A stretch of DNA of 56,863 bases from Nitrospirota bacterium. GTDB lineage: Bacteria > Nitrospirota_A > Leptospirillia > Leptospirillales > Leptospirillaceae. Positions 1 through 56,863 of this stretch are shown here, one piece after another; position 1 is the stretch's first letter; the number at the start of each line of letters is the position of its first letter. The position numbers and the translations under genes were made by a program. The DNA is taken from positions 1-56,863 of the forward strand of contig DAHWGX010000021.1 of the NCBI GenBank assembly GCA_027335985.1, given 5' to 3'. A model generated the notes under the pieces. It saw nothing but the letters and a program-made list of their open reading frames with translations. It was not told the DNA's origin and searched no databases.

Positions 1-324
1 GTGACCCTCTCCGTTTAGCACAGCTCCAATCCCTCCTGACCTGTTGTGGTTTTCACCTCGCAGGCAAGGTTATACCTCACCGAAAATCCAACAGAAAAGA
101 GGGTTTATTTATTTTACTAGCGTCTTATCTCGGAATCAGGGTTTCACGATGAAAAACGGAAACAATAAATTCTCATCCTTCTTATCATCATTCTCGAAGA
201 AACAGGCGATGAGTTTTGCCTCACCCGATACCCTTGTTTCCCGTCACGGCCCTGAAACCCCTATTGCCTTGAATTTTACTTGGCATTCTGATAGTTTTAT
301 ATTAATCATACGAAATTTTAGTGT
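1..324. other. No confident gene; upstream region of tRNA-Ser(CGA)
   Basis: The stretch is richer in A and T than the rest of the window. An open frame at 44-346 runs into the tRNA, lacks a ribosome-binding site and resembles nothing I know, so I do not call it. The first 18 bases read as five codons and a TAG, which could be the tail of an upstream gene, but this cannot be established. A weak promoter for the tRNA may be TTGGCA at 280-285 and TAATCA at 303-308, 17 bases apart. Confidence 0.4.
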
Positions 325-414
325 GGAGAGATGGCCGAGAGGCTGAAGGCGGTTGACTCGAAATCAACTCTGGGGGGAACCCCAGCGGGGGTTCAAATCC
401 CTCTCTCTCCGCCA
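325..414 (+). tRNA. tRNA-Ser(CGA)
   Basis: Acceptor strands GGAGAGA (325-331) and TCTCTCC (404-410) pair fully, followed by G73 and an encoded CCA. The anticodon loop CTCGAAA places CGA at 359-361, reading UCG. The long variable arm (GGGG/CCCC type) is typical of serine tRNAs. It is one of four serine tRNAs in the first 8.4 kb. Confidence 0.97.
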
Positions 415-461
415 ATTCCCTTCCCGGGGGCCTGAAGGCGCTCATATCCTCGGAGCCGACA

Positions 462-1829
462 TTGTCCACCAAGCAGGACGCCCTTTACCGACTGCTCTCC
501 AGCCATATTGCAGACTCCACTAATTCTGCATTCCTTCTAATCGGAACGGACTACAGGATTCAGTGGGTTTCCGAAGCGGCCAAGAAGATCCTTTTCAAGA
601 ATGTCCCTGACATCGAAGGGTTGGCTTGTGCCCGTGGACTCAGAGGGAAGGTCTGTTCGGTCGAATGCCTCGAGGATGTTAGTCTGGCCAAGGGGGAAAC
701 AACACCATTTGGAGCGGCCTGCCTCAAAGAAGTCTACGGAGAGTTCAACGTCAGGAACTCCATCCTGGATTCGGGTGGCAAAACAGTCGGACTCCTAAAG
801 CAGATCTCGTCCTCCGAAGATTCCTCACCGCCATCGAAACAGGATCAGATCGAATCCAGAGGATCATGGCACTCCACGCTGGCCCCGACCCTGTCCCGCA
901 TAGCCGGCACAACAATCCCCATTCTCCTTGTCGGCGAAACAGGCACAGGCAAAGAGGTTCTCGCACAGCGAATCCATGAACTGAGTCCGCGAAGAAACAA
1001 TCCATTCGTCGTCCTCGATCTTTCCGTCGTTCCTGAATCCCTTGTCGACGATGCCCTTTTCGGGCATACACGAGGGGCTTTTACCGGGGCGACATCCGAC
1101 TACACCGGCAAACTCCTCCAGGCTGACGGAGGGACACTTCTTCTAGACGAACTGGAGAATATTCCCCTTTCCGTTCAAGCCAAGCTCCTGCGTTTCCTGG
1201 AAACAGGTATCGTCGAACGGATAGGACAGACAAAGAAACACGCGATTGATGTCCGCATCCTTGCCGCGACCAACGTCAGCCCCGAAGACCTGCTGTCTTC
1301 AGGCCGCTTGAGGGAGGATCTTTTCTACCGCCTCCGTGGCATGACCATCCTCCTTCCTCCTCTCAGGGAAAGGAGGGAAGAGATCCCTCTTCTCATTCAT
1401 ACCTTCCGGGGCAACTGGTCCGCCCGTCACAGACGAAAAGCCCCGGATTTCGAACCGGACCTGCTCGAGAGATTTTGCGACTATCCGTTTCCAGGCAACA
1501 TACGCGAACTCAAGCACCTGGTTGACCTGTGCCTCAGCCTGACGATTGATCAGACCGTCACGGTGGACAATACCCCCGACCCTGTCCGGGAAATCCTGTT
1601 CAAAAAGGAACCGGACCTCCATGCCCCCATCGAGCCCGTCCTCTCACGGGGCTCGAAAAATGTCGAAGAAGCCATCGCCGCCGTGGAAAAAGACATGATC
1701 CAAAGAGTCCTGCTACAGCATCGCGGAAGGGTTTCCGACGCAGCGCACTCGCTCTCCATGAGCCGAATCACACTCTGGCGCAAGATGAAGAAGTACAATC
1801 TGGACCGCCGCAAGACGTTTCCCTCCTGA
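462..1829 (+). CDS. Sigma-54-dependent transcriptional activator (PAS-AAA+-Fis)
   Basis: This is an NtrC-family enhancer-binding protein of 455 residues that should remodel sigma-54 RNA polymerase at -24/-12 promoters. Residues 15-115 look like a PAS-type sensor with three cysteines (C56, C65, C69), a pattern seen in PAS domains of such regulators that could bind metal or sense redox. The AAA+ core shows Walker A GETGTGKE (158-165), the sigma-54 contact loop GAFTGA (205-210) and Walker B GGTLLLDE (223-230). A Fis-type helix-turn-helix lies at about 412-450. There is no phospho-acceptor receiver domain. The start is TTG at 462. The next gene downstream has a sigma-54-like promoter, making it the obvious candidate target. 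The signal sensed is unknown. Confidence 0.9.
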   Translation: MSTKQDALYRLLSSHIADSTNSAFLLIGTDYRIQWVSEAAKKILFKNVPDIEGLACARGLRGKVCSVECLEDVSLAKGETTPFGAACLKEVYGEFNVRNSILDSGGKTVGLLKQISSSEDSSPPSKQDQIESRGSWHSTLAPTLSRIAGTTIPILLVGETGTGKEVLAQRIHELSPRRNNPFVVLDLSVVPESLVDDALFGHTRGAFTGATSDYTGKLLQADGGTLLLDELENIPLSVQAKLLRFLETGIVERIGQTKKHAIDVRILAATNVSPEDLLSSGRLREDLFYRLRGMTILLPPLRERREEIPLLIHTFRGNWSARHRRKAPDFEPDLLERFCDYPFPGNIRELKHLVDLCLSLTIDQTVTVDNTPDPVREILFKKEPDLHAPIEPVLSRGSKNVEEAIAAVEKDMIQRVLLQHRGRVSDAAHSLSMSRITLWRKMKKYNLDRRKTFPS

Positions 1830-1967
1830 AACCCTTTCCCGCCAATGCGTCCCGCATTCGTCTCAGATCGGAAACGCCCTTTCTCCCCTGAATGGACCAC
1901 AAAATCGCTATCCTCGATAAATCATTTATTCAAATAGATAAAAAAATAAATTTCGCTCAGAAATGCA

Positions 1968-1984
1968 TTGGCATGGATCTTGAT
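1968..1984 (+). promoter_or_regulatory. Candidate sigma-54 (-24/-12) promoter
   Basis: TTGGCATGGATCTTGAT fits the YTGGCAC-G-R-N3-TTGCW consensus with the correct spacing between GG and TTG. The mismatches are T for C after TGGCA and A for C in the -12 element. It lies just after a sigma-54 activator gene, behind an AT-rich stretch suited to DNA bending, and about 77 bases before the start of a 37-residue membrane peptide. The altered -12 C is a real weakness, so the call is moderate. Confidence 0.5.
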
Positions 1985-2060
1985 AAACAAGGAGTGTGGG
2001 AGGAGAGAACTTTTTCCTTGGGAGTCCTCCATTATCGATCAAATCAAGAGGAGAAGAAAA

Positions 2061-2174
2061 ATGAGTGGAGCTAAAAATCTCACCTTTGTGATTCTTGCCG
2101 CGTTTCCCTTTCTTCTCATGGCCGTCTTTGAAAAAATCGACCATGCCCTGAAAGGTGGACTCGGCGGATTCTAG
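2061..2174 (+). CDS. 37-residue single-helix membrane protein
   Basis: The ATG at 2061 follows a GAGGAG ribosome-binding site at a normal distance. The product has one hydrophobic segment (about residues 6-22), then a short charged linker and a glycine-rich tail. I do not recognise a family. The upstream sigma-54-like promoter and the adjacent sigma-54 activator suggest it is the regulated output of that regulator. Similar micro-proteins elsewhere are subunits of oxidases or transporters or act as membrane regulators, but nothing here shows which applies. Confidence 0.55.
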   Translation: MSGAKNLTFVILAAFPFLLMAVFEKIDHALKGGLGGF

Positions 2175-2218
2175 ATTTAGCCGCCCATTTCACCGCGGGA
2201 AGGAGAAAGGCGGAAACG

Positions 2219-2695
2219 CTAGACGATTTCCGGATATTCTCCTTCCCTTTTCTTTTCAAAAAAATTCCGCAAAAGACTCCGTGACTCCTCCTCGAGAACC
2301 CCGGACACAACCTCAATCCTGTGGTGAAGCCGGGGATCGTTGTGGAGGTCATAGATCGACCCCGTCACTCCCCGCCGATCTTCTCTCGCCCCATAGACAA
2401 GTCTTGATATCCGCCCTTCGAGCATGGCTCCGAAGCACATGAAACAAGGCTCAAGGGTGACATAGAGGGAGGCGCCTGCCAGCCGGTAGTTTCCGAGGCG
2501 CGAAGCCGCCATTCGGATGGCTACCATCTCCGCATGTGCGGTGGGATCATTCGTTGCCCTCCCCCTGTTCCACCCTTCTCCGATGATTTCCTCTCCCAAC
2601 AGGAGGACCGCTCCGACGGGAACATCCTTTTCATCCATGGCCTTTCTTGCCCGCAGGAGAGCCTCCTGCATCCAGAAAACATCCCGGGATGTCAT
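2219..2695 (-). CDS. tadA: tRNA-specific adenosine deaminase TadA
   Basis: The 158-residue zinc-dependent deaminase converts the wobble adenosine of tRNA-Arg(ACG) to inosine. The catalytic zinc motif HAE is at residues 54-56 and PCFMC at 83-87, with the TNDPTAHAE-type spacing of TadA rather than cytidine deaminases. The start at 2695 overlaps the stop of the upstream SDR gene by four bases (ATGA), implying translational coupling. A longer in-frame extension upstream lies inside that SDR gene and is rejected. Length is normal for the family. Confidence 0.93.
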   Translation of the reverse strand: MTSRDVFWMQEALLRARKAMDEKDVPVGAVLLLGEEIIGEGWNRGRATNDPTAHAEMVAIRMAASRLGNYRLAGASLYVTLEPCFMCFGAMLEGRISRLVYGAREDRRGVTGSIYDLHNDPRLHHRIEVVSGVLEEESRSLLRNFFEKKREGEYPEIV

Positions 2696-3447
2696 GGAGC
2701 CGGAAGTCTTCTGTAAACCCGATCGACCCGGGCCTGGTCGAGGGGTCTGAGAAGAATGCTGTCCACATTCACATGGGGTGGGCGGGTGACCGCCCAGACA
2801 ACGGCCTCCGCCACATCTTCCGCAGAGAGGGGCGTCATTCCCTCGTATACCTTTTTGGCTCTCACGGCATCGCCCTGGAATCGAACGAGGGAAAACTCTG
2901 TCTCGACAAGTCCGGGGTCGATTTCCGTGATGCGGATCGGCTCTCCGAGCCATTCGATGCGCATTGTCTCCGTCACGGCCCGGAGGGCGTGTTTGGCGGC
3001 TGTATATCCCGCTCCCCCGACATAGGTTTCAAGAGCGGCAACAGAACCGATATTGACGAGGTGTCCCAGACCGCTTCGTCTAAGTCCGGGGAAAAGAGCA
3101 CGTCCCATCCGCACCGTTCCAAGAACATTGCTCTGATACATCTCGATCCACCCGTCCTCGTCCCATTCCAGAACGGGGTCGAGCCCCAGGGCCCCTCCCG
3201 CGTTGTTTACGAGAACATGGAGTGTATCGGGAAGACGCGAAACAAAAGCGGAAACAGATTCAGAGCTTCTGACATCAAGCTCTAGCGACACCATCCCTGT
3301 CTCCCGAGAGAGGCGTTCGAGTCTATCAAGGCGCCGTGCCCCCCCGTAAACATGATATCCACAATTAGAAAGGAGTCTGACCGTGGCCGCCCCTATCCCG
3401 GAGGAAGCTCCCGTGACGACGGCAACCTTCGGCTTATTGTTTTTCAT
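2692..3447 (-). CDS. Short-chain dehydrogenase/reductase
   Basis: This is a classical SDR of 251 residues with the NAD(P)-binding motif TGASSGIG (12-19), NNAG (81-84) and the catalytic Ser135-Tyr148-Lys152 set. The ALLAREAL-type substrate region gives no clear specificity. It is followed by tadA with a four-base overlap, so the two are co-transcribed, although no functional link is evident. It is oriented away from the TPR gene at 3523. A role in lipid or cofactor reduction is possible but unproven. Confidence 0.85.
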   Translation of the reverse strand: MKNNKPKVAVVTGASSGIGAATVRLLSNCGYHVYGGARRLDRLERLSRETGMVSLELDVRSSESVSAFVSRLPDTLHVLVNNAGGALGLDPVLEWDEDGWIEMYQSNVLGTVRMGRALFPGLRRSGLGHLVNIGSVAALETYVGGAGYTAAKHALRAVTETMRIEWLGEPIRITEIDPGLVETEFSLVRFQGDAVRAKKVYEGMTPLSAEDVAEAVVWAVTRPPHVNVDSILLRPLDQARVDRVYRRLPAP

Positions 3448-3486
3448 GTGCAGACGCTCCCTTCACCCCAAGCTGCGGATTTTCGC

Positions 3487-3515
3487 TTGCCGTTTTAAAA
3501 AACTCTTCCCATAAT
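3487..3515 (+). promoter_or_regulatory. Candidate promoter for a leaderless mRNA
   Basis: TTGCCG (3487-3492), 17 bases, then CATAAT (3510-3515). The expected transcription start, 7-8 bases later, coincides with the ATG at 3523, and no ribosome-binding site precedes that ATG. Confidence 0.5.
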
Positions 3516-3522
3516 TGAAGCC

Positions 3523-4377
3523 ATGACAATTCCAGCAAGATCCATTATCCATGAAAAAGAAGGTTGGGGACACACAGTCCGCAGGCTCGCTTCAATTCTA
3601 TTGCTTTTCGGTTACTTGTCGACCTCGAGCGGCCCCCTTTACGCCCTTCCCCTGAACGACCCGACCTACCCTCCCCCCTTGCGAAAGGGAGTTCAGGAAG
3701 CGGCGCAACAGATTTTGGAGGACCATCCGAAAAAGGCATTGACCATCCTTACCCCCCTGTTCAAGCTCTATCCGGACTATACGATCATCTTCACTCTGGC
3801 GGGCATGGCCTACGGAAAAAGCGGACTGAACAAAAAAGCCGTCGAGATGGAGCGGAGAGCTCTGACCCTCGACCCCGGAAACATCACGGCAAGAATCAGC
3901 CTTGGTATCGCGGAAGGGAACACGGGCCATTTCAGGCAAGAGCTGCTCGAAGAAAACGCTGTCATCCAGAAAGATCCGAAGAGAGAACCTGCCTGGAAGG
4001 CAGCCGGATGGGCCTACGCTTCCCTTGGGAAATGGAAGGCAGCCCGATTTGCCGAGGAAAAAGCGATCGATCTCAGGCCCTCCGATGCGGGAGCGCGCAT
4101 GATGCTGGGGCTAGCCATGGCCCACGAAGGCTACCTTCAGGAGGCGCTCCTGATGGAGGAGTCGGCCCGAAAACTCGATCCGCATGACAAAGGAATCCGG
4201 CGATCGATCATCTTCATCAAGCATGAAATGGCTCCCAATGGTCATCAGAAATCTCCCTCAAACGGCTTCAACCCCCTCCTGGCCCCCACGCCCGGCCCGC
4301 CATCATCCACAGCGACCCCCCAGAGCTCTCAGCAGCTCTCCCCATCCCCCATCCGGGCGCCATCCGTCATTCATTGA
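3523..4377 (+). CDS. Exported TPR-repeat protein
   Basis: The 284-residue protein has a basic N-terminus followed by a hydrophobic segment (about residues 20-42) ending near an alanine-rich cleavage site, so it is probably exported or membrane-anchored. At least four tetratricopeptide repeats follow (about 60-225), with the typical A-x-x-G/A and D-P-x-x pattern, for example LTLDPGN and DPHDK. The C-terminal 50 residues are proline- and serine-rich and probably disordered. TPR proteins mediate protein contacts, and the partner is not apparent here. The ATG lacks a ribosome-binding site and sits at the predicted transcription start, suggesting leaderless translation. Confidence 0.75.
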   Translation: MTIPARSIIHEKEGWGHTVRRLASILLLFGYLSTSSGPLYALPLNDPTYPPPLRKGVQEAAQQILEDHPKKALTILTPLFKLYPDYTIIFTLAGMAYGKSGLNKKAVEMERRALTLDPGNITARISLGIAEGNTGHFRQELLEENAVIQKDPKREPAWKAAGWAYASLGKWKAARFAEEKAIDLRPSDAGARMMLGLAMAHEGYLQEALLMEESARKLDPHDKGIRRSIIFIKHEMAPNGHQKSPSNGFNPLLAPTPGPPSSTATPQSSQQLSPSPIRAPSVIH

Positions 4378-4380
4378 AGT

Positions 4381-4409
4381 TTGTCTTTTTTTCGTGGATA
4401 TCTTAAAAT
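4381..4409 (+). promoter_or_regulatory. Promoter of tRNA-Ser(TGA)
   Basis: TTGTCT (4381-4386), a 17-base spacer and TAAAAT (4404-4409) lie directly after the TPR gene stop and about ten bases before the tRNA. Confidence 0.6.
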
Positions 4410-4419
4410 TTTCAAAGTC

Positions 4420-4505
4420 GGAGGGGTGGCCGAGCGGCCGAAGGCGGCGGTCTTGAAAACCGTAGAGCGAAAGCTCCGTGGGTTCGAATCCTACCCCCTC
4501 CGCCA
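4420..4505 (+). tRNA. tRNA-Ser(TGA)
   Basis: Acceptor GGAGGGG (4420-4426) pairs with CCCCTCC (4495-4501), followed by G73 and CCA. The anticodon loop CTTGAAA gives TGA at 4454-4456, and a long variable arm (GAGC/GCTC) identifies serine. Confidence 0.97.
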
Positions 4506-4625
4506 ACCCGATTGTTCTTTCGGGGGCTGTCCGAAGGAGTCATCTGAGGCCAAGTTGAATCCCGATCCCGAATTGGGGTATTCTTCCTCGTCTGGCCTAT
4601 GAAAGAGGTACCCGAAAATTCCCCT

Positions 4626-4718
4626 GGAGAGGTGGCCGAGTGGTCGAAGGCGTCCGCCTGCTAAGCGGATGTAGGACCAAAAGTCCTACCCAGGGTTCAA
4701 ATCCCTGCCTCTCCGCCA
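4626..4718 (+). tRNA. tRNA-Ser(GCT)
   Basis: Acceptor GGAGAGG (4626-4632) pairs with CCTCTCC (4708-4714), with CCA encoded. The loop CTGCTAA places GCT at 4660-4662, reading AGC/AGU. The long variable arm (TAGGAC/GTCCTA) is clear. Confidence 0.97.
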
Positions 4719-5040
4719 TTAAAGGTTTTCTGCCATTTTTCTTCCCCTTTCCAATCTCGCCCGGGCCGGAACCTAAAAGCGGGATAAAGAGACATCAGGC
4801 CCCTTCACCCTGGCAATATTCATCCTTCGGGAAGGCTGGTCAACCCGTCCCGACGCATGTTCGCACTCAACTGGAGGGATCTTGAAAAACCGGGGACTGC
4901 AATGGGACTGAGCGAGGTACTGTCGCGTTTCGGAGGAACGAAGAAAAAATGCCAGTAGCCATCGGGGCACCGACCAGGAGCCGGCCCTTCCTGCCAAGTG
5001 AGCGTCCTCCGAAAGCGATCAGGGTGCACCCCGGACAGGA
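4719..5040. other. Gene-free stretch between tRNA-Ser and a GGDEF gene
   Basis: No frame here has a ribosome-binding site or a recognisable product, and no T-run terminator or known riboswitch signature was found. It is the 3' flank of both the tRNA (plus strand) and the GGDEF gene (minus strand), and could contain processing or termination signals that I cannot see. Confidence 0.4.
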
Positions 5041-6099
5041 TCAGATCATGGCGCTCTTGCCAAAAACAGTCGTCTTGTTTCTTCCGGCCGATTTCGAAGC
5101 ATAGAGTGCCTTGTCGGCCCGCTCCACCATCCCCTCCCAGTCGGGGCCAAAAGGAGCGGACTCGACACCGATCGAGATCGTCATGACTCCTATTTTCTGA
5201 CGTTTCGTCACATTCGTTATCTCGATCTTTTCCACGGCCTTACGAATTTTTTCCGCCATTCCGAATCCTTCCTTCTCGGAGGCGCCGGGAAGGATCAAGG
5301 CGAACTCCTCCCCTCCGACACGCGCCGTCAGGTCTCCCGGGTTTCTGACGCACATCTTGAGGATCCGGGAGACAGCCACGATCGCCTTGTCTCCGACCAT
5401 GTGTCCGTGCGTATCGTTGATTGCCTTGAAGTGATCGATGTCGAGCATCAAAACCGCCATCTCCTGCCCGAGATGGGGGGTTCCCGACAAAAGTTCCATC
5501 ATACTGGCGTTGAGCCCTCTTCGGTTGAGAAGCTCCGTCAAGGGGTCGATCAATGCCTCCGCACGGGCTGTCCGAAGCTCCCGTTGCAGCAGGTCGATTT
5601 TTTTCTGGCTCTCCGAGAGATCGTGGCTCAGACTGACTGAGCTTTCCTTGATGGAATGAGTATCCCTGAGAATCGCCTCGATGAGCGACTGGAGCCTGGA
5701 CTCGTCTATGCCGTTTTCCTGGAGGGAGGCGCCGTAGGATTCCATCCCTTTCTGAACGCGTTCGGCTTCATGGGTGGTTGACAACGTCGATCGGGAGATC
5801 TTTTCCAGCACCTCCTGGATTTCCTTTGTGAGAGAGTCCCGATGGTCGTTCAGGGGAAGGAGGTATTCCGGCGCCACAAACCTGAGAAAAATATTTTCAA
5901 CATCCTTGTCAGACAGGGCATTCCCGGATTTAACGAGAGAATCGAGGGCTTCAGACAACCCTGGATTGATTCCGGACACATATTCGTAAACCACGGCGTA
6001 ATGGATCGGAGTGAAGGAAAATCCCAGCTCCGTCATCCGCTTCAGAACGAGACGGAATATTTCGGCGCTGGACATCTTGCTCTCTGGGTAACGAAGCAT
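5041..6099 (-). CDS. Diguanylate cyclase (GGDEF domain)
   Basis: Predicted to synthesise cyclic di-GMP from two GTP. The C-terminal half (about residues 180-345) is a full GGDEF domain with the active-site GGEEF at 262-266 and metal-binding DIDHFK upstream. The allosteric I-site, normally RxxD five residues before the motif, reads NPGD, so product inhibition is probably weak. The N-terminal 170 residues are helical with a coiled-coil-like stretch before the cyclase domain, as in YcgG/YedQ-like cytosolic sensors; no membrane segment is seen. I chose the ATG at 6099 because GGGAG lies five bases upstream; a start 12 bases earlier is possible. An HD-GYP protein at 21.6 kb could act antagonistically. 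Confidence 0.88.
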   Translation of the reverse strand: MLRYPESKMSSAEIFRLVLKRMTELGFSFTPIHYAVVYEYVSGINPGLSEALDSLVKSGNALSDKDVENIFLRFVAPEYLLPLNDHRDSLTKEIQEVLEKISRSTLSTTHEAERVQKGMESYGASLQENGIDESRLQSLIEAILRDTHSIKESSVSLSHDLSESQKKIDLLQRELRTARAEALIDPLTELLNRRGLNASMMELLSGTPHLGQEMAVLMLDIDHFKAINDTHGHMVGDKAIVAVSRILKMCVRNPGDLTARVGGEEFALILPGASEKEGFGMAEKIRKAVEKIEITNVTKRQKIGVMTISIGVESAPFGPDWEGMVERADKALYASKSAGRNKTTVFGKSAMI

Positions 6100-6168
6100 G
6101 GACGCTCCCATCCCGGACCCCGGTCTAAAGATTCATCCTGCACAATTCCGGCTGAATTCTACCATATC

Positions 6169-7245
6169 ATGACAATAATCACATCTCGAAAGAGGGTCGG
6201 ACGCTGGACCAGGGAATCCCGATTCAGGATAATCATTCAGACGGTCGGATTGCAGGCCTTCCTGTCTCCCCAGGAAAATCCCTTCACACTAAGGAGGACT
6301 CCCATCTTTTCTCTCGGAGTGGTCAGTTCACTGGCCAGACATTCCATCACAAACGACAGGTCCAGCTGGGACATCGTTCTTTTTCATCTGGGAAAGACGC
6401 CGGTGACCATTGCCGGCCTGATCGACTTTTCCTTCATCGTCCTTCTGGGCTTCGTCCTTCGCCTCTTCCTCAAAAGGACACTGACAGCCAGGGCCCAGAC
6501 TCAATCCTCCCCCCAGACGCGCCACATGATGGGTCTATTGTCGACCTTTGCCGCCAATCTTGTTTTCGCGCTATTCGTTGTCATTGCGCTGGACAATCTT
6601 GGCGTCCGGCTGTCGTTTCTTGGAGGAACCCTTGGGGTTCTGGGTATCGGAATCGGCATCGGCCTACAGAATCTCGCCGCAAACATGATCGGACTCGTGG
6701 TCATCCTCCTTGAAAAATCGATCCAGATCGGTGACCTGATCGAGATTGACGGAGTTCTCGGAACCGTCGTTGAGATCAAGGGACGATCAACGACCGTCAT
6801 GAGCCGCGACAACATCGCCATCATCATTCCAAACGCGCATCTGATCGCCAACAAGGTCATCAACTGGAGCCACAGGGACCCCAAGACGCGCATGCATCTG
6901 AAAGTCGGAATCGGGATGGATCCCTCCCTCCTCGACAAGGCAGTCGACATTCTTCGGACGTTGGCCCTGAACCATCCCGACATTCTTCCTGAACCCGCGC
7001 CCACAGTCTGGTTCACCGAATTTGGCGCCTCATCCTTCAACCTCGAACTCGTTTACTGGATCAACGATGTCACCCTGCGCCACACCACCCTCTCCGACCT
7101 GAACTTCAAGATCGCAAGAGAGTTCAAAACGGCGGGAATCGATCTCCCCTACCCGCACAACGTCGTGATCTTCCCGAACGGAAACGGAACGGAAACTCCC
7201 ACCCGGGAGTCCGCTCCTCTTGCGCCGGGAACGTTGACGGGATAA
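6169..7245 (+). CDS. MscS-family mechanosensitive ion channel
   Basis: The 358-residue membrane protein has about three transmembrane helices (roughly residues 75-100, 118-140 and 145-175). It carries the MscS signature, a glycine/alanine-rich pore helix (GIGIGIGLQNLAANMIG) followed by the beta domain with GDLIEIDGVLGTV and a C-terminal alpha/beta cage. It should release solutes on hypo-osmotic shock. The ATG at 6169 has no ribosome-binding site. A perfect AAGGAGG at 6291-6297 stands six bases before an in-frame ATC (6304), so the real start is uncertain. The gene ends two bases before a DsrE-like trio and is probably co-transcribed with it. Confidence 0.82.
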   Translation: MTIITSRKRVGRWTRESRFRIIIQTVGLQAFLSPQENPFTLRRTPIFSLGVVSSLARHSITNDRSSWDIVLFHLGKTPVTIAGLIDFSFIVLLGFVLRLFLKRTLTARAQTQSSPQTRHMMGLLSTFAANLVFALFVVIALDNLGVRLSFLGGTLGVLGIGIGIGLQNLAANMIGLVVILLEKSIQIGDLIEIDGVLGTVVEIKGRSTTVMSRDNIAIIIPNAHLIANKVINWSHRDPKTRMHLKVGIGMDPSLLDKAVDILRTLALNHPDILPEPAPTVWFTEFGASSFNLELVYWINDVTLRHTTLSDLNFKIAREFKTAGIDLPYPHNVVIFPNGNGTETPTRESAPLAPGTLTG

Positions 7246-7247
7246 TA

Positions 7248-7559
7248 ATGGAACTCATGAAAATTGGAATCCTTCTTTCAACCCACCCCGAAAAACATGA
7301 CGGCGAGACCGTACGACTGATCGCGGACGCGGCTCTCGCTTCGGGCGATGAAGTGTACCTCTACCTTCTCGATGAAGGCGCCCGCTTCCTGGCACAGCCC
7401 TGGGTGCATGAGCTGGTCGACCGGGGGGCGTCTGTGTATACCTGCGCCTACGCCGCCCAGAATCGTAAAATTCCGGACCCCGGAAAAACGACCTTCTGCG
7501 GACTCGTGGTTCTGACCCAGGTCATCGAAGGGTGCGATCGTTTCTTGGCCTTTGCCTGA
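7248..7559 (+). CDS. DsrE/TusD-like sulfur carrier protein
   Basis: The 103-residue protein belongs to the DsrE family, which transfers persulfide sulfur between TusA and downstream acceptors. It begins with the family's beta strand (KIGILLSTHPE) and carries the catalytic cysteine in the pattern C-x2-A-x3-R (C66), equivalent to Cys78 of TusD/DsrE; another cysteine is at about 83. It is followed by two further small genes that resemble the DsrF and DsrH positions of the DsrEFH/TusDCB complex. The upstream neighbour is an MscS channel. No dsrAB or rhodanese is nearby. Confidence 0.75.
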   Translation: MELMKIGILLSTHPEKHDGETVRLIADAALASGDEVYLYLLDEGARFLAQPWVHELVDRGASVYTCAYAAQNRKIPDPGKTTFCGLVVLTQVIEGCDRFLAFA

Positions 7560-7569
7560 AAGGATTTCC

Positions 7570-7920
7570 GTGGCTTCTTCACACAGGACCCTGCTCATGA
7601 TCAAAGCCGATCCGGCCAATGATCCTCGCCCTGCCGAAGCCATCCGGTCGGCGCTCGGTCTGATCGCGGGTGAAATACCCGTCAGCGTCTACCTTTTCAG
7701 GGAAGCCCACGCGCTTCTTCTTTCCTCTCCGGACGACCTTCTCGACCTTGAGGACGGAGAGGTTCTCCACCGCTTTCTCGGAACGTTTTTCGACATGGCG
7801 GCGGAGATCCTTTACGAACCCTTTTCGACACCCCCTCCCCGAGCTCTCCGTGGGAAGCCCCTGCCCCCGAAGGATCTGGGACGGCTGATTCCAGGGTTCG
7901 ATCATACGATCTTCTTTTAG
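7570..7920 (+). CDS. DsrF/TusC-like protein
   Basis: Positioned second in a three-gene DsrEFH-like set. The 116-residue product starts with a hydrophobic strand (RTLLMIKADP) and has an internal VSVYLF strand and a FxR-type loop as in DsrE-fold proteins. It contains no cysteine at all, as expected for a structural DsrF/TusC partner rather than a carrier. I chose GTG at 7570 because AAAGG lies at good distance; an upstream TTG at 7552 would overlap the preceding gene. The assignment rests mainly on position and fold-like features. Confidence 0.5.
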   Translation: MASSHRTLLMIKADPANDPRPAEAIRSALGLIAGEIPVSVYLFREAHALLLSSPDDLLDLEDGEVLHRFLGTFFDMAAEILYEPFSTPPPRALRGKPLPPKDLGRLIPGFDHTIFF

Positions 7921-7930
7921 GACGGACAAC

Positions 7931-8182
7931 ATGCTCATCCTCATCCGGCAGAATCCGGACACCCGACTCCGGGAAGTCATAGGCTCGATCGAAGGCGAAT
8001 GTCCCGGGTCGACCCTCGTCTATCTGGAGAAGACCGGCCCTTCCGACCCAACCTCCCCTCCATTGGTTCTCCCGGACCGGACCTTTTCCCTGTTTGGCTC
8101 CATTCCGGGGGCCGCACCGATCGATGCCAAGGGTCTCATCGACCTGATTCACGGCAATGACCGCGTTCTCGTCCTTCCCTGA
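7931..8182 (+). CDS. DsrH/TusB-like protein
   Basis: This is the third member of the trio, 83 residues, with an N-terminal strand MLILIRQNP and a single cysteine (C24) near the position of the conserved DsrH/TusB cysteine. The compact length matches TusB (about 95 residues). The ATG follows AGGACGG. DsrH-family similarity is faint, and gene order supports it more than sequence does. Together with the two upstream genes it could form a hexameric sulfur relay complex. Confidence 0.5.
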   Translation: MLILIRQNPDTRLREVIGSIEGECPGSTLVYLEKTGPSDPTSPPLVLPDRTFSLFGSIPGAAPIDAKGLIDLIHGNDRVLVLP

Positions 8183-8244
8183 ATCAGGACCGGACGAGGA
8201 GACAGGTCATCCCGTTTTTAATCTTGCCTTACTTACCGTGCCCC

Positions 8245-8273
8245 TTGTTTTCCGTCGTCCCTGACGGTATGAT
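8245..8273 (+). promoter_or_regulatory. Promoter of tRNA-Ser(GGA)/SRP RNA
   Basis: TTGTTT (8245-8250), a 17-base spacer and TATGAT (8268-8273) precede the tRNA by about 32 bases. Confidence 0.65.
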
Positions 8274-8305
8274 TGTCGGATGTTCTGCATTTGATCGCCT
8301 CGCGT

Positions 8306-8398
8306 GGAGAGATGTCCGAGCGGCCGAAGGAGCACGACTGGAAATCGTGTAGGTGCCTAAGAAGTGCCTCGGGGGTTCGAATCCCCCTCTCTCCGCCA
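8306..8398 (+). tRNA. tRNA-Ser(GGA)
   Basis: Acceptor GGAGAGA (8306-8312) pairs with TCTCTCC (8388-8394), followed by CCA. The loop CTGGAAA gives GGA at 8340-8342, reading UCC/UCU. Its position directly before the SRP RNA and dnaX is a conserved order seen in Bacillus and others. Confidence 0.97.
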
Positions 8399-8430
8399 TT
8401 TGACAAGGCGAATTCGCGAGAGCGGACCGA

Positions 8431-8536
8431 TGGGCCCCCAGGCTCCGGGCAACGAGATCCCGCAAACCCCGCCAGGTCCGGAAGGAAGCAACGGTAGCGG
8501 TGCGTCGCGTGTGCCCCGGATTCCCCTGGGGTCCCT
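8431..8536 (+). ncRNA. ffs: Signal recognition particle RNA (4.5S, small bacterial type)
   Basis: The conserved domain IV core AGGTCCGGAAGGAAGCA is present at about 8474-8490, with the GTGTGCCCCGG strand opposite. The flanking stem pairs GGGCCCCCAGG (8432-8442) with CCTGGGGTCCC (8525-8535) and CTCCGGGC with GCCCCGGA. This is the about 100-base small SRP RNA that binds Ffh and targets membrane proteins. It lies between tRNA-Ser and dnaX. Ends are estimated from the terminal stem. Confidence 0.93.
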
Positions 8537-8596
8537 TCGGTCTCCTTTCCCGAAGCCTCCTGCATCTTTTGCCAATGCCTTCTGCATGGAGCTCCC

Positions 8597-10285
8597 ATGT
8601 CCCAGTTCAAATCCCTGGCCCGCATCTACCGCCCCCAGACCTTTTCCGACCTCGTCGGCCAGGACGCTGTGGTAAGGGCCCTCTCCCAGGGCTTTTCCGC
8701 GGGAGCCCTGACCCAGGCCTATCTTTTTTCCGGAGAGAGAGGCGTCGGAAAAACGACCGTCGCCCGAATCCTTGCCAAGGCGATCAACTGCGACATCGGA
8801 CCGACCGCAACACCTTGCCTCGCCTGTTCCTCCTGCATCGAGATCGCCGAAGGCCGGTCTCCCGACGTTCTTGAAATGGACGGCGCCTCCCACACAAGCG
8901 TCGAAGACGTCCGGGCGATCCGCGAGGGACTTCGTTACAGTCCTCTGGCCGGAAGGGCCCGGATCATCATCATCGACGAGGTCCACATGCTCTCGACCTC
9001 CGCCTTCAACGCCCTTCTCAAGACACTCGAGGAGCCTCCTCCGCACGTGGTCTTCATTCTCGCCACCACCGAGGCCCACAAGATACCGGACACAGTCCTT
9101 TCCCGATGCCAGCACTTTCGCTTCCGCCTGCTGACCCTCCCGGAAATCTCAGCTCGGATTGCCCGGATCGCCGGCAAGGAAGGGCTGTCTCTCGACCCGG
9201 CCGTGGTTGCCATGGTGGCACGGTCGGCGGAAGGAAGCATGCGGGATGCTCTCTCTCTCCTCGACCAGATCCTCCGGATCGGGGGAGCGGACACGACCCC
9301 TTCCGGAGTGGCCGAACTGCTCGGAGTCACTGATCAGGCGCTTGAAGACTCGCTGCTTTCATCGATGCTCTCCGGAGATCTGGCGGCAACCCTCCGAACG
9401 GCCAGGACCGTCCTCGAAGCCGGCATCGACCCCCGTGCACAGGTGCGCAATCTCTCCAGACTATTTCGGGACATCCTCCACAGTCTTCTCGAAGAGGCCC
9501 CGCTCGATGGTCCCCGCTATGGGTGGACGCCGGAGTCAGCGGCCCGGATCGCCGCCCTCCCCCGGTCCAATGCATTTTTCCTGGAACAGGTCCTTTCTGT
9601 CCTCGTCCGAGGAGAGGACGACCTGAGGCGATCCCCACAACCCGCCATCACCTTTGAACTTCTTCTCGCACGAATCTGTCACCTGAAGGAGATCCTTCCC
9701 CTCCCCGAACTCCTGGCCCGTCTTCTCTCGCAACCGGATCCTTCTCCCCGCCGCCAGCCCCCTCCGGAGCCCTCCGAGATCCGCCCCGCGCGTTCCGAGA
9801 GTCCCATCGGCAGACCGGCCTCTCCCGCTTGCCAGACACCTGGACAACAAGCCTCCAGCCAGACTTCGCCCAGAACGGCACCGTCCACTTCCGAAAAGGC
9901 CGGGCCCCTGGATCTCCGGATACCCTCCGACTGGGGAAGGGCTCTGTCCCGTCTTTCCCAGGAGAGCCGCACGCTCCTTGAGCCCGCCCGCATCGCACGA
10001 TTCGAACAGGGCACCCTTCTCCTCGATACCGGCAACTCCTTCTTCAACAACCGGATCGCCTCCAACCGCGAAACCCTCGCACGTGCCCTCTCCGAGGCAG
10101 TCCAGTCCCCTGAACCGCTCCGGATCGAGACCCCGATCCCCGGAGCAGGCGGAGACGGACCCGCGTCTAGGACGCTTCCTGCTCCTCCTCTCGTATCCGA
10201 AGCCGCCCTGCTTTTCGGGTCGGAAATCATCGGCGTACGCTCGGACAAACCCCAACCGGAACACAGACAAGGAGATCAGCCCTGA
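8597..10285 (+). CDS. dnaX: DNA polymerase III subunit gamma/tau
   Basis: The clamp-loader ATPase that loads the beta clamp and tethers polymerase cores. The 562-residue protein has Walker A GERGVGKT (46-53), a zinc module with C65, C74, C77 and C80, Walker B with DEVH (127-130), the SRC sensor/arginine finger (about 169-171) and a collar domain, then a proline/serine-rich linker (about 385-440) and a C-terminal tau-like domain. I see no A-rich slippery site for programmed frameshifting, so only the full-length form is predicted. The stop overlaps the ybaB start (TGATG). Confidence 0.96.
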   Translation: MSQFKSLARIYRPQTFSDLVGQDAVVRALSQGFSAGALTQAYLFSGERGVGKTTVARILAKAINCDIGPTATPCLACSSCIEIAEGRSPDVLEMDGASHTSVEDVRAIREGLRYSPLAGRARIIIIDEVHMLSTSAFNALLKTLEEPPPHVVFILATTEAHKIPDTVLSRCQHFRFRLLTLPEISARIARIAGKEGLSLDPAVVAMVARSAEGSMRDALSLLDQILRIGGADTTPSGVAELLGVTDQALEDSLLSSMLSGDLAATLRTARTVLEAGIDPRAQVRNLSRLFRDILHSLLEEAPLDGPRYGWTPESAARIAALPRSNAFFLEQVLSVLVRGEDDLRRSPQPAITFELLLARICHLKEILPLPELLARLLSQPDPSPRRQPPPEPSEIRPARSESPIGRPASPACQTPGQQASSQTSPRTAPSTSEKAGPLDLRIPSDWGRALSRLSQESRTLLEPARIARFEQGTLLLDTGNSFFNNRIASNRETLARALSEAVQSPEPLRIETPIPGAGGDGPASRTLPAPPLVSEAALLFGSEIIGVRSDKPQPEHRQGDQP

Positions 10286-10614
10286 TGTTCGGACAGGACT
10301 TTCTGAAAAAAGCTCAGGAAATGCAGGAAAAGATGGCCAGGATGCAGCAGGAGATGGCCGGCATGACGGTCACAGGAACTGCCGGAGGACACCTCGTCAC
10401 CGTCACTATGGACGGACACAATGTTGTCCTGTCCGTCCGGATCTCCCCCGACCTCCTCAAAGGCGAAGACCTTTCCATGGTGGAGGATCTGGTGGCGGCG
10501 GCGACGAACGATGCGACCCAAAAGGTCCGTATTGCGGCCGCGAAGGCCATGGAAGAGATCACAGGCTTCCCCGGAGGCAACCCCCTGGGAGGAATCGGGA
10601 TACCCGGCCTCTGA
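10285..10614 (+). CDS. YbaB/EbfC nucleoid-associated protein
   Basis: The 109-residue DNA-binding protein of the YbaB/EbfC family has a long N-terminal helix rich in Met and Gln (residues 1-30), a central beta region with TVTMDGHNVV and a C-terminal helix. These proteins form dimers with a tweezer shape and bind DNA near dnaX/recR. The gene overlaps dnaX by one base and recR by one base, giving the standard dnaX-ybaB-recR operon. Confidence 0.93.
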   Translation: MFGQDFLKKAQEMQEKMARMQQEMAGMTVTGTAGGHLVTVTMDGHNVVLSVRISPDLLKGEDLSMVEDLVAAATNDATQKVRIAAAKAMEEITGFPGGNPLGGIGIPGL

Positions 10615-11261
10615 TGGAACGGAGTCACAAACCCAACAAACCGGCCTTCCCCGAACCCTTCGCCCGCGTGGTCGAGGCCTTTCGACGCCTTCCCGGCATT
10701 GGATCAAAGACTGCGACCAGGCTTGCTTTCCACCTGCTCCTCTCTTCGGATGAAGAACGCGCAATCCTCACCGAATCTCTCAGCACCCTCGCCAGCCGAC
10801 TGGTTCCTTGTCGCGACTGTCGCAACATCGTCGAACGCGATGCCGACAATCCGGAGGCGCCCCTCCACTGCACGATATGCCGGGACCCCGCCAGGGACCG
10901 GGGCATCCTGATCGTCGTCGAGGACATCCAGACCCTGTACTCCCTTGAAAAGTCGGGGGAGTTCAGGGGACTCTACCATGTTCTCGAAGGTCGCCTCTCT
11001 CCGCTCGAAGGAATCAACCCCGACAGGCTCAGGATCAGGGAACTCCTGAATCGCCTCGACGACCCGGAGGTCAAGGAAGTCATCATGGCCACCTCTCCGA
11101 CAACGGACGGGGAGGCGACCGCGCTTTATCTCTCCCGCCTGATCAAGCCCATGGGAATCCGGGTCAGCCGGATCGCCTTCGGAATTCCGGTGGGACTCGA
11201 GATCGAATATGTCGACGAAGTCACTCTGATCCGCGCCGTCGAGGGACGCCATCCCTTTTGA
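10614..11261 (+). CDS. recR: Recombination mediator RecR
   Basis: The 215-residue RecR acts with RecO/RecF to load RecA on gapped DNA. The helix-hairpin-helix LPGIGSKTATRLAFHLL lies at about 26-42, the zinc finger uses C66, C69, C86 and C89, and a Toprim domain follows (ILIVVEDIQTL, about 98-109, and TSPTTDGEATALYL). The ATG at 10614 overlaps the ybaB stop (TGATG). A frame open further upstream lies inside dnaX and is not coding. Confidence 0.96.
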   Translation: MERSHKPNKPAFPEPFARVVEAFRRLPGIGSKTATRLAFHLLLSSDEERAILTESLSTLASRLVPCRDCRNIVERDADNPEAPLHCTICRDPARDRGILIVVEDIQTLYSLEKSGEFRGLYHVLEGRLSPLEGINPDRLRIRELLNRLDDPEVKEVIMATSPTTDGEATALYLSRLIKPMGIRVSRIAFGIPVGLEIEYVDEVTLIRAVEGRHPF

Positions 11262-11310
11262 CGGGACCAAAGCAACAATACGGGGCGCGCCCCGCCACTG
11301 ATGGAGACCC

Positions 11311-12945
11311 ATGACCACCATATCCTCGCAGGAAGCATCGTCCCTCGACCGGGAGATTTTCAGGAGACGGACCTTCGCCATTATCAGCCACCCCGACGCC
11401 GGCAAGACCACCCTTACGGAAAAACTTCTCCTGTATGGAGGCGCCATCCATCTCGCGGGATCGATCAAGGCCAGAAAAGCCGCCCGATATGCCACCAGCG
11501 ACTGGATGGAAATCGAACGCCAGCGGGGAATCAGCGTCACCAGCAGCGCCCTCGCCTTCGATTTCGAGGACCACACCCTGAACATCCTCGACACTCCGGG
11601 ACACAAGGATTTCAGCGAGGACACCTTCCGGACCCTCGAGGCAGTGGATTCAGTGGTCATGCTGCTCGATGGAGCCAAGGGGATCGAGCCCCAGACACTC
11701 AAGCTCTTTGAGGTGGCCCGCATGCGCTCCCTGCCCATCCTAACCTTCATCAACAAGGTCGACCGGGAAGGAGTCGACCCGTTCAACCTCCTTTCCGATA
11801 TCGAGCGGACACTCGACATCGCCGCTCTCCCCTTCGACTGGCCAATCGGATCGGGATCCGGGTTCCGGGGTGTCTGGGACCTCAGAAAACAGGAAGCGCA
11901 TCTCTACGAGTCGGTCGACCATGGAGGGGAAAAAGCCTCCGAAAGGATCCTCCAGGCTGACAGCCCCGAGATCGGTGGAATTCTCGATTCCCTTCCGGAC
12001 CGGAGTGCCTTCCAGGACGAGATCGCTCTTTTGTCCCATGAAGGAACCTCCTTCGATACCAAGGGCTTCCTTGCGGGACGCGTGACTCCCGTTTTTTTCG
12101 GAAGCGCCCTCAACAATTTCGGCATTGAAATCTTCCTCAGGACCTTCCTTGAGATGGCGCCTCCTCCCCGGGCCTACCAGTCCGACAAGGGCCCCGTTCC
12201 TCCCGACTCGCCTCATTTTTCCGGTTTTGTCTTCAAAATACAGGCCAATATGGATCCCCAGCACCGGGACCGGTTCGCCTTTATCCGGGTCTGTTCGGGA
12301 CGATTCCTGCGGGAGATGTCCGTCACCAACGCCTCGACCGGAAAAACGCTCCGCCTGTCAAAGACGATCCAGTTTCTCGGACAAAAACGCGAACGCGTGG
12401 AAGAAGCCTGGCCCGGGGACATCATCGGACTCCATGATCCGGGAGTCTTCCGGATCGGGGACACCCTTTGCGAAAAAGGCGTCTTTCATTTCGAGGGAAT
12501 CCCTTCCTTCTCGCCCGAGCTCTTCGCCCGGGTGATCCTTGAGGACCCCCTCAAGCGCAAGCATCTGAAAAAAGGATTGGACCAGTTGTCAGAGGAGGGG
12601 GCAATCCAGGTTTTCCAGCTGGATCCCCAGGGGGAGCGGGACCTGATCGTCGGAGCCGTGGGAGCTCTTCAGCTCGAGGTCCTGAAGTTTCGTCTCGAAC
12701 ACGAATACAATGTCAAAGCCCGCCTTGATCCGGTGGGTTATGACCGGGCGCGCTGGCTGACCGGAAACACGGAGCAGATCCAGGCCCTGTCCGGCACCCT
12801 CGACACCCTGCTTGTCTACGACCACGAAACGAAGCCCGTCGCCCTGTTCAGAAACGAATGGGCTCTCCGGTATGTCGTGGAAAAATACCCGGCCATCGGA
12901 TTCCACGGGACCTCTCCCCGCGCCTTTCACGAAGGACGGGGATAG
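11311..12945 (+). CDS. prfC: Peptide chain release factor 3
   Basis: RF3 is a translational GTPase that recycles RF1/RF2 after termination. The 544-residue protein has G1 SHPDAGKTTLTE (about 27-38), the RF3-type switch I region ending in ERQRGISVTSS, G3 DTPGHKDFSED, G4 NKVDRE, then domains II and III. The intact G-motif set and the RF3-specific KARKAARYATSDWME region separate it from EF-G. It follows recR by 49 bases. RF3 is not universal in bacteria, so its presence is informative but not unusual. Confidence 0.95.
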   Translation: MTTISSQEASSLDREIFRRRTFAIISHPDAGKTTLTEKLLLYGGAIHLAGSIKARKAARYATSDWMEIERQRGISVTSSALAFDFEDHTLNILDTPGHKDFSEDTFRTLEAVDSVVMLLDGAKGIEPQTLKLFEVARMRSLPILTFINKVDREGVDPFNLLSDIERTLDIAALPFDWPIGSGSGFRGVWDLRKQEAHLYESVDHGGEKASERILQADSPEIGGILDSLPDRSAFQDEIALLSHEGTSFDTKGFLAGRVTPVFFGSALNNFGIEIFLRTFLEMAPPPRAYQSDKGPVPPDSPHFSGFVFKIQANMDPQHRDRFAFIRVCSGRFLREMSVTNASTGKTLRLSKTIQFLGQKRERVEEAWPGDIIGLHDPGVFRIGDTLCEKGVFHFEGIPSFSPELFARVILEDPLKRKHLKKGLDQLSEEGAIQVFQLDPQGERDLIVGAVGALQLEVLKFRLEHEYNVKARLDPVGYDRARWLTGNTEQIQALSGTLDTLLVYDHETKPVALFRNEWALRYVVEKYPAIGFHGTSPRAFHEGRG

Positions 12946-12958
12946 CAAGGCCCCAATT

Positions 12959-15900
12959 CTAGACCGAAGACGAACGACGCTCCCGTATTCCGGAGGGCTC
13001 TCCCGAAGAATCGAGGAGAGGAAGCCGTCCCGTCATCGAGTAGACCACGGGCAGCACGAGAAGGGTGAAGACGATGGTGGAGAGGACCCCGCCCACAATC
13101 ACGATCGCAAGGGGCTTCTGGGCTTGGTTTCCGATCCCGGTCGACAGGGCGGCCGGCAACAGGCCGAACCCGGCGAGCAGGGCCGTCATCAGGACGGGAC
13201 GCACCCGGAGGTTCCCTCCCTGAACCAATGCCTCCCGCATGGAAAGGCCTTCCCGGCGCAGATTGGTCACGAAGTTGATCAGGATCATTCCGTCCTGGAT
13301 GGCGATCCCGAACAGGGACAAAAAGCCAAGAGAGGCCGAGATGCTCAGGTGATGGCCGGAGACCAGAAGAGCCCAGACTCCTCCCGTGATCGCCACGGGG
13401 ACGGAGAGAATCTGGACCAGGGCATATTTGATGGACCGGTACGCCCAGTAGAGCAGGAGAAAGATCAGCCCGACCGCGATAGGCAGAAGTATGGCCAACC
13501 GGTGCTGGGCCGCCTTCATCTCCTTATACTCTCCGTACCAGCGGATGCGATAGCCCGGAGGAAGGGGCATCTTTTCGGCGATCTCCCTTTTGGCCTGGTC
13601 GACCGCGGTCCCGATATCCCTCCCCCGGATCGAGAACTTCACGGGGATATAGCGGGAGTTGGCTTCCCTGAAAATATAGGAATTTCCGATTTTCAGATTG
13701 ATGGTCGCCAATTGCGACAGGGGAATGTGGGATCCGTCCGGACTGTCGACCGGGATGGACCGGATGGCCGAGATATCTTTCCGGTAGGGATGGGAGAGCC
13801 GAACCGTCACGTCGAACCGTTTTTCCTCCTTCAGGACCTGAGTCACCGCGACGCCGCCAACCGCCGCCTGAATGACCCCTTCCACATCGGCCACATGGAT
13901 TCCGTACCTCGCACAGGCCAGTGGATCGACCCGGATATCGAGCTCCGGGCCTCCCCGGATCCGGAAAAGGCCCAGGTCGTGGAACCCGTGAACGCTCCCG
14001 AGAATATTCATAGCCTGGTGGCCCAGCTTTTCGAGCTCCACCGGGTCGGGTCCATAGATCTTCACACTGTTCTGCCCCTTGACCCCCGACACCGCTTCCT
14101 CGACATTGTCCTCGATGTACTGTGAAACATTGAAGGTGATCCCAGGCAATGTTTTGAGACGGGCCAGGACTTCCTTCTGTATTTGCTCCTTCGTCACACC
14201 CTTGCGCCATTGGGCATGGGGCTTGAAGAAAATCGCAAACTCGGCGTTCCAGAACCCCCCCACATCATAGGCGTCGTCCGGCCGCCCTTCTTCAGAGACC
14301 ACAGTCTTGACCTCGGGAATCTCGAGAACGAGCCGGCGGATCCCGTCGGTGAGACGGGCCCCGTAATCAAGGCTGATCGCCGCCGGATAGGTCGCCCGGA
14401 TATAGAGGTTGTTCTCCTCGAGCTTGGGCAGGAACTCCGACCCCAGTCTGGGAAGGGCCACCCCCACCGTCAGCACCAGAAAGATCCCGGACAGGGAGAG
14501 AACCAGCCGGGGCCGGTCGAGGACGAACAGAAGGATGGCATCGTACCCCTTCTTCACGACCCGCATCAGGGGCGTGTCGGGATGGGCCCCCACATTCCTG
14601 AGGAGAACGGAGGAAAAGGCCGGCGAGAGGGTCATCGAGAGCAGGACGGCCGCCAGAAGCCCCCCGCCCATGGTATAGGCCATGGGGAAGAAGATCTTTC
14701 CCTCTATTCCGCTCATGAAGAGAAGCGGAACATAGGCCGAGAAGACGATCAGTGTGGAGAAGACCGTCGCAGACTGCACCTCGGTCACCGCTTCGTAGAT
14801 CACCACGAAAATCGAGGGCCTTTCCTTATTCTGCCTGTCCTGGGTGAGATGGCGGTAGATGTTTTCCACCACGATGACCGAGGCGTCGACCAGAATTCCG
14901 AAATCGATGGCGCCAAGGGAGAGCAAGTTTGCGGATACACCATGGAGCTTCATGATGGAAAAGGCGGTCAGAAGGGCTACCGGGATGGTGACGGCCACGA
15001 TGATCGCCGAGCGCAGGTTCCCCAGAAAAAGGTAAAGAGTGAGAAGTACCAGCCCGATTCCGAGAGAAAGGTTCTCCAGGACGGTATGAAGCGTCCAGTG
15101 CATGAGCTGGGTCCGGTCGTAGAAGGGCAGCAGCTTGACCCCCGGAGGAAGGTCGTGGGCCCGGATTTCAGAGACCTTGTCGTGGATCCTCTTCATCACG
15201 TGGCGGGTGTTCGCCCCCCGAAGGAGCAGCACCACGCCCTCCACGGTGTCGTTTTCGTAATTTCTGCCGACCCGGCCAAGCCGTGGCTGGGGACCGATCC
15301 GGACCGTAGCGATGTCGCGCAGAAGAACGGGTGTCCCCTTGACTTCCCCGACCATGACGTGGCCGATATCTTCCCGGTTCTTGAGGAGTCCGAGGCCTCG
15401 CACGACCGCAGCCGTCTCCCCGAAGTTCATGACGTAAGCCCCGACGTTGTTGTTGGCGGCAGAGACCGCCGCCAGCACCTGGGAGAGGGGGATGTTGAAG
15501 TCCCTCAGACGGGCCAGGTCCACCAGAATCTGGTATTGCCGGATCCATCCCCCCATCCCGGACTCGTCGGCCACGCCCGGAATCTCCTTGAAACGACGCT
15601 CCAGGACCCAGTCGTCCAGCGTCTTGAGCTGGTCCAGGGGGGCTCCTGTGAGAGTGTAGCGGTAAATTTCACCGGTGGCAGGCGTATTGATGTCGAGAAC
15701 CGGGGTCACCCCGGCCGGAAGGTTGGCCTGGGAGATGCGGTTGTAAATCCGGTGACGGGCCTCGAAGTCGTCGACCCCGTCCTTGAAGACGGCTATGACC
15801 ACCGAGAGTCCGTACATCGAGATCGACCGCTGGGTCTTCATCCCGGGTGTCCCGTTGATGGCGATCTCGACCGGAAGGGTGATCTGGCGCTCGACCTCTT

Positions 15901-16072
15901 CCGCCCCACGGCCTGCCCATTGGGTGAGAACCCGCACCTCGAGTGGCGAGACATCGGGGTAGGGCTCGATCTGGAGATTCTCGTAGGAAAAGACTCCCAC
16001 CACGGAGAGTGTGATCGCCACCAGAAAGACGATCACCCTCTCCCGGAGGGCAAAGGCGACCAGATGCTTCAT
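12959..16072 (-). CDS. Heavy-metal efflux RND transporter, CzcA/CusA type
   Basis: The 1037-residue inner-membrane proton/metal antiporter of the HME-RND family. The N-terminal helix is followed by a large periplasmic porter domain, a central cluster of transmembrane helices, a second periplasmic domain and a final helix cluster. The proton-relay helix carries DFGILVDASVIVVEN, with both Asp and the Glu that are essential in CzcA. CusA-like methionine pairs are not obvious, so Co/Zn/Cd or Ni is as likely as Cu/Ag. It overlaps the adaptor gene by four bases. Confidence 0.92.
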   Translation of the reverse strand: MKHLVAFALRERVIVFLVAITLSVVGVFSYENLQIEPYPDVSPLEVRVLTQWAGRGAEEVERQITLPVEIAINGTPGMKTQRSISMYGLSVVIAVFKDGVDDFEARHRIYNRISQANLPAGVTPVLDINTPATGEIYRYTLTGAPLDQLKTLDDWVLERRFKEIPGVADESGMGGWIRQYQILVDLARLRDFNIPLSQVLAAVSAANNNVGAYVMNFGETAAVVRGLGLLKNREDIGHVMVGEVKGTPVLLRDIATVRIGPQPRLGRVGRNYENDTVEGVVLLLRGANTRHVMKRIHDKVSEIRAHDLPPGVKLLPFYDRTQLMHWTLHTVLENLSLGIGLVLLTLYLFLGNLRSAIIVAVTIPVALLTAFSIMKLHGVSANLLSLGAIDFGILVDASVIVVENIYRHLTQDRQNKERPSIFVVIYEAVTEVQSATVFSTLIVFSAYVPLLFMSGIEGKIFFPMAYTMGGGLLAAVLLSMTLSPAFSSVLLRNVGAHPDTPLMRVVKKGYDAILLFVLDRPRLVLSLSGIFLVLTVGVALPRLGSEFLPKLEENNLYIRATYPAAISLDYGARLTDGIRRLVLEIPEVKTVVSEEGRPDDAYDVGGFWNAEFAIFFKPHAQWRKGVTKEQIQKEVLARLKTLPGITFNVSQYIEDNVEEAVSGVKGQNSVKIYGPDPVELEKLGHQAMNILGSVHGFHDLGLFRIRGGPELDIRVDPLACARYGIHVADVEGVIQAAVGGVAVTQVLKEEKRFDVTVRLSHPYRKDISAIRSIPVDSPDGSHIPLSQLATINLKIGNSYIFREANSRYIPVKFSIRGRDIGTAVDQAKREIAEKMPLPPGYRIRWYGEYKEMKAAQHRLAILLPIAVGLIFLLLYWAYRSIKYALVQILSVPVAITGGVWALLVSGHHLSISASLGFLSLFGIAIQDGMILINFVTNLRREGLSMREALVQGGNLRVRPVLMTALLAGFGLLPAALSTGIGNQAQKPLAIVIVGGVLSTIVFTLLVLPVVYSMTGRLPLLDSSGEPSGIRERRSSSV

Positions 16073-17190
16073 GGACGGGGACTCCTTATCCGTCCAAGCG
16101 GGGGATCTGTTCCCGTTGAAAGGCTGAGATTGGTCTCGCGGATCCCCTCAAGAAGGAGCGCCCCCTTCGCCGCCACTTTTTCGCCGGGACGCAGTCCGGA
16201 CTCGATCCGGATCCATCCCTTCTCCTCCGGTCCGGTCTGGACACGGCGAAGGATGAAGGCTCCCGGCGAGGTCTCCACAAAGACATGGTAGCCATGTTCA
16301 TCACGGAGGACCGCCACTTCGGGGACGGCCACCACCGGATGCGGAACGTTCAGCCGGATCCTGACCGTGGCGAACATCCCGGGCTTGAGAAGCCGCTCCG
16401 GGTTTTGAATCTCGGCCCGAACGTGGAAGGTCCGGGTGTTGGGATCGACCATTCCACCCAGGTAGACGATCCTGCCTGGGAACACCTTCTCCGTGTAGGC
16501 GACCGTTTCAAGAGAAACCGTCTGTCCCCTCTTCACGAGGGGGAAATCTCCTTCGTAGATGTCCATGTAGACCAGGAGGCTCGACAGGTCGGCGATCGTC
16601 ATGAGCTGGTCGCCGGGATTCATGAAGAGGCCGGCCCGGAGAGCCGAGTTCAGGATGACCCCAGACCGGGGAGCGTGAAGGGTCAGATAGCGGGAGACAG
16701 TCCGTGTCCGGGAGATCGTGTCGATGTCCCCCGCCGACGCCCCCATCAACCGGAGCTTCCTCTCGGCGGCGGTAATATAGGCGCCGCTCTCGGCCTTGTC
16801 GGAAAGGGTCCTGGCCACCTTGAAGGCGTTTAACAGCTCCACTTCGGCGGTCGTGTAGTCCGGGCTGTAGACATAGGCCAGGGGATCGTCCTTGTGGACC
16901 TTCTGTCCCTCGAAGGCCAGGATCTTCACCTCACGGCCGGCGACACGGGCCGAGAGGATCGACACCTTCTCCTCGTCGAAGTTGAGTGTGCCGGTTCTAC
17001 GGAGCTCCGTTTCCATGCTCTTTTTTTCCACGGTGATCACCTGGACCCATCCGGCCGCCGACTGGGCGGGCGAGAGACGCACCTCCTTTTCCCTTTCTCC
17101 CGACGCTGCGAATGCCGGACGAAGGTCCTTCGCACCTCCCTCCACCAACAGAAACGACATCGCGATCAGAGCCATAAGAACCTTCCGCAT
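16069..17190 (-). CDS. Efflux RND periplasmic adaptor subunit (CzcB/CusB type)
   Basis: This membrane-fusion protein of 373 residues links the RND pump to the outer-membrane channel. It has a signal peptide (about residues 1-29), a beta-barrel/lipoyl arrangement with GREVKILAFEGQKVHKDDPLA, an alpha-hairpin (about 120-160), and the second lipoyl half HAPRSGVILNSALRAG followed by beta-barrel and membrane-proximal domains. No N-terminal metal-binding Met/His cluster is seen. It sits between the channel and pump genes and overlaps the latter by four bases. Confidence 0.9.
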   Translation of the reverse strand: MRKVLMALIAMSFLLVEGGAKDLRPAFAASGEREKEVRLSPAQSAAGWVQVITVEKKSMETELRRTGTLNFDEEKVSILSARVAGREVKILAFEGQKVHKDDPLAYVYSPDYTTAEVELLNAFKVARTLSDKAESGAYITAAERKLRLMGASAGDIDTISRTRTVSRYLTLHAPRSGVILNSALRAGLFMNPGDQLMTIADLSSLLVYMDIYEGDFPLVKRGQTVSLETVAYTEKVFPGRIVYLGGMVDPNTRTFHVRAEIQNPERLLKPGMFATVRIRLNVPHPVVAVPEVAVLRDEHGYHVFVETSPGAFILRRVQTGPEEKGWIRIESGLRPGEKVAAKGALLLEGIRETNLSLSTGTDPPLGRIRSPRP

Positions 17191-17260
17191 CGAGCCTTCC
17201 TTACATTGGCTCCCGCAGAACGGGAGCGGGGGTGAGTTCCGTCATGCACGCAAGAACGGG

Positions 17261-18712
17261 TCAGGACTTGCCCGAATGACTGTCGAAAGGCAGGGGAGAG
17301 CCCACCGCCGCCTCAAGATTGCTCAGGGACTGATAATAGGCGATCAGGCTCTGGTAGCGGTTGTACTGGGCCTGGCGATAAGACTGGACAGCGTTGATCA
17401 GATAGAGAAAATCGTTTTTCTGGTTCTCGTATCCGGTCAGGGCCAGCTCGAAGGCAAGCCGGGACTGGGGAAGAATCTCGTCGGCGTTCATCCGGTACTG
17501 CCGGTAGGCAAGAACGACCTGCGCATAGAGATTGTCCACCGCGAGGCGGACCTGCGCCGTCTGCCACTGGTACTGCCAGTCCGCCGCACGAAGCATTTCC
17601 TTCTGGGACGAGTACTGGAGGTTCTGCTTGATGGGAGCGAAGATCGGCACATTGATCTGGACTCCCACATACCAGCAATTCAGTCCGGAAAAACCGTAAC
17701 AGGATGCTCCTCCCTCGGATCCGGTCAACTGGTAGTCGGGCATGAAGCCGAGCTTGGACAGGGTCAGCTGATGCCGGTTCAAATCGACCGTGGCTTTGGC
17801 CGAAAGAAGATCCGGTCTGTTTTCCAGCGCCCTGCCCTCGAGATCGGTCATCGTGAAGGGGATGGGGGAGGGATCCCTGAGTTTTTCCACCCGGGTCGGA
17901 CGGTCCATCGAAAAGCCGAGGAGCATGTTGAGCTGTTTTCTGGCCACCGCCATCTGGTATTTCGCCGTCAGCCGGTCGAGGCGAGCCTGGGAGAGTGCCA
18001 CTCGGGCGTTGACCACGTCGAGAATCTGGACCGATCCGACAGACAGCTTGGCCTTGGTGATCTCCAGGACCCGCATGAGCCAGGTCTGGAGCTCCTCGTT
18101 GAGCCGGAGCGTTTCCTGGGAAAGCAGCCACTGGTAGCAGGAGAGCTCCGTCTGGTTCCTGAGCTGGACCCGCTGGACCCGGTATCCTTCGTAGGCGATC
18201 TTCGTGTTGTCCTTGTCGACTTTGTACCCGTAAAGCGCCTTTCCGGGAAACAGAAAGGACTGGACGATGGCCCAGTTGCTCCCGGTTGGATAGGGAAGCC
18301 CCACGTTCTGGACACCCGAAGGCACTCCGGCCGCATTGGTGAGGACATTCTGGGCATTCCCCTGCTCTCCTCCTCCGTATTCCCATTGAACAAGAGGATC
18401 GGCTGGCGCCAGGGCGGTCTTCTCGAGATCTTTCGTCCCCTCCCACGTCTTGCGGAATGAGAGGATGTTGGGATTCTTTTCGAGGGCGATATGGACGGCC
18501 TGCCCAACGGTGAGTGGAGGATCCGGATCCTGGGGGCTCCGTGGCTCAGCCCCGCTCCCGACTGTCATCTCCTGAGAGGCGGTTCGGGGTGGATCCTGTA
18601 CGGCGTTCGCCCATAAGGGCATTCCAAGAAGAAACCAGAGGACTCCCCCCAAAAGCACCCATCCTCTTCCGGTCTCCCGATTCGATTCCCGCTCGAGTCT
18701 CCTCACCCTCAT
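17261..18712 (-). CDS. Outer-membrane efflux protein (TolC/CzcC family)
   Basis: The 483-residue outer-membrane channel component has a signal peptide (hydrophobic stretch about residues 20-36, ANA cleavage) and two duplicated outer-membrane efflux repeats, starting LTVGQAVHIALEKNPNI (about 66-82). Its long helices are rich in Gln and Ala. First gene of a three-gene operon transcribed leftward. The ATG follows AGGAG. A palindrome just upstream probably binds the operon's repressor, and no regulator gene is adjacent. Confidence 0.9.
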   Translation of the reverse strand: MRVRRLERESNRETGRGWVLLGGVLWFLLGMPLWANAVQDPPRTASQEMTVGSGAEPRSPQDPDPPLTVGQAVHIALEKNPNILSFRKTWEGTKDLEKTALAPADPLVQWEYGGGEQGNAQNVLTNAAGVPSGVQNVGLPYPTGSNWAIVQSFLFPGKALYGYKVDKDNTKIAYEGYRVQRVQLRNQTELSCYQWLLSQETLRLNEELQTWLMRVLEITKAKLSVGSVQILDVVNARVALSQARLDRLTAKYQMAVARKQLNMLLGFSMDRPTRVEKLRDPSPIPFTMTDLEGRALENRPDLLSAKATVDLNRHQLTLSKLGFMPDYQLTGSEGGASCYGFSGLNCWYVGVQINVPIFAPIKQNLQYSSQKEMLRAADWQYQWQTAQVRLAVDNLYAQVVLAYRQYRMNADEILPQSRLAFELALTGYENQKNDFLYLINAVQSYRQAQYNRYQSLIAYYQSLSNLEAAVGSPLPFDSHSGKS

Positions 18713-18724
18713 CGCTCCTTTTTT

Positions 18725-18739
18725 TGATACAAAGTATCA
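18725..18739 (-). promoter_or_regulatory. Palindromic operator before the efflux operon
   Basis: TGATACAAAGTATCA is a perfect 6-3-6 inverted repeat located 13 bases before the start of the channel gene. On the minus strand it overlaps TATGAT, a likely -10 element. Its position suits repression by a small winged-helix or TetR-type metal sensor encoded elsewhere. The regulator family is unknown. Confidence 0.6.
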
Positions 18740-18971
18740 TAATGGTCCGATTCTAGAACCTTCACGACAGCCAAGTCAAGCGCTCCCTTGGAACTGAGCC
18801 AGCAACACCCCGGCCCCCCCATTTTTTCCCACTCCTGAGGGGAGGTCAACGCTTCTTCAAAGGAATCCTTAGTCAAAAAAGATTTCAGGTCAATCAAGAC
18901 AAGGTCTTTCCCCGGCAGTTCGATCCCCGTATAATGGGGATCCAGACACTCCCGTCTTCAGGAGAATCCAC

Positions 18972-19853
18972 GTGAGCTTCGATCCGTCCCTCTATCTCGA
19001 AAACCTTCCCGACGTCCCGGACAATCGCGCCCATCCCCTGACGGAAACCCCGGGAGATCTGCAGGGGTTCCGCCGGCTTTCTCGGATCGTCGATCATCTC
19101 CGGGGGGAAAACGGATGTCCTTTCGACAAAAAGCAGACCCTTTCCGCCCTGGTCGCCGATCTCAAGGATGAGATCTTCGAGCTCGAAGAATCCGTCCAGA
19201 AGGATGACTCCGAAAACATCGCACGGGAGATGGGGGACCTGTTCGTCATTCTTTTCATGGCCCGCAGAATCCTGTGGGAGAAGTCCGGCCAGTCGCTAGG
19301 CACCATTTTCGACGGAGCCGCCCGCAAGATGGTGACCCGCCATCCCCATGTCTTCGAATCACCCGCCCCCGGAAAAAGCCTTGAAGCGATCTGGGAGACA
19401 TGGGAGGAAAAGAAAAGAAAGGAGCCCGAACACCGGGACAGACGATCGGTCCTCGACGGAATTCCTCTCACCATGCCCGCCCTGACGGTCGCGGCCAAAC
19501 AGGGACAGAAGGCGGGACGGGTCGGATTCGACTGGCGTTCCCCCGACGAGGTCTGTCCCAAGGTCCTCGAGGAATGGCAGGAGGTCCTCGAGGCACGCCT
19601 CGAAGGCCCCGAACGTCTCTCGGAGGAGATCGGGGATCTTCTGTTCGTCCTGGCCCAGTTTGCGAGACTGTCGGGAATCCGGCCCGAGGAGGCCCTGGCC
19701 TCCGCCAACAAAAAATTTCGGGACCGTTTCCACTTCATGGAACGGACGGCGGCATCGCAGGGGATCCCCCTCTCCGATCTGACCTCCGAACAGTGGGAGG
19801 CTCTCTGGACGGAGTCCAAAAAACCTCGGAAAGAGGGGGAGGCGGAAGAGTGA
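18972..19853 (+). CDS. mazG: Nucleoside triphosphate pyrophosphohydrolase MazG
   Basis: The 293-residue MazG hydrolyses (d)NTPs to NMP and pyrophosphate as a house-cleaning enzyme. Two MazG domains are visible. The first has RGENGCPFDKKQT, KDEIFELEES and EMGDLFVILF with the metal-binding acidic residues; the second has RVGFDW and EEIGDLLFVLAQFAR. The GTG start is preceded by AGGAG. TATAAT at 18930-18935 may be its -10, although no good -35 is seen. The stop overlaps the next start (GTGA). Confidence 0.94.
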   Translation: MSFDPSLYLENLPDVPDNRAHPLTETPGDLQGFRRLSRIVDHLRGENGCPFDKKQTLSALVADLKDEIFELEESVQKDDSENIAREMGDLFVILFMARRILWEKSGQSLGTIFDGAARKMVTRHPHVFESPAPGKSLEAIWETWEEKKRKEPEHRDRRSVLDGIPLTMPALTVAAKQGQKAGRVGFDWRSPDEVCPKVLEEWQEVLEARLEGPERLSEEIGDLLFVLAQFARLSGIRPEEALASANKKFRDRFHFMERTAASQGIPLSDLTSEQWEALWTESKKPRKEGEAEE

Positions 19854-20566
19854 CCGCCGGAGACCCCAAGGTCCATGCCCTGGTCACCGGAGCCACCTCC
19901 GGAATCGGCCTGACGGTGGCCCGGGGCCTCCTCGCCCTCGGCCACCGCGTCTTCGCCACCGGGCGAAGCAGTCAGCGCCTCGGTCAGTTGAGGGAAGAGT
20001 CCGGAGAAAGGGCGGGAACGCTCCACACTTTCGCCTGCGACCTCTCTCGAACGGAAGAGATCGGACGCCTCATCGACGCCGCCACGGAAACCCTTTCCCA
20101 CAGGATCGACATCCTGGTGAACAATGCCGGCATCGCCATCTTCGGCGAAGTCGAGGAGACGACCCTCGAGGATTTCGAGCGGTTGATGGCCGTAAACCTG
20201 AGAGCGCCCTTTCTTCTCTCCCGGGCGATCCTCCCGATCATGAAGCGGCACAGGAACGGACTGATCGTCAACATCTCCTCCGTGGCAGGGCTTGAGGCCT
20301 GGGCGGGATCTTCTCTCTATTCCATGACCAAGTTCGCCTTGAGGGGCCTCACCGGGTCATTGCTGGCAGAGGGGGCGCCCTGCGGGGTGAAGGCGGTTGC
20401 GATCTGTCCGGGGTATGTGGCCACTCCGCTCGTGTCGGGGGCCCCCGTTCCCGAATCGGAGATGATCCAGCCCGAGGACATCCTGAGGACGATCCTCTAC
20501 CTCAGGGAGCTCTCTCCGGCTGCAGTCGCGGGAGACATCGTCCTGAAACGTCTCGGAGGAGTCTGA
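19850..20566 (+). CDS. Short-chain dehydrogenase/reductase
   Basis: The 238-residue classical SDR has TGATSGIG at the cofactor site, NNAGIA and the Ser-Tyr-Lys catalytic set with YSMTKFA. It starts with GTG overlapping the mazG stop, so it is coupled to mazG. Substrate is unknown. The similarity to the SDR next to tadA (2692-3447) is only at family level. Confidence 0.82.
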   Translation: MTAGDPKVHALVTGATSGIGLTVARGLLALGHRVFATGRSSQRLGQLREESGERAGTLHTFACDLSRTEEIGRLIDAATETLSHRIDILVNNAGIAIFGEVEETTLEDFERLMAVNLRAPFLLSRAILPIMKRHRNGLIVNISSVAGLEAWAGSSLYSMTKFALRGLTGSLLAEGAPCGVKAVAICPGYVATPLVSGAPVPESEMIQPEDILRTILYLRELSPAAVAGDIVLKRLGGV

Positions 20567-20614
20567 TCTTCGACCTCCCCTTGAACACGAATCCGGAGCG
20601 GAAATGAGGATTAA

Positions 20615-21634
20615 GTGCACCCGGAAATGATCAGGGAATACATCAAAAAGGTCGGGACAGGCCCCCTCGGCGCAAGGGATCTGACCCGCGCAGAGGCGGG
20701 CGATGCCGCCAGGCTCATCCTTTCCGGGGCTGCGACTTCCGCCCAGATTGGCGCCCTTCTTCTGGGGCTTCGCCTGAAGGGGGAAACGGCCGAAGAAATG
20801 GGAGGATTCCTCGATGCTCTCGGAGACGCACTGACTCTTCGCCCTGCGACCAGGTTCGACCTTGATGTCGGCGACCCCTATGACGGCAAGAAGCGCTCTG
20901 CCAGCCTCGTCGTTCCGGCCGCGATCGCGGCGTCGGAGACGGGACTCAGGATCGTTCTTCACGGCCTCCCGAAGGTCCCGGTCAAACAGGGGCCAGGGGT
21001 CCTCGACGACTGGAAAGCCCTCGGACGATCCCCGTCGCGCCTGCCGGTTCCAAAGATTCCCGATGCAGAGGGGGCAGCCCTTTGTCTCTCCCAGGAATCC
21101 TTTCTTCCGGAGCTCGCCCGCCTTCTGCCCCTGCGTCAGGAACTGGGCCTCCGGACCCTCTGGAATACCGTCGAAAAATGCGTGAATCCCCTGGGTGCAG
21201 CGGCCCAGATCATCGGGATCTTTCACGAGCCGATCATCGACAAGCTCCGCCATGCCCTTGATCGAAACGGGGCCGCCCCATCCCGGCGCATCCTTTTTGT
21301 CTGCGGAGCCGAGGGAGGTGTGGATCTCCATCCCCACAGAGCCACCTTCTGCCACCTTCTGGATCCGGCTCTGGGACCGGAGATCCACCCCGTCACCATT
21401 CCGCCGCCGGCTGGATCGGCTGGCCCGCTCCCTCCACCGGGAGACCCCCTGTTTCTCCGGGACATCGCAAACGATCCATCCCACCCGCTGGCACTCCATC
21501 TGAAGCGCCAGGCGGCCCTTTTCCTTTTTGCCTCGGGAAAATCCACAAGCTTTTCCGAGGCGGAGGAACGACTCGCGGAGGCACCGTCTGATGGCTCCGT
21601 TCCCTCCCCTCCCCCATTCCGGAGTCTCCCATGA
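20615..21634 (+). CDS. TrpD2-like glycosyltransferase-family-3 protein
   Basis: The 339-residue protein has the fold of anthranilate phosphoribosyltransferase: a helical N-domain (MIREYIKKVGTGPLGARDLT) and an alpha/beta domain with LGLRTLWNT...NPLGA. The GTGGDG phosphate loop of TrpD is replaced by VGDPYDGKKR (85-94), and KHGN by LHGL, a pattern of the TrpD2/YbiB group, which bind nucleic acid rather than make tryptophan. So it is probably not a tryptophan enzyme. GTG start after GAGGA; an ATG 12 bases on is possible. The last four bases overlap the HD-GYP gene. Confidence 0.7.
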   Translation: MHPEMIREYIKKVGTGPLGARDLTRAEAGDAARLILSGAATSAQIGALLLGLRLKGETAEEMGGFLDALGDALTLRPATRFDLDVGDPYDGKKRSASLVVPAAIAASETGLRIVLHGLPKVPVKQGPGVLDDWKALGRSPSRLPVPKIPDAEGAALCLSQESFLPELARLLPLRQELGLRTLWNTVEKCVNPLGAAAQIIGIFHEPIIDKLRHALDRNGAAPSRRILFVCGAEGGVDLHPHRATFCHLLDPALGPEIHPVTIPPPAGSAGPLPPPGDPLFLRDIANDPSHPLALHLKRQAALFLFASGKSTSFSEAEERLAEAPSDGSVPSPPPFRSLP

Positions 21635-22866
21635 ACAAGATCATTTCCATCGACAAACTCGAAATCGGCATGGAGGTGGTGGCTCTGGACAAGAGCTGGC
21701 TTGAAACCAACATCCTGTTTCACCGCTTCCGAGTCCAGTCCAGAGATGAAATCCAGAAACTTCGGGAGAACGGGATCCGCATGGTGACCGTCCGACTTCC
21801 CGATCCGCCGTCTGCTGCTGCTCCTGACAAGGGAATGGACAAGCAGACGGAGGAGGGAGAAGGCTCGATCTTTCGGGGGATGGAAGTCCTTCCTCTTCCC
21901 TCCCTCAAGGAGTGGAACGCCCTTCACGACAAGACCGTCGCGGTCGTCGCGAAGAGTTTCGGGGATGTGCGCATGGGAACCGCGCTGGACGTGGCTCCTC
22001 TGCGCTACCAGGTGGTGGAGACCCTGGATATGCTTCTCCGGGATCCCCGGAAAAATTCCTTTCTCGTCACCTTGTCCGAAGTCGACGACGAGTCCTACGT
22101 CCACTCCACCAACACCATGATTCTCGCCATGGGGCTGGCCCAGCAGACCGGGGTCCCGCACGAGGAACTCCCGATGTGGGGACTGGCGGCCCTTCTTCAT
22201 GATATCGGAAAGGCACTCATTCCTCTCGAAATCCTGAAAAAGCCGGGCAAGCTCGATCCGAACGAGTGGGATACGATGAAACGCCATCCGAAACTCGGCT
22301 ATTCCATTCTCTCGAAGTCGAAGGACGATATGGTTCGCGGAGTCTGTACCCACGTCGCCATGGAGCATCACGAGCGGAAGGGCGGAGGGGGATACCCTTT
22401 CGGGCTGGACCTGCCCGATATCGACCCGGTCAGCCGGTCGCTGATGGTTCTCGACATCTACGAAGCCCTCACGGCCGGACGGATCTACCGTCCTCCGCTC
22501 TCCCCCGCGAAAACGCTCTCTTACCTTCTGGAGCGCGAACTACACAAGCTCGACCCGAGGGCGATCGCGAACCTCGTGCAGATGGTGGGCATCTATCCCG
22601 TGGCGTCCCTCGTGCTCCTCACCGATGGACGAATCGCCATGATCACCTCCTACAAGGATCCGGACACGCTTACCGGTCCCGTCAACCTGCTCGCCATTTT
22701 TGCAAAGCCGGGCGTTCCCCTTCCGGAACCCATCCCGATCACCATGTCCACCATCGACCGTTCCCGGGTCAAGCAGACCTATCATCCGAGGGAGCTTGGC
22801 CTTTCTCCCGCCGACATCGCCCGCTATCTCCAAATGGCAGGAGAAGACCACCCTGGTGATCATTGA
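21631..22866 (+). CDS. HD-GYP domain protein (putative c-di-GMP phosphodiesterase)
   Basis: The 411-residue protein has a DUF3391-like N-terminal domain (residues 1-110, starting ISIDKLEIGMEVV) and an HD-GYP domain with LLHDIGK (about 188-194), the RHP..GYSIL helix, EHHERKGGGGYPFG and DIYEAL. The metal-binding His/Asp residues are present, and GYP is intact although the common D-G-x-G-Y-P reads G-G-G-G-Y-P. It should hydrolyse c-di-GMP to GMP. It is translationally coupled to the TrpD2-like gene (ATGA). Confidence 0.85.
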   Translation: MNKIISIDKLEIGMEVVALDKSWLETNILFHRFRVQSRDEIQKLRENGIRMVTVRLPDPPSAAAPDKGMDKQTEEGEGSIFRGMEVLPLPSLKEWNALHDKTVAVVAKSFGDVRMGTALDVAPLRYQVVETLDMLLRDPRKNSFLVTLSEVDDESYVHSTNTMILAMGLAQQTGVPHEELPMWGLAALLHDIGKALIPLEILKKPGKLDPNEWDTMKRHPKLGYSILSKSKDDMVRGVCTHVAMEHHERKGGGGYPFGLDLPDIDPVSRSLMVLDIYEALTAGRIYRPPLSPAKTLSYLLERELHKLDPRAIANLVQMVGIYPVASLVLLTDGRIAMITSYKDPDTLTGPVNLLAIFAKPGVPLPEPIPITMSTIDRSRVKQTYHPRELGLSPADIARYLQMAGEDHPGDH

Positions 22867-22872
22867 AAGAAA

Positions 22873-22898
22873 AAACGGACCCTTCGACAGGTCCGTTT
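22873..22898. terminator. Bidirectional intrinsic terminator
   Basis: AAACGGACC and GGTCCGTTT form a nine-pair stem around an eight-base loop between convergent genes. On the minus strand it ends in TTTTTTCTTTC, so it should stop tusA-dsrE2 transcripts strongly; on the plus strand the T-run is weaker. Confidence 0.85.
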
Positions 22899-22932
22899 CA
22901 TCTTTCTCCCGGACAGAGCGGCATCCGGGTGC

Positions 22933-23181
22933 TTACTTCACTTTTTTGACGATGACCTCCCAGTAGCCATCTTTTTTTTCCGTCTTCAGATACTCCTGGC
23001 CGACCTTCTGAATCCAGGCGGGAATATCCTTCGCCGATCCTTCGTCTGTGGAGAGAACCGAAAGAACCGTCCCGACAGGCTTGAGCTGGATGGTCTTGAT
23101 CAGCTCCATCAGAGGACCAGGACAAAAAAGGCCCCGTCCGTCGACGATCTCATCGATTTTAACCCCTGTGTCTTCTGCCAT
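22933..23181 (-). CDS. tusA: TusA-family sulfur carrier protein
   Basis: The 82-residue protein carries the TusA signature GRGLFCPGPLMELIKTI with the persulfide cysteine C20 in CPGP. TusA accepts sulfur from IscS, rhodanese or DsrE-type proteins and passes it on. It lies just downstream of a DsrE2-like gene, a pairing common in sulfur oxidisers. The C-terminus is slightly longer and more basic than in E. coli TusA. ATG after GAGAAAG. Confidence 0.9.
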   Translation of the reverse strand: MAEDTGVKIDEIVDGRGLFCPGPLMELIKTIQLKPVGTVLSVLSTDEGSAKDIPAWIQKVGQEYLKTEKKDGYWEVIVKKVK

Positions 23182-23209
23182 TCTTTCTCTCCTGTCCGTT
23201 CATCGGTTG

Positions 23210-23602
23210 TCATACAAAAAGAACCTGGCCACCCTCGGCTTTCCCCAGAAATCCCGCCACACCCAGCACCTCGTCGAAGACCGGAACATACTGGTCGAGT
23301 TTTTCCCCGACAAGTTCAAGGGCCATGGCACATGCATAGACCTTGAGAGATCCCATCATCTTTCCCTGCTGGAGAAGGTCGTAAAACATGGGGCCACCCT
23401 TCTGGAGAAGCTGTTGTCCGATCTCCCCGTCCACCTTGAAATTCTTCTTTTCCACCGCCGATTTTCTGAAGGCGGTGACAGCGTTCATCGTCACGAAAAC
23501 GTTCACTTCCATCTGGCTTACCGCGGCAACGGAAGCCATAAGGCCTACGGCATGCATTTTTTCGAGAGAGTCGGAGGCCAACACGAAGGAAATTCGTTCC
23601 AT
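23210..23602 (-). CDS. DsrE2-like sulfur carrier
   Basis: The 130-residue DsrE/DsrF/DrsH-fold protein has an N-terminal strand (ISFVLASDSLEKMH), a helix-rich middle and the conserved YAC-x-MAxELxG motif with its only cysteine at C91, typical of the DsrE2 group. DsrE2 proteins bind several sulfur atoms and exchange them with TusA. It is first in a two-gene operon with tusA on the minus strand. No hdr or rhodanese gene is adjacent. Confidence 0.8.
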   Translation of the reverse strand: MERISFVLASDSLEKMHAVGLMASVAAVSQMEVNVFVTMNAVTAFRKSAVEKKNFKVDGEIGQQLLQKGGPMFYDLLQQGKMMGSLKVYACAMALELVGEKLDQYVPVFDEVLGVAGFLGKAEGGQVLFV

Positions 23603-23752
23603 CGATTTACCCTTTCCCTGTTAAGTGTCCGGGAACATCCCTGACATTTGATCTTAGTCCACCCTCCCGGGAGGATCAAGCCGGCTCTTTTTCTGTAACC
23701 ATATGGGTGAAGGAGACCGCCTGATCACATCGAAATGGGGGGGGCAGGGCAT

Positions 23753-24730
23753 TTAGCGAGGGGGACAGTGTTGCCCTTTTACCGGCAAGGGAATCCGCTC
23801 CCCCGGAGGAGCCAGATCGGGAAGATTAAAGTTTGACGTGAGCGTCTCGAGCAGGGAGTAGTGGTTCGCGAAACATCGGGACTGCCAGGGACGCGGATCC
23901 GTCGAGTCGATCCAGAGAAAGGGAATTCTCCCCCCCGCATGAATTCGCGTCATGTCCGGTCCCGTAGCCTGGGAAGAAGGCCCCCTGCCTTCATAGCCCG
24001 CTTCGTCCCACAGGACGAAAATCCAGACATGGCCCTTCCGGAAGAGATCGGACTTCTCGATGAGGGGGATCCAGTGGGCGAGAAATCGGTCACCGGCCCT
24101 CACGAGCTCGTGCCGGTTATGAAAATGGCATGTGAAGGCTCCGTGCATGTCGTGGCAGAGATCGGGAACGACGAGCGCAAATTCCGGAACATCTCTCCGG
24201 GCAAGATCCTCTCGAAGACGGGAGAGCGGAACGACCGCCCCCCTGACGGGACTCTTTCTGAGACGCGAAAAAAGAAGAAAGGGGTCGTGCTTCAAGACAT
24301 ACCGGACGAACAGCCGGGGGGCCTTGGCTCCTCCGAATCCGGCTCCTGGAAGTCCCTGCATGTAGGAGCCGACGGAATGTCCGTGGAGGACCATCTCTTC
24401 CGGAAAGCTGTCCCCCTGGATCCGGATACGGGGATCGTCCGAGACAGGAAGGGGAGGCCAAGCCCCCATCATTCCGACATAGTTCGGAAGACTCGGATGG
24501 GCGAGACTCCAGTCGTTGGTCAGCCGGCCACCGGCCAGGCTGTTGAAGTAGGGGGCATCTTTTCCGTCGACAATCTCCCGATATCCCTTGTTTTCCATGA
24601 TGAGGACAAAGACATGGTCGGCCCGGGGAGGAGTCTGGGCCCTAGAAATATACGGAAAAAGAAGGACTTGAAAAGCCGCCAGAAAGAAGAGAAGCGGCTG
24701 ACCATTCTTATGAATCAGGGAAGGCTTCAC
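23753..24730 (-). CDS. Secreted phosphoesterase (AcpA/phospholipase C-like)
   Basis: The 325-residue protein has a signal peptide (Lys-containing start, hydrophobic stretch about residues 11-27) and the phosphoesterase family core HVFVLIMENKGYREI, PSLPNYVGMM and WDEAGYEG, which provide the metal- and phosphate-binding residues. It probably removes phosphate from organic esters outside the cytoplasm. I chose GTG at 24730, which overlaps the upstream stop (GTGA); a start 36 bases earlier lies inside the neighbour. Substrate unknown. Confidence 0.75.
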   Translation of the reverse strand: MKPSLIHKNGQPLLFFLAAFQVLLFPYISRAQTPPRADHVFVLIMENKGYREIVDGKDAPYFNSLAGGRLTNDWSLAHPSLPNYVGMMGAWPPLPVSDDPRIRIQGDSFPEEMVLHGHSVGSYMQGLPGAGFGGAKAPRLFVRYVLKHDPFLLFSRLRKSPVRGAVVPLSRLREDLARRDVPEFALVVPDLCHDMHGAFTCHFHNRHELVRAGDRFLAHWIPLIEKSDLFRKGHVWIFVLWDEAGYEGRGPSSQATGPDMTRIHAGGRIPFLWIDSTDPRPWQSRCFANHYSLLETLTSNFNLPDLAPPGERIPLPVKGQHCPPR

Positions 24731-26115
24731 TCCCAGTCCTTCAGCACGAGAAAGCGCTTGAACCAATCATCGAAGGTTTTCTTGTTGGAGGTTCCGACGG
24801 CAAGGGGGGTGATCGGAATTTTCGGCCGGGCCTTTAGAGCCTTCAGTAGATCCTGGCTCGTCCAGGCGGTGGAAGGGAACCAAAAGGCAGAGATCGTGAG
24901 CGAGAGACCCGGATTGGCAGAGACAAGTTTTTCGAGAAGCTCGCGGTAACGGTCTTCGATCCCCCGGGCGCGCGCGACATCCTGGTCCGGAAAAAGGAGA
25001 ACCAGATCCTCTCCGACCTGGGCCAGAATGTCGGAAGGCCTCTTGGATCGGTCCAGAATTCCCTGGAGAAGGTCCCTGGAGCCGGGGTCGCTCTCGACAC
25101 GCAGGAGAACGAAGGGCCGGGGGGGATGACGGACAATCATGCCATCCATCAGCATCAGGAAGCTCTCCTCCTCGAACAGCCCCCTATGGACATCATATTG
25201 CGGAAGAAGTCCCAGGGACATGCGCTCTTCTCCAAGAGCATCCCCCATGTTTCGGACGATCTCCTCGAAGTTGAGGCGTACAGGCTTCATCCAGAGGTCG
25301 AGAGAGGGAAAGGGGATGCCGATCCATCCCATCACGTGGATATACCAGGTGAGAGGAAGCATCACCTCGTAGCGGTAAGGCTTCTCAGTGTGCTCGATCA
25401 GGGCTGGACGGGCCCCCCCCTCGGACATCCTGCGGAAGAACTGGATATCTCCGATCGAAACATTTTCCTGAATCATCCGAAGATTGTCTTCGGGGCCCTC
25501 GAACTGGAGGTAGATCGGACGAGCCCCGTCATCGAGAGTCACCCCGTCGACCAGAAAAACCCGGTTGAACTTGAAGCGTTCGGATTCCCACTCCATCAAC
25601 CGCGGCATCTCGTCGTGAAGGACCCGCTGGTCTGATTCATCGAGCAGATGGCGGGCCACGGCGAGATGGATTTTGTCCTTCATCTGGACGATGGCGGGAT
25701 ATTCGATCGTCTCCATCTGTTTGTCGCTCGGCATCCGGTCATAGTAGGAAAGGAAATAGATGCCGGCGGGAGGAGCCATCACGCCCAGAGGGAAACCCCT
25801 CCACACCAGGGTTCCCTGGTCGGCCTGCCCCCGGAAGTCGGTCCGGCGGAACAGATCCCCCTCCGCACCTTCTTTCTCCTGGGGTCGCGGACTTCCCCTG
25901 CGCATGAGGTGTTCCCACAGGTCTCGAACAGGCATCCGAGACAGGGACCGTGCCGGCAATTTCGTCATGAAGATGAGACTGTCCTCGAACAGGACGATCT
26001 TCCCGGCCGAATCGGCGGCAAACGACGTCACAAGATTGGAATTGATCCCGTAATCGAGGATCTTCTTCCAGGGGGTCAGATCCCGCATCGGAGAGATCAA
26101 AGAGACAAATCCCAC
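24727..26115 (-). CDS. Protein with degenerate GGDEF domain
   Basis: 462 residues, no signal peptide or clear membrane segment. The last 130 residues have the layout of a GGDEF domain: FVLLRVESD where DIDxFK stands, then PSDILAQVGEDLVLLFP in place of the R-x-GGDEF-x-x-x-LP active site (VGEDL at 367-371), and LTISAFWFP for the SIG strand. The catalytic motif is lost, so it could bind but not make c-di-GMP. The first 300 residues match nothing I know; NVSIGDIQFF (219-228) is faintly PilZ-like. GTG start after AAGGG. Coupled to the phosphoesterase gene and 25 bases after lpd. Confidence 0.6.
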   Translation of the reverse strand: MGFVSLISPMRDLTPWKKILDYGINSNLVTSFAADSAGKIVLFEDSLIFMTKLPARSLSRMPVRDLWEHLMRRGSPRPQEKEGAEGDLFRRTDFRGQADQGTLVWRGFPLGVMAPPAGIYFLSYYDRMPSDKQMETIEYPAIVQMKDKIHLAVARHLLDESDQRVLHDEMPRLMEWESERFKFNRVFLVDGVTLDDGARPIYLQFEGPEDNLRMIQENVSIGDIQFFRRMSEGGARPALIEHTEKPYRYEVMLPLTWYIHVMGWIGIPFPSLDLWMKPVRLNFEEIVRNMGDALGEERMSLGLLPQYDVHRGLFEEESFLMLMDGMIVRHPPRPFVLLRVESDPGSRDLLQGILDRSKRPSDILAQVGEDLVLLFPDQDVARARGIEDRYRELLEKLVSANPGLSLTISAFWFPSTAWTSQDLLKALKARPKIPITPLAVGTSNKKTFDDWFKRFLVLKDWE

Positions 26116-26140
26116 GATCAGCCCTTAAGGTGAAATGCGA

Positions 26141-27535
26141 TCATCGATGGATGGCCTCCCCGAAGAGGTCGAGAAAGGCTTCGTGTATGGCTTCGCTTAC
26201 TGTGGGATGAGGGAAGACCCCCTCCATGAGACGGCGAGCCCCCTCCTTGTCCCCCATCGCCGAGGCCACCGGTCCGATCATTTCCGAAGCATGGGGACCA
26301 ATCCCGTGGAATCCCAGGATGCGGCCGGTCGCCATGTCCGAAAATACCTTGAAGAATCCTCTCCGGTTCCCTTCGATCAGGGAGCGGCCGTTGGCCATAA
26401 GGGGAAAGCGTCCCTCGGAGACGGAGTGCCCACGCCCTTCGGCCTCTTCCCTGGTCAGACCGACGGAGACCGCTTCGGGATGCGTGTAGACCACCCGGGG
26501 CACCCGGGCAGGATCAAGGGGGTGGGGACTTCGTCCCGTCATCGCCTCAACGGCAATGATCGCTTCCTGGCTTGCCTTGTGGGCAAGAAGAAGCCCCCCG
26601 ACCAGGTCACCCGCCGCATAGATTCCCGGCACAGCCGTTTCTCCCGTTGGCCCGACGGGAAGGAAGCCCCCTTTCCCCGGCAAAAGACCGACGTTTTCAA
26701 GCCCGAGCCCCTCCAGGACCGGCTCTCGGCCGATGGCGACCAGAGCGGCCTCCGTCTGAGCCTCCTCTTGCCGACCTTTTCCATCCCTGAATACAAGAGA
26801 GAGATGAGAGGATTCCGGAACGATCGACAGGGAGGTCGTTCCGGTCCGCACATCGATCCCCATCCCCGAAAACTCCCGGGCCAGTACATCCCCCACCTCC
26901 GGATCCTCGAGCGGGAGGAGCCGGGATTCGCGCTCCAGAAGATGGACATGACTTCCGAAAGCCGAGAGGATGTCCGCAAATTCGCAGCCGATCGCCCCAC
27001 CTCCAACGATTGCGATCCGCCCGTCGAATCCCCCGAGACGAAGAAGATCGGTGCTGCTGAGGATCCGTCGTCCATCGAAGGGCACTCCCGGCAGGGGACG
27101 GGGTCGTGAGCCGGTCGCAAGCAGGACAAAGCGCGTCCTTAGGTCGCTGGGAACTTCATCCGCGACCCGGACGAGCCCTGGGGCCACGAGCCAGCCCTTT
27201 GCCCGGACATGAGTGATGCCATGCTTTTTGAACAGGAACTCGATACCGCGGGTGAGCCTGTCGATGATGGCTGACCGATAGAGCGCCAGTTTCTCAGGAT
27301 TCCGGGACGGAGGAGGGACGGAAATCCCGAATCGGTCGGCCTCGGCCAGGGAGCGAAGGAATCCCGCGACTTCAAGGAGGGCCTTGGTCGGGATGCAGCC
27401 GTCATGCAGGCAGGTCCCCCCCACGGGAGCGGGATCGAGGACCGTCACCTTCATCCCGAGTTGAGCCGCCCGAATGGCTCCGACATAGCCGGCGGAACCG
27501 GCTCCCAGTACCACGAGATCAGCATCAGAATTCAT
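26141..27535 (-). CDS. lpdA: Dihydrolipoamide dehydrogenase (E3)
   Basis: This FAD-dependent flavoprotein re-oxidises dihydrolipoamide to lipoamide with NAD+. The FAD-binding GAGSAGYVGA is followed by the redox disulfide GGTCLHDGCIPTK, the NAD site IVGGGAIGCEFA, the second FAD site GIYAAGDLVGG, and the C-terminal base motif HPTVSEAIHEA. The CLHDGC spacing (four residues) is that of E3 rather than mercuric reductase. I chose the ATG at 27535; GTG at 27544 is also possible because GGGAG lies close to it. No E1 or E2 genes are nearby. Confidence 0.88.
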   Translation of the reverse strand: MNSDADLVVLGAGSAGYVGAIRAAQLGMKVTVLDPAPVGGTCLHDGCIPTKALLEVAGFLRSLAEADRFGISVPPPSRNPEKLALYRSAIIDRLTRGIEFLFKKHGITHVRAKGWLVAPGLVRVADEVPSDLRTRFVLLATGSRPRPLPGVPFDGRRILSSTDLLRLGGFDGRIAIVGGGAIGCEFADILSAFGSHVHLLERESRLLPLEDPEVGDVLAREFSGMGIDVRTGTTSLSIVPESSHLSLVFRDGKGRQEEAQTEAALVAIGREPVLEGLGLENVGLLPGKGGFLPVGPTGETAVPGIYAAGDLVGGLLLAHKASQEAIIAVEAMTGRSPHPLDPARVPRVVYTHPEAVSVGLTREEAEGRGHSVSEGRFPLMANGRSLIEGNRRGFFKVFSDMATGRILGFHGIGPHASEMIGPVASAMGDKEGARRLMEGVFPHPTVSEAIHEAFLDLFGEAIHR

Positions 27536-27748
27536 CGACCGCACAGATCTCCCAGTTTAGCGTATCGGTCGGAGCCCTTCGGCGGAAAGGTCATCGCCTT
27601 CGCCGGGGACATTTTCCAGCCCCAAAAAAGTCCGGTGGTTCCGTTTTCAAAGCTTAACAGATTCCCGCTCCATCTGACCAACATCCAGCATTACACCCTC
27701 GGCAAACAACCGGCCATGAAGATATTTTCAACCAATGACTACCTCTTC

Positions 27749-27778
27749 TTGACAGAGAGATCCCTTTTCGCCTATATT
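27749..27778 (+). promoter_or_regulatory. Strong promoter of tRNA-fMet
   Basis: TTGACA (27749-27754), an 18-base spacer and TATATT (27773-27778). The expected start site falls at 27784-27786, right at the first base of the mature tRNA. Confidence 0.85.
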
Positions 27779-27783
27779 CTTCA

Positions 27784-27860
<77 letters not shown>

Positions 27861-27906
27861 TTTGCAATATTCCCCTTACCTTAAAATTTTGGTTGGGACC
27901 ATAAAA

Positions 27907-27920
27907 TGGCACAAGTGCCA
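27907..27920. repeat. 14-base palindrome downstream of tRNA-fMet
   Basis: TGGCACAAGTGCCA is a 6-2-6 inverted repeat 47 bases after the tRNA. It could be an operator or a weak terminator; no T-run follows. The rest of 27861-28043 is AT-rich and shows no gene. Confidence 0.35.
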
Positions 27921-28043
27921 ATTTATGCTTCTCGACATCTTCCAAAACATCCAGGGCTCTGCTCTCTTCCTGAACGTTATTGTTCTTTTTTTTCGACCGA
28001 CATCACACTTGTCGCCGCCTGTCAGAAAAACAAAACCGCTTAA

Positions 28044-28388
28044 TTGAGGAAAAAAGAATCGGAGCGCACCTCCCACTCCTTTTCAGGGAATCCGTACGAT
28101 CAGATCGAGAAAAAAGTCCTCGTCAAATCGCTTCATTTGCCCGGAGTTATCCTGCGACAAATGGAATTCGCGACCGGCACACGCCTTCCCTCACACACCC
28201 ATCCCGGCATGGTGGCGACGACCATCCTGATAAGGAAGGATGAAAGTCATCGTCGGCGAGGAAACCGGAACGGTCGCGGAAGGAGATCTTTTCAGGATTC
28301 CGGAGAACTCGAACCATGCGGATCTGTAGAAAGAGAGCTCGTTCTCGCCATCTCCTCGTCCCCTGTCGAGGATCCGTCCCGATCATGA
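28044..28388 (+). pseudogene. Cupin-domain protein, broken by two frameshifts
   Basis: One frame encodes a cupin N-terminal half (VLVKSLHLPGV, then TGTRLPSHTHP with the metal-binding His pair). From 28231 an extra base shifts the frame: removing T28231 continues as LKGRMKVIVGEETGTVAEGD with the cupin second motif and NSNHA. Near 28315-28330 the frame returns to the first one and ends with a typical cupin tail (VERELVLAIS). Together they read as one about 115-residue cupin with two compensating indels. Either the gene is decayed or a sequencing error is present. TTG at 28044 is only an approximate start. Confidence 0.65.
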
Positions 28389-28426
28389 CCAGTCCTCAAT
28401 GTGGGAGAAGAATAACCGAGCCCCCC

Positions 28427-29041
28427 CTATGACGTAAGGTGTTCGATCAGGCGTGGAGCGACGAGTCCTGCCATTTCCGAGCAGAAGGAGTGGCCTCCTC
28501 GCGGAATGATCACCAGCCTTGCATCTGGGATGATCCCGGCCAAATACTCTCCCACTGAGGGTGGACTGATCGGGTCGTCTTCTCCCCAGAGGAGGAGTGT
28601 AGGTACGGTCAACGTCGAAATCAGCCGGGTCATGTCGGGCATTTCCCCCAGAATCCACCGATCGGTGTCGGGATACTCTGCCAGAAACTCCTCCCGCCAA
28701 TCCTTGGCCCCAAAAGCCGTCACATTGATCCCCCCGGAGGTCGCAGCCAGAACCAGACGCGTGACGAGGTCAGGGAACTCAAGGGCCAGCGCGAGACCGA
28801 TGATCCCTCCCATGGACTGAGCCACTACGGCGGACGGGCGATCGAGAGTGTCTTTCGCCATACGGACCAGACCTTCGATCCCATCCACCCCGCGAAGACG
28901 AGGTTGGCGGCCGAGTCCCGGCCAGGACAGATAGCATTTCTCCCACGGGGAAGGAAGCATCTCTCCTGCGCTCTTCCAGAAATTCCCGTCTCCCGTGGCG
29001 CCCGGAAGAAAGAGAACTTTTCCGTCCCTCCCCCGTTCCAA
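28427..29041 (-). CDS. Alpha/beta-hydrolase family protein
   Basis: The 204-residue hydrolase is shorter than most. Catalytic Ser lies in the nucleophile elbow AQSMGG, Asp in GEDDPISPP and His in GGHSF near the C-terminus; the oxyanion region is FLPGATGDGNFW. The lid is short. TTG start, three bases after the upstream aminotransferase stop, so the two genes are co-transcribed. Bimodular substrate clues are absent, so the ester or thioester hydrolysed is unknown. Confidence 0.8.
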   Translation of the reverse strand: MERGRDGKVLFLPGATGDGNFWKSAGEMLPSPWEKCYLSWPGLGRQPRLRGVDGIEGLVRMAKDTLDRPSAVVAQSMGGIIGLALALEFPDLVTRLVLAATSGGINVTAFGAKDWREEFLAEYPDTDRWILGEMPDMTRLISTLTVPTLLLWGEDDPISPPSVGEYLAGIIPDARLVIIPRGGHSFCSEMAGLVAPRLIEHLTS

Positions 29042-29044
29042 CGA

Positions 29045-30244
29045 CTACTTCCCCTGCTCCGACAGGGTCGCCTCAAGAACTTGTCTCAGGACAAGCAATC
29101 CCTCCTCGATTTCAGAGGCTGTTGTGTTCAGGGCCGGCATGAATCGCAAACACCGGGGGCGGGGCGCGTTGATGAGAAGGCCCGCCTCTCTCGCGCGTCC
29201 GACAATTTCGCTGGCAAGGTCGGCCCCCAGCTCCAACGCCAACAGGAGGCCCTTCCCTCGAACGTCCCCCAGAGAAAAATCCCGCGAGACCAGCTCCAAG
29301 CCTTCCTTCAGAGTCTGCCCGACCTTCCTGGACTCTTCCAGAAACCCTTCGGACAGCAGGGTTCGGACGACCTCCAATCCGACGGCACAGGCCAGCGGGT
29401 TGCCGCAGAAGGTTCCTCCCTGCTCTCCCGCCGAAAAGCAGGAACAAGCGCTCTTCGCCAGGAGAGCGGCAAGTGGAACTCCCCCTCCAAGACCCTTCCC
29501 GATCGTCATGATGTCCGGCTCGATCCCATATTGTTCATAGGCGAAAAGGGTCCCCGTCCTTCCGCAACCGGTCTGAACCTCGTCAAAAATGAGCAGGAGA
29601 CCGTGCTGGTCGCAGAAAGCCCTCAGGTCGGACATGAACTCCTGTGTGGCCGGAAAGACGCCTGCCTCCCCCTGAACCGGCTCAAGCATGACGGCCACGG
29701 TCCTCTCACCGACAAGCGAGCGAACGGAGGCGATGTCGTTCAGTACGGCCTTTGGAAAACCGGAAACCTGGGGTGGGAACATGTTGTCCCACCCTGCCTT
29801 GCCGCTCGCAGACATCGTTGCCAGCGTCCGTCCATGGAAGGCATCTCCGAAGGTAATGATTTCGTAGGCACCTTTTTTGTGAAGCCTCCCCCATTTCCGG
29901 GCCAGTTTGATGGCCCCTTCGTTCGCCTCGGCGCCGGAGCTGCAGAAAAAGACGTGATCGAAGCAGCTCATGGAGGTCAGGAGATCGGCCAGATCCAGGG
30001 CAGGACGGTTGTAGAATGCGGGGCTCGGATTGATCAAGGCTTCCGCCTGGACCGCAAGGGCCTGGACGAGATTCCTGGGAGAATGACCGAGACAATTTAC
30101 GGCCCATCCCTGAAGCCAGTCCAGATAACGCCTTCCCTCAGTGTCAAAAAGATAAGATCCCACGCCCTTGACGAAAACAATCTCCGGCCGCTCGGAAATC
30201 GGCATCAGCCCTTTTGAGGTCGCAACAACTTTTGAGTTTTTCAA
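29045..30244 (-). CDS. argD: Class-III aminotransferase, ArgD (acetylornithine transaminase) type
   Basis: The 399-residue PLP enzyme of the acetylornithine/ornithine aminotransferase family has the phosphate-binding [15 protein letters not shown], the [10 protein letters not shown] motif, Asp in [13 protein letters not shown] and the Schiff-base lysine in TIGKGLGGG. It probably converts N-acetylglutamate semialdehyde to acetylornithine for arginine synthesis, though succinyldiaminopimelate is an alternative substrate. TTG start with AGGAGG upstream. No other arg gene is adjacent. Unlike IscS in this window, its PLP site is fully intact. Confidence 0.85.
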
Positions 30245-30416
30245 AGGTCCTCCTAAACATCATCGAACATAGCCTATTAAAACATTCACAAGACCGGCCT
30301 TCAATTCTTTTCAGATCTTTTCAGGGAAATGCATTCCAGGGAGGGCACGAGGCGTTGACAGGGCCGTCTGAACTCCGCCCCTTCGACTGCAGGCGTCATG
30401 ATCTCGGCCTCACATC

Positions 30417-30445
30417 TTGACATTCTCCATCATTGATCCTAACAT
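30417..30445 (+). promoter_or_regulatory. Promoter of a leaderless mRNA
   Basis: TTGACA (30417-30422), 17 bases and TAACAT (30440-30445). The start site expected seven bases later is the A of the ATG at 30452. Confidence 0.65.
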
Positions 30446-30451
30446 TCAATC

Positions 30452-31102
30452 ATGACAAATTCACAATTGTTAATTCTCTTGAAAGAAACGGGGTACTCCC
30501 CGGAAGAGCTGGGAAAACAGATCGGGCTTTCGGGGATGACCCTTCGACGCTGGATGAAGAAGGCGGAGCAGACCTCCATTCCTGTCGTCTATGTTCCGGC
30601 GATCCGGGAGACCTGTCTACGGCTGATCTCGGAAGGCAGGCTGAATCCGGCCAGCGAAGCGGTCCAGTCCATCCTCGCCTCCGCCCTTCCCTCCGGAGAC
30701 TATGCCGCCGCCATCCAGAATCTCGGGCTCGATGCCGAATTCGGAGAGGACCGCACCATTTCGGGAGACAGGATACTGACCGGACTGGTCCAGATAGGAG
30801 CCCAGTCGAAAAAACAGGCCGATGTCGAGAAAAACTGTGGCAAGGTCTTTTCCTTCAAGGACATGGGCAAGGACTGGTCTGAACGGATATCGGCCCTGTG
30901 GACAATCATTCATTCCGACACCGTCACTCTTCCGGAAAAATTCATCGCATATGGAGCCCTTTTTTATCTGTTGACTCCCATCGATTTCATTCCCGACACG
31001 ATCCCCTTCCTGGGGCTGGTCGACGACTTTGCCGTGCTGGGGCTGGCCGCCGCATACTATGCCCGGCATCTGAGGGTCCGGAATGAGAAAATATCAATCT
31101 GA
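30452..31102 (+). CDS. HTH plus DUF1232 protein
   Basis: 216 residues. The N-terminal 40 residues look like a small helix-turn-helix (GYSPEELGKQIGLSGMTLRRWMKK). The C-terminal 70 residues are a DUF1232/YkvA domain with its hydrophobic core and the signature PIDFIPDTIPFLGLVDDFAV. DUF1232 proteins are small membrane-associated proteins of unknown function. The combination suggests a DNA-binding or protein-binding module tethered to the membrane. No ribosome-binding site precedes the ATG and a good promoter places the transcript start exactly there. It overlaps nothing downstream after the lipoprotein start is set at 31131. Confidence 0.75.
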   Translation: MTNSQLLILLKETGYSPEELGKQIGLSGMTLRRWMKKAEQTSIPVVYVPAIRETCLRLISEGRLNPASEAVQSILASALPSGDYAAAIQNLGLDAEFGEDRTISGDRILTGLVQIGAQSKKQADVEKNCGKVFSFKDMGKDWSERISALWTIIHSDTVTLPEKFIAYGALFYLLTPIDFIPDTIPFLGLVDDFAVLGLAAAYYARHLRVRNEKISI

Positions 31103-31130
31103 AATTTGTTTTAAGGAAGGATCCGTTCCC

Positions 31131-31652
31131 ATGACCTGGAAAGTGCCATCCCTCTTTCTTTTAGCACTGACATTCTTCCTGTCCGGCTGCGCGGCCACAA
31201 CTGAACCGGCCGTCCGGGCCTATCTGCACGAACAGAAGGCCTATTCGGAAATCCGGAACGGACATCTCGAAACGGCGGAGAACGACCTGAAGCTGGCACT
31301 CAGGGACAATCCGACAGAGCCGACCATTCTGAACAATATGGCTTACATTGCCTTCAGAAAAGGGAACTACAAAAAGGCGGTCGGCTATCTGGAACAGGCC
31401 CGCGTCCTCAAGAACGACGACAATGACGAGCCATACATCCTGAACGAGGCCCGAATCCTCATCGCCAATCATCAGTACCCTCGCGCCCTCGCCCTCCTCT
31501 CCCTCATCGAACCCCGGCGCACCTGGCCCCACAGTTACCGGAAGATGCTGGCCAAGGCCCTGATCCACAACGGACAGAGCGCGCGCGCCATGGCCGTTCT
31601 GCTGGAAAAGCACGACGAGACGTCAACCCCCGGGCTTTTATACTCCCGTTAA
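31131..31652 (+). CDS. TPR-containing lipoprotein
   Basis: 173 residues with a lipoprotein signal: positive start, hydrophobic LFLLALTFFLSG and the lipobox LSGC with Cys at about residue 20. TPR-like helices follow (about 45-160, for example AENDLKLALRDNPTEPTILNNMAYIAFRKG is the first full repeat, shown here only by its ends at about 47-76). The ATG at 31131 has AAGGAAGG at the right distance; an earlier ATG at 31083 lacks one and would spoil the signal peptide. It resembles PilF/TadD-type envelope assembly factors, but the partner is unknown. Confidence 0.75.
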   Translation: MTWKVPSLFLLALTFFLSGCAATTEPAVRAYLHEQKAYSEIRNGHLETAENDLKLALRDNPTEPTILNNMAYIAFRKGNYKKAVGYLEQARVLKNDDNDEPYILNEARILIANHQYPRALALLSLIEPRRTWPHSYRKMLAKALIHNGQSARAMAVLLEKHDETSTPGLLYSR

Positions 31653-31685
31653 CACTGACCGCAGTCCTGTTCGGGAGCATTCGGC

Positions 31686-32768
31686 ATGAGTTTTCCTTTT
31701 GGCAGACACTTTTTTTGCGTCCTTGCAGGAGCAGTCTTCATCCTGTGTCTTTCCCCCCCCGAATCCCGGGCCATCTCTCCCGCCAATCCCGGCAGCAGTG
31801 ACTTTTTTCTCCCCTTCTCGGACGACGCCGAGATGGCCAAGGACTTCCAGGCGTTGGCCCCTCCCTTCCTTCCCTGGGGCCCCAACACCAGCGGACCTTT
31901 TTTTACCGGGACAGCCGAAGTGGAGCCGATCGGCTCCTGGTATCTGGAACCCTTCGCCTACGACTTCCTGTCTCCAGGCGTCTCGTATCTTTACGCGCCG
32001 ATGCGACTTGCGATCGGTCTCGGCCACAATCTTGAGCTCGACACATTCCTTCCCCTGGAACAAACCTGGGTGGGGTCCCCGCAAATTCCGGCGGGGCGGT
32101 CGGCCAGCTATTTCGGAGTCGGGAATACCCACTTCGAGATCAAATGGGAGCTGACCTCGGATGGCAATGTCTACCTGCCCCTTGCCCGGCCGGCCATTGC
32201 CCTCACCTTCGACTTCTGGATCCCCTCCGGAAAGTATCTGAACCTGAACCCCCAGGATTATTCGGCCGACCAGCTTGGAAACGGCACTTTCAATGAAGGT
32301 CTCATGCTTCTTGTGCATAAACATGTCAAACCCTTCATGTTTTATTTCCAGCTGGGGGACATCGTCGAGAACCCCTCCACCGTCGGCGTCGGATATGAAT
32401 TCGACAACAGCACCAACCACAACCATCTCGCAAACTTTCACATGGTGGACGGAAACCTTATTTACTATGCCGGCGCCGTCGAGCACGTGATCAACACCGA
32501 ATGGGGGGCGGGCTACCTGATCGAGCTCTACGGAGAGTCCCAGAGCGGGCAAAATCTTTTCTTCGGTGCGGCCAACGCGCCTCCCTTTTCCTTTTTATGG
32601 TGGGCTCCCGAGGTGGAGATGACCTGGCCCCACACCCGTCAGTTTTCCGTGACATGGGGAGCGGGCGTGGCCATGCCGGTCTATGAGGCCAACTACCCCG
32701 CGACCGTCACGCCAATGGGCACGGCCACCCTCTACTTCAACGGTCCCTTCGGCTATCGGGGAATGTAG
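31686..32768 (+). CDS. Putative outer-membrane beta-barrel protein
   Basis: 360 residues with a signal peptide (hydrophobic about 11-24, SRA cleavage region) and alternating aromatic/hydrophobic strands throughout, for example SWYLEPFAYDF and GYLIELYGES, with final aromatic residues. The pattern fits an outer-membrane barrel of the kind seen in metal-rich acidophiles, but I cannot assign a named family. Many His residues (NHNHLANFHMV, about 241-251) could bind metal. It follows the TPR lipoprotein by 33 bases, so an envelope partnership is plausible. Confidence 0.6.
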   Translation: MSFPFGRHFFCVLAGAVFILCLSPPESRAISPANPGSSDFFLPFSDDAEMAKDFQALAPPFLPWGPNTSGPFFTGTAEVEPIGSWYLEPFAYDFLSPGVSYLYAPMRLAIGLGHNLELDTFLPLEQTWVGSPQIPAGRSASYFGVGNTHFEIKWELTSDGNVYLPLARPAIALTFDFWIPSGKYLNLNPQDYSADQLGNGTFNEGLMLLVHKHVKPFMFYFQLGDIVENPSTVGVGYEFDNSTNHNHLANFHMVDGNLIYYAGAVEHVINTEWGAGYLIELYGESQSGQNLFFGAANAPPFSFLWWAPEVEMTWPHTRQFSVTWGAGVAMPVYEANYPATVTPMGTATLYFNGPFGYRGM

Positions 32769-32902
32769 GAAAAAATGGTGGGCTCCCCTCTTTCCCGGAG
32801 AGTGGAGTAGACTACAAAGGGAAAGGGGGGACCCTTGAAAATCGCTTTTCTAATGGCTTTGCTCACATTATCCGGAGGGACAATGCGAAAGGACAACCGA
32901 TC

Positions 32903-33034
32903 ATGATGCGAAAATTCATTGACAAATACCCGATCCTGGCGGGCTCGGTGATCCTCGTCTCTATTGTCCTGGCCATCTTTGCGGTTACGGCGGGCCTTGT
33001 TGTGGTCGCGAACATCTTCCTTGTAAAAAACTGA
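32903..33034 (+). CDS. 43-residue single-helix membrane protein
   Basis: The ATG at 32903 is followed by a short basic segment (MMRKFIDKYP) and one long hydrophobic helix (about residues 11-40), ending in VKN. Its own weak ribosome-binding site is AAAGGA. A seven-codon reading frame at 32883-32906, with a strong GGAGGG before it, ends by overlapping this ATG (ATGA) and could couple translation. Function unknown. Confidence 0.5.
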   Translation: MMRKFIDKYPILAGSVILVSIVLAIFAVTAGLVVVANIFLVKN

Positions 33035-33220
33035 ATCTTTCTTCGGCCTTATTCTCTCCTGCGAGAACGGCCAGCCTGGCTTTCCCTCCCCGGGGTTTCC
33101 GGCCCGACCCGACCCGGGGTGAGACTTCTTTCGGAAATCCTTCTATCATAGGAGGAATCTTCCAGGAAGACCCCGGCTCCCCGGGAATCCCTTCACATTT
33201 CTCTTCATGGCAGGAGTTCC

Positions 33221-34888
33221 ATGGCACAATACGTCTTCACGATGAACCGCGTGGGCAAGATCGTTCCTCCCAAGCGTCAAATTCTCAAGGATATCTCCCT
33301 GAGTTTCCTGCCGGGGGCCAAGATCGGAGTTCTGGGCCTAAACGGCTCGGGAAAGTCGACCCTTCTCCGCATCATGGCGGGGGTGGACACCGACATTATC
33401 GGGGAAGCGATCCCGATGCCCGGCATCCGGATTGGCTACCTTCCCCAGGAACCGGAACTCGATCCGAAGATGACGGTCCGCAGCGCGGTGGAGGAAGGCC
33501 TGGGCGAGCTGTTCGACGCCCACCGAAAACTCGAGGAGGTCTACGCCGCCTATGCGGAACCCAAGGCGGATTTCGACGCCCTGGCGAAGGAGCAGGCCCG
33601 TCTCGAGGCGATCATCGCCACCGGTGACGGCCACAACATGGAACAAAAGATGGAAGTAGCCGCCGATGCGCTTCGCCTGCCCCCCTGGGAGGCCAGCATC
33701 GAGACGCTGTCCGGTGGAGAAAAGAGACGGGTGGCCCTCTGCCAGCTCCTTCTCTCGAACCCTGACATGCTTCTTCTCGACGAACCGACCAACCACCTTG
33801 ATGCCGAGTCGGTGGACTGGCTCGAGCAGTTCCTCCAGAAATTCCCCGGGACGGTCGTCGCCGTCACCCACGACCGGTACTTTCTGGACAACGCCGCGGA
33901 ATGGATCCTGGAGCTCGACCGGGGATCTGGAATCCCCTGGAAAGGAAACTACAGCTCCTGGCTCGAGCAGAAAGAGGCCCGACTGGAGGTCGAATCCCGG
34001 CAGGAATCGGCCCGGATCAAGGCCATGAAACAGGAACTCGAATGGGTGCGACAGAACCCCAAGGGACGTCAGGCCAAATCCAAGGCCCGCATGTCGCGAT
34101 TCGACGAGCTTTCCTCCCAGGAATACCAGAAAAGGAACGAAACCCAGGAAATTTTCATACCGGTGGCAGAGCGCCTGGGAGAGCAGGTCATCGAATTCCG
34201 CGATGTGTCGAAGGGGTACGGGGACAGGCTTCTGGTCGACCACCTCTCATTTACGATTCCTCCCGGGGCGATCGTCGGCATCATCGGGCCAAACGGAGCC
34301 GGAAAATCGACTCTCTTCCGGATGATCACAGGGAAGGAAGCCCCCGACTCGGGGGAGATCCGGACAGGACAGTCGGTTCGCCTCTCCTATGTCGACCAGT
34401 CCCGGGAGAGTCTCTCGAAGGACAAGACCGTTTTCGACGAAATCTCGGGGGGATCCGATGTCCTGACCGTGGGTCGCTACGAAGCCCCGTCCCGGGCCTA
34501 TATCGGCCGTTTCAATTTCAAGGGGCCTGACCAGCAAAAGATCGTGGGGACACTCTCCGGAGGGGAACGAGGTCGTTTGCACCTTGCGAAGACCCTCATT
34601 TCGGGAGGGAATGTCCTGCTGCTGGACGAGCCCTCCAACGATCTTGACGTCGAAACGCTCCGGGCCCTCGAGGATGCGCTCCTCGAATTTGCCGGCTGCG
34701 TCCTCGTCATTTCCCACGACCGCTGGTTCCTCGACCGGATCGCGACGCACATCCTGGCCTTCGAGGGAGAGTCCACCGTGAGCTTTTTTGCGGGGAACTA
34801 TCAGGAATACGAATCCGACAAACGCAGGCGGCTGGGAGCGGAAGGGGCCAAGCCTCATCGCCTTCGTTTCAAGCCTATCCACCGATGA
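33221..34888 (+). CDS. ettA: Energy-dependent translational throttle protein EttA (ABC-F)
   Basis: ABC-F ATPase that binds the ribosomal E site and gates the first elongation step according to ATP level. 555 residues, the standard length. Two ABC domains: GLNGSGKST, LSGGEKRRVALC and LLLDEPTNHLD in the first, GPNGAGKST, LSGGERGRLHLAK and LLLDEPSNDLD in the second, with an arm and linker (P-tIm-like) between. The EttA-specific start YVFTMNRVGKIVPPKR is present. The ATG follows AGGAG. Ends in a four-base overlap with the amidotransferase gene. Confidence 0.96.
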   Translation: MAQYVFTMNRVGKIVPPKRQILKDISLSFLPGAKIGVLGLNGSGKSTLLRIMAGVDTDIIGEAIPMPGIRIGYLPQEPELDPKMTVRSAVEEGLGELFDAHRKLEEVYAAYAEPKADFDALAKEQARLEAIIATGDGHNMEQKMEVAADALRLPPWEASIETLSGGEKRRVALCQLLLSNPDMLLLDEPTNHLDAESVDWLEQFLQKFPGTVVAVTHDRYFLDNAAEWILELDRGSGIPWKGNYSSWLEQKEARLEVESRQESARIKAMKQELEWVRQNPKGRQAKSKARMSRFDELSSQEYQKRNETQEIFIPVAERLGEQVIEFRDVSKGYGDRLLVDHLSFTIPPGAIVGIIGPNGAGKSTLFRMITGKEAPDSGEIRTGQSVRLSYVDQSRESLSKDKTVFDEISGGSDVLTVGRYEAPSRAYIGRFNFKGPDQQKIVGTLSGGERGRLHLAKTLISGGNVLLLDEPSNDLDVETLRALEDALLEFAGCVLVISHDRWFLDRIATHILAFEGESTVSFFAGNYQEYESDKRRRLGAEGAKPHRLRFKPIHR

Positions 34889-35607
34889 CCTCCCATTCGC
34901 CCCCACGGACCGCATTGATTCTGTCCCACCTCGCCTTCGAGGACGCGGGAACTCTGGGAGATCTTCTGGAAAGGCGGGAATTCCGTCTCCGGACGCTCGA
35001 ACCGGCCCTTCCCTCCACCCGGCTGCCTGCTCCCGGGGACCCGGATCTCGTGGTGGTCCTCGGGGGACCCTTCGGAGTGTATGAAGAGGATCTGTATCCC
35101 CACATTCCCGGAGAGATCGACTTCATCAGGGAGCGACTTTTCCTCAGAAAGCCCACGATCGGCATCTGCCTGGGGGCCCAGCTGATGGCCAAAGCCCTGG
35201 GAGCCCGCGTCTATCCCTCCGGCACACAGGAGATCGGTTGGTCTCCCCTCGCGCTGACCGAAGACGGGCGACACACCCCTCTTTCCCTTCTGGGAGACGG
35301 GAATCCCATGTTGCACTGGCATGGAGACACATTCGACCTTCCGGAAGGAATTCCGAGCCTGGCATTGACCGATTCGGTTCCTCACCAGGCCTTCCGTGTC
35401 GAACACTTCGGACTGGCTCTCCAGTTCCACCCTGAAATCCGGACTCGCGACTTCGAGCGATGGCTTCTGGGTCATGCCTTTGAGCTCGCCACCCGGAAAA
35501 TCGATCTCCCCCTCCTCAGACGCCAGACGCAGACGCTCGGACCGGATCTGGAATCCAGAGCCAGCGTTTTCTTTTCCCGATGGCTCTCCGAGGCGGGTCT
35601 CGGCTGA
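34885..35607 (+). CDS. Class-I glutamine amidotransferase-like protein
   Basis: 240 residues with the nucleophile elbow GICLGAQLMA (Cys at about 96) and the His-Glu pair QFHPE near residue 180, as in GMP synthase-type amidotransferases. No synthetase domain is attached. Such stand-alone proteins are usually of unknown specificity, some acting on gamma-glutamyl compounds. Coupled to ettA by ATGA. A coupled amidotransferase in this position has no evident partner. Confidence 0.85.
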   Translation: MTSHSPPRTALILSHLAFEDAGTLGDLLERREFRLRTLEPALPSTRLPAPGDPDLVVVLGGPFGVYEEDLYPHIPGEIDFIRERLFLRKPTIGICLGAQLMAKALGARVYPSGTQEIGWSPLALTEDGRHTPLSLLGDGNPMLHWHGDTFDLPEGIPSLALTDSVPHQAFRVEHFGLALQFHPEIRTRDFERWLLGHAFELATRKIDLPLLRRQTQTLGPDLESRASVFFSRWLSEAGLG

Positions 35608-35617
35608 CGGTCCTCCG

Positions 35618-37006
35618 ATGCCGTTCCGATCGATCTGGCCCTCCCGGAAAACATGGGTCCCCGACTCCGCCTCTCCGCAAGCCTCGCTTCTTGGGCTCCT
35701 CGAGCATCCTGAAATCCCTTCCGTCATTCTCTCCGGACCGGCAGGGTCTGGAAAAACCACGCTGACGGCCTCCTTTTTGATGGCCTCCATAGCCCGGGGA
35801 CTCTCGGTCGCGATCACTGCCCCGACCCACAAGGCCCTCCGGGTCCTGCGGGAGGCCACGGGGCATCGGGGGTTGCCCGCCTCCCCCCTTCTCTTCACCA
35901 CCCTTCACTCTCTGCTGGGTCTCCGGCTATCCGAAAACGAGGACGGATCCTTTTCGATCACACCCGGCCCTGCCCCGGATCTCTCACTCTTCGACTGGAT
36001 CATCGTCGACGAATGCTCCCTCGTGGGTGCCGACCTTCTCCATTCGCTCGATACGGCCAGGGGAACGGCCCGGATTCTGTTCGTCGGCGACCCCTATCAG
36101 CTTCCTCCGGTGGATTCCATCCACCTCGAGACACCGCCGGTCTTTTCGCGCCCCTATCCCATCCTCTCCCTCGACCGGGTCCATCGCCAGACCGGGGATC
36201 ATCCCGTTCATCTTCTGACCCAGAGCCTCTTGAGCTGGAAACCCGAGGAGGGTCGCCCGACGCCCTTTTCCCTCTTCAAGAATCTCGAGGATCTTGTCCC
36301 GGAAGACAGCTCCCATCCCGGAAAACTTCTCTGGATCCCGGGAGGAAGCGGAGAGGCGGTTCGATGGGCCTCAAACCTGGGAAAAAACGGCGACAACATC
36401 CGCATCCTGGCTTACACGAATCGGCGGGTCGAACATTACAACACGCTTCTTTATCATCAGGAGTACGGAACGCTCTCCACCCCCTTCGCGCCCCATGAAC
36501 AGACTCTTTTGAATGAAACAACGGGGGTCAAGACCTCGGATGGGGACCTCAGAGTTTTGCCGGCGGGGGAGACACTGACGGTCCTCGAGATATTTCCCGA
36601 AAGGCACCCCGACTATCCGGAGATTCCAGCTCACAGGGTCTTTCTCGAGGATGAAACGGGAGGGGATTTTTCTGTGCTGGTCCCCGATGACGGGGTGCTC
36701 CATCAGAGGACGGTCGACGATCATTTTCGGGAAATCCGGAGATTGAAAGCGGAGGGTGTGGCTGGACGGAAGGAGATCGCCGCCCTTTCCAGAAGGACCT
36801 GGAGCCTGAAGAGGGCCTTCGCACCATTGAGACACGGGTACGCTACGACAGTCTTCAAGGCCCAGGGAAGCACTTTTGATTCGGTGATCGTCGACTGGAC
36901 GGATCTCAACCGGTTCCGGGAGGACAGGGCTTTCGTCCGGGCCCTCTATGTCGCGGCGACCCGGCCCCGGTTCCGCCTTCTTTTTTCGGGTCCGTCCCGC
37001 AACTGA
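35618..37006 (+). CDS. Dda/RecD-like SF1B DNA helicase
   Basis: 462 residues with Walker A GPAGSGKTT (40-48), Walker B VDECSLVG, the Q-like loop GDPYQLPPV, motif IV-type AYTNRRVEHYN and the C-terminal GYATTVFKAQGSTFD that binds ATP and DNA. Domain order matches phage T4 Dda and the viral-type UvrD_C2 C-terminus. Start ATG at 35618, ten bases after the amidotransferase stop; the ribosome-binding site is poor. A role in DNA repair or replication-fork handling is likely. The last 61 bases overlap an XRE gene on the other strand. Confidence 0.82.
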   Translation: MPFRSIWPSRKTWVPDSASPQASLLGLLEHPEIPSVILSGPAGSGKTTLTASFLMASIARGLSVAITAPTHKALRVLREATGHRGLPASPLLFTTLHSLLGLRLSENEDGSFSITPGPAPDLSLFDWIIVDECSLVGADLLHSLDTARGTARILFVGDPYQLPPVDSIHLETPPVFSRPYPILSLDRVHRQTGDHPVHLLTQSLLSWKPEEGRPTPFSLFKNLEDLVPEDSSHPGKLLWIPGGSGEAVRWASNLGKNGDNIRILAYTNRRVEHYNTLLYHQEYGTLSTPFAPHEQTLLNETTGVKTSDGDLRVLPAGETLTVLEIFPERHPDYPEIPAHRVFLEDETGGDFSVLVPDDGVLHQRTVDDHFREIRRLKAEGVAGRKEIAALSRRTWSLKRAFAPLRHGYATTVFKAQGSTFDSVIVDWTDLNRFREDRAFVRALYVAATRPRFRLLFSGPSRN

Positions 37007-37197
37007 GATCCGGAAGGCCTGCTTTCCAGCCCCAGCGCCACCAAAACCCTTTTCTCGATCCAGGGGACCTCGCGGCGTCCATTCAGGATGAGACTCAGGT
37101 ACGCCTGCGACACGCCAATCCGGACAGACAGATCACCTTGGGTCCATCCTCTCCGTATCAGCGCGATCTTCACTTCCTTGACCGTTTCCTCGTCCAA
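36946..37197 (-). CDS. XRE-family helix-turn-helix protein
   Basis: 83 residues, with a Cro/C1-type helix-turn-helix (about residues 13-48: WTQGDLSVRIGVSQAYLSLI). The C-terminal 25 residues are very basic. TTG start. Transcribed away from another XRE gene at 37264, with a palindrome between them. Its 3' part overlaps the helicase end by 61 bases in antisense orientation. A control element for the pair or for neighbouring genes is likely. Confidence 0.65.
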   Translation of the reverse strand: MDEETVKEVKIALIRRGWTQGDLSVRIGVSQAYLSLILNGRREVPWIEKRVLVALGLESRPSGSQLRDGPEKRRRNRGRVAAT

Positions 37198-37238
37198 CTT
37201 CTATAATCCGCTGAAGGGTTTTTAGATATAAAAACAAA

Positions 37239-37252
37239 CTTATACCTATAAG
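37239..37252. promoter_or_regulatory. Palindromic operator between divergent XRE genes
   Basis: CTTATACCTATAAG is a perfect 6-2-6 inverted repeat in the 66-base AT-rich spacer between two divergent XRE regulator genes, 12 bases before the right-hand start. It suits binding by either regulator. Confidence 0.6.
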
Positions 37253-37263
37253 GCATTTCAGCG

Positions 37264-37638
37264 TTGAATATAAACCAGATAGGACTCGAGGTCAACTGGG
37301 ACACGAAGGCAACGGGCCAGCGCATCCGGGGGATACGAGGAAATCTTTCCCAGCGTGAATTCGCAGGGAAAATCGGGGTCACACAGGTGGAGGTATCCCG
37401 GTATGAACGGGGGATGCGCACACCCCCCGTCGAAATCCTTCTGAAGCTGTCGGTCCTCGGAAATGTCTCCGTCGACTATCTGTTGCAGGGCCAGGGGAAG
37501 GAGGCTTCTTCCGCCGCCGAGCCCACCGAATCCTATGAAAGGACCACCGAAATGCTCTGGATGGGCAATCTTGCCAAGCCGGATCAGAGTCTCCTGAGAC
37601 GGCTCGCAAAACGGCTTTCCGAATCCTCCGCTCCCTGA
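37264..37638 (+). CDS. XRE-family transcriptional regulator
   Basis: 124 residues with a helix-turn-helix at about 18-70 (LSQREFAGKIGVTQVEVSRYERGMRTPP), the usual phage-repressor-like layout, plus a Ser/Ala-rich linker and a helical tail. TTG start; AAGG lies nine bases upstream. It ends 14 bases before the convergent sat gene. The partner XRE gene is divergent. Target unknown. Confidence 0.8.
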   Translation: MNINQIGLEVNWDTKATGQRIRGIRGNLSQREFAGKIGVTQVEVSRYERGMRTPPVEILLKLSVLGNVSVDYLLQGQGKEASSAAEPTESYERTTEMLWMGNLAKPDQSLLRRLAKRLSESSAP

Positions 37639-37651
37639 CCGCATCCCTTCT

Positions 37652-38848
37652 TTAGCGCACTCGTTCGGCCGACACCGGCACCTGCTCCTCTTTTTTCCTG
37701 TAATGACCGATCAGAACCGCAGCGACTTCCGGCCGCGTCATTTCGGGAGGAGGAGGCGATCCCTCCCGGAGCATCTGGCGAACCCGGGTTCCGGACAGAA
37801 GAACGTGTGATTTTTCATCGTGTCCGCAGGTCTTGTGGGAGACCATCCCTTCACACGTCCGGCAATAATAGGCGGTGTCGAAGAAGATGGGAATGATCCC
37901 CAGTTCGTCGAAGGAGAACTGCCTCAGGAGGGCATGGGCCTCGAAGGGACCATAGTAGCTTCCGACTCCGGCGTGATCCCGCCCGACGATGAAATGGGTG
38001 CATCCGTAGTTCTTTCGGACCAGGGCGTGAAACAGGGCCTCCCTCGGGCCGGCATACCGCATGGCACCGGGAAAAACTCCGAGCACGACCCTGGTCTTCG
38101 GATAGTAGCGTTCGAGCAGGACCTGGTAGCAGTCCATTCGCACCTTTGCAGGGACATCGTCCTCTTTGGTTTCTCCGACCAGGGGATGGAGGAAGAGGCC
38201 ATCGACAATCTCGAGCGAGCATTTCTGAATGTATTCATGAGCGCGATGGATGGGATTCCGGGTCTGGAATCCAACGACGGTCTGCCACCCCAGCTCCTCG
38301 AAAAGACCCCGGGAGGCGGTGGGGGTGAGATGAAATTCCGAAAAGGGCCCTTCCGCCCAATCGTCGAAGACGCTGACTTTTCCGCCCACGGCATAGGGGG
38401 TACCAAGCCGTTCGAGCGCCGCCACACCCGGGTGCGCCGGATCGGTGGTCTTGTAGACCTCCCGGGCCTCCCAGGAAAGGTCGCGGCGAAAAAGATCGGA
38501 GACCGTCAGGATTCCCAGAAGCCGGTCGTCGCCGTCCACGAGGCGCACCACCTCACCGATCCGGAGGGATCGGAATTCTTTTTCGGGAACGGGAAGAACG
38601 ATCGGAAGGGGAAAGACAAGACCGTCGGGGAGACGCATGCGCTCCACCACGGAATGATAGGTTTTTTCATCCATGAATCCGTCGAGGGGGCTTACCGCAC
38701 CGACCGCGATCAACCCCAGGTCGGATATTTCCCGGGCAGTGAGGCGTATGGACGGCCGGCTGGCGTAGGCCCGGACCATTTCCGGACGGGCGGATCGCGA
38801 GACGGTCGAGGTGACGAGCCGTCCTCCGTGAGGAACTGAAAGAAACAT
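37652..38848 (-). CDS. sat: Sulfate adenylyltransferase (ATP sulfurylase)
   Basis: 398-residue homo-oligomeric ATP sulfurylase that interconverts sulfate plus ATP and APS plus pyrophosphate. Active-site motifs QTRNPIHRAHE (195-205) and GRDHAGVGS (about 292-300) are intact, and a Cys-rich zinc loop CRTCEGMVSHKTCGH lies near the C-terminus. No APS-kinase domain is attached. It is the Sat/MET3 type, unlike the CysDN type. It is last in an aprA-aprB-sat operon, 32 bases after aprB. The ATG follows AAGGAG. Confidence 0.95.
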   Translation of the reverse strand: MFLSVPHGGRLVTSTVSRSARPEMVRAYASRPSIRLTAREISDLGLIAVGAVSPLDGFMDEKTYHSVVERMRLPDGLVFPLPIVLPVPEKEFRSLRIGEVVRLVDGDDRLLGILTVSDLFRRDLSWEAREVYKTTDPAHPGVAALERLGTPYAVGGKVSVFDDWAEGPFSEFHLTPTASRGLFEELGWQTVVGFQTRNPIHRAHEYIQKCSLEIVDGLFLHPLVGETKEDDVPAKVRMDCYQVLLERYYPKTRVVLGVFPGAMRYAGPREALFHALVRKNYGCTHFIVGRDHAGVGSYYGPFEAHALLRQFSFDELGIIPIFFDTAYYCRTCEGMVSHKTCGHDEKSHVLLSGTRVRQMLREGSPPPPEMTRPEVAAVLIGHYRKKEEQVPVSAERVR

Positions 38849-38880
38849 CGCTTCTCCTTATTATTGGATTGGGGGTGAAC

Positions 38881-39228
38881 TCAGGGCTCTGTCTCGAGAA
38901 GCTCTTCAGGAACCCGGGTGGCAAGCTCGAAGGTCTGGTCGGCTTCTCCCGCGACCGAGAGCGTCCACCGGATCGACTCCCGCCTGAGCTTCGGCACGAG
39001 CCTCGCCTCGCGTCCGGCCAGCTCGTACGGAAGGACGATATCGATGGCCCCCACCGGACACATCTTGACGCAGGCATAGCAGTCCCAACAGTCGGCCTGC
39101 TCCCGCATCACCGCGAGAGATCCTGCCTGATCCATACGGATCAGGTTTCCCGGACAGGCCACCACGCACCGGGCCTCCGGCAATTTCTTGCATCCATGAC
39201 ACAGACTGTCGCTGACGGCGATACCCAT
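38881..39228 (-). CDS. aprB: Adenylylsulfate reductase beta subunit AprB (short form)
   Basis: 115-residue iron-sulfur subunit with two [4Fe-4S] ferredoxin motifs: C10, C13, C21, C25 and C47, C50, C53, C57 (CWDCYACVKMCPVGA). The sequence closely follows AprB until about residue 90, then stops; dissimilatory AprB proteins extend by a 40-residue tail that wraps round the alpha subunit. That tail is missing here. AprB passes electrons to the FAD of AprA. Located 38 bases after aprA. Confidence 0.9.
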   Translation of the reverse strand: MGIAVSDSLCHGCKKLPEARCVVACPGNLIRMDQAGSLAVMREQADCWDCYACVKMCPVGAIDIVLPYELAGREARLVPKLRRESIRWTLSVAGEADQTFELATRVPEELLETEP

Positions 39229-39266
39229 TTCACTCCCTTTCCTTGACGAACGGTCCCAAGAACGGC

Positions 39267-41015
39267 TCAGACACCCTGTAGGCTCCTCTCCTCATCCGGC
39301 ACACCGGGTTCCCTCCACGCGATCTCCTCACCCTCGAGCGTTCGGTGGATGATCCGGACTTCTCCCGACGGCAGCGCCACGGAGTTGATGAAGTGCTCAT
39401 AACGGAGATCGCTCTCGGGATAATCCTGGCGGCTCTGAAATCCGGGCCACCGGGTCTCCTTCCGGGCCAGAAGATGGGCCACGAGGACCTGGGCCACATC
39501 CACCCTGTCGGCGACTTCGTGGGCCAGCATCAGCGCATGCTCATCCTCCGCCCTGATCCGGGGGAGGTCATCGACCAGCTCGGACAGCTTTTGACGGGCC
39601 ATGACAAGGGCGGCTTCGTTCATGGCGTAAGACGTCCGGATTCCTCCAGCGTACTCGTCCATGACCTTCTGAAGTCTCGCCTCGGCCTCGTCGGGACGGA
39701 TACGGTTCGAATCCCCGGGCGTCCCTCCTGTCCAGCGGAAGGTCCGCTCCCTTTCCCTGGCAACCTCCTCCATGTCGGGGGAGAGGATGGCCTTCGACTC
39801 CTCCCGGATTTCCCGGGCCGCGGCGCGGGCCGCGATCGCCCCCTCGGCAAAGCACCCGCTCACGAATTTATAGGGGGCCCCTCCCGCCACATCTCCTGCC
39901 GCAAAGAGGTTATCGAGCGTCGTCCTCCGGTCCACATCGACCCAGTAGCCGGCCTGGCAATGACCTCCGACCAGATAGGGTTCCGTTCCGCAGATCTCGA
40001 CCGGCTGCGCCGTGAGGTCGATGCGGTTGGCCGCCCAGTAGAGAACCGTGTTGGGATACATGTCCAGGTAGGCCTCGTACAACCGCTTGAGGTCTCCCTT
40101 GGTCAGATGACGGGTATCCATGAAGCAGGGTCCGTTTCCGGCGGCGATCTCGCGGAGCGGGCCCTCGAGGCGTAGCGGCGTCGGTGCGCCCTCCCCTCCG
40201 GATTCAGCCCAACGGATCTTCATGAACTCCTCCCCCTTCGAATTGACCTGGGGAGCGCGGAAACCCAGCGCAAGCGTTCCAGTGGGAGCGATCGTATCCT
40301 TGGTCCTGAGCGCGATGAAGCGATGTTCGAAGCTCGTCATCTCGGCCCCCGCCCGGATCCCGATCGCATATCCCGCCCCGGTGTTGAAGGGAGAATACCA
40401 CATTTTGTGCCGGGCTTGTCCTTCGTTGTTGGGACGGTAGAGACCGGAGGCGCCACCGGTCGCCACCAGGGTTTTCCGGGAGGAGATCACATAGAAGGCT
40501 CCGTCGGCAAGCCCGAATCCGTAGGCTCCGTGGACGGCTTTATCTTTCACGATGAGATCGGTCACGACGACGCGATTCAGGACATCGGCGCCGGATTTTC
40601 TGACCTCACGGGCCAGGATCGGCTTGAGGGATTCTCCGTGGATCTTGATGTTCCACCGACCCCGGGGAGAATATTTTCCGTCGGAATCCTTCACGATGGG
40701 CAGCCCCATCGCCTCGACCGTTTCGACTACCTCACGAAAGAGCTCCGCCTGGGAGCGGACCAGATCTTCCCTGAGAATGCCCATCGCGTCCATCCGAACG
40801 TATTCCACGAAGGAGTCGACCGTTTCTCCGGGGTTGATGTAGGCGTTGATCGCATTCATGCCACCGGCAAGACATCCGGAGCGATCGATATGGGCCTTGT
40901 CCACGACAAGAACCGACTGGTCGGGGTTTTCCCGCCTGGCGATGATGGCGGCATAGCATCCGGCCGTTCCGCCCCCGATAATCAACAGATCCGTCTCGAT
41001 CTTCCTGGTCTCCAT
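39267..41015 (-). CDS. aprA: Adenylylsulfate reductase alpha subunit AprA
   Basis: 582-residue FAD flavoprotein of the fumarate reductase/AprA superfamily that reduces APS to sulfite and AMP, or runs in reverse in sulfite oxidation. GGGTAGCYAA (14-23) is the FAD site, and SGCLAGGMNAINAY, FMDTRHL, and GGHCQAGYWVDVDRRTTLDNLFAAGDVAGGAPYK are typical AprA elements (the last shown only as the conserved region at about 354-383). It is shorter than dissimilatory AprA (about 620-660). First gene of aprA-aprB-sat; no qmo, aprM or dsrAB in view. Physiological direction, assimilatory or sulfite-oxidising, cannot be settled here. Confidence 0.85.
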   Translation of the reverse strand: METRKIETDLLIIGGGTAGCYAAIIARRENPDQSVLVVDKAHIDRSGCLAGGMNAINAYINPGETVDSFVEYVRMDAMGILREDLVRSQAELFREVVETVEAMGLPIVKDSDGKYSPRGRWNIKIHGESLKPILAREVRKSGADVLNRVVVTDLIVKDKAVHGAYGFGLADGAFYVISSRKTLVATGGASGLYRPNNEGQARHKMWYSPFNTGAGYAIGIRAGAEMTSFEHRFIALRTKDTIAPTGTLALGFRAPQVNSKGEEFMKIRWAESGGEGAPTPLRLEGPLREIAAGNGPCFMDTRHLTKGDLKRLYEAYLDMYPNTVLYWAANRIDLTAQPVEICGTEPYLVGGHCQAGYWVDVDRRTTLDNLFAAGDVAGGAPYKFVSGCFAEGAIAARAAAREIREESKAILSPDMEEVARERERTFRWTGGTPGDSNRIRPDEAEARLQKVMDEYAGGIRTSYAMNEAALVMARQKLSELVDDLPRIRAEDEHALMLAHEVADRVDVAQVLVAHLLARKETRWPGFQSRQDYPESDLRYEHFINSVALPSGEVRIIHRTLEGEEIAWREPGVPDEERSLQGV

Positions 41016-41053
41016 GATGCCTCCTTTATTATTTAATATATTACTAATAAAAT

Positions 41054-41082
41054 AACATATAATAAAAAGGGGGGCTTGTCAA
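41054..41082 (-). promoter_or_regulatory. Promoter of aprA-aprB-sat
   Basis: On the minus strand, TTGACA (41077-41082), a 17-base spacer with a C-run, and TATGTT (41054-41059). The leader between it and the aprA start is exceptionally AT-rich and includes TTATTA-N13-TAATAA, a possible operator. Confidence 0.75.
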
Positions 41083-41184
41083 GAGACGCGAAAAAAGCAA
41101 TGGGGGTCGAGAGGTCCTCTTTGAGAAAAAGGGTCCCTGCATATGGCGTCGGGAAAGAAATAGTATAGAGGGGATCGGATCGAG

Positions 41185-41229
41185 GGAAAAAAAGAAAAAA
41201 CCTGAAGGAGAGATGGACTCTCCTTCAGG
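41185..41229 (-). terminator. Intrinsic terminator of the 39-residue membrane protein gene
   Basis: CCTGAAGGAGAG and CTCTCCTTCAGG form a 12-pair stem with a five-base loop (41201-41229). On the minus strand a T-rich tract (41185-41200) follows at once. Confidence 0.92.
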
Positions 41230-41255
41230 CCTGAGGATTCAAAAAAGGGAAAAAG

Positions 41256-41375
41256 CTACTTGGTCTTGGTCGAGGTCGCGTATCCCCACGCAAAGATGAC
41301 GGCGACAATCGCGAGAAAGCCCATCCAGCCCATGAGACTAGGATTGGAACCCACCAACTTGTGAGCATCGTACAT
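41256..41375 (-). CDS. 39-residue single-helix membrane protein, independently transcribed
   Basis: ATG at 41375 after AAGGGGG. The 39 residues contain a short polar start (MYDAHKLVGSNPSLMG), one hydrophobic helix (about 17-31) and a Thr/Lys tail (ATSTKTK). The gene has its own near-perfect sigma-70 promoter and a 12-pair terminator, so it is a deliberate single-gene unit and probably well expressed. No family recognised. Small one-helix subunits of respiratory oxidases or regulators of transporters have this size, but this is a guess. Confidence 0.7.
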   Translation of the reverse strand: MYDAHKLVGSNPSLMGWMGFLAIVAVIFAWGYATSTKTK

Positions 41376-41693
41376 TTTTGGCCCCCTTGCTCAGTTCCAG
41401 GAAAATAGTTTATGATGAGAACGTCAACGCATACCCAATATAGGCAGTAAGCGTCCACTTGTCAAGAACCGATCGATCCATTTCCCCTCCCGTCGCCGCA
41501 ATCAAGACAGATGCGATGGGCGAGGCTTTCCGCCGAATCCGGTTCCGCTCCCTGCGGGAGTGGCCAAGACGGGACCTCGGTGGGGAGCCAACCCAGGAGC
41601 GATGCATCAGAACCTATTCCCTTTCCCCGGACCGCGGACACTCGCTGTTAGGGGTCCTGTTCTTCCTATCCCCCTCTCCAGGATTCCGGAACG
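41376..41693. other. Intergenic region before the CNNM gene
   Basis: Contains the promoter of the 39-residue protein (41437-41465, minus strand). An open frame at 41459-41713 on the plus strand has no ribosome-binding site and overlaps the CNNM start; I do not regard it as a gene. Nothing else was recognised. Confidence 0.5.
41437..41465 (-). promoter_or_regulatory. Strong promoter of the 39-residue protein
   Basis: On the minus strand TTGACA (41460-41465), exactly 17 bases, then TATATT (41437-41442). This is one of the best sigma-70 matches in the window. Leader to the ATG is about 55 bases. Confidence 0.85.
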
Positions 41694-43049
41694 ATGACCC
41701 CCCTCTGGATTGATGCGCTCGCCATAGCCGTCCTTGTCCTCTTCAATGCGATCCTCGCTGCGGCAGAGTTGTCGATCATCTCCCTCAGGCTGTCCCGTGT
41801 CCAGCAACTTTCCGGGACCGGAACCCCCGAAAGCCGGGCCCTCCTCAAACTCCGCAAAGAGCCGGAACAGTTCGTTGCCACGGTCCAGGTCATGATGACC
41901 CTCTCCACCGGCCTCGCTTCCGGGGCGACAGGAACCGTCTCCTACGAAAAGCTCAAACCGATTCTCGCGATGTTCATCGACCTGAAAGAACATCACGTCG
42001 TGCTTCCTCTTTCCGTCTTTGCCGTGATTCTCCTCCAAGTCTACGGCATGCTCGTACTGGGTGAAATCGTCCCTAAAACGCTCGCCATCCAGAACAACGA
42101 GCGCATCGCCCTCCGCCTCTCCCGACCCGTCCTTCTCCTCTCCGAACTCATCGTGATACCGGTCCGGGTCGTGACGCTGACGAGCCGTCTGATTCTCCGC
42201 CTCCTTCACGTCACCCCCGGCCCTTCTTCATATCCGATCAGTCCGGAGGAACTCGAGCTCCTCCTCAAGGAAGGTGGAGAGCACGGGACCATCAACCGGA
42301 CCGAGCAGGACCTGATCCAGAGCGTCTTCAAGTTCACGGACATCTCGGTCCGCGAGGTGATGGTGCCTCGGGTCAGAATGGTCACCCTTCGCACGACAAT
42401 GGGCCTCTCCGAGATACAGGCGGTCTTCTCGGAACACCGTTATTCCCGGTATCCGGTCCTCCGGGGCGACACCGACGACGTGGTCGGAATCCTCTACTAC
42501 AAGGATCTGGTCGACATCCTGACGGAAAGCTCTCCCTTCCAGATCGAGCGGATCCTCCACAGCCCCTATTTTGTCCCGGAATCCATGAAGGTTCCCCACA
42601 TCCTCAAGGAGATGCAGAAGAGGCGGACACAGATCGCCCTCGTCCTGAATGAGTACGGAGCCCTCGACGGCCTCGTGACGATGGAGGACCTCCTCGAGGA
42701 AATCGTAGGCGAGATCGAGGACGAATCGGACGAGATCGTCAAGCCGGTCGAGCGTCTCCGTGACGGATCCTATCTCGTGGACGCATCCCTTTCGGTGCGC
42801 GACCTGTCGGAGGATTACGGGATCCCGATTCCCGAGGGAGAAGACTACGAAACCCTCGCAGGCTTCGTTCTCTCACAGCTTCAGACGCTTCCCCGCGGGG
42901 GAGAATTTTTCTTCGTCAAGAACATGAAACTGACCGTCGTCGAGATCGACCGTCAACGGGTTGCCCGCGTGAAGGTCGAATTCCTGGACACCCAGGAACC
43001 CTCTCCGGGCCAGACGGTCTCCCGGATCACACACGGAGGTCGCCATTGA
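41694..43049 (+). CDS. CNNM/CorC-family divalent-cation transporter
   Basis: 451 residues. An N-terminal DUF21 (CNNM) transmembrane domain (about 1-190, four helices, with AILAAAELSIISLRLSRVQQL), a CBS pair (about 205-325, including VREVMVPRVRM and YSRYPVLRG) and a C-terminal CorC_HlyC domain (about 345-430). Members transport or regulate Mg2+ and Co2+. A possible role in metal homeostasis fits the efflux operon at 13-18.7 kb. It overlaps the next gene by four bases. Confidence 0.88.
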   Translation: MTPLWIDALAIAVLVLFNAILAAAELSIISLRLSRVQQLSGTGTPESRALLKLRKEPEQFVATVQVMMTLSTGLASGATGTVSYEKLKPILAMFIDLKEHHVVLPLSVFAVILLQVYGMLVLGEIVPKTLAIQNNERIALRLSRPVLLLSELIVIPVRVVTLTSRLILRLLHVTPGPSSYPISPEELELLLKEGGEHGTINRTEQDLIQSVFKFTDISVREVMVPRVRMVTLRTTMGLSEIQAVFSEHRYSRYPVLRGDTDDVVGILYYKDLVDILTESSPFQIERILHSPYFVPESMKVPHILKEMQKRRTQIALVLNEYGALDGLVTMEDLLEEIVGEIEDESDEIVKPVERLRDGSYLVDASLSVRDLSEDYGIPIPEGEDYETLAGFVLSQLQTLPRGGEFFFVKNMKLTVVEIDRQRVARVKVEFLDTQEPSPGQTVSRITHGGRH

Positions 43050-43642
43050 AAAAGCTGTTCGATTCCCCCCTCCTCAAGGTCCTCCGTTCTCCCATAGGAC
43101 TCATGATCGTTGCCGGGCTCGCGGGGGGCGTCTTCGTAGTGGATCTTTTCCGGGGCATCGCGAAGCGGCAGGCCCCTCCGGCCGAAATGGCGACGGGACC
43201 GCTCAACGCCTCCCAGGCGCCCCTCGCCTACTCCGATGCCTACGCGCCCGTTTCCGACAACAAGGTCATCGGCTTCACCGCCGAGAGACTTCTCGAAAAG
43301 GACGGGAAGACCTATATCGACCTTTTGATCCGATTCCACCGGCATCCCGAGTTCAACGATTACCAGGTCGGGGCTTATGAGCCTCCCAGCCTGGTGGACA
43401 AAAACGGGACCCTTCTTCTGGGGACGGCGGAGTTTCCTGCGGACCATCATTTTGTCGGAGGAGACACCTTTCGGACCCTCCTGACCTTCCCAGGAAGGCC
43501 CGCCTCCTACCCTGTGACCCTCTCCCTCTTCGTCGGAGAACGTTTTGCCGGACAGTATCACATGATGTCCGTCTCCCTGACGGGGCTTTCCCCCTCCGCC
43601 CCTCCCCCCCCCAGCAAAGGATCGGCCAAAGGTGACCACTGA
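43046..43642 (+). CDS. Membrane-anchored protein of unknown function
   Basis: 198 residues: one N-terminal helix (about 15-33), a hydrophilic linker and a beta-rich C-terminal region with GKTYIDLLIRFHRHPEF and ASYPVTLSLFVGERFAG, which looks like a periplasmic sandwich domain. TTG start inside the preceding stop (TTGA). The downstream gene begins inside its last 11 bases. The three genes 41694-44654 thus form one translational unit. No family recognised. Confidence 0.65.
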   Translation: MKKLFDSPLLKVLRSPIGLMIVAGLAGGVFVVDLFRGIAKRQAPPAEMATGPLNASQAPLAYSDAYAPVSDNKVIGFTAERLLEKDGKTYIDLLIRFHRHPEFNDYQVGAYEPPSLVDKNGTLLLGTAEFPADHHFVGGDTFRTLLTFPGRPASYPVTLSLFVGERFAGQYHMMSVSLTGLSPSAPPPPSKGSAKGDH

Positions 43643-44654
43643 CCCGTCCCTCCGGATCATCGATCCGGAAATAGAGGACAAGAACGAGAAATTCTCGGCG
43701 GCCCTGATGGGAGCCGTCTCGGGTCAGATATTCGGCCTCGTGGCCTTTCTGATGGGACTGGTCGGCGGAGCGATGTCGGATCAGCAGACAGGTCTCATGG
43801 ATGTAGGGATTGGCATGGGAATCTTCACCGTATTTTCCCTTGTTCACTATGGGCTCTCCCGTCGATGGCTCGGCGGCGCGGAGCCGAAGCGCTTTCAGGA
43901 GAGCCTGGCGTATTTTGTCCCGGCCATTTTGGGAAGCCTTGTCTATTTTTTCGCCACCTTCTCCGACACGGCCTGGCCGGTCATCGGTTTCGCCGGAGGG
44001 TTCGTCTTCATTCTCCTCACCGGAAAAGGACTCCTCTTTCTCGAGCATGTCCCACCGCGTTCCAGAAAAACGACATATATTTTCTCTCCCTTCGAACGGC
44101 AATCCCTCCTGATCGTGGTTCTGGTAGGCTCTATTCTCGGGGTTGGCGTCGGCATGAGCTCACAGGGTCATCGCGCCATCGGACGAGGTCCCTTCGCCCG
44201 GACCTTCCTTTCCGAGCAGATTCTTTCAGCCAGCCATCGGGCAGACGTTCTGCTTTTCGGCCTTCCGCACTCGTACCGTCTGCTCCGGGCCCTGAAGAAG
44301 GCCCGCCAAAAAGGACTTCCCGTGCGCGTGCTCGTCTCCCCGGAGGCGGCCGCCCGCTATCATTCAGAGGTTCTCGCGCTGGCAACGGCTCATGTTCCCG
44401 TCCGGGTTCTTCCGGCCCGTCTCCCCACCTATATTCGCCCTATGGCCCTTTTCGACAGGCGGATCCTTCTCTACGGTTCCGGGGGATGGGGCTCTCTCTC
44501 TCCGGATGGGGGAAGCCAGATGCATATGCTGGCCAACATCCTCTCCCAGGGCCGAATACACGCCGCACAGAAAGTCTTCGACACCCTCTGGCTCCAATCC
44601 GCCACCCCAGGCCCCCCAGTCCCACCTGGAGCCGGAACCCCGACGCCCCCTTGA
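43632..44654 (+). CDS. Polytopic membrane protein with a degenerate PLD-like domain
   Basis: 340 residues. Five hydrophobic segments (about 24-48, 56-76, 92-112, 114-138, 158-175) precede a C-terminal domain (about 190-315) with the layout of a phospholipase D half: ILSASHRADVLLFG, LLRALKKARQKGLPVRVLVSP, then ALFDRRILLYGSG. The HxK of the catalytic HKD motif reads IRPMA, so it is probably not an enzyme. GTG start overlapping the previous gene by 11 bases. The C-terminal tail is proline-rich. Confidence 0.6.
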   Translation: MTTDPSLRIIDPEIEDKNEKFSAALMGAVSGQIFGLVAFLMGLVGGAMSDQQTGLMDVGIGMGIFTVFSLVHYGLSRRWLGGAEPKRFQESLAYFVPAILGSLVYFFATFSDTAWPVIGFAGGFVFILLTGKGLLFLEHVPPRSRKTTYIFSPFERQSLLIVVLVGSILGVGVGMSSQGHRAIGRGPFARTFLSEQILSASHRADVLLFGLPHSYRLLRALKKARQKGLPVRVLVSPEAAARYHSEVLALATAHVPVRVLPARLPTYIRPMALFDRRILLYGSGGWGSLSPDGGSQMHMLANILSQGRIHAAQKVFDTLWLQSATPGPPVPPGAGTPTPP

Positions 44655-44679
44655 CGCTCCCCGTCTCCCCTGATATATT
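44651..44679 (+). promoter_or_regulatory. Promoter of the isc operon
   Basis: TTGACG (44651-44656), 17 bases and TATATT (44674-44679). The start site is expected at about 44686, inside the IscR-like operator. Confidence 0.85.
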
Positions 44680-44684
44680 GATTA

Positions 44685-44701
44685 CAGACTAATTTGGTCT
44701 G
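44685..44701 (+). promoter_or_regulatory. iscR: IscR type-1-like operator
   Basis: CAGACTAATTTGGTCTG is an inverted repeat that matches the core GACTRWWWYAGTC of type-1 IscR sites except for one base. It overlaps the predicted transcription start, the usual site for autorepression by [2Fe-2S] IscR. Confidence 0.7.
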
Positions 44702-44725
44702 CGATAAATCAGGTCGGAGAATTCG

Positions 44726-45199
44726 ATGCTCAAACTGACGAAGAAAGTCGATTATGCCCTCCTGGCCCTAAACCTCATGGCCAAGGCCGAAGATGGAGGG
44801 ATATCGAATGTCCGGGATATCGCAGCTCTGTACAGCATCCCTCCCGAAATCCTGGCCAAGGTGATGCAGAAGTTGTCCAAGTCTGGCCTGATCCAGAGCC
44901 ACAACGCACCGAAGGGGGGGTATTCCCTGAAGCTTCCAGCAGAAGAGATCTCCGTCCTCAAGGTCCTGGTGGCAGTCGAAGGACCGGTCGGAATCGTCAG
45001 CTGCTCGGACGGGACTGACAAATCATGCCAGCAGAGAGGCCAGTGCGACATCCGGTCCCCGCTGGAAAAACTCCAAAACAATATTCTATGGTTTCTCGAA
45101 GCCCTCTCGATCCGGGAGCTGGGACAGGAGCCGGCCGTTCTGAAAGGAGTCACCGATGGATCAAGTCTATTTGGACAACCACTCCACCACAAGGGTTGA
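44726..45199 (+). CDS. iscR: Iron-sulfur cluster regulator IscR (Rrf2 family)
   Basis: 157-residue Rrf2 winged-helix protein that senses Fe-S status. The N-terminal recognition helix region MLKLTKKVDYALLAL is followed by the wing, and three cysteines C93, C101 and C107 (SCSDGTDKSC-x5-C) sit where IscR ligates [2Fe-2S]. It is first in the isc operon and has an IscR-like operator overlapping its promoter, indicating autorepression. Its last 44 bases overlap the iscS start. Confidence 0.92.
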   Translation: MLKLTKKVDYALLALNLMAKAEDGGISNVRDIAALYSIPPEILAKVMQKLSKSGLIQSHNAPKGGYSLKLPAEEISVLKVLVAVEGPVGIVSCSDGTDKSCQQRGQCDIRSPLEKLQNNILWFLEALSIRELGQEPAVLKGVTDGSSLFGQPLHHKG

Positions 45200-46364
45200 T
45201 CCGCGCGTCCTGGAAGCAATGCTTCCCGCCTTTACCGATGCATACGGGAACCCCAGCTCCCGGAATCATGCCTTCGGATGGCGGGCCGAAGAGTTGTGCG
45301 AAAAAGGGCGCGAAGAGGTGGCCGCCCTCATCGGGGCCGATCCCAAGGAAATCATCTTTACCTCGGGGATGACAGAATCCGACAACCTCGCCATCAAGGG
45401 CGTGGCCGGCATGTACCGTGAGAAGGGAAACCACATCATCACCGTCGAAACGGAAATCCGCTCCGTCCTCGACCCTGTCCGCGCTCTTGAAGCCCAGGGC
45501 TTTGTGGTGACCGTCCTCCCCGTCGACCAGAACGGAAGGGTCGATCCGGAATCGGTCCGTTCGGCGATACGCCCGGATACGATCCTGGTGTCGATCATGA
45601 CAGTCAACCACGAGGTGGGAACAGTCCAGCCGATCGCGGAAATCGGAGCCATCACCCGCGAAAAAGGGGTTCTTTTCCACACCAATGCCGCCTACGCTGC
45701 CGGGGTGATGGCCATCGACGTCAACGCCATGAATATCGACCTGCTCACCTTCAACGCCCATCTGATTCACGGACCGAAGGGCGTGGGGGCTCTCTATGTC
45801 CGCAGAAAACCGAGAGTGAGGCTTTCTCCTCAAATCGAGGGAGGAGGGCATGAGCGGGGTTTCAGATCGGGCACGCTCAATACCCCGGGGATTGTCGGAT
45901 TCGGGGCAGCCTGCCGGATTCTCCGGGAGAACCTGTCCGCGGAAATATCCCACAGGAAAGCTTTGCGGGACCGTCTCGAGAACGGGATCCTGGAGGCGAT
46001 CGAATATGTCGAAGTCAACGGAAGCAGGGAACACCGGAGCCCCGCCGTGAGCAATCTTTCCTTCGCTTTCGTGGAGGGGGAGGCCCTGCTCATGGGACTT
46101 CGCGACATCGCCCTCTCCTCAGGCTCGGCCTGCACCTCGGCGACTCTCGAGCCCTCGTACGTGCTGAAATCCCTGGGAGTCGGAACGGACCTGGCTCATT
46201 CCTCCATCCGATTCTCGGTGGGCCGGTTCAACACAGTGGAGGAAATCGAGGCGGTCATACAGAGCGTCCGCAAGGCTGTGGAGAAACTCCGCGAGATGTC
46301 GCCCCTCTATGAAATGGCCAAGGAGGGGATTGATCTGAAGAGCGTTCAGTGGAGTCCGCACTGA
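45156..46364 (+). CDS. iscS: IscS-family protein lacking the PLP-binding pocket
   Basis: 402 residues, colinear with E. coli IscS over its whole length, including the IscU-binding tail (LREMSPLYEMAKEGIDL) and the mobile cysteine loop SSGSACTSA with C326 (E. coli C328). The PLP pocket is destroyed: H104 is I101, N155 is H152, D180 is N177, Q183 is Y180, S203 is N200 and the Schiff-base lysine K206 is L203 (CTG at 45762-45764). T73, H202 and R352 remain. The family removes sulfur from cysteine through PLP; without it this protein should not do so. It could hold IscU and HscB partners and relay persulfide sulfur from another donor. ATG has AAAGGAG and overlaps iscR by 44 bases. A related precedent is the Archaeoglobus fulgidus IscS, where aspartate replaces the lysine. 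Confidence 0.9.
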   Translation: MDQVYLDNHSTTRVDPRVLEAMLPAFTDAYGNPSSRNHAFGWRAEELCEKGREEVAALIGADPKEIIFTSGMTESDNLAIKGVAGMYREKGNHIITVETEIRSVLDPVRALEAQGFVVTVLPVDQNGRVDPESVRSAIRPDTILVSIMTVNHEVGTVQPIAEIGAITREKGVLFHTNAAYAAGVMAIDVNAMNIDLLTFNAHLIHGPKGVGALYVRRKPRVRLSPQIEGGGHERGFRSGTLNTPGIVGFGAACRILRENLSAEISHRKALRDRLENGILEAIEYVEVNGSREHRSPAVSNLSFAFVEGEALLMGLRDIALSSGSACTSATLEPSYVLKSLGVGTDLAHSSIRFSVGRFNTVEEIEAVIQSVRKAVEKLREMSPLYEMAKEGIDLKSVQWSPH

Positions 46365-46444
46365 TCGCCGGCTTTCCGGGCAGTGTCACCCCAAGAGGGT
46401 GGCTGGACAGGAACTTCGCACACACAGGATGAGGGAGCGCTACA

Positions 46445-46834
46445 ATGGCATACAGCGATAAGGTGATCGATCATTACAACAACCCGAGGAACATGGGATC
46501 TTTCGAAAAGACGGAAGAAAATGTCGGAACGGGAATCGTCGGGGCCCCCGAATGCGGGGACGTCATGAAGCTTCAGCTCAAGATCAACGATGACGGGGTA
46601 ATCGAAGAAGCCCGGTTCAAGACCTTCGGTTGCGGATCGGCGATCGCCTCGAGCTCCCTGGCAACGGAATGGGTCAAGGGAAAGACGGTCGAAGACGCTC
46701 TCAAAATCAAGAACACCGAAATCGCGAAGGAGCTCAATCTGCCTCCCGTCAAGCTGCACTGTTCGGTCCTGGCGGAGGACGCCATCAAGGGGGCGATTTC
46801 GGATTACCAGAAGAAGAAGGAACAACACGCCTGA
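46445..46834 (+). CDS. iscU: Iron-sulfur cluster scaffold IscU
   Basis: 129-residue scaffold on which clusters are assembled. The ligands C37 and D39 (PECGD), C63 (GCGSAIASS), H105 and C106 (KLHC) are all present, as is the HscA-binding loop LPPVK (99-103). One change from E. coli is Glu for Ala before C37. It receives sulfur from IscS, so the loss of PLP in the adjacent IscS matters directly. 80 bases after iscS. Confidence 0.95.
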   Translation: MAYSDKVIDHYNNPRNMGSFEKTEENVGTGIVGAPECGDVMKLQLKINDDGVIEEARFKTFGCGSAIASSSLATEWVKGKTVEDALKIKNTEIAKELNLPPVKLHCSVLAEDAIKGAISDYQKKKEQHA

Positions 46835-46847
46835 GAAGGGGGGATCC

Positions 46848-47177
46848 ATGATTCAGCTGACCGAAGCGGCCGCAAGCGAAGTACTGCGTCTCAAGAAAAA
46901 CCAGAACAAGGAATCCCACTTTCTTCGCCTGGGAATCGAAGGGGGGGGCTGTTCCGGCCTGTCCTACCTCATCAAGCTCGAGGAGGCTCCCCAGGAATTC
47001 GACGAGGTGATCGATGGGCCACGGGAGATCCGGATCGTACTCGACCCCAAAAGCAAGGTCTACCTCGATGGCTCGACCCTGGACTATGTCGGGGGAGGCC
47101 TGATGGGGGGAGGATTCAAGTTCGACAACCCGAACGCAAGCCATAGTTGCGGGTGCGGCTCTTCCTTCTCGGCCTGA
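46848..47177 (+). CDS. iscA: A-type iron-sulfur carrier IscA
   Basis: 109-residue A-type carrier with the three conserved cysteines C35, C101 and C103 (GGGCSG and SCGCGSS). It transfers [4Fe-4S] clusters to target apoproteins. The central region and length agree with IscA/ErpA; genomic context favours IscA. ATG after GGGGGG-rich binding site, 13 bases after iscU. Confidence 0.93.
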   Translation: MIQLTEAAASEVLRLKKNQNKESHFLRLGIEGGGCSGLSYLIKLEEAPQEFDEVIDGPREIRIVLDPKSKVYLDGSTLDYVGGGLMGGGFKFDNPNASHSCGCGSSFSA

Positions 47178-47219
47178 AGCCGATCAAAAGTCCTCAATGC
47201 AATGAAAGATGCGTCGAAG

Positions 47220-47246
47220 GAGGGAGAGACACATTCTCCCTCTTTT
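47220..47246 (+). terminator. Intrinsic terminator or attenuator between iscA and hscB
   Basis: GAGGGAGA (47220-47227) pairs with TCTCCCTC (47235-47242) across a seven-base loop, followed by TTTT. It lies between iscA and hscB and could reduce expression of the chaperone half relative to iscRSUA. Confidence 0.6.
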
Positions 47247-47263
47247 GACTTCAGGAGAGTCCG

Positions 47264-47965
47264 ATGTCTGACACTGGAACTGCGGAAAAAAAAATATCCC
47301 AGGCTAAGCTTCTCCACCCGAATAATCGAGAACATAGCCATTCCGTCTGCTGGAATTGTGAAAAAAACGTCGGCGACGAGGATGTGTGCCCCTCGTGCGT
47401 CCGTGTCCAGCCATTCGGGCCTGAAAGGGATTATTACAACATTTTGGGCCTTCCCGTGCGTCTGGCGCTCGATCCGAGACTCCTTGTGGCCGCCTACCAC
47501 GAGAAAAGCCGAACCTTTCATCCGGACCACCATGTGGAAGATTCGGAAAAGGAACAGTCGATCACTCTGGGAAACTCTTCCTTGGTCAACCTGGCCTTCC
47601 GGACTCTTCGGGACCCCTTTCTCCGGGCGCACTATTTTATAGGGCACATCAAGCGCGAGCCGGCTCGCCCGAACCGGAAGGCTGTGCTCTCCTCAAGCGC
47701 CCTCATGGAAATCATGGATCTGAAGGAGGAGCGCGACACTCTCCTTTCGAGCCAGGGAGCGGCTGCCGCCGAACAGCGGCTCCGGGCTGTGATCGACCCC
47801 ATCGAACGGGATATTTTCCACTCATTTGAGGAAATCGATGCGTTGATCGAAGACGCCGACAAAGAGAGTGACACGCTTTCAAAGGCCCTCGCGGACTTGT
47901 CGGAGCGACTCGAAAAACGCGCCTATCTCCAGAATCTTCTCAAGGAAGTCAAGGAGGCCTCGTGA
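47264..47965 (+). CDS. hscB: Co-chaperone HscB with N-terminal zinc ribbon
   Basis: 233-residue J-domain protein that brings IscU to HscA. The J domain has the HPD motif at 86-88 and the YYNILGLP start (about 57-64), and the C-terminal helical domain is intact. Before it lies a 50-residue extension with C29-x2-C32-x9-C42-x2-C45, a likely zinc ribbon as in human HSC20, unusual in bacterial HscB. The ATG follows AGGAG. The stop overlaps the hscA start (GTGA). Confidence 0.9.
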
Positions 47966-49794
47966 ACAGAATCGTTGTGGGAATCGATCTTGGCACCACC
48001 CATTCACTCGCGGCCTACCGCCGGGAAGATGGACAGGTCGAAGTCATCCCGGACCGGGAGGGACGCCTTCTCCTGCCCTCGGTCGTCGCCCTTTCAAAGG
48101 ACGGGGTTCGTGTGGGATGGAGCGCGAGGGAGCGGATCAACGATCCGGAAACAACCGTCATTTATGCGGCGAAGCGCCTGATGGGACGATCCTTTGAGGA
48201 GACTGAGTCCGAGCGAAGGAGCCTGACCTACCCCGTCGTCGACCACAAGGGTTCTCCCGCAGTTCCCGACCCCTATCGCAACCGGCTTCTGACCCCCCCG
48301 GAAATCGGGGCCCTGGTTCTCCGCGACCTGAAAAGCCGCGCAGAGGAGGCTCTTTCCCGGGAGGTCTCCGAAGCCGTCATCACTGTTCCGGCATATTTCA
48401 ACGACGCGCAGCGACAGGCCACCAAGGATGCCGGTGCTCTTGCCGGACTCAAGGTTCTGAGAATCATCAACGAACCCACCGCGGCGGCTCTGGCCTATGG
48501 CCTTGGCTCCGGGAAGGACGGCCTGTTCGCCATCTTTGACCTCGGAGGAGGCACCTTCGACTTTTCCCTTCTCGACATCCGAAAGGGAATCTTCGAAGTG
48601 CGGGCCACAAGCGGGGATACGCACCTGGGAGGCGAGGACTTCGACCGGGCCATCGTTTCGGCCTGGCTCGAGGAAAACCCCAAACTGGCCTCGCTCGCGG
48701 AACGTTCCGAAGTAAGGGATCTATTGCGGAAGGAGGCGGAACGCGTCAAGATCGCCCTCTCCCATAAATCGGAGGTGGAGGTTGCCATTCCGGCGCTCGG
48801 ATTCCGGACGTCACTGACGCGCTCCCGGATGAACGCCCTGGTGGAACCCTTCGTGGACCGGACCCTTTCCTGCGTGCGGGCAGCGCTCGCGGACGGGGGG
48901 ACGGCACCCGCCGACGTGGATGGCGTCATCCTCGTGGGAGGCTCCACGCGCTTTCTCCGTTTCAAGGAAGCCGTGGCCGCCTTCTTCGGCAAGCCTCTTT
49001 TCGACTCAGTGGATCCCGATCTGGTCGTCGCCGAGGGAGCGGCCGTCCAGGCCGACATCCTCTCGGGCCGACGAAAGGATCTTCTCCTCCTCGATGTGAC
49101 GCCGCTTTCTCTGGGAATCGAAACCATCGGAGGAGTCACCAGCACGCTCATCCCCCGCAATACCACCATTCCCGCCCAGGCCAAGGAGCTTTTCACGACC
49201 TATGTCGACGGCCAGACGAATGTGGACATCCATGTCCTGCAGGGGGAGAGGGAAATGGCAAAGGACAACAGGAGCCTGGCGCGCTTCACCCTCTCGGGAG
49301 TCCCCCCTCTTCCCGCCGGAACCCCGCGCATCGAGGTCACCTTCCAGATCGACGCCAACGGGATTCTCGAAGTGACCGCCCGGGAGCAGACGACCGGAAC
49401 GATGTCCAACGTGGTGATCCAGCCGTCCTATGGTCTGGACAAGGACGATGTGCGGTCCCTTCTCAAGGATGCTTTTTCCCACGCCCAGGAAGATTTCGCG
49501 ACGCGCCTTCTCGTCGATGCGAAGACCGAGGCCCAGACGGTCCTCAACGCCACGGACCGGGCCCTGGAGAGGGTCGGGTCCGACATTCTCCCGGACGCCG
49601 ACCGAGAGGCCATCCGCAAGCAGATGAAGCTCCTCAGAACGGCCATGGACGGATCCGACGGTCGGAAGGTTCGCGACGAGACGCAGGCTCTCGACCGTCT
49701 GACCCAGCCACTGGCCGAACGACTGATGAACCAGTCACTTTCCGATGCTCTCTCGGGAATGGCCCTTTCCAAGGAAGGAGGGTCCCATGCCTAA
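47962..49794 (+). CDS. hscA: Hsp70-type chaperone HscA
   Basis: 610-residue specialised Hsp70 that helps release clusters from IscU using ATP. The nucleotide domain begins [14 protein letters not shown] and carries the phosphate motifs [14 protein letters not shown] and VGGSTRFL; the substrate domain starts near residue 370 with [15 protein letters not shown]. The GTG start overlaps hscB. Its partner binding motif LPPVK occurs in IscU of this operon. Confidence 0.94.
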
Positions 49795-50122
49795 GGTCTC
49801 GTTTCGCCCCGACGAGCGTCTTCCCGAAACCTTCCCCCCCGTCACGGTGGATGTGGAAGAGAACGCCACGATCCTCGAAGCGGCAAAAAAAGCCCATGTC
49901 CCTCTGGAGCACAACTGTGGGGGGGTTTGCGCATGCTCGACTTGCCATGTCATTGTCGACGACGGCTTCGACCGCCTCTCCCTGATGGAAGAGGACGAAG
50001 AGGACCAGCTTGACGAAGCCGAAGGACTGACCCTCAAATCGCGCCTGGGTTGCCAGGCCCATATCAAGGGGGACATCTCCGTGCGAATCCCCCCCTGCAG
50101 CAAGGGATCCCACGAACACTAA
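49787..50122 (+). CDS. fdx: [2Fe-2S] ferredoxin (Isc type)
   Basis: 111-residue adrenodoxin-type ferredoxin that supplies electrons for cluster assembly. The ligands are C44, C50, C53 and C89, with an extra C48 as in E. coli Fdx ([11 protein letters not shown]). ATG at 49787 overlaps the hscA stop by eight bases. An upstream extension of the frame overlaps hscA further and was rejected. Confidence 0.93.
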
Positions 50123-50136
50123 ACGAGGAACGGCCT

Positions 50137-50340
50137 ATGAACTGGAATGAGACCTACGAAATCGGATATCAGCTTTTCGAGCACCATCCGGAGGTCGACC
50201 CTCTTACGGTCCGCTTCACCGACATGCACCAGTGGATTCTCGCCCTCCCGGGATTTTCGGGTGACCCAAAGTCCTCGAACGAAAAAGTCCTCGAAGCCAT
50301 CCAGATGGCTTGGCTGGAAGAATGGAAGGACAACCAGTAA
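50137..50340 (+). CDS. iscX: IscX (YfhJ)
   Basis: 67-residue acidic helical protein with the family pattern MNWNETYEIGYQLFE and DPLTVRFTDMHQWILALPGF. IscX binds IscS and regulates or supports cluster assembly. It binds the IscS surface used by CyaY, so its retention suggests the unusual IscS keeps partner contacts. Overlaps the next gene by 19 bases. Confidence 0.92.
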   Translation: MNWNETYEIGYQLFEHHPEVDPLTVRFTDMHQWILALPGFSGDPKSSNEKVLEAIQMAWLEEWKDNQ

Positions 50341-50744
50341 CCCCTCCCCGCACTCTCCGGATACGCACCCGCCTTTCCTCGGCCTCCCTGTCTGCGGAAG
50401 CCTTGGTCGCCCGCCTTTTGTGGGCGAGAAAAGGATCGGGGCGCCCGGTGACGTGGGAGGATTTTCGAAGAGCCCGGGAAAGCCGGCATGGGGGCCTCGA
50501 TATCGATCCTGCCACATTCCGGGTTCTTCTTGAGACGGTCCCTCCGGATCCTGGATTTTGCTGGAGGGATCACCTGTTCCGTCCCGGAGTCCGGGACGCC
50601 GAGGGACGGGAATATGAAGTGCTTGCAACCTTCCCGGACCGCATCGACCTATTGAGGGACGACGGGGTGACAGGATATTCGAGCATGAGGGAATTCAAGG
50701 AGTTTTTTACTCCGCTCATTCAAAGGAACGATTCGTCAGGATAG
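50322..50744 (+). CDS. Hypothetical protein in the isc cluster
   Basis: 140 residues, with a basic proline/arginine-rich N-terminus and a central hydrophilic region; no signal peptide or transmembrane helix. I do not recognise a family. It lies between iscX, which it overlaps, and mrp, so it is probably co-expressed with the Fe-S genes. The ATG at 50322 sits after GGAAG; an in-frame TTG at 50310 would give four more residues. Confidence 0.6.
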   Translation: MEGQPVTPPRTLRIRTRLSSASLSAEALVARLLWARKGSGRPVTWEDFRRARESRHGGLDIDPATFRVLLETVPPDPGFCWRDHLFRPGVRDAEGREYEVLATFPDRIDLLRDDGVTGYSSMREFKEFFTPLIQRNDSSG

Positions 50745-50775
50745 ACACACACTTTCAACCCATCAGGGAGCCTCT

Positions 50776-51867
50776 ATGAGTCAGGAAAAAGATCAGGAAA
50801 TCGGACAGTCAGTCATGAAGGCCCTGGGACGCGTGATCGAACCGGACTTCAAGAAGGATCTCGTAACCCTGAAGATGATCGAGGACCTCACCGTCAAGGA
50901 CGGGAACGTGACCTTTACCGTCATCCTCACAACCCCGGCCTGTCCCCTCAAGGAGGAGATCAAGAAGGCCTGCATGGAAGCCCTGGCCCCGGTCGAAGGG
51001 ATCCGCTCCGTGGACATTCACATGACCGCCCGTACGACCGGAGGCGGAGCCCGTGAGGGAAAGGCTGCCATCGAGGGGGTCAAGAATGTCATTGCCGTCT
51101 CCAGCGGAAAGGGGGGCGTCGGCAAGTCGACCACGGCCGTCAATCTGGCTATCGCATTGACCGAGCTCGGAGCCAAGGTCGGCATCCTCGATTCGGACGT
51201 CTATGGACCGAACATCCCCATGATGCTCGGGGTCAACGCTCTGCCGAAACAGGTGAACAACCGCTGGTTTCCCCCGAAGGCCTACGAGATCCCGGTCATG
51301 TCGATGGCCTTTATGGCACCCCCCGGAGCGCCCCTCATCTGGCGCGGCCCCATGTTGCACGGGATCATCACCCAGTTCGTCCGGGATGTAGAATGGGGGG
51401 AGCTCGACTACCTCGTCGTCGACATGCCTCCCGGAACGGGCGACGCCCAGCTCTCACTGGCCCAGCTTGTGCCGGTGACGGGGGCGATCATCGTCACGAC
51501 CCCCCAGGAGGTCGCCCTGTCGGATTCCCGCAGGGGTCTCGCGATGTTCCAGAAGGTGAATGTTCCCATCCTCGGGATCGTCGAAAACATGAGCTCCTTT
51601 CATTGTCCGCACTGCCACCATGAAACCCCCATTTTTTCCCAGGGAGGCGGAGAGAAGGCGGCCTTCGAGCTCAAGGTTCCCTTCCTCGGCAGAATCCCCA
51701 TCGATTTGTCGATACGCGAGGCGGGAGACCAGGGACGCCCGATCGGGATCGCCCAACCGGAGAGCCCGCTTTCGGAGGCCTATCTGAAAATCGCGGGCAA
51801 CATCGCTTCCCGCATCAGCGTCCTGAACTCCGAGTTCACCCCCATCACCCTCGGGACCCTGGCCTGA
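50776..51867 (+). CDS. mrp: Iron-sulfur carrier protein Mrp/ApbC (NBP35 type)
   Basis: 363 residues. An N-terminal MIP18/DUF59 domain (about 1-90, with TTPACPLKE) precedes the ParA-like ATPase with deviant Walker A GKGGVGKS (111-118), DSDVYGPNIP and VDMPPGTGD. The CPHC motif (about 278-281) binds the bridging cluster between monomers. It carries Fe-S clusters to target enzymes. It belongs functionally to the isc region. Followed by a strong terminator. Confidence 0.95.
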   Translation: MSQEKDQEIGQSVMKALGRVIEPDFKKDLVTLKMIEDLTVKDGNVTFTVILTTPACPLKEEIKKACMEALAPVEGIRSVDIHMTARTTGGGAREGKAAIEGVKNVIAVSSGKGGVGKSTTAVNLAIALTELGAKVGILDSDVYGPNIPMMLGVNALPKQVNNRWFPPKAYEIPVMSMAFMAPPGAPLIWRGPMLHGIITQFVRDVEWGELDYLVVDMPPGTGDAQLSLAQLVPVTGAIIVTTPQEVALSDSRRGLAMFQKVNVPILGIVENMSSFHCPHCHHETPIFSQGGGEKAAFELKVPFLGRIPIDLSIREAGDQGRPIGIAQPESPLSEAYLKIAGNIASRISVLNSEFTPITLGTLA

Positions 51868-51873
51868 AATCTG

Positions 51874-51899
51874 AAGAGGAGGGCTCTCCCTCCTCTTTT
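51874..51899 (+). terminator. Intrinsic terminator after mrp
   Basis: AAGAGGAGGG (51874-51883) and CCCTCCTCTT (51888-51897) form a ten-pair stem with a four-base loop ending in TTTT. Confidence 0.9.
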
Positions 51900-51952
51900 C
51901 GCTGGACCCTACTGAAGACTGCGGTTTTGATATCTCTTTCAAGAGGAGCTCC

Positions 51953-52201
51953 ATGGATCCACTCAAGGTGCAACGCCTGGCGGTTTTCGACGAACGCCAC
52001 CAGGAATACCGGCTGGCCCGCCACCGCTCCGAACTGGCCTACAAAAAGACCCTCGGCGGGGGAGAGGCCCCTTCCGGAGCCGGAACACCAGACGACTGGA
52101 GAGGGTGGGAAGAGGCGCTCTCCCAGGAGCTCGAAGCATTCCTGGATCTCAAGGAAGCCTGGGAGGCCCTTTGCCGCAACGAACCCTGGGCCGCACCCTG
52201 A
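51953..52201 (+). CDS. Small hypothetical protein upstream of truA
   Basis: 82 residues, rich in Glu, Arg and Ala, almost all predicted helix, with no cysteine cluster. ATG follows AGAGGAG. Ends five bases before truA. No family recognised; it may be a lineage-specific regulator or an assembly factor. Confidence 0.6.
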   Translation: MDPLKVQRLAVFDERHQEYRLARHRSELAYKKTLGGGEAPSGAGTPDDWRGWEEALSQELEAFLDLKEAWEALCRNEPWAAP

Positions 52202-52206
52202 GGGGA

Positions 52207-53040
52207 ATGGAGAGCGTCCGGGTAGCCCTTCTCCTGGCCTACGATGGCCGCGCCCTTTCGGGGTGGCAGGTCCAGCCGGAGGATCGGACCGTCCAGGGAT
52301 TGATCGAAGAGGCCCTGGAAGGCTTCGCCAAGATCCGGGTGAGGATCACGGGCGCCGGTCGGACCGATGCCGGCGTGTCGGCCTGGGGACAGGTGGCCCA
52401 CGCCGATCTTCCCCCGGGCTTTTCCATCCCGCATGACCGCCTGGCGCGACTCCTGAATACCCGCCTTCCCCCGGAAATCCGCGTAATCGAGTCCTGCACC
52501 GTTCCCGAAAGCTTTCACGCGCGCCACAGCGCCACGGGAAAAATCTACAAATACTCCTTTCGGCTTCTTCCCAACACCCTGACCCATCATCCCGTAGCCG
52601 ATCCCTTTTCCGGCCCCCTTCACCCTGACTTCAACCTGACCAGGGCCGTCGAGGCCTCCCAGATCTTCATCGGTCGCCATGATTTTCGCCATTTTTCCGT
52701 GGCCTCCTCCTGTCCCGAAGATCCGGTCCGTTCCATCACCGGACTCCTATGGGAACCCCTGCCCTCGGGATATGCCCTCTGGGTTTCCGGGCCGGGATTT
52801 CTCCATCGCATGGTCCGGATGATCGGGGGAATCCTGAAGGAGGTGGGGGAGGGTCGGAGAAGCGGGTCGGAGATCCCCGCGCTGCTTCGTCCGGGAGCGA
52901 CTCCCCCCTTGCGGCCCATCACTCCTCTTCCCCCCGAGGGTCTGGCCCTGATTCGCGTCCTCTACGGAAACCGGGACCCATTCGACCCGAGATTCCAAAA
53001 CTGTTATCCTTCTTCAAACGCCCAGGCCCCTTCCCCCTGA
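52207..53040 (+). CDS. truA: tRNA pseudouridine synthase A
   Basis: 277-residue enzyme that makes pseudouridine at positions 38-40 of tRNA anticodon arms. The catalytic motif GRTDAGV has the nucleophilic Asp at D54, and the RHDFRHFSV and YKYSFR motifs are also present. ATG at 52207; longer in-frame extensions lie within the preceding gene. The last residues extend past the family norm with a low-complexity tail. Confidence 0.94.
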   Translation: MESVRVALLLAYDGRALSGWQVQPEDRTVQGLIEEALEGFAKIRVRITGAGRTDAGVSAWGQVAHADLPPGFSIPHDRLARLLNTRLPPEIRVIESCTVPESFHARHSATGKIYKYSFRLLPNTLTHHPVADPFSGPLHPDFNLTRAVEASQIFIGRHDFRHFSVASSCPEDPVRSITGLLWEPLPSGYALWVSGPGFLHRMVRMIGGILKEVGEGRRSGSEIPALLRPGATPPLRPITPLPPEGLALIRVLYGNRDPFDPRFQNCYPSSNAQAPSP

Positions 53041-53049
53041 AAGGATCCG

Positions 53050-54099
53050 ATGACATCTGAACCGCTCGACTCTTTTGTCCGCATCGGAAAAGATCCCGCC
53101 CCCGTCGTCCTGGGAGGAGGATCGTGGGGCACAGCCCTGGCCGGACACCTTGCCGCAGCCGGATGGCCGACGACCCTGTGGATCAGGGATCCCATTCTCG
53201 CCCAGGACATCTGCCGGACCCGGGAAAACCGGGTCTACCTGCCCGGCATTCCTCTTCCCGATTCCCTATCTGTCACATCCGATCTCCATGCGGCCCTCGA
53301 GACGGCCACCCTTCTCGTCCTGGCCATTCCCTGCCAGTCCTGTCGGGAGGTCCTTTCCACCGCCAGAAATCATCTCTTGACTCCGATTCCCGTCATCGGG
53401 ACATCGAAGGGAATCGAACAGGGAAACCTGTCCCTTGTCTCGGAGATCGTCGCCGAATCCTATTCCCCTTCCGCCACGGATTATGCGATCCTTTCGGGCC
53501 CTTCCTTCGCGAGAGAGGTCATCAAGAAGGCTCCGACCGCCGTCGTGGCAGCCTCCGCGGATTCCGTCCTGGCCAGCGAGGTGCAACGTCTTTTCAATAC
53601 GCGGTGCTTCAAGGTCTACACGCGGCGGGATGTCCGCGGAATCGAGGTGGCAGGAGCCATGAAAAACGTTTTCGCAATCGCCACGGGAATTGCGGACGGC
53701 ATGGGGCTGGGAGACAATGCCAGGGCCGCCCTCATCACGCGGGGCCTCGCGGAAATGACCCGACTGGGTCTGCGCATGGGAGCCGAACCGCTGACTTTTT
53801 CGGGTCTGGCGGGAGTGGGAGATCTTCTCTTGACCGCCATGGGAGATAAAAGCCGGAACAGAACGGTGGGGTTGCGTCTCGGACAGGGGGGGGAGCTCCG
53901 GACCATCCTGACGGAACTCGGACAGGTCGCCGAGGGCGTCACGACCACCGAGTCCTCCTTCGAACTCTCGATTCGCTACGCCGTGGAGCTTCCCATCACC
54001 CGGGGGGTCTACCGGATCCTCTACGAAAAAGCCGATCTGAGGGAAACCCTGGCGGAACTGATGAGCCGTCCCCTCCGCTCCGAGGAAGACCTGTCATGA
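53050..54099 (+). CDS. gpsA: Glycerol-3-phosphate dehydrogenase [NAD(P)+]
   Basis: 349-residue GpsA makes sn-glycerol-3-phosphate for phospholipids. Cofactor site LGGGSWGTALAGH (21-33), GTSKGIE and SGPSFAREV, the catalytic lysine in AMKNVFAIATGI, and LAGVGDLLLTA are intact. The N-terminus is about 15 residues longer than in E. coli; the ATG at 53050 has AAAGGATCC. A hairpin at 54097-54121 overlaps the stop. Confidence 0.95.
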   Translation: MTSEPLDSFVRIGKDPAPVVLGGGSWGTALAGHLAAAGWPTTLWIRDPILAQDICRTRENRVYLPGIPLPDSLSVTSDLHAALETATLLVLAIPCQSCREVLSTARNHLLTPIPVIGTSKGIEQGNLSLVSEIVAESYSPSATDYAILSGPSFAREVIKKAPTAVVAASADSVLASEVQRLFNTRCFKVYTRRDVRGIEVAGAMKNVFAIATGIADGMGLGDNARAALITRGLAEMTRLGLRMGAEPLTFSGLAGVGDLLLTAMGDKSRNRTVGLRLGQGGELRTILTELGQVAEGVTTTESSFELSIRYAVELPITRGVYRILYEKADLRETLAELMSRPLRSEEDLS

Positions 54100-54121
54100 T
54101 GACCAGACAATCCTGTCATCA
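54097..54121 (+). repeat. Inverted repeat overlapping the gpsA stop
   Basis: TGATGAC (54097-54103) and GTCATCA (54115-54121) can pair. No T-run follows, so termination is unlikely; role unknown. Confidence 0.35.
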
Positions 54122-54159
54122 GGGGCTCTCAACTCCAATGGCATCGAAAGGATAAGACC

Positions 54160-54483
54160 ATGTCCACCATGTCCCCGCAGAATATCGACGCCCCCGACTC
54201 CCGTTCCGTCCGCATCATCTGGCGGGACGGCCACGAATCCCTCTATGACAACCGATTTCTCCGGCTTTCCTGCCCCTGTGCCGCCTGCGTCAACGAATGG
54301 ACCGGGGAGCGAACCCTCCGTGAGGAGGAGATCCCCGGAGACGTCCGCCCCGCTTCCTGGCATCTTGTCGGCAACTATGCCCTGTCCATAGGATTTTCCG
54401 ATGGACACGACACGGGGATATATTCCTTCGAACTTCTCCGGAACCTCTGTCCCTGTTCAGTGTGCCACCCCTCGGGACGCTGA
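54160..54483 (+). CDS. DUF971 (GBBH-like N-terminal) protein
   Basis: 107 residues with two Cys pairs near the start (SCPCAAC) and two at the end (CPCSVC), the sequence RIIWRDGHESLYDNRFLR and WHLVGNYALSIGFSDGHDTGIYSFELLR typical of DUF971, quoted here by its conserved ends. DUF971 is often found near or fused to Mrp/ApbC, so a Fe-S link is plausible. ATG after AAGGA. Metal binding through the four Cys is inferred. Confidence 0.8.
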   Translation: MSTMSPQNIDAPDSRSVRIIWRDGHESLYDNRFLRLSCPCAACVNEWTGERTLREEEIPGDVRPASWHLVGNYALSIGFSDGHDTGIYSFELLRNLCPCSVCHPSGR

Positions 54484-54564
54484 TCCGGAATCATCGTCCT
54501 TATGGTAGGATAAGGCCATCGACACTTGTCCGGAACCAACCATCCAATCGCGGGGAGGCCTTTC

Positions 54565-55233
54565 TTGGGAAAGGAAGCACTACTTATACTGGTGAGACAT
54601 GGCGAAAGCGTGTGGAACAAGGAAAACCGGTTCACGGGATGGGTCGATGTCGACCTTTCCCCACGAGGTGAGGAGGAGGCCCGCTTCGCCGGCAAGCAGC
54701 TGTCGGGATATCCCGTTTCCCGGGCTTTCACATCAAACCTGATGCGGGCCCAGAAAACACTTTCTCTCATACTCGAGTCCTCAGGCCATCGGGGTATCCC
54801 TGTCGACAAATCGGAGGCCTTGAACGAGCGCCACTACGGAGACCTCCAGGGGCTGGACAAGAGCGAAACGGCTAAAAAATACGGAGACGAACAGGTCCAC
54901 ATCTGGCGCCGAAGCTTTGACGTGGCTCCCCCCGGAGGAGAAAGCCTCAAGATGACCAAGGATCGGGTGCTCCCTTATGTGCACACATCCATCCTTCCCG
55001 CTCTCCTGCGGGCAGAGCACTGCCTCGTGGTTGCCCACGGAAACTCCTTGCGTGCCATGGTCATGGAACTCGACAGAATGACCCGGGAGCAGATCCTCGA
55101 ACTCAACATTCCTACGGCCACCCCTATCGTATACAGGCTCGGGCTCGCAAGTTCGGACACCGGACAGATTCCCGGACTCCCGGGCATCACGGTTCTCGAT
55201 AAAAAGATCCTCGATGGACCCCCGCCGTGCTGA
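54565..55233 (+). CDS. gpmA: 2,3-bisphosphoglycerate-dependent phosphoglycerate mutase
   Basis: 222 residues. The phosphohistidine motif RHGESVWN has catalytic H12, with ERHYGDLQG and VAHGNSLRA (second His). It isomerises 3- and 2-phosphoglycerate. I chose TTG at 54565 because GGGGAGG lies six bases upstream; an earlier TTG at 54526 has none. The first residues after it are the standard [10 protein letters not shown]. Overlaps a small membrane gene. Confidence 0.93.
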
Positions 55234-55348
55234 TGACCGGGAAGATGCCCGGCACCGGAGACTCAAGATCCTGATTCTCGTCGTGAAGGCGGGATTTGGC
55301 ATTCTGCTGTTCTATACCGTCTGGTCCTATCTCCATTCACCGACCTGA
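55214..55348 (+). CDS. 44-residue membrane protein overlapping gpmA
   Basis: ATG at 55214 lies within the last 20 bases of gpmA. A charged Arg/Asp-rich start (about 17 residues) is followed by one hydrophobic helix (about 18-38) and a short polar end. No family recognised. The terminator at 55363 follows directly, so it ends the operon. Confidence 0.5.
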
Positions 55349-55362
55349 GGCTTTCGCCCAAA

Positions 55363-55394
55363 AAAAAGGCCAGGGTTCAAACCCTGGCCTTTTT
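55363..55394. terminator. Bidirectional intrinsic terminator
   Basis: AAAAAGGCCAGGGTT and AACCCTGGCCTTTTT form a 15-pair stem with T-runs on both strands, between convergent genes ending at 55348 and 55421. Confidence 0.92.
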
Positions 55395-55420
55395 CGATGT
55401 TTCCCTGTCGTCCTGTCGAA

Positions 55421-55924
55421 TCAGTGGCCGATGAAGAGGGCCCCTCCATGAGAGGAGGCTCCCATGAAAAAGAGCATCGGGATCGACAGCATCACGTTGA
55501 CGCGGCTTGCCAGGAATGCAACACGCCCGGCTTTGGCCTTTTCCGCCGCTTCTGCGGGAACAAGACCGATGACCTTCTTCTGGTTCGGCCAGATGAACAC
55601 CCATACATTGAAGAGCATGATGGTCCCAAGCCAGGCCCCCATGCCGATCACCGCCGCACTGCCATGAAGGGTATAGGCATTCAGGAGAATATGCCTCTGT
55701 CCGAGAATGGAAAGCCCGAAGAGAACCGTCAGGAGGGCTGCCCAACGGAAAAACAAAAGGGCGCGTGGAACAAGATTCTTGAAGGCGTCGGCCTTGGCCT
55801 CGGGGGAGGCGGCTTTCAGAAAGGCAGCCTGGACGAAGTTGAAGTAGTAAAGAAGGCCGATCCACATGATGCCGGCCAGAAAGTGAAACCAACGGACGAT
55901 CAGTTCAGGTGCCTGGGATTCCAT
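55421..55924 (-). CDS. PuuD-like (urate hydroxylase-domain) membrane protein
   Basis: 167 residues with four predicted membrane helices and the motifs RWFHFLAGIMWIGLLYYFNFVQ, MGAWLGTIMLFNVWVFIWPNQKK and PMLFFMGASSH (each shown in part), which belong to the PuuD/DUF989 family. Conserved His residues could bind haem, as in related membrane oxidases. The family name reflects urate oxidation in purine users, which is not evident here. Preceded by a 32-residue membrane peptide. ATG after AAGGAG. Confidence 0.75.
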   Translation of the reverse strand: MESQAPELIVRWFHFLAGIMWIGLLYYFNFVQAAFLKAASPEAKADAFKNLVPRALLFFRWAALLTVLFGLSILGQRHILLNAYTLHGSAAVIGMGAWLGTIMLFNVWVFIWPNQKKVIGLVPAEAAEKAKAGRVAFLASRVNVMLSIPMLFFMGASSHGGALFIGH

Positions 55925-55958
55925 GTGATTGACTCCTTGTTCGGGGAAGGGTTCCGGT

Positions 55959-56057
55959 TTAGTGGTTGACGAGGCCTTTGACGACGAAAAAGAGGATGCC
56001 TGTTAGCACAAATCCAGAGATGACCGTTCCCCACAGGGAATCGAGGGGGTTTTTCAT
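55959..56057 (-). CDS. 32-residue membrane protein upstream of the PuuD-like gene
   Basis: ATG at 56057 with a strong GGAGG. After a short start (MKNPLDSLWG) comes one hydrophobic helix (about 12-26) and VKGLVNH. It lies 34 bases before the PuuD-like gene on the same strand and is probably a small partner subunit. Confidence 0.6.
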   Translation of the reverse strand: MKNPLDSLWGTVISGFVLTGILFFVVKGLVNH

Positions 56058-56242
56058 TTTGTCCTCCATTTAAAACAATGATTCGGTAAATGTCGCAAGA
56101 TTATCTGGTGTATCCTTCACGACAATGTGGGACCACGCAAACCAGCATCTTTCAAGAATAGTGGCATTCCAACTCCCTTGTCAATTTACATGGAACCTCC
56201 GGAAATGCTACTCTTCGAAAAATATGTCCCCATTCCTCCCGC

Positions 56243-56329
56243 GCCGGAGTGGCGAAACAGGCAGACGCAAGGGACTTAAAATCCCTCGACCGAAAGGTCA
56301 TACCGGTTCGATCCCGGTCTCCGGCACCA
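56243..56329 (+). tRNA. tRNA-Leu(TAA)
   Basis: Acceptor GCCGGAG (56243-56249) pairs with CTCCGGC (56319-56325), then A73 and CCA. The loop CTTAAAA places TAA at 56277-56279, and the long variable arm (CGACC/GGTC) marks leucine. A TTTACA/TACTCT promoter may lie at 56185-56214. Confidence 0.96.
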
Positions 56330-56727
56330 GTATTTAAGCCATTATATAAAAACCCACCTTCGCTCCAGGAAATTGTTTTGATGCCCTTTTGATGCCGGGA
56401 CTTCAAAAATGCTGGATCATTCCAACCAATATTTCTCAGGGAGGAAATCGAAAATGGCATATTTCCAGAAACGGAGGGAGAAAAACGAAAAACCACTCTC
56501 AAGCTCTCTTGAAGAACTCTTGGGAAAGTACTAAACCGTGACCGTTTAATGTGGCACAATAGTTTCCGATCAGTTTTTCTTCTTGGGGCGGTTTCGGATC
56601 TAGACTTGGAGACTCAAGCCGGACCAGGGAACGCTTCTTGTAAAGGTCCGGAGAGTGAAGCCAGAAGGCGGCAAGGGGCGAATTTGGCTGAAACGGGAAG
56701 GGATTCGAAGGGAGAAATGGAAAAATA
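56330..56727. other. Non-coding stretch after tRNA-Leu
   Basis: AT-rich and without a convincing gene except a 26-codon frame at 56454-56534. No integrase, no repeat of the tRNA 3' end and no terminator with a good T-run were seen. Confidence 0.4.
56454..56534 (+). CDS. Short ORF with strong ribosome-binding site
   Basis: ATG at 56454 follows GGGAGG at good distance. The 26 residues are basic and end in LEELLGKY; the pattern K-R-R..LSSSLEELL faintly resembles the start of a DciA/DUF721 protein, so this might be a truncated remnant. The call is weak. Confidence 0.25.
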   Translation: MAYFQKRREKNEKPLSSSLEELLGKY

Positions 56728-56863
56728 ATGATTCTCGAAGTGGCAGTGCTAAATATTAAGCCGGGTTTTTCATTGGAGTTTGAGACGGCCTTTTCAATTG
56801 CACAAAGCATTATCTCATCCATGCCGGGGTACCTGTCGCATGAGGTACACCGCTGCATGGAGA
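56728..56863 (+). CDS. Antibiotic biosynthesis monooxygenase (ABM) domain protein, partial
   Basis: The reading frame runs from ATG at 56728 to the window end (45 codons). It has the ABM N-terminal pattern: MILEVAVLNIKPG, a helix with AFSIAQSIISSMPGYLSHE and an H-x-C-M-E that continues off the window. ABM proteins are small dimeric oxygenases or electron-transfer proteins. No good ribosome-binding site; the end is missing. Confidence 0.7.
   Translation, partial: MILEVAVLNIKPGFSLEFETAFSIAQSIISSMPGYLSHEVHRCME

What the first reader, a model, noticed from the sequence alone, without database searches (positions are those of the whole stretch)
45156..46364. An IscS without a PLP site inside an otherwise complete isc operon
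Seen directly: the protein aligns with E. coli IscS from end to end and keeps the sulfur loop cysteine C326 and the IscU-binding tail. Yet K206 is L203, H104 is I101, N155 is H152, D180 is N177, Q183 is Y180 and S203 is N200. Six changes in one pocket, with the rest of the fold kept, argue against sequencing error and against simple decay. Known: PLP attached to K206 is essential for cysteine desulfuration; the A. fulgidus IscS precedent has Asp at that site. Inference: this IscS is a scaffold or persulfide relay and gets sulfur from another source.
Basis: partly seen in the sequence, partly recalled or inferred. Interest (0 to 1): 0.93.

Follow-up and report, generated by a model that had tools for sequence, protein, structure and literature searches.

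The report
Desulfurase without its cofactor lysine
In this Leptospirillum-like bacterium the enzyme that should strip sulfur from cysteine for iron-sulfur clusters has leucine where the cofactor-holding lysine belongs, as do all 45 close relatives examined, yet it keeps its sulfur-carrying cysteine, so it probably passes on sulfur made elsewhere instead of making it.

Summary
The IscS in this complete isc operon has Leu203 for the PLP lysine, and Ile101, Asn177, Tyr180 for His104, Asp180, Gln183, while keeping the persulfide cysteine Cys326. It is clade-wide: 46 of 46 listed Leptospirillum-group sequences carry Leu203, against Lys in 75 of 75 other listed hits; dN/dS is about 0.06; the clade nests inside Lys-bearing IscS. 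In E. coli IscS, changing any one of those four residues is reported to cost its activity, so this protein almost certainly cannot desulfurate cysteine, although activity was ascribed to it in Leptospirillum sp. CF-1 (PMC9628965). No SUF genes were found in 21 relatives. A Lys-bearing desulfurase, mostly NifS-type, is present in 13; none was found in two good genomes (99% and 95% complete).

A second, separate Lys-less IscS group in the same phylum gives a mechanism clue. Of 63 isc loci with a neighbouring TusA sulfur-carrier gene, 58 encode Lys-less IscS with its cysteine kept; of 63 canonical Lys-bearing loci none has tusA in the flanks held. Most likely this IscS is a PLP-free docking and persulfide-relay protein for IscU; where its sulfur comes from (TusA-type carriers or sulfide) is inferred, not shown.

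The parts
45156..46364 (+). iscS, 402 aa, Lys-less (desulfurase-dead by inference)
   Evidence: NCBIfam NF010611 599.7 bits (cut-off 548); TIGR02006 581.9 (below its cut-off 643.2)
45762..45764 (+). codon of Leu203, the site of the PLP lysine (E. coli Lys206)
   Evidence: L in 46 of 46 clade sequences, K in 75 of 75 other listed hits
45456..45458 (+). Ile101 (E. coli His104)
   Evidence: I 44, G 1, V 1 of 46; H in 75 of 75
45684..45695 (+). Asn177 to Tyr180 (E. coli Asp180, Gln183)
   Evidence: N177 and Y180 in 46 of 46; D and Q in 75 of 75
46131..46133 (+). Cys326, persulfide cysteine (E. coli Cys328)
   Evidence: C in 46 of 46 and in 17 of 17 loci
44726..45199 (+). iscR (Rrf2 family)
   Evidence: Pfam PF02082
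46445..46834 (+). iscU scaffold
   Evidence: PF01592
46848..47177 (+). iscA
   Evidence: PF01521
47264..47965 (+). hscB-like J protein
   Evidence: PF00226, 26.9 bits, just under its cut-off 27.8; position before hscA
47962..49794 (+). hscA
   Evidence: PF00012
49745..50122 (+). fdx, [2Fe-2S] ferredoxin
   Evidence: PF00111
50149..50340 (+). iscX
   Evidence: PF04384
50776..51867 (+). Mrp/ApbC-type Fe-S carrier ATPase
   Evidence: PF10609 and PF01883
37652..38848 (-). sat, ATP sulfurylase (possible sulfide supply)
   Evidence: PF01747; neighbourhood kept in 10 of 11 relatives with 10 kb held upstream
38881..39228 (-). aprB-like ferredoxin subunit
   Evidence: Fer4 domains; AprB by position and recall
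39267..41015 (-). aprA-like flavoprotein (APS reductase alpha by recall)
   Evidence: PF00890
22933..23181 (-). tusA sulfur carrier
   Evidence: PF01206, 67.5 bits
23210..23602 (-). DsrE-like sulfur carrier next to tusA
   Evidence: PF13686

Best explanation
The IscS of Leptospirillum-group bacteria has lost the PLP lysine and three further pocket residues but keeps its loop cysteine, so it is predicted to be a PLP-free docking and persulfide-relay protein for IscU that likely receives its sulfur from carriers such as TusA instead of from cysteine. Shown here: the substitutions, their fixation in the clade, purifying selection, the intact isc operon, the kept Cys326 loop, C-terminal tail and Arg patch, no SUF match in 21 relatives, presence of TusA-type carriers and (in the four good genomes) sulfite reductase. 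Inferred: loss of activity (from published single mutants of E. coli IscS), IscU docking (from sequence and fold), and persulfide transfer onto Cys326 from an outside donor (by analogy with the separate TusA-linked Lys-less IscS group). In members with NifS, NifS could load the carriers; in others sulfide or a carrier-bound persulfide would have to do so.
For: Leu203 fixed: 46 of 46 against K in 75 of 75; 17 of 17 loci against K in 63 of 63. Median pairwise dN/dS 0.064 for iscS (63 pairs), against 0.038 iscU, 0.086 hscA, 0.075 mrp. H104, D180, Q183, K206 and C328 are each reported indispensable in E. coli IscS, R354K is active (passages of PMC9978102); the first four are gone, the C328 and R354 equivalents stay. 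Cys loop, tail and Arg patch R217/R220/R222 (in E. coli R220, R223, R225 serve TusA, IscX and CyaY: passages of PMC11302665) are kept. Clade nested in Lys-bearing IscS, fork 100/99. SUFBD 0 of 21 (controls 14 of 14); TusA 20 of 21; NIR_SIR 14 of 21, 4 of 4 good genomes. Analogy: 70 TusA loci read (the 30 best and 40 that I chose down the list); 63 hold an IscS; 58 of 63 are Lys-less, 63 of 63 keep the Cys; tusA 6-128 bp upstream in 49 of 49 of the two closer sets; no TusA match in the flanks held of 63 of 63 Lys-bearing canonical loci.
Against: No biochemistry. Leptospirillum sp. CF-1 extracts show cysteine desulfurase activity that rises to 124-151% under stress (PMC9628965 section 20); iscS mRNA rises 7-40 fold, and was unchanged at 0.5 h when activity was 137% (passages), a mismatch that fits another enzyme but does not prove one. 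13 of 21 relatives carry a Lys-bearing desulfurase, so the pathway may still start from cysteine there. No tusA lies in the flanks held of 17 of 17 Leptospirillum-group isc loci; in the window it is 22 kb off, and TusA is common in genomes at large. The TusA-linked group is one or few lineages, 5 of its 63 loci (one family) keep Lys, and one Lys-less iscS (L212) has no tusA match beside it. Some residues recalled as phosphate or substrate contacts (T73, H202, T240, R352) are kept, so the pocket may still bind a ligand.
Confidence: 0.55

Rival explanations
1. A. fulgidus-like scaffold: the protein only docks IscU and lends Cys326 as a cluster ligand, while free sulfide from sulfate assimilation is the sulfur donor.
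For: A. fulgidus IscS lacks the lysine, is inactive, and its cysteine ligates the [2Fe-2S] cluster on IscU (as told in PMC7585200). H2S rescues E. coli delta-iscS but not delta-iscU, anaerobically (abstract and passages of PMC13015791). sat-aprB-aprA-like genes lie upstream of isc in the window and in 10 of 11 relatives with 10 kb held upstream; sulfite reductase match in 4 of 4 good genomes.
Against: Leptospirillum is aerobic (recalled), and with oxygen H2S only partly rescued the E. coli mutant. The kept TusA-binding Arg patch and the TusA carriers fit a relay as well. Gene nearness is weak evidence.
Confidence: 0.27
2. It is an accessory partner for another desulfurase: NifS or the third group I desulfurase of the same cell loads sulfur, directly or through carriers, onto IscS or IscU.
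For: NifS-type genes in 12 of 21 relatives (Lys read in 11; the twelfth is a fragment without the site) and a further group I type in 6 (Lys read in 4); together 13 of 21 with a Lys-bearing gene read. In the L. ferriphilum type strain NifS had the highest protein level within its nif clusters (passage of PMC5772234).
Against: 8 of 21 show neither, among them G018 (99% complete) and G013 (95%), although both have an MnmA match. In the two genomes whose surroundings I read, G016 and G002, the NifS gene sits in a nif-like neighbourhood (NifB-like by Pfam in G016), so it may be nif-specific.
Confidence: 0.1
3. It is still a cysteine desulfurase of unusual kind that holds PLP without the lysine.
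For: E. coli K206A keeps some PLP and is said to react at a very low rate (PMC9978102); CF-1 extracts have desulfurase activity.
Against: The authors speculate that His104 takes over in K206A; it is lost here too, as are D180 and Q183. No lysine is newly conserved in the clade.
Confidence: 0.05
4. Decaying gene or assembly error.
For: Loss of several active-site residues.
Against: Same residues in 46 of 46 sequences, dN/dS about 0.06, co-transcribed operon in CF-1 (passages of PMC9628965).
Confidence: 0.01

Closest known systems
Canonical bacterial IscS (E. coli 1p3w, 3lvm, 3lvl with IscU) and human NFS1
   Different: No PLP lysine, no His104, Asp180 or Gln183
Archaeoglobus fulgidus IscS (4eb5, 4hvk; Asp for Lys) and Methanosarcina acetivorans IscS1
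   Same: PLP lysine missing, loop cysteine kept, partner IscU; the A. fulgidus protein is reported inactive (passages of PMC7585200)
   Different: Archaeal iscSU; sequence nearer to other IscS types (310.7 bits with the query against 488-495 for E. coli and human); Asp there, Leu with several further pocket changes here
TusA-linked Lys-less IscS of other Nitrospirota (found here, loci L211-L303)
   Same: Lys replaced (mostly Gln), loop Cys kept, iscU next door
   Different: tusA beside iscS; hscBA-fdx not seen by eye in the loci listed; His104 and Asp180 equivalents kept in the proteins printed; separate branches of the tree

Membership tests
PLP-dependent cysteine desulfurase IscS (group I) | IscS sequence family | tested here: met
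   NF010611 599.7 bits over cut-off 548; but TIGR02006 581.9 under its cut-off 643.2
PLP-dependent cysteine desulfurase IscS (group I) | Lysine forming the PLP Schiff base | tested here: not met
   Leu203, 46 of 46 in the clade
PLP-dependent cysteine desulfurase IscS (group I) | His104, Asp180, Gln183 around the PLP ring | tested here: not met
   Ile101, Asn177, Tyr180
PLP-dependent cysteine desulfurase IscS (group I) | Mobile-loop cysteine | tested here: met
   Cys326 in 46 of 46
PLP-dependent cysteine desulfurase IscS (group I) | Desulfurase activity and bound PLP | not testable with these tools
   needs purified protein
ISC operon protein docking IscU | Gene order iscR-iscS-iscU-iscA-hscB-hscA-fdx-iscX | tested here: met
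   (HscB match 26.9 bits, cut-off 27.8)
ISC operon protein docking IscU | Physical IscU binding | not testable with these tools
   tail and loop sequence conserved; binding not measured
A. fulgidus-type Lys-less IscS | PLP lysine absent, cysteine kept | tested here: met
A. fulgidus-type Lys-less IscS | Closest solved relative is A. fulgidus IscS | tested here: not met
   query scores 488-495 bits with E. coli and human, 310.7 with 4eb5; A. fulgidus itself was not in my trees
TusA-linked Lys-less IscS group | tusA adjacent in the isc operon | tested here: not met
   no TusA match in the flanks held of 17 of 17 Leptospirillum-group loci (some flanks short); in the window tusA is 22 kb away
SUF system | SufB/SufD core proteins in the genome | tested here: not met
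   0 of 21 relatives, controls 14 of 14; the window's own genome is not held

The most novel reading that the evidence does not exclude
The housekeeping iron-sulfur pathway of a whole bacterial family runs without cysteine desulfuration: IscS has become a PLP-free persulfide acceptor, loaded from TusA-type carriers (the reverse of the E. coli direction IscS to TusA), and the same switch happened separately in other Nitrospirota, where tusA stands in the operon next to a Lys-less iscS.
Probability: 0.38. Interest if true: 0.92.

Novelty: new variant of a known kind. Interest (0 to 1): 0.8.

Why it matters
IscS is treated as the entry point of sulfur in ISC systems. Here a complete bacterial ISC operon, in a group known from biomining and acid mine drainage, has a conserved IscS that by sequence should not be able to do that step, and a published activity study ascribed extract activity to it. 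It separates the two jobs of IscS, chemistry and docking, in nature; it makes the question 'what feeds ISC when cysteine does not' directly testable; and together with the TusA-linked group it suggests that the sulfur relay can run from TusA to IscS. Annotation by name calls such proteins cysteine desulfurase (names).

Tried and rejected
Sequencing error and decay: rejected. A shifted catalytic lysine: of the 8 lysines conserved in the clade none is new, all are common outside it too. A second class V paralog (type D) as the hidden desulfurase: it lacks the lysine too, 18 of 18 rows from 17 genomes (A, S, V or R in its place). A heterodimer rescuing the lysine: not tested; thought unlikely because the lysine and the ring contacts come from one subunit (recalled). 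Proof that the CF-1 iscS is Lys-less through its published primers: in nine loci tried, the primers match only L012, L130 and L189 (the last two from G017) with 2 mismatches and L015 with 3, and the reverse qPCR primer none within 3, so the CF-1 gene itself was not read; P0017 and P0019, named Leptospirillum and L. ferriphilum, have Leu. A plasmid search gave only distant IscS genes (60-80% identity, 22 records). The AF2 model is weak (under 50) at 229-231, 233-239 and 323-331. The pattern scan sees only some codons and one motif, so its 7 of 374 genomes outside the family is an undercount; one search showed the larger group. The regex missed many proteins and was replaced by the alignment. 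Other phyla were not surveyed. Paper searches; in the parts listed, no title or abstract start describes a Lys-less Leptospirillum IscS or a tusA-linked Lys-less IscS; only open-licence PMC papers are searched, and three of these searches had more hits than were listed. Seen of the papers cited: passages of PMC9628965 (plus its sections 17, 20 and 25), PMC9978102, PMC7585200, PMC5772234, PMC11302665 and PMC13015791 (plus its abstract and outline).

Full report
What is there. The window carries iscR-iscS-iscU-iscA-hscB-hscA-fdx-iscX and then an Mrp/ApbC gene on the + strand, 44726-51867. The iscS product is 402 aa. NCBIfam calls it IscS by one model (NF010611, over its cut-off) and not by the stricter one (TIGR02006, 581.9 against 643.2 bits).

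It is a clade property. Of the 120 homologues listed (out of 7999 scored), 45 at 73-92% identity form the Leptospirillum group (those with names are Leptospirillum, Nitrospirota or Nitrospirae); with the query, 46 of 46 have L203, N177, Y180 and N200, and 44 of 46 I101 (G and V in the others). The other 75, at 61-66% (the few with names include Nitrospira, Nitrospinae and Acidobacteriaceae), have K, D, Q and H in 75 of 75. In genome contigs 17 of 17 Leptospirillum-group loci have Leu and the other 63 of the 80 loci kept have Lys. In the family's 21 held genomes 20 have the Leu motif; the 21st (G001, 66% complete) shows no IscS. Only 12 of 402 columns are at least 90% one residue outside the clade and at most 10% that residue inside; four of them are the PLP contacts 101, 177, 180, 203 (P 4e-4 against 207 conserved columns), and column 72 (Ala to Met or Val) neighbours the recalled phosphate contact Thr73. 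The larger, hydrophobic side chains suggest, as inference, that the empty cofactor site was refilled.

It is under purifying selection: median dN/dS 0.064 over 63 pairs with 0.1 < dS < 1.5, between iscU (0.038) and mrp (0.075) or hscA (0.086). In the trees the clade is one group (100/100) within Lys-bearing canonical IscS (fork 100/99), so the lysine was most simply lost once at its base.

What else could supply sulfur. In the 21 relatives: SUFBD 0 of 21 with 14 of 14 controls; TusA 20 of 21, about 2.5 kb from mnmA in G016, G018, G019, G020 and G021 by coordinates; rhodanese domain 18 of 21; MnmA match 20 of 21, 8 of them over the family cut-off; NIR_SIR 14 of 21 and 4 of 4 good genomes. Desulfurase-like class V proteins: (A) this IscS; (B) a NifS type with Lys read in 11 genomes and a fragment in a twelfth (G005); its surroundings, read in G016 and G002, look like a nif cluster; (C) another type in 6 genomes, Lys read in 4 (G005, G008, G010, and the C-terminal piece in G016); (D) a further paralog that also lacks the lysine, 18 of 18 rows. 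Genomes with a Lys-bearing B or C: 13 of 21. Without: G001, G007, G011, G012, G013, G017, G018, G019; most are incomplete, but G018 is 99% and G013 95% complete, and G007 has an unplaced fragment. In G018 the five class V matches are A, D and three of other kinds (by recall: an alanine-glyoxylate-type aminotransferase, a glycine dehydrogenase subunit and a Lys/Orn decarboxylase-like protein). The window's own genome is not held. So in some members no ordinary cysteine desulfurase was found, and in others only NifS-type or accessory ones. The window itself has tusA and a DsrE-like gene (22933-23602) and sat-aprB-aprA-like genes (37652-41015); the latter stand upstream of isc in 10 of the 11 relatives with 10 kb held there (not in L015; L003 shows part), against an aprA fragment in 1 of 63 others.

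Clash with print. [quoted passage not shown] CF-1, iscS mRNA induction of 31 fold after 1 h of ferric stress (no change at 0.5 h) and 7 to 40 fold in iron starvation, and extract desulfurase activity rising to 124-151%, assigned to IscS because no other desulfurase gene was found; the words lysine and PLP do not occur in its text. The L. ferriphilum type strain does have nifS (passage of PMC5772234). The present result makes that assignment doubtful; the CF-1 gene itself was not read.

A parallel case. Scanning 395 Nitrospirota genomes for certain non-Lys codons in the IscS motif gave 7 genomes outside the family. In 6 of these 7 loci a TusA gene sits near the Lys-less iscS (not in L212). Searching from the TusA side (310 of 395 genomes at E 1e-12) I read 70 loci: the 30 best, 20 with 54-68% TusA identity and 20 with 41-48%, the last two sets chosen by me down the list. 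IscS was present in 30, 19 and 14. The lysine site holds Q 27, E 2, I 1; then Q 17, E 1, L 1; then Q 7, M 1, T 1 and K 5 (all one family, f3). So 58 of 63 are Lys-less and 63 of 63 keep the cysteine. In the two closer sets tusA is 6-128 bp upstream (between matched ends) on the same strand in 49 of 49, with iscU matched in 48; in the third set tusA follows iscS in 14 of 14, with iscU in 13. In 63 of 63 canonical Lys-bearing loci no TusA match was found, though only 39 have 4 kb on both sides. The rows are related, so this is an association over a few lineages, not 58 events; the tree needs at least 3 changes of state, and some of its forks are weak. The best solved relative of this group with an organism name known to me is A. 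fulgidus IscS (384 bits), after a 9we/9wf series of unstated origin, one chain of which also shows Leu at the site.

Reading. The simplest account is a PLP-free IscS that docks IscU and takes persulfide on Cys326 from a carrier. The association of tusA with lysine loss elsewhere in the phylum makes TusA the first candidate; sulfide, which can feed E. coli delta-iscS provided IscU is present, is the main rival. Function was not measured.

Noticed in passing
L211, L213-L217, L234-L303: Operons tusA-iscS-iscU (or iscS-iscU then tusA) in other Nitrospirota with Gln, Glu, Ile, Leu, Met, Thr or Arg for the PLP lysine and the loop cysteine kept; 5 loci of one family keep Lys.
   Followed up: partly
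L095, L096, L098, L101 and 14 further loci of Leptospirillum-group genomes: A second desulfurase-like paralog (type D) with Ala, Ser, Val or Arg for the PLP lysine and a GTGSSCS-type cysteine loop kept; neighbours by Pfam: DUF3501 and a CCG-domain protein in L148, a CoA-binding protein in L144, an epimerase-like protein in L147. Best solved hit is A. fulgidus IscS.
   Followed up: partly
window 22933-23602: tusA and a DsrE-like gene side by side on the minus strand, downstream of a pyridine nucleotide-disulfide oxidoreductase gene (26141-27544; dihydrolipoamide dehydrogenase by recall).
   Followed up: partly
window 37652-41015: sat-aprB-aprA-like genes upstream of the isc operon, kept in 10 of 11 relatives with 10 kb held there.
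   Followed up: partly
window 44726-45199: IscR has three cysteines (CSDGTDKSCQQRGQC) but Arg where the recalled fourth cluster ligand His107 of E. coli IscR would be.
   Followed up: no
L146 (G016:C1:1271642-1272752): A third NifS-type gene in the one-contig genome G016 is split over two frames; it may be broken.
   Followed up: no
PDB 9wfy_A: A deposited cysteine desulfurase chain with Leu at the lysine site, in a series of near-identical chains that differ at active-site positions, perhaps designed variants.
   Followed up: no
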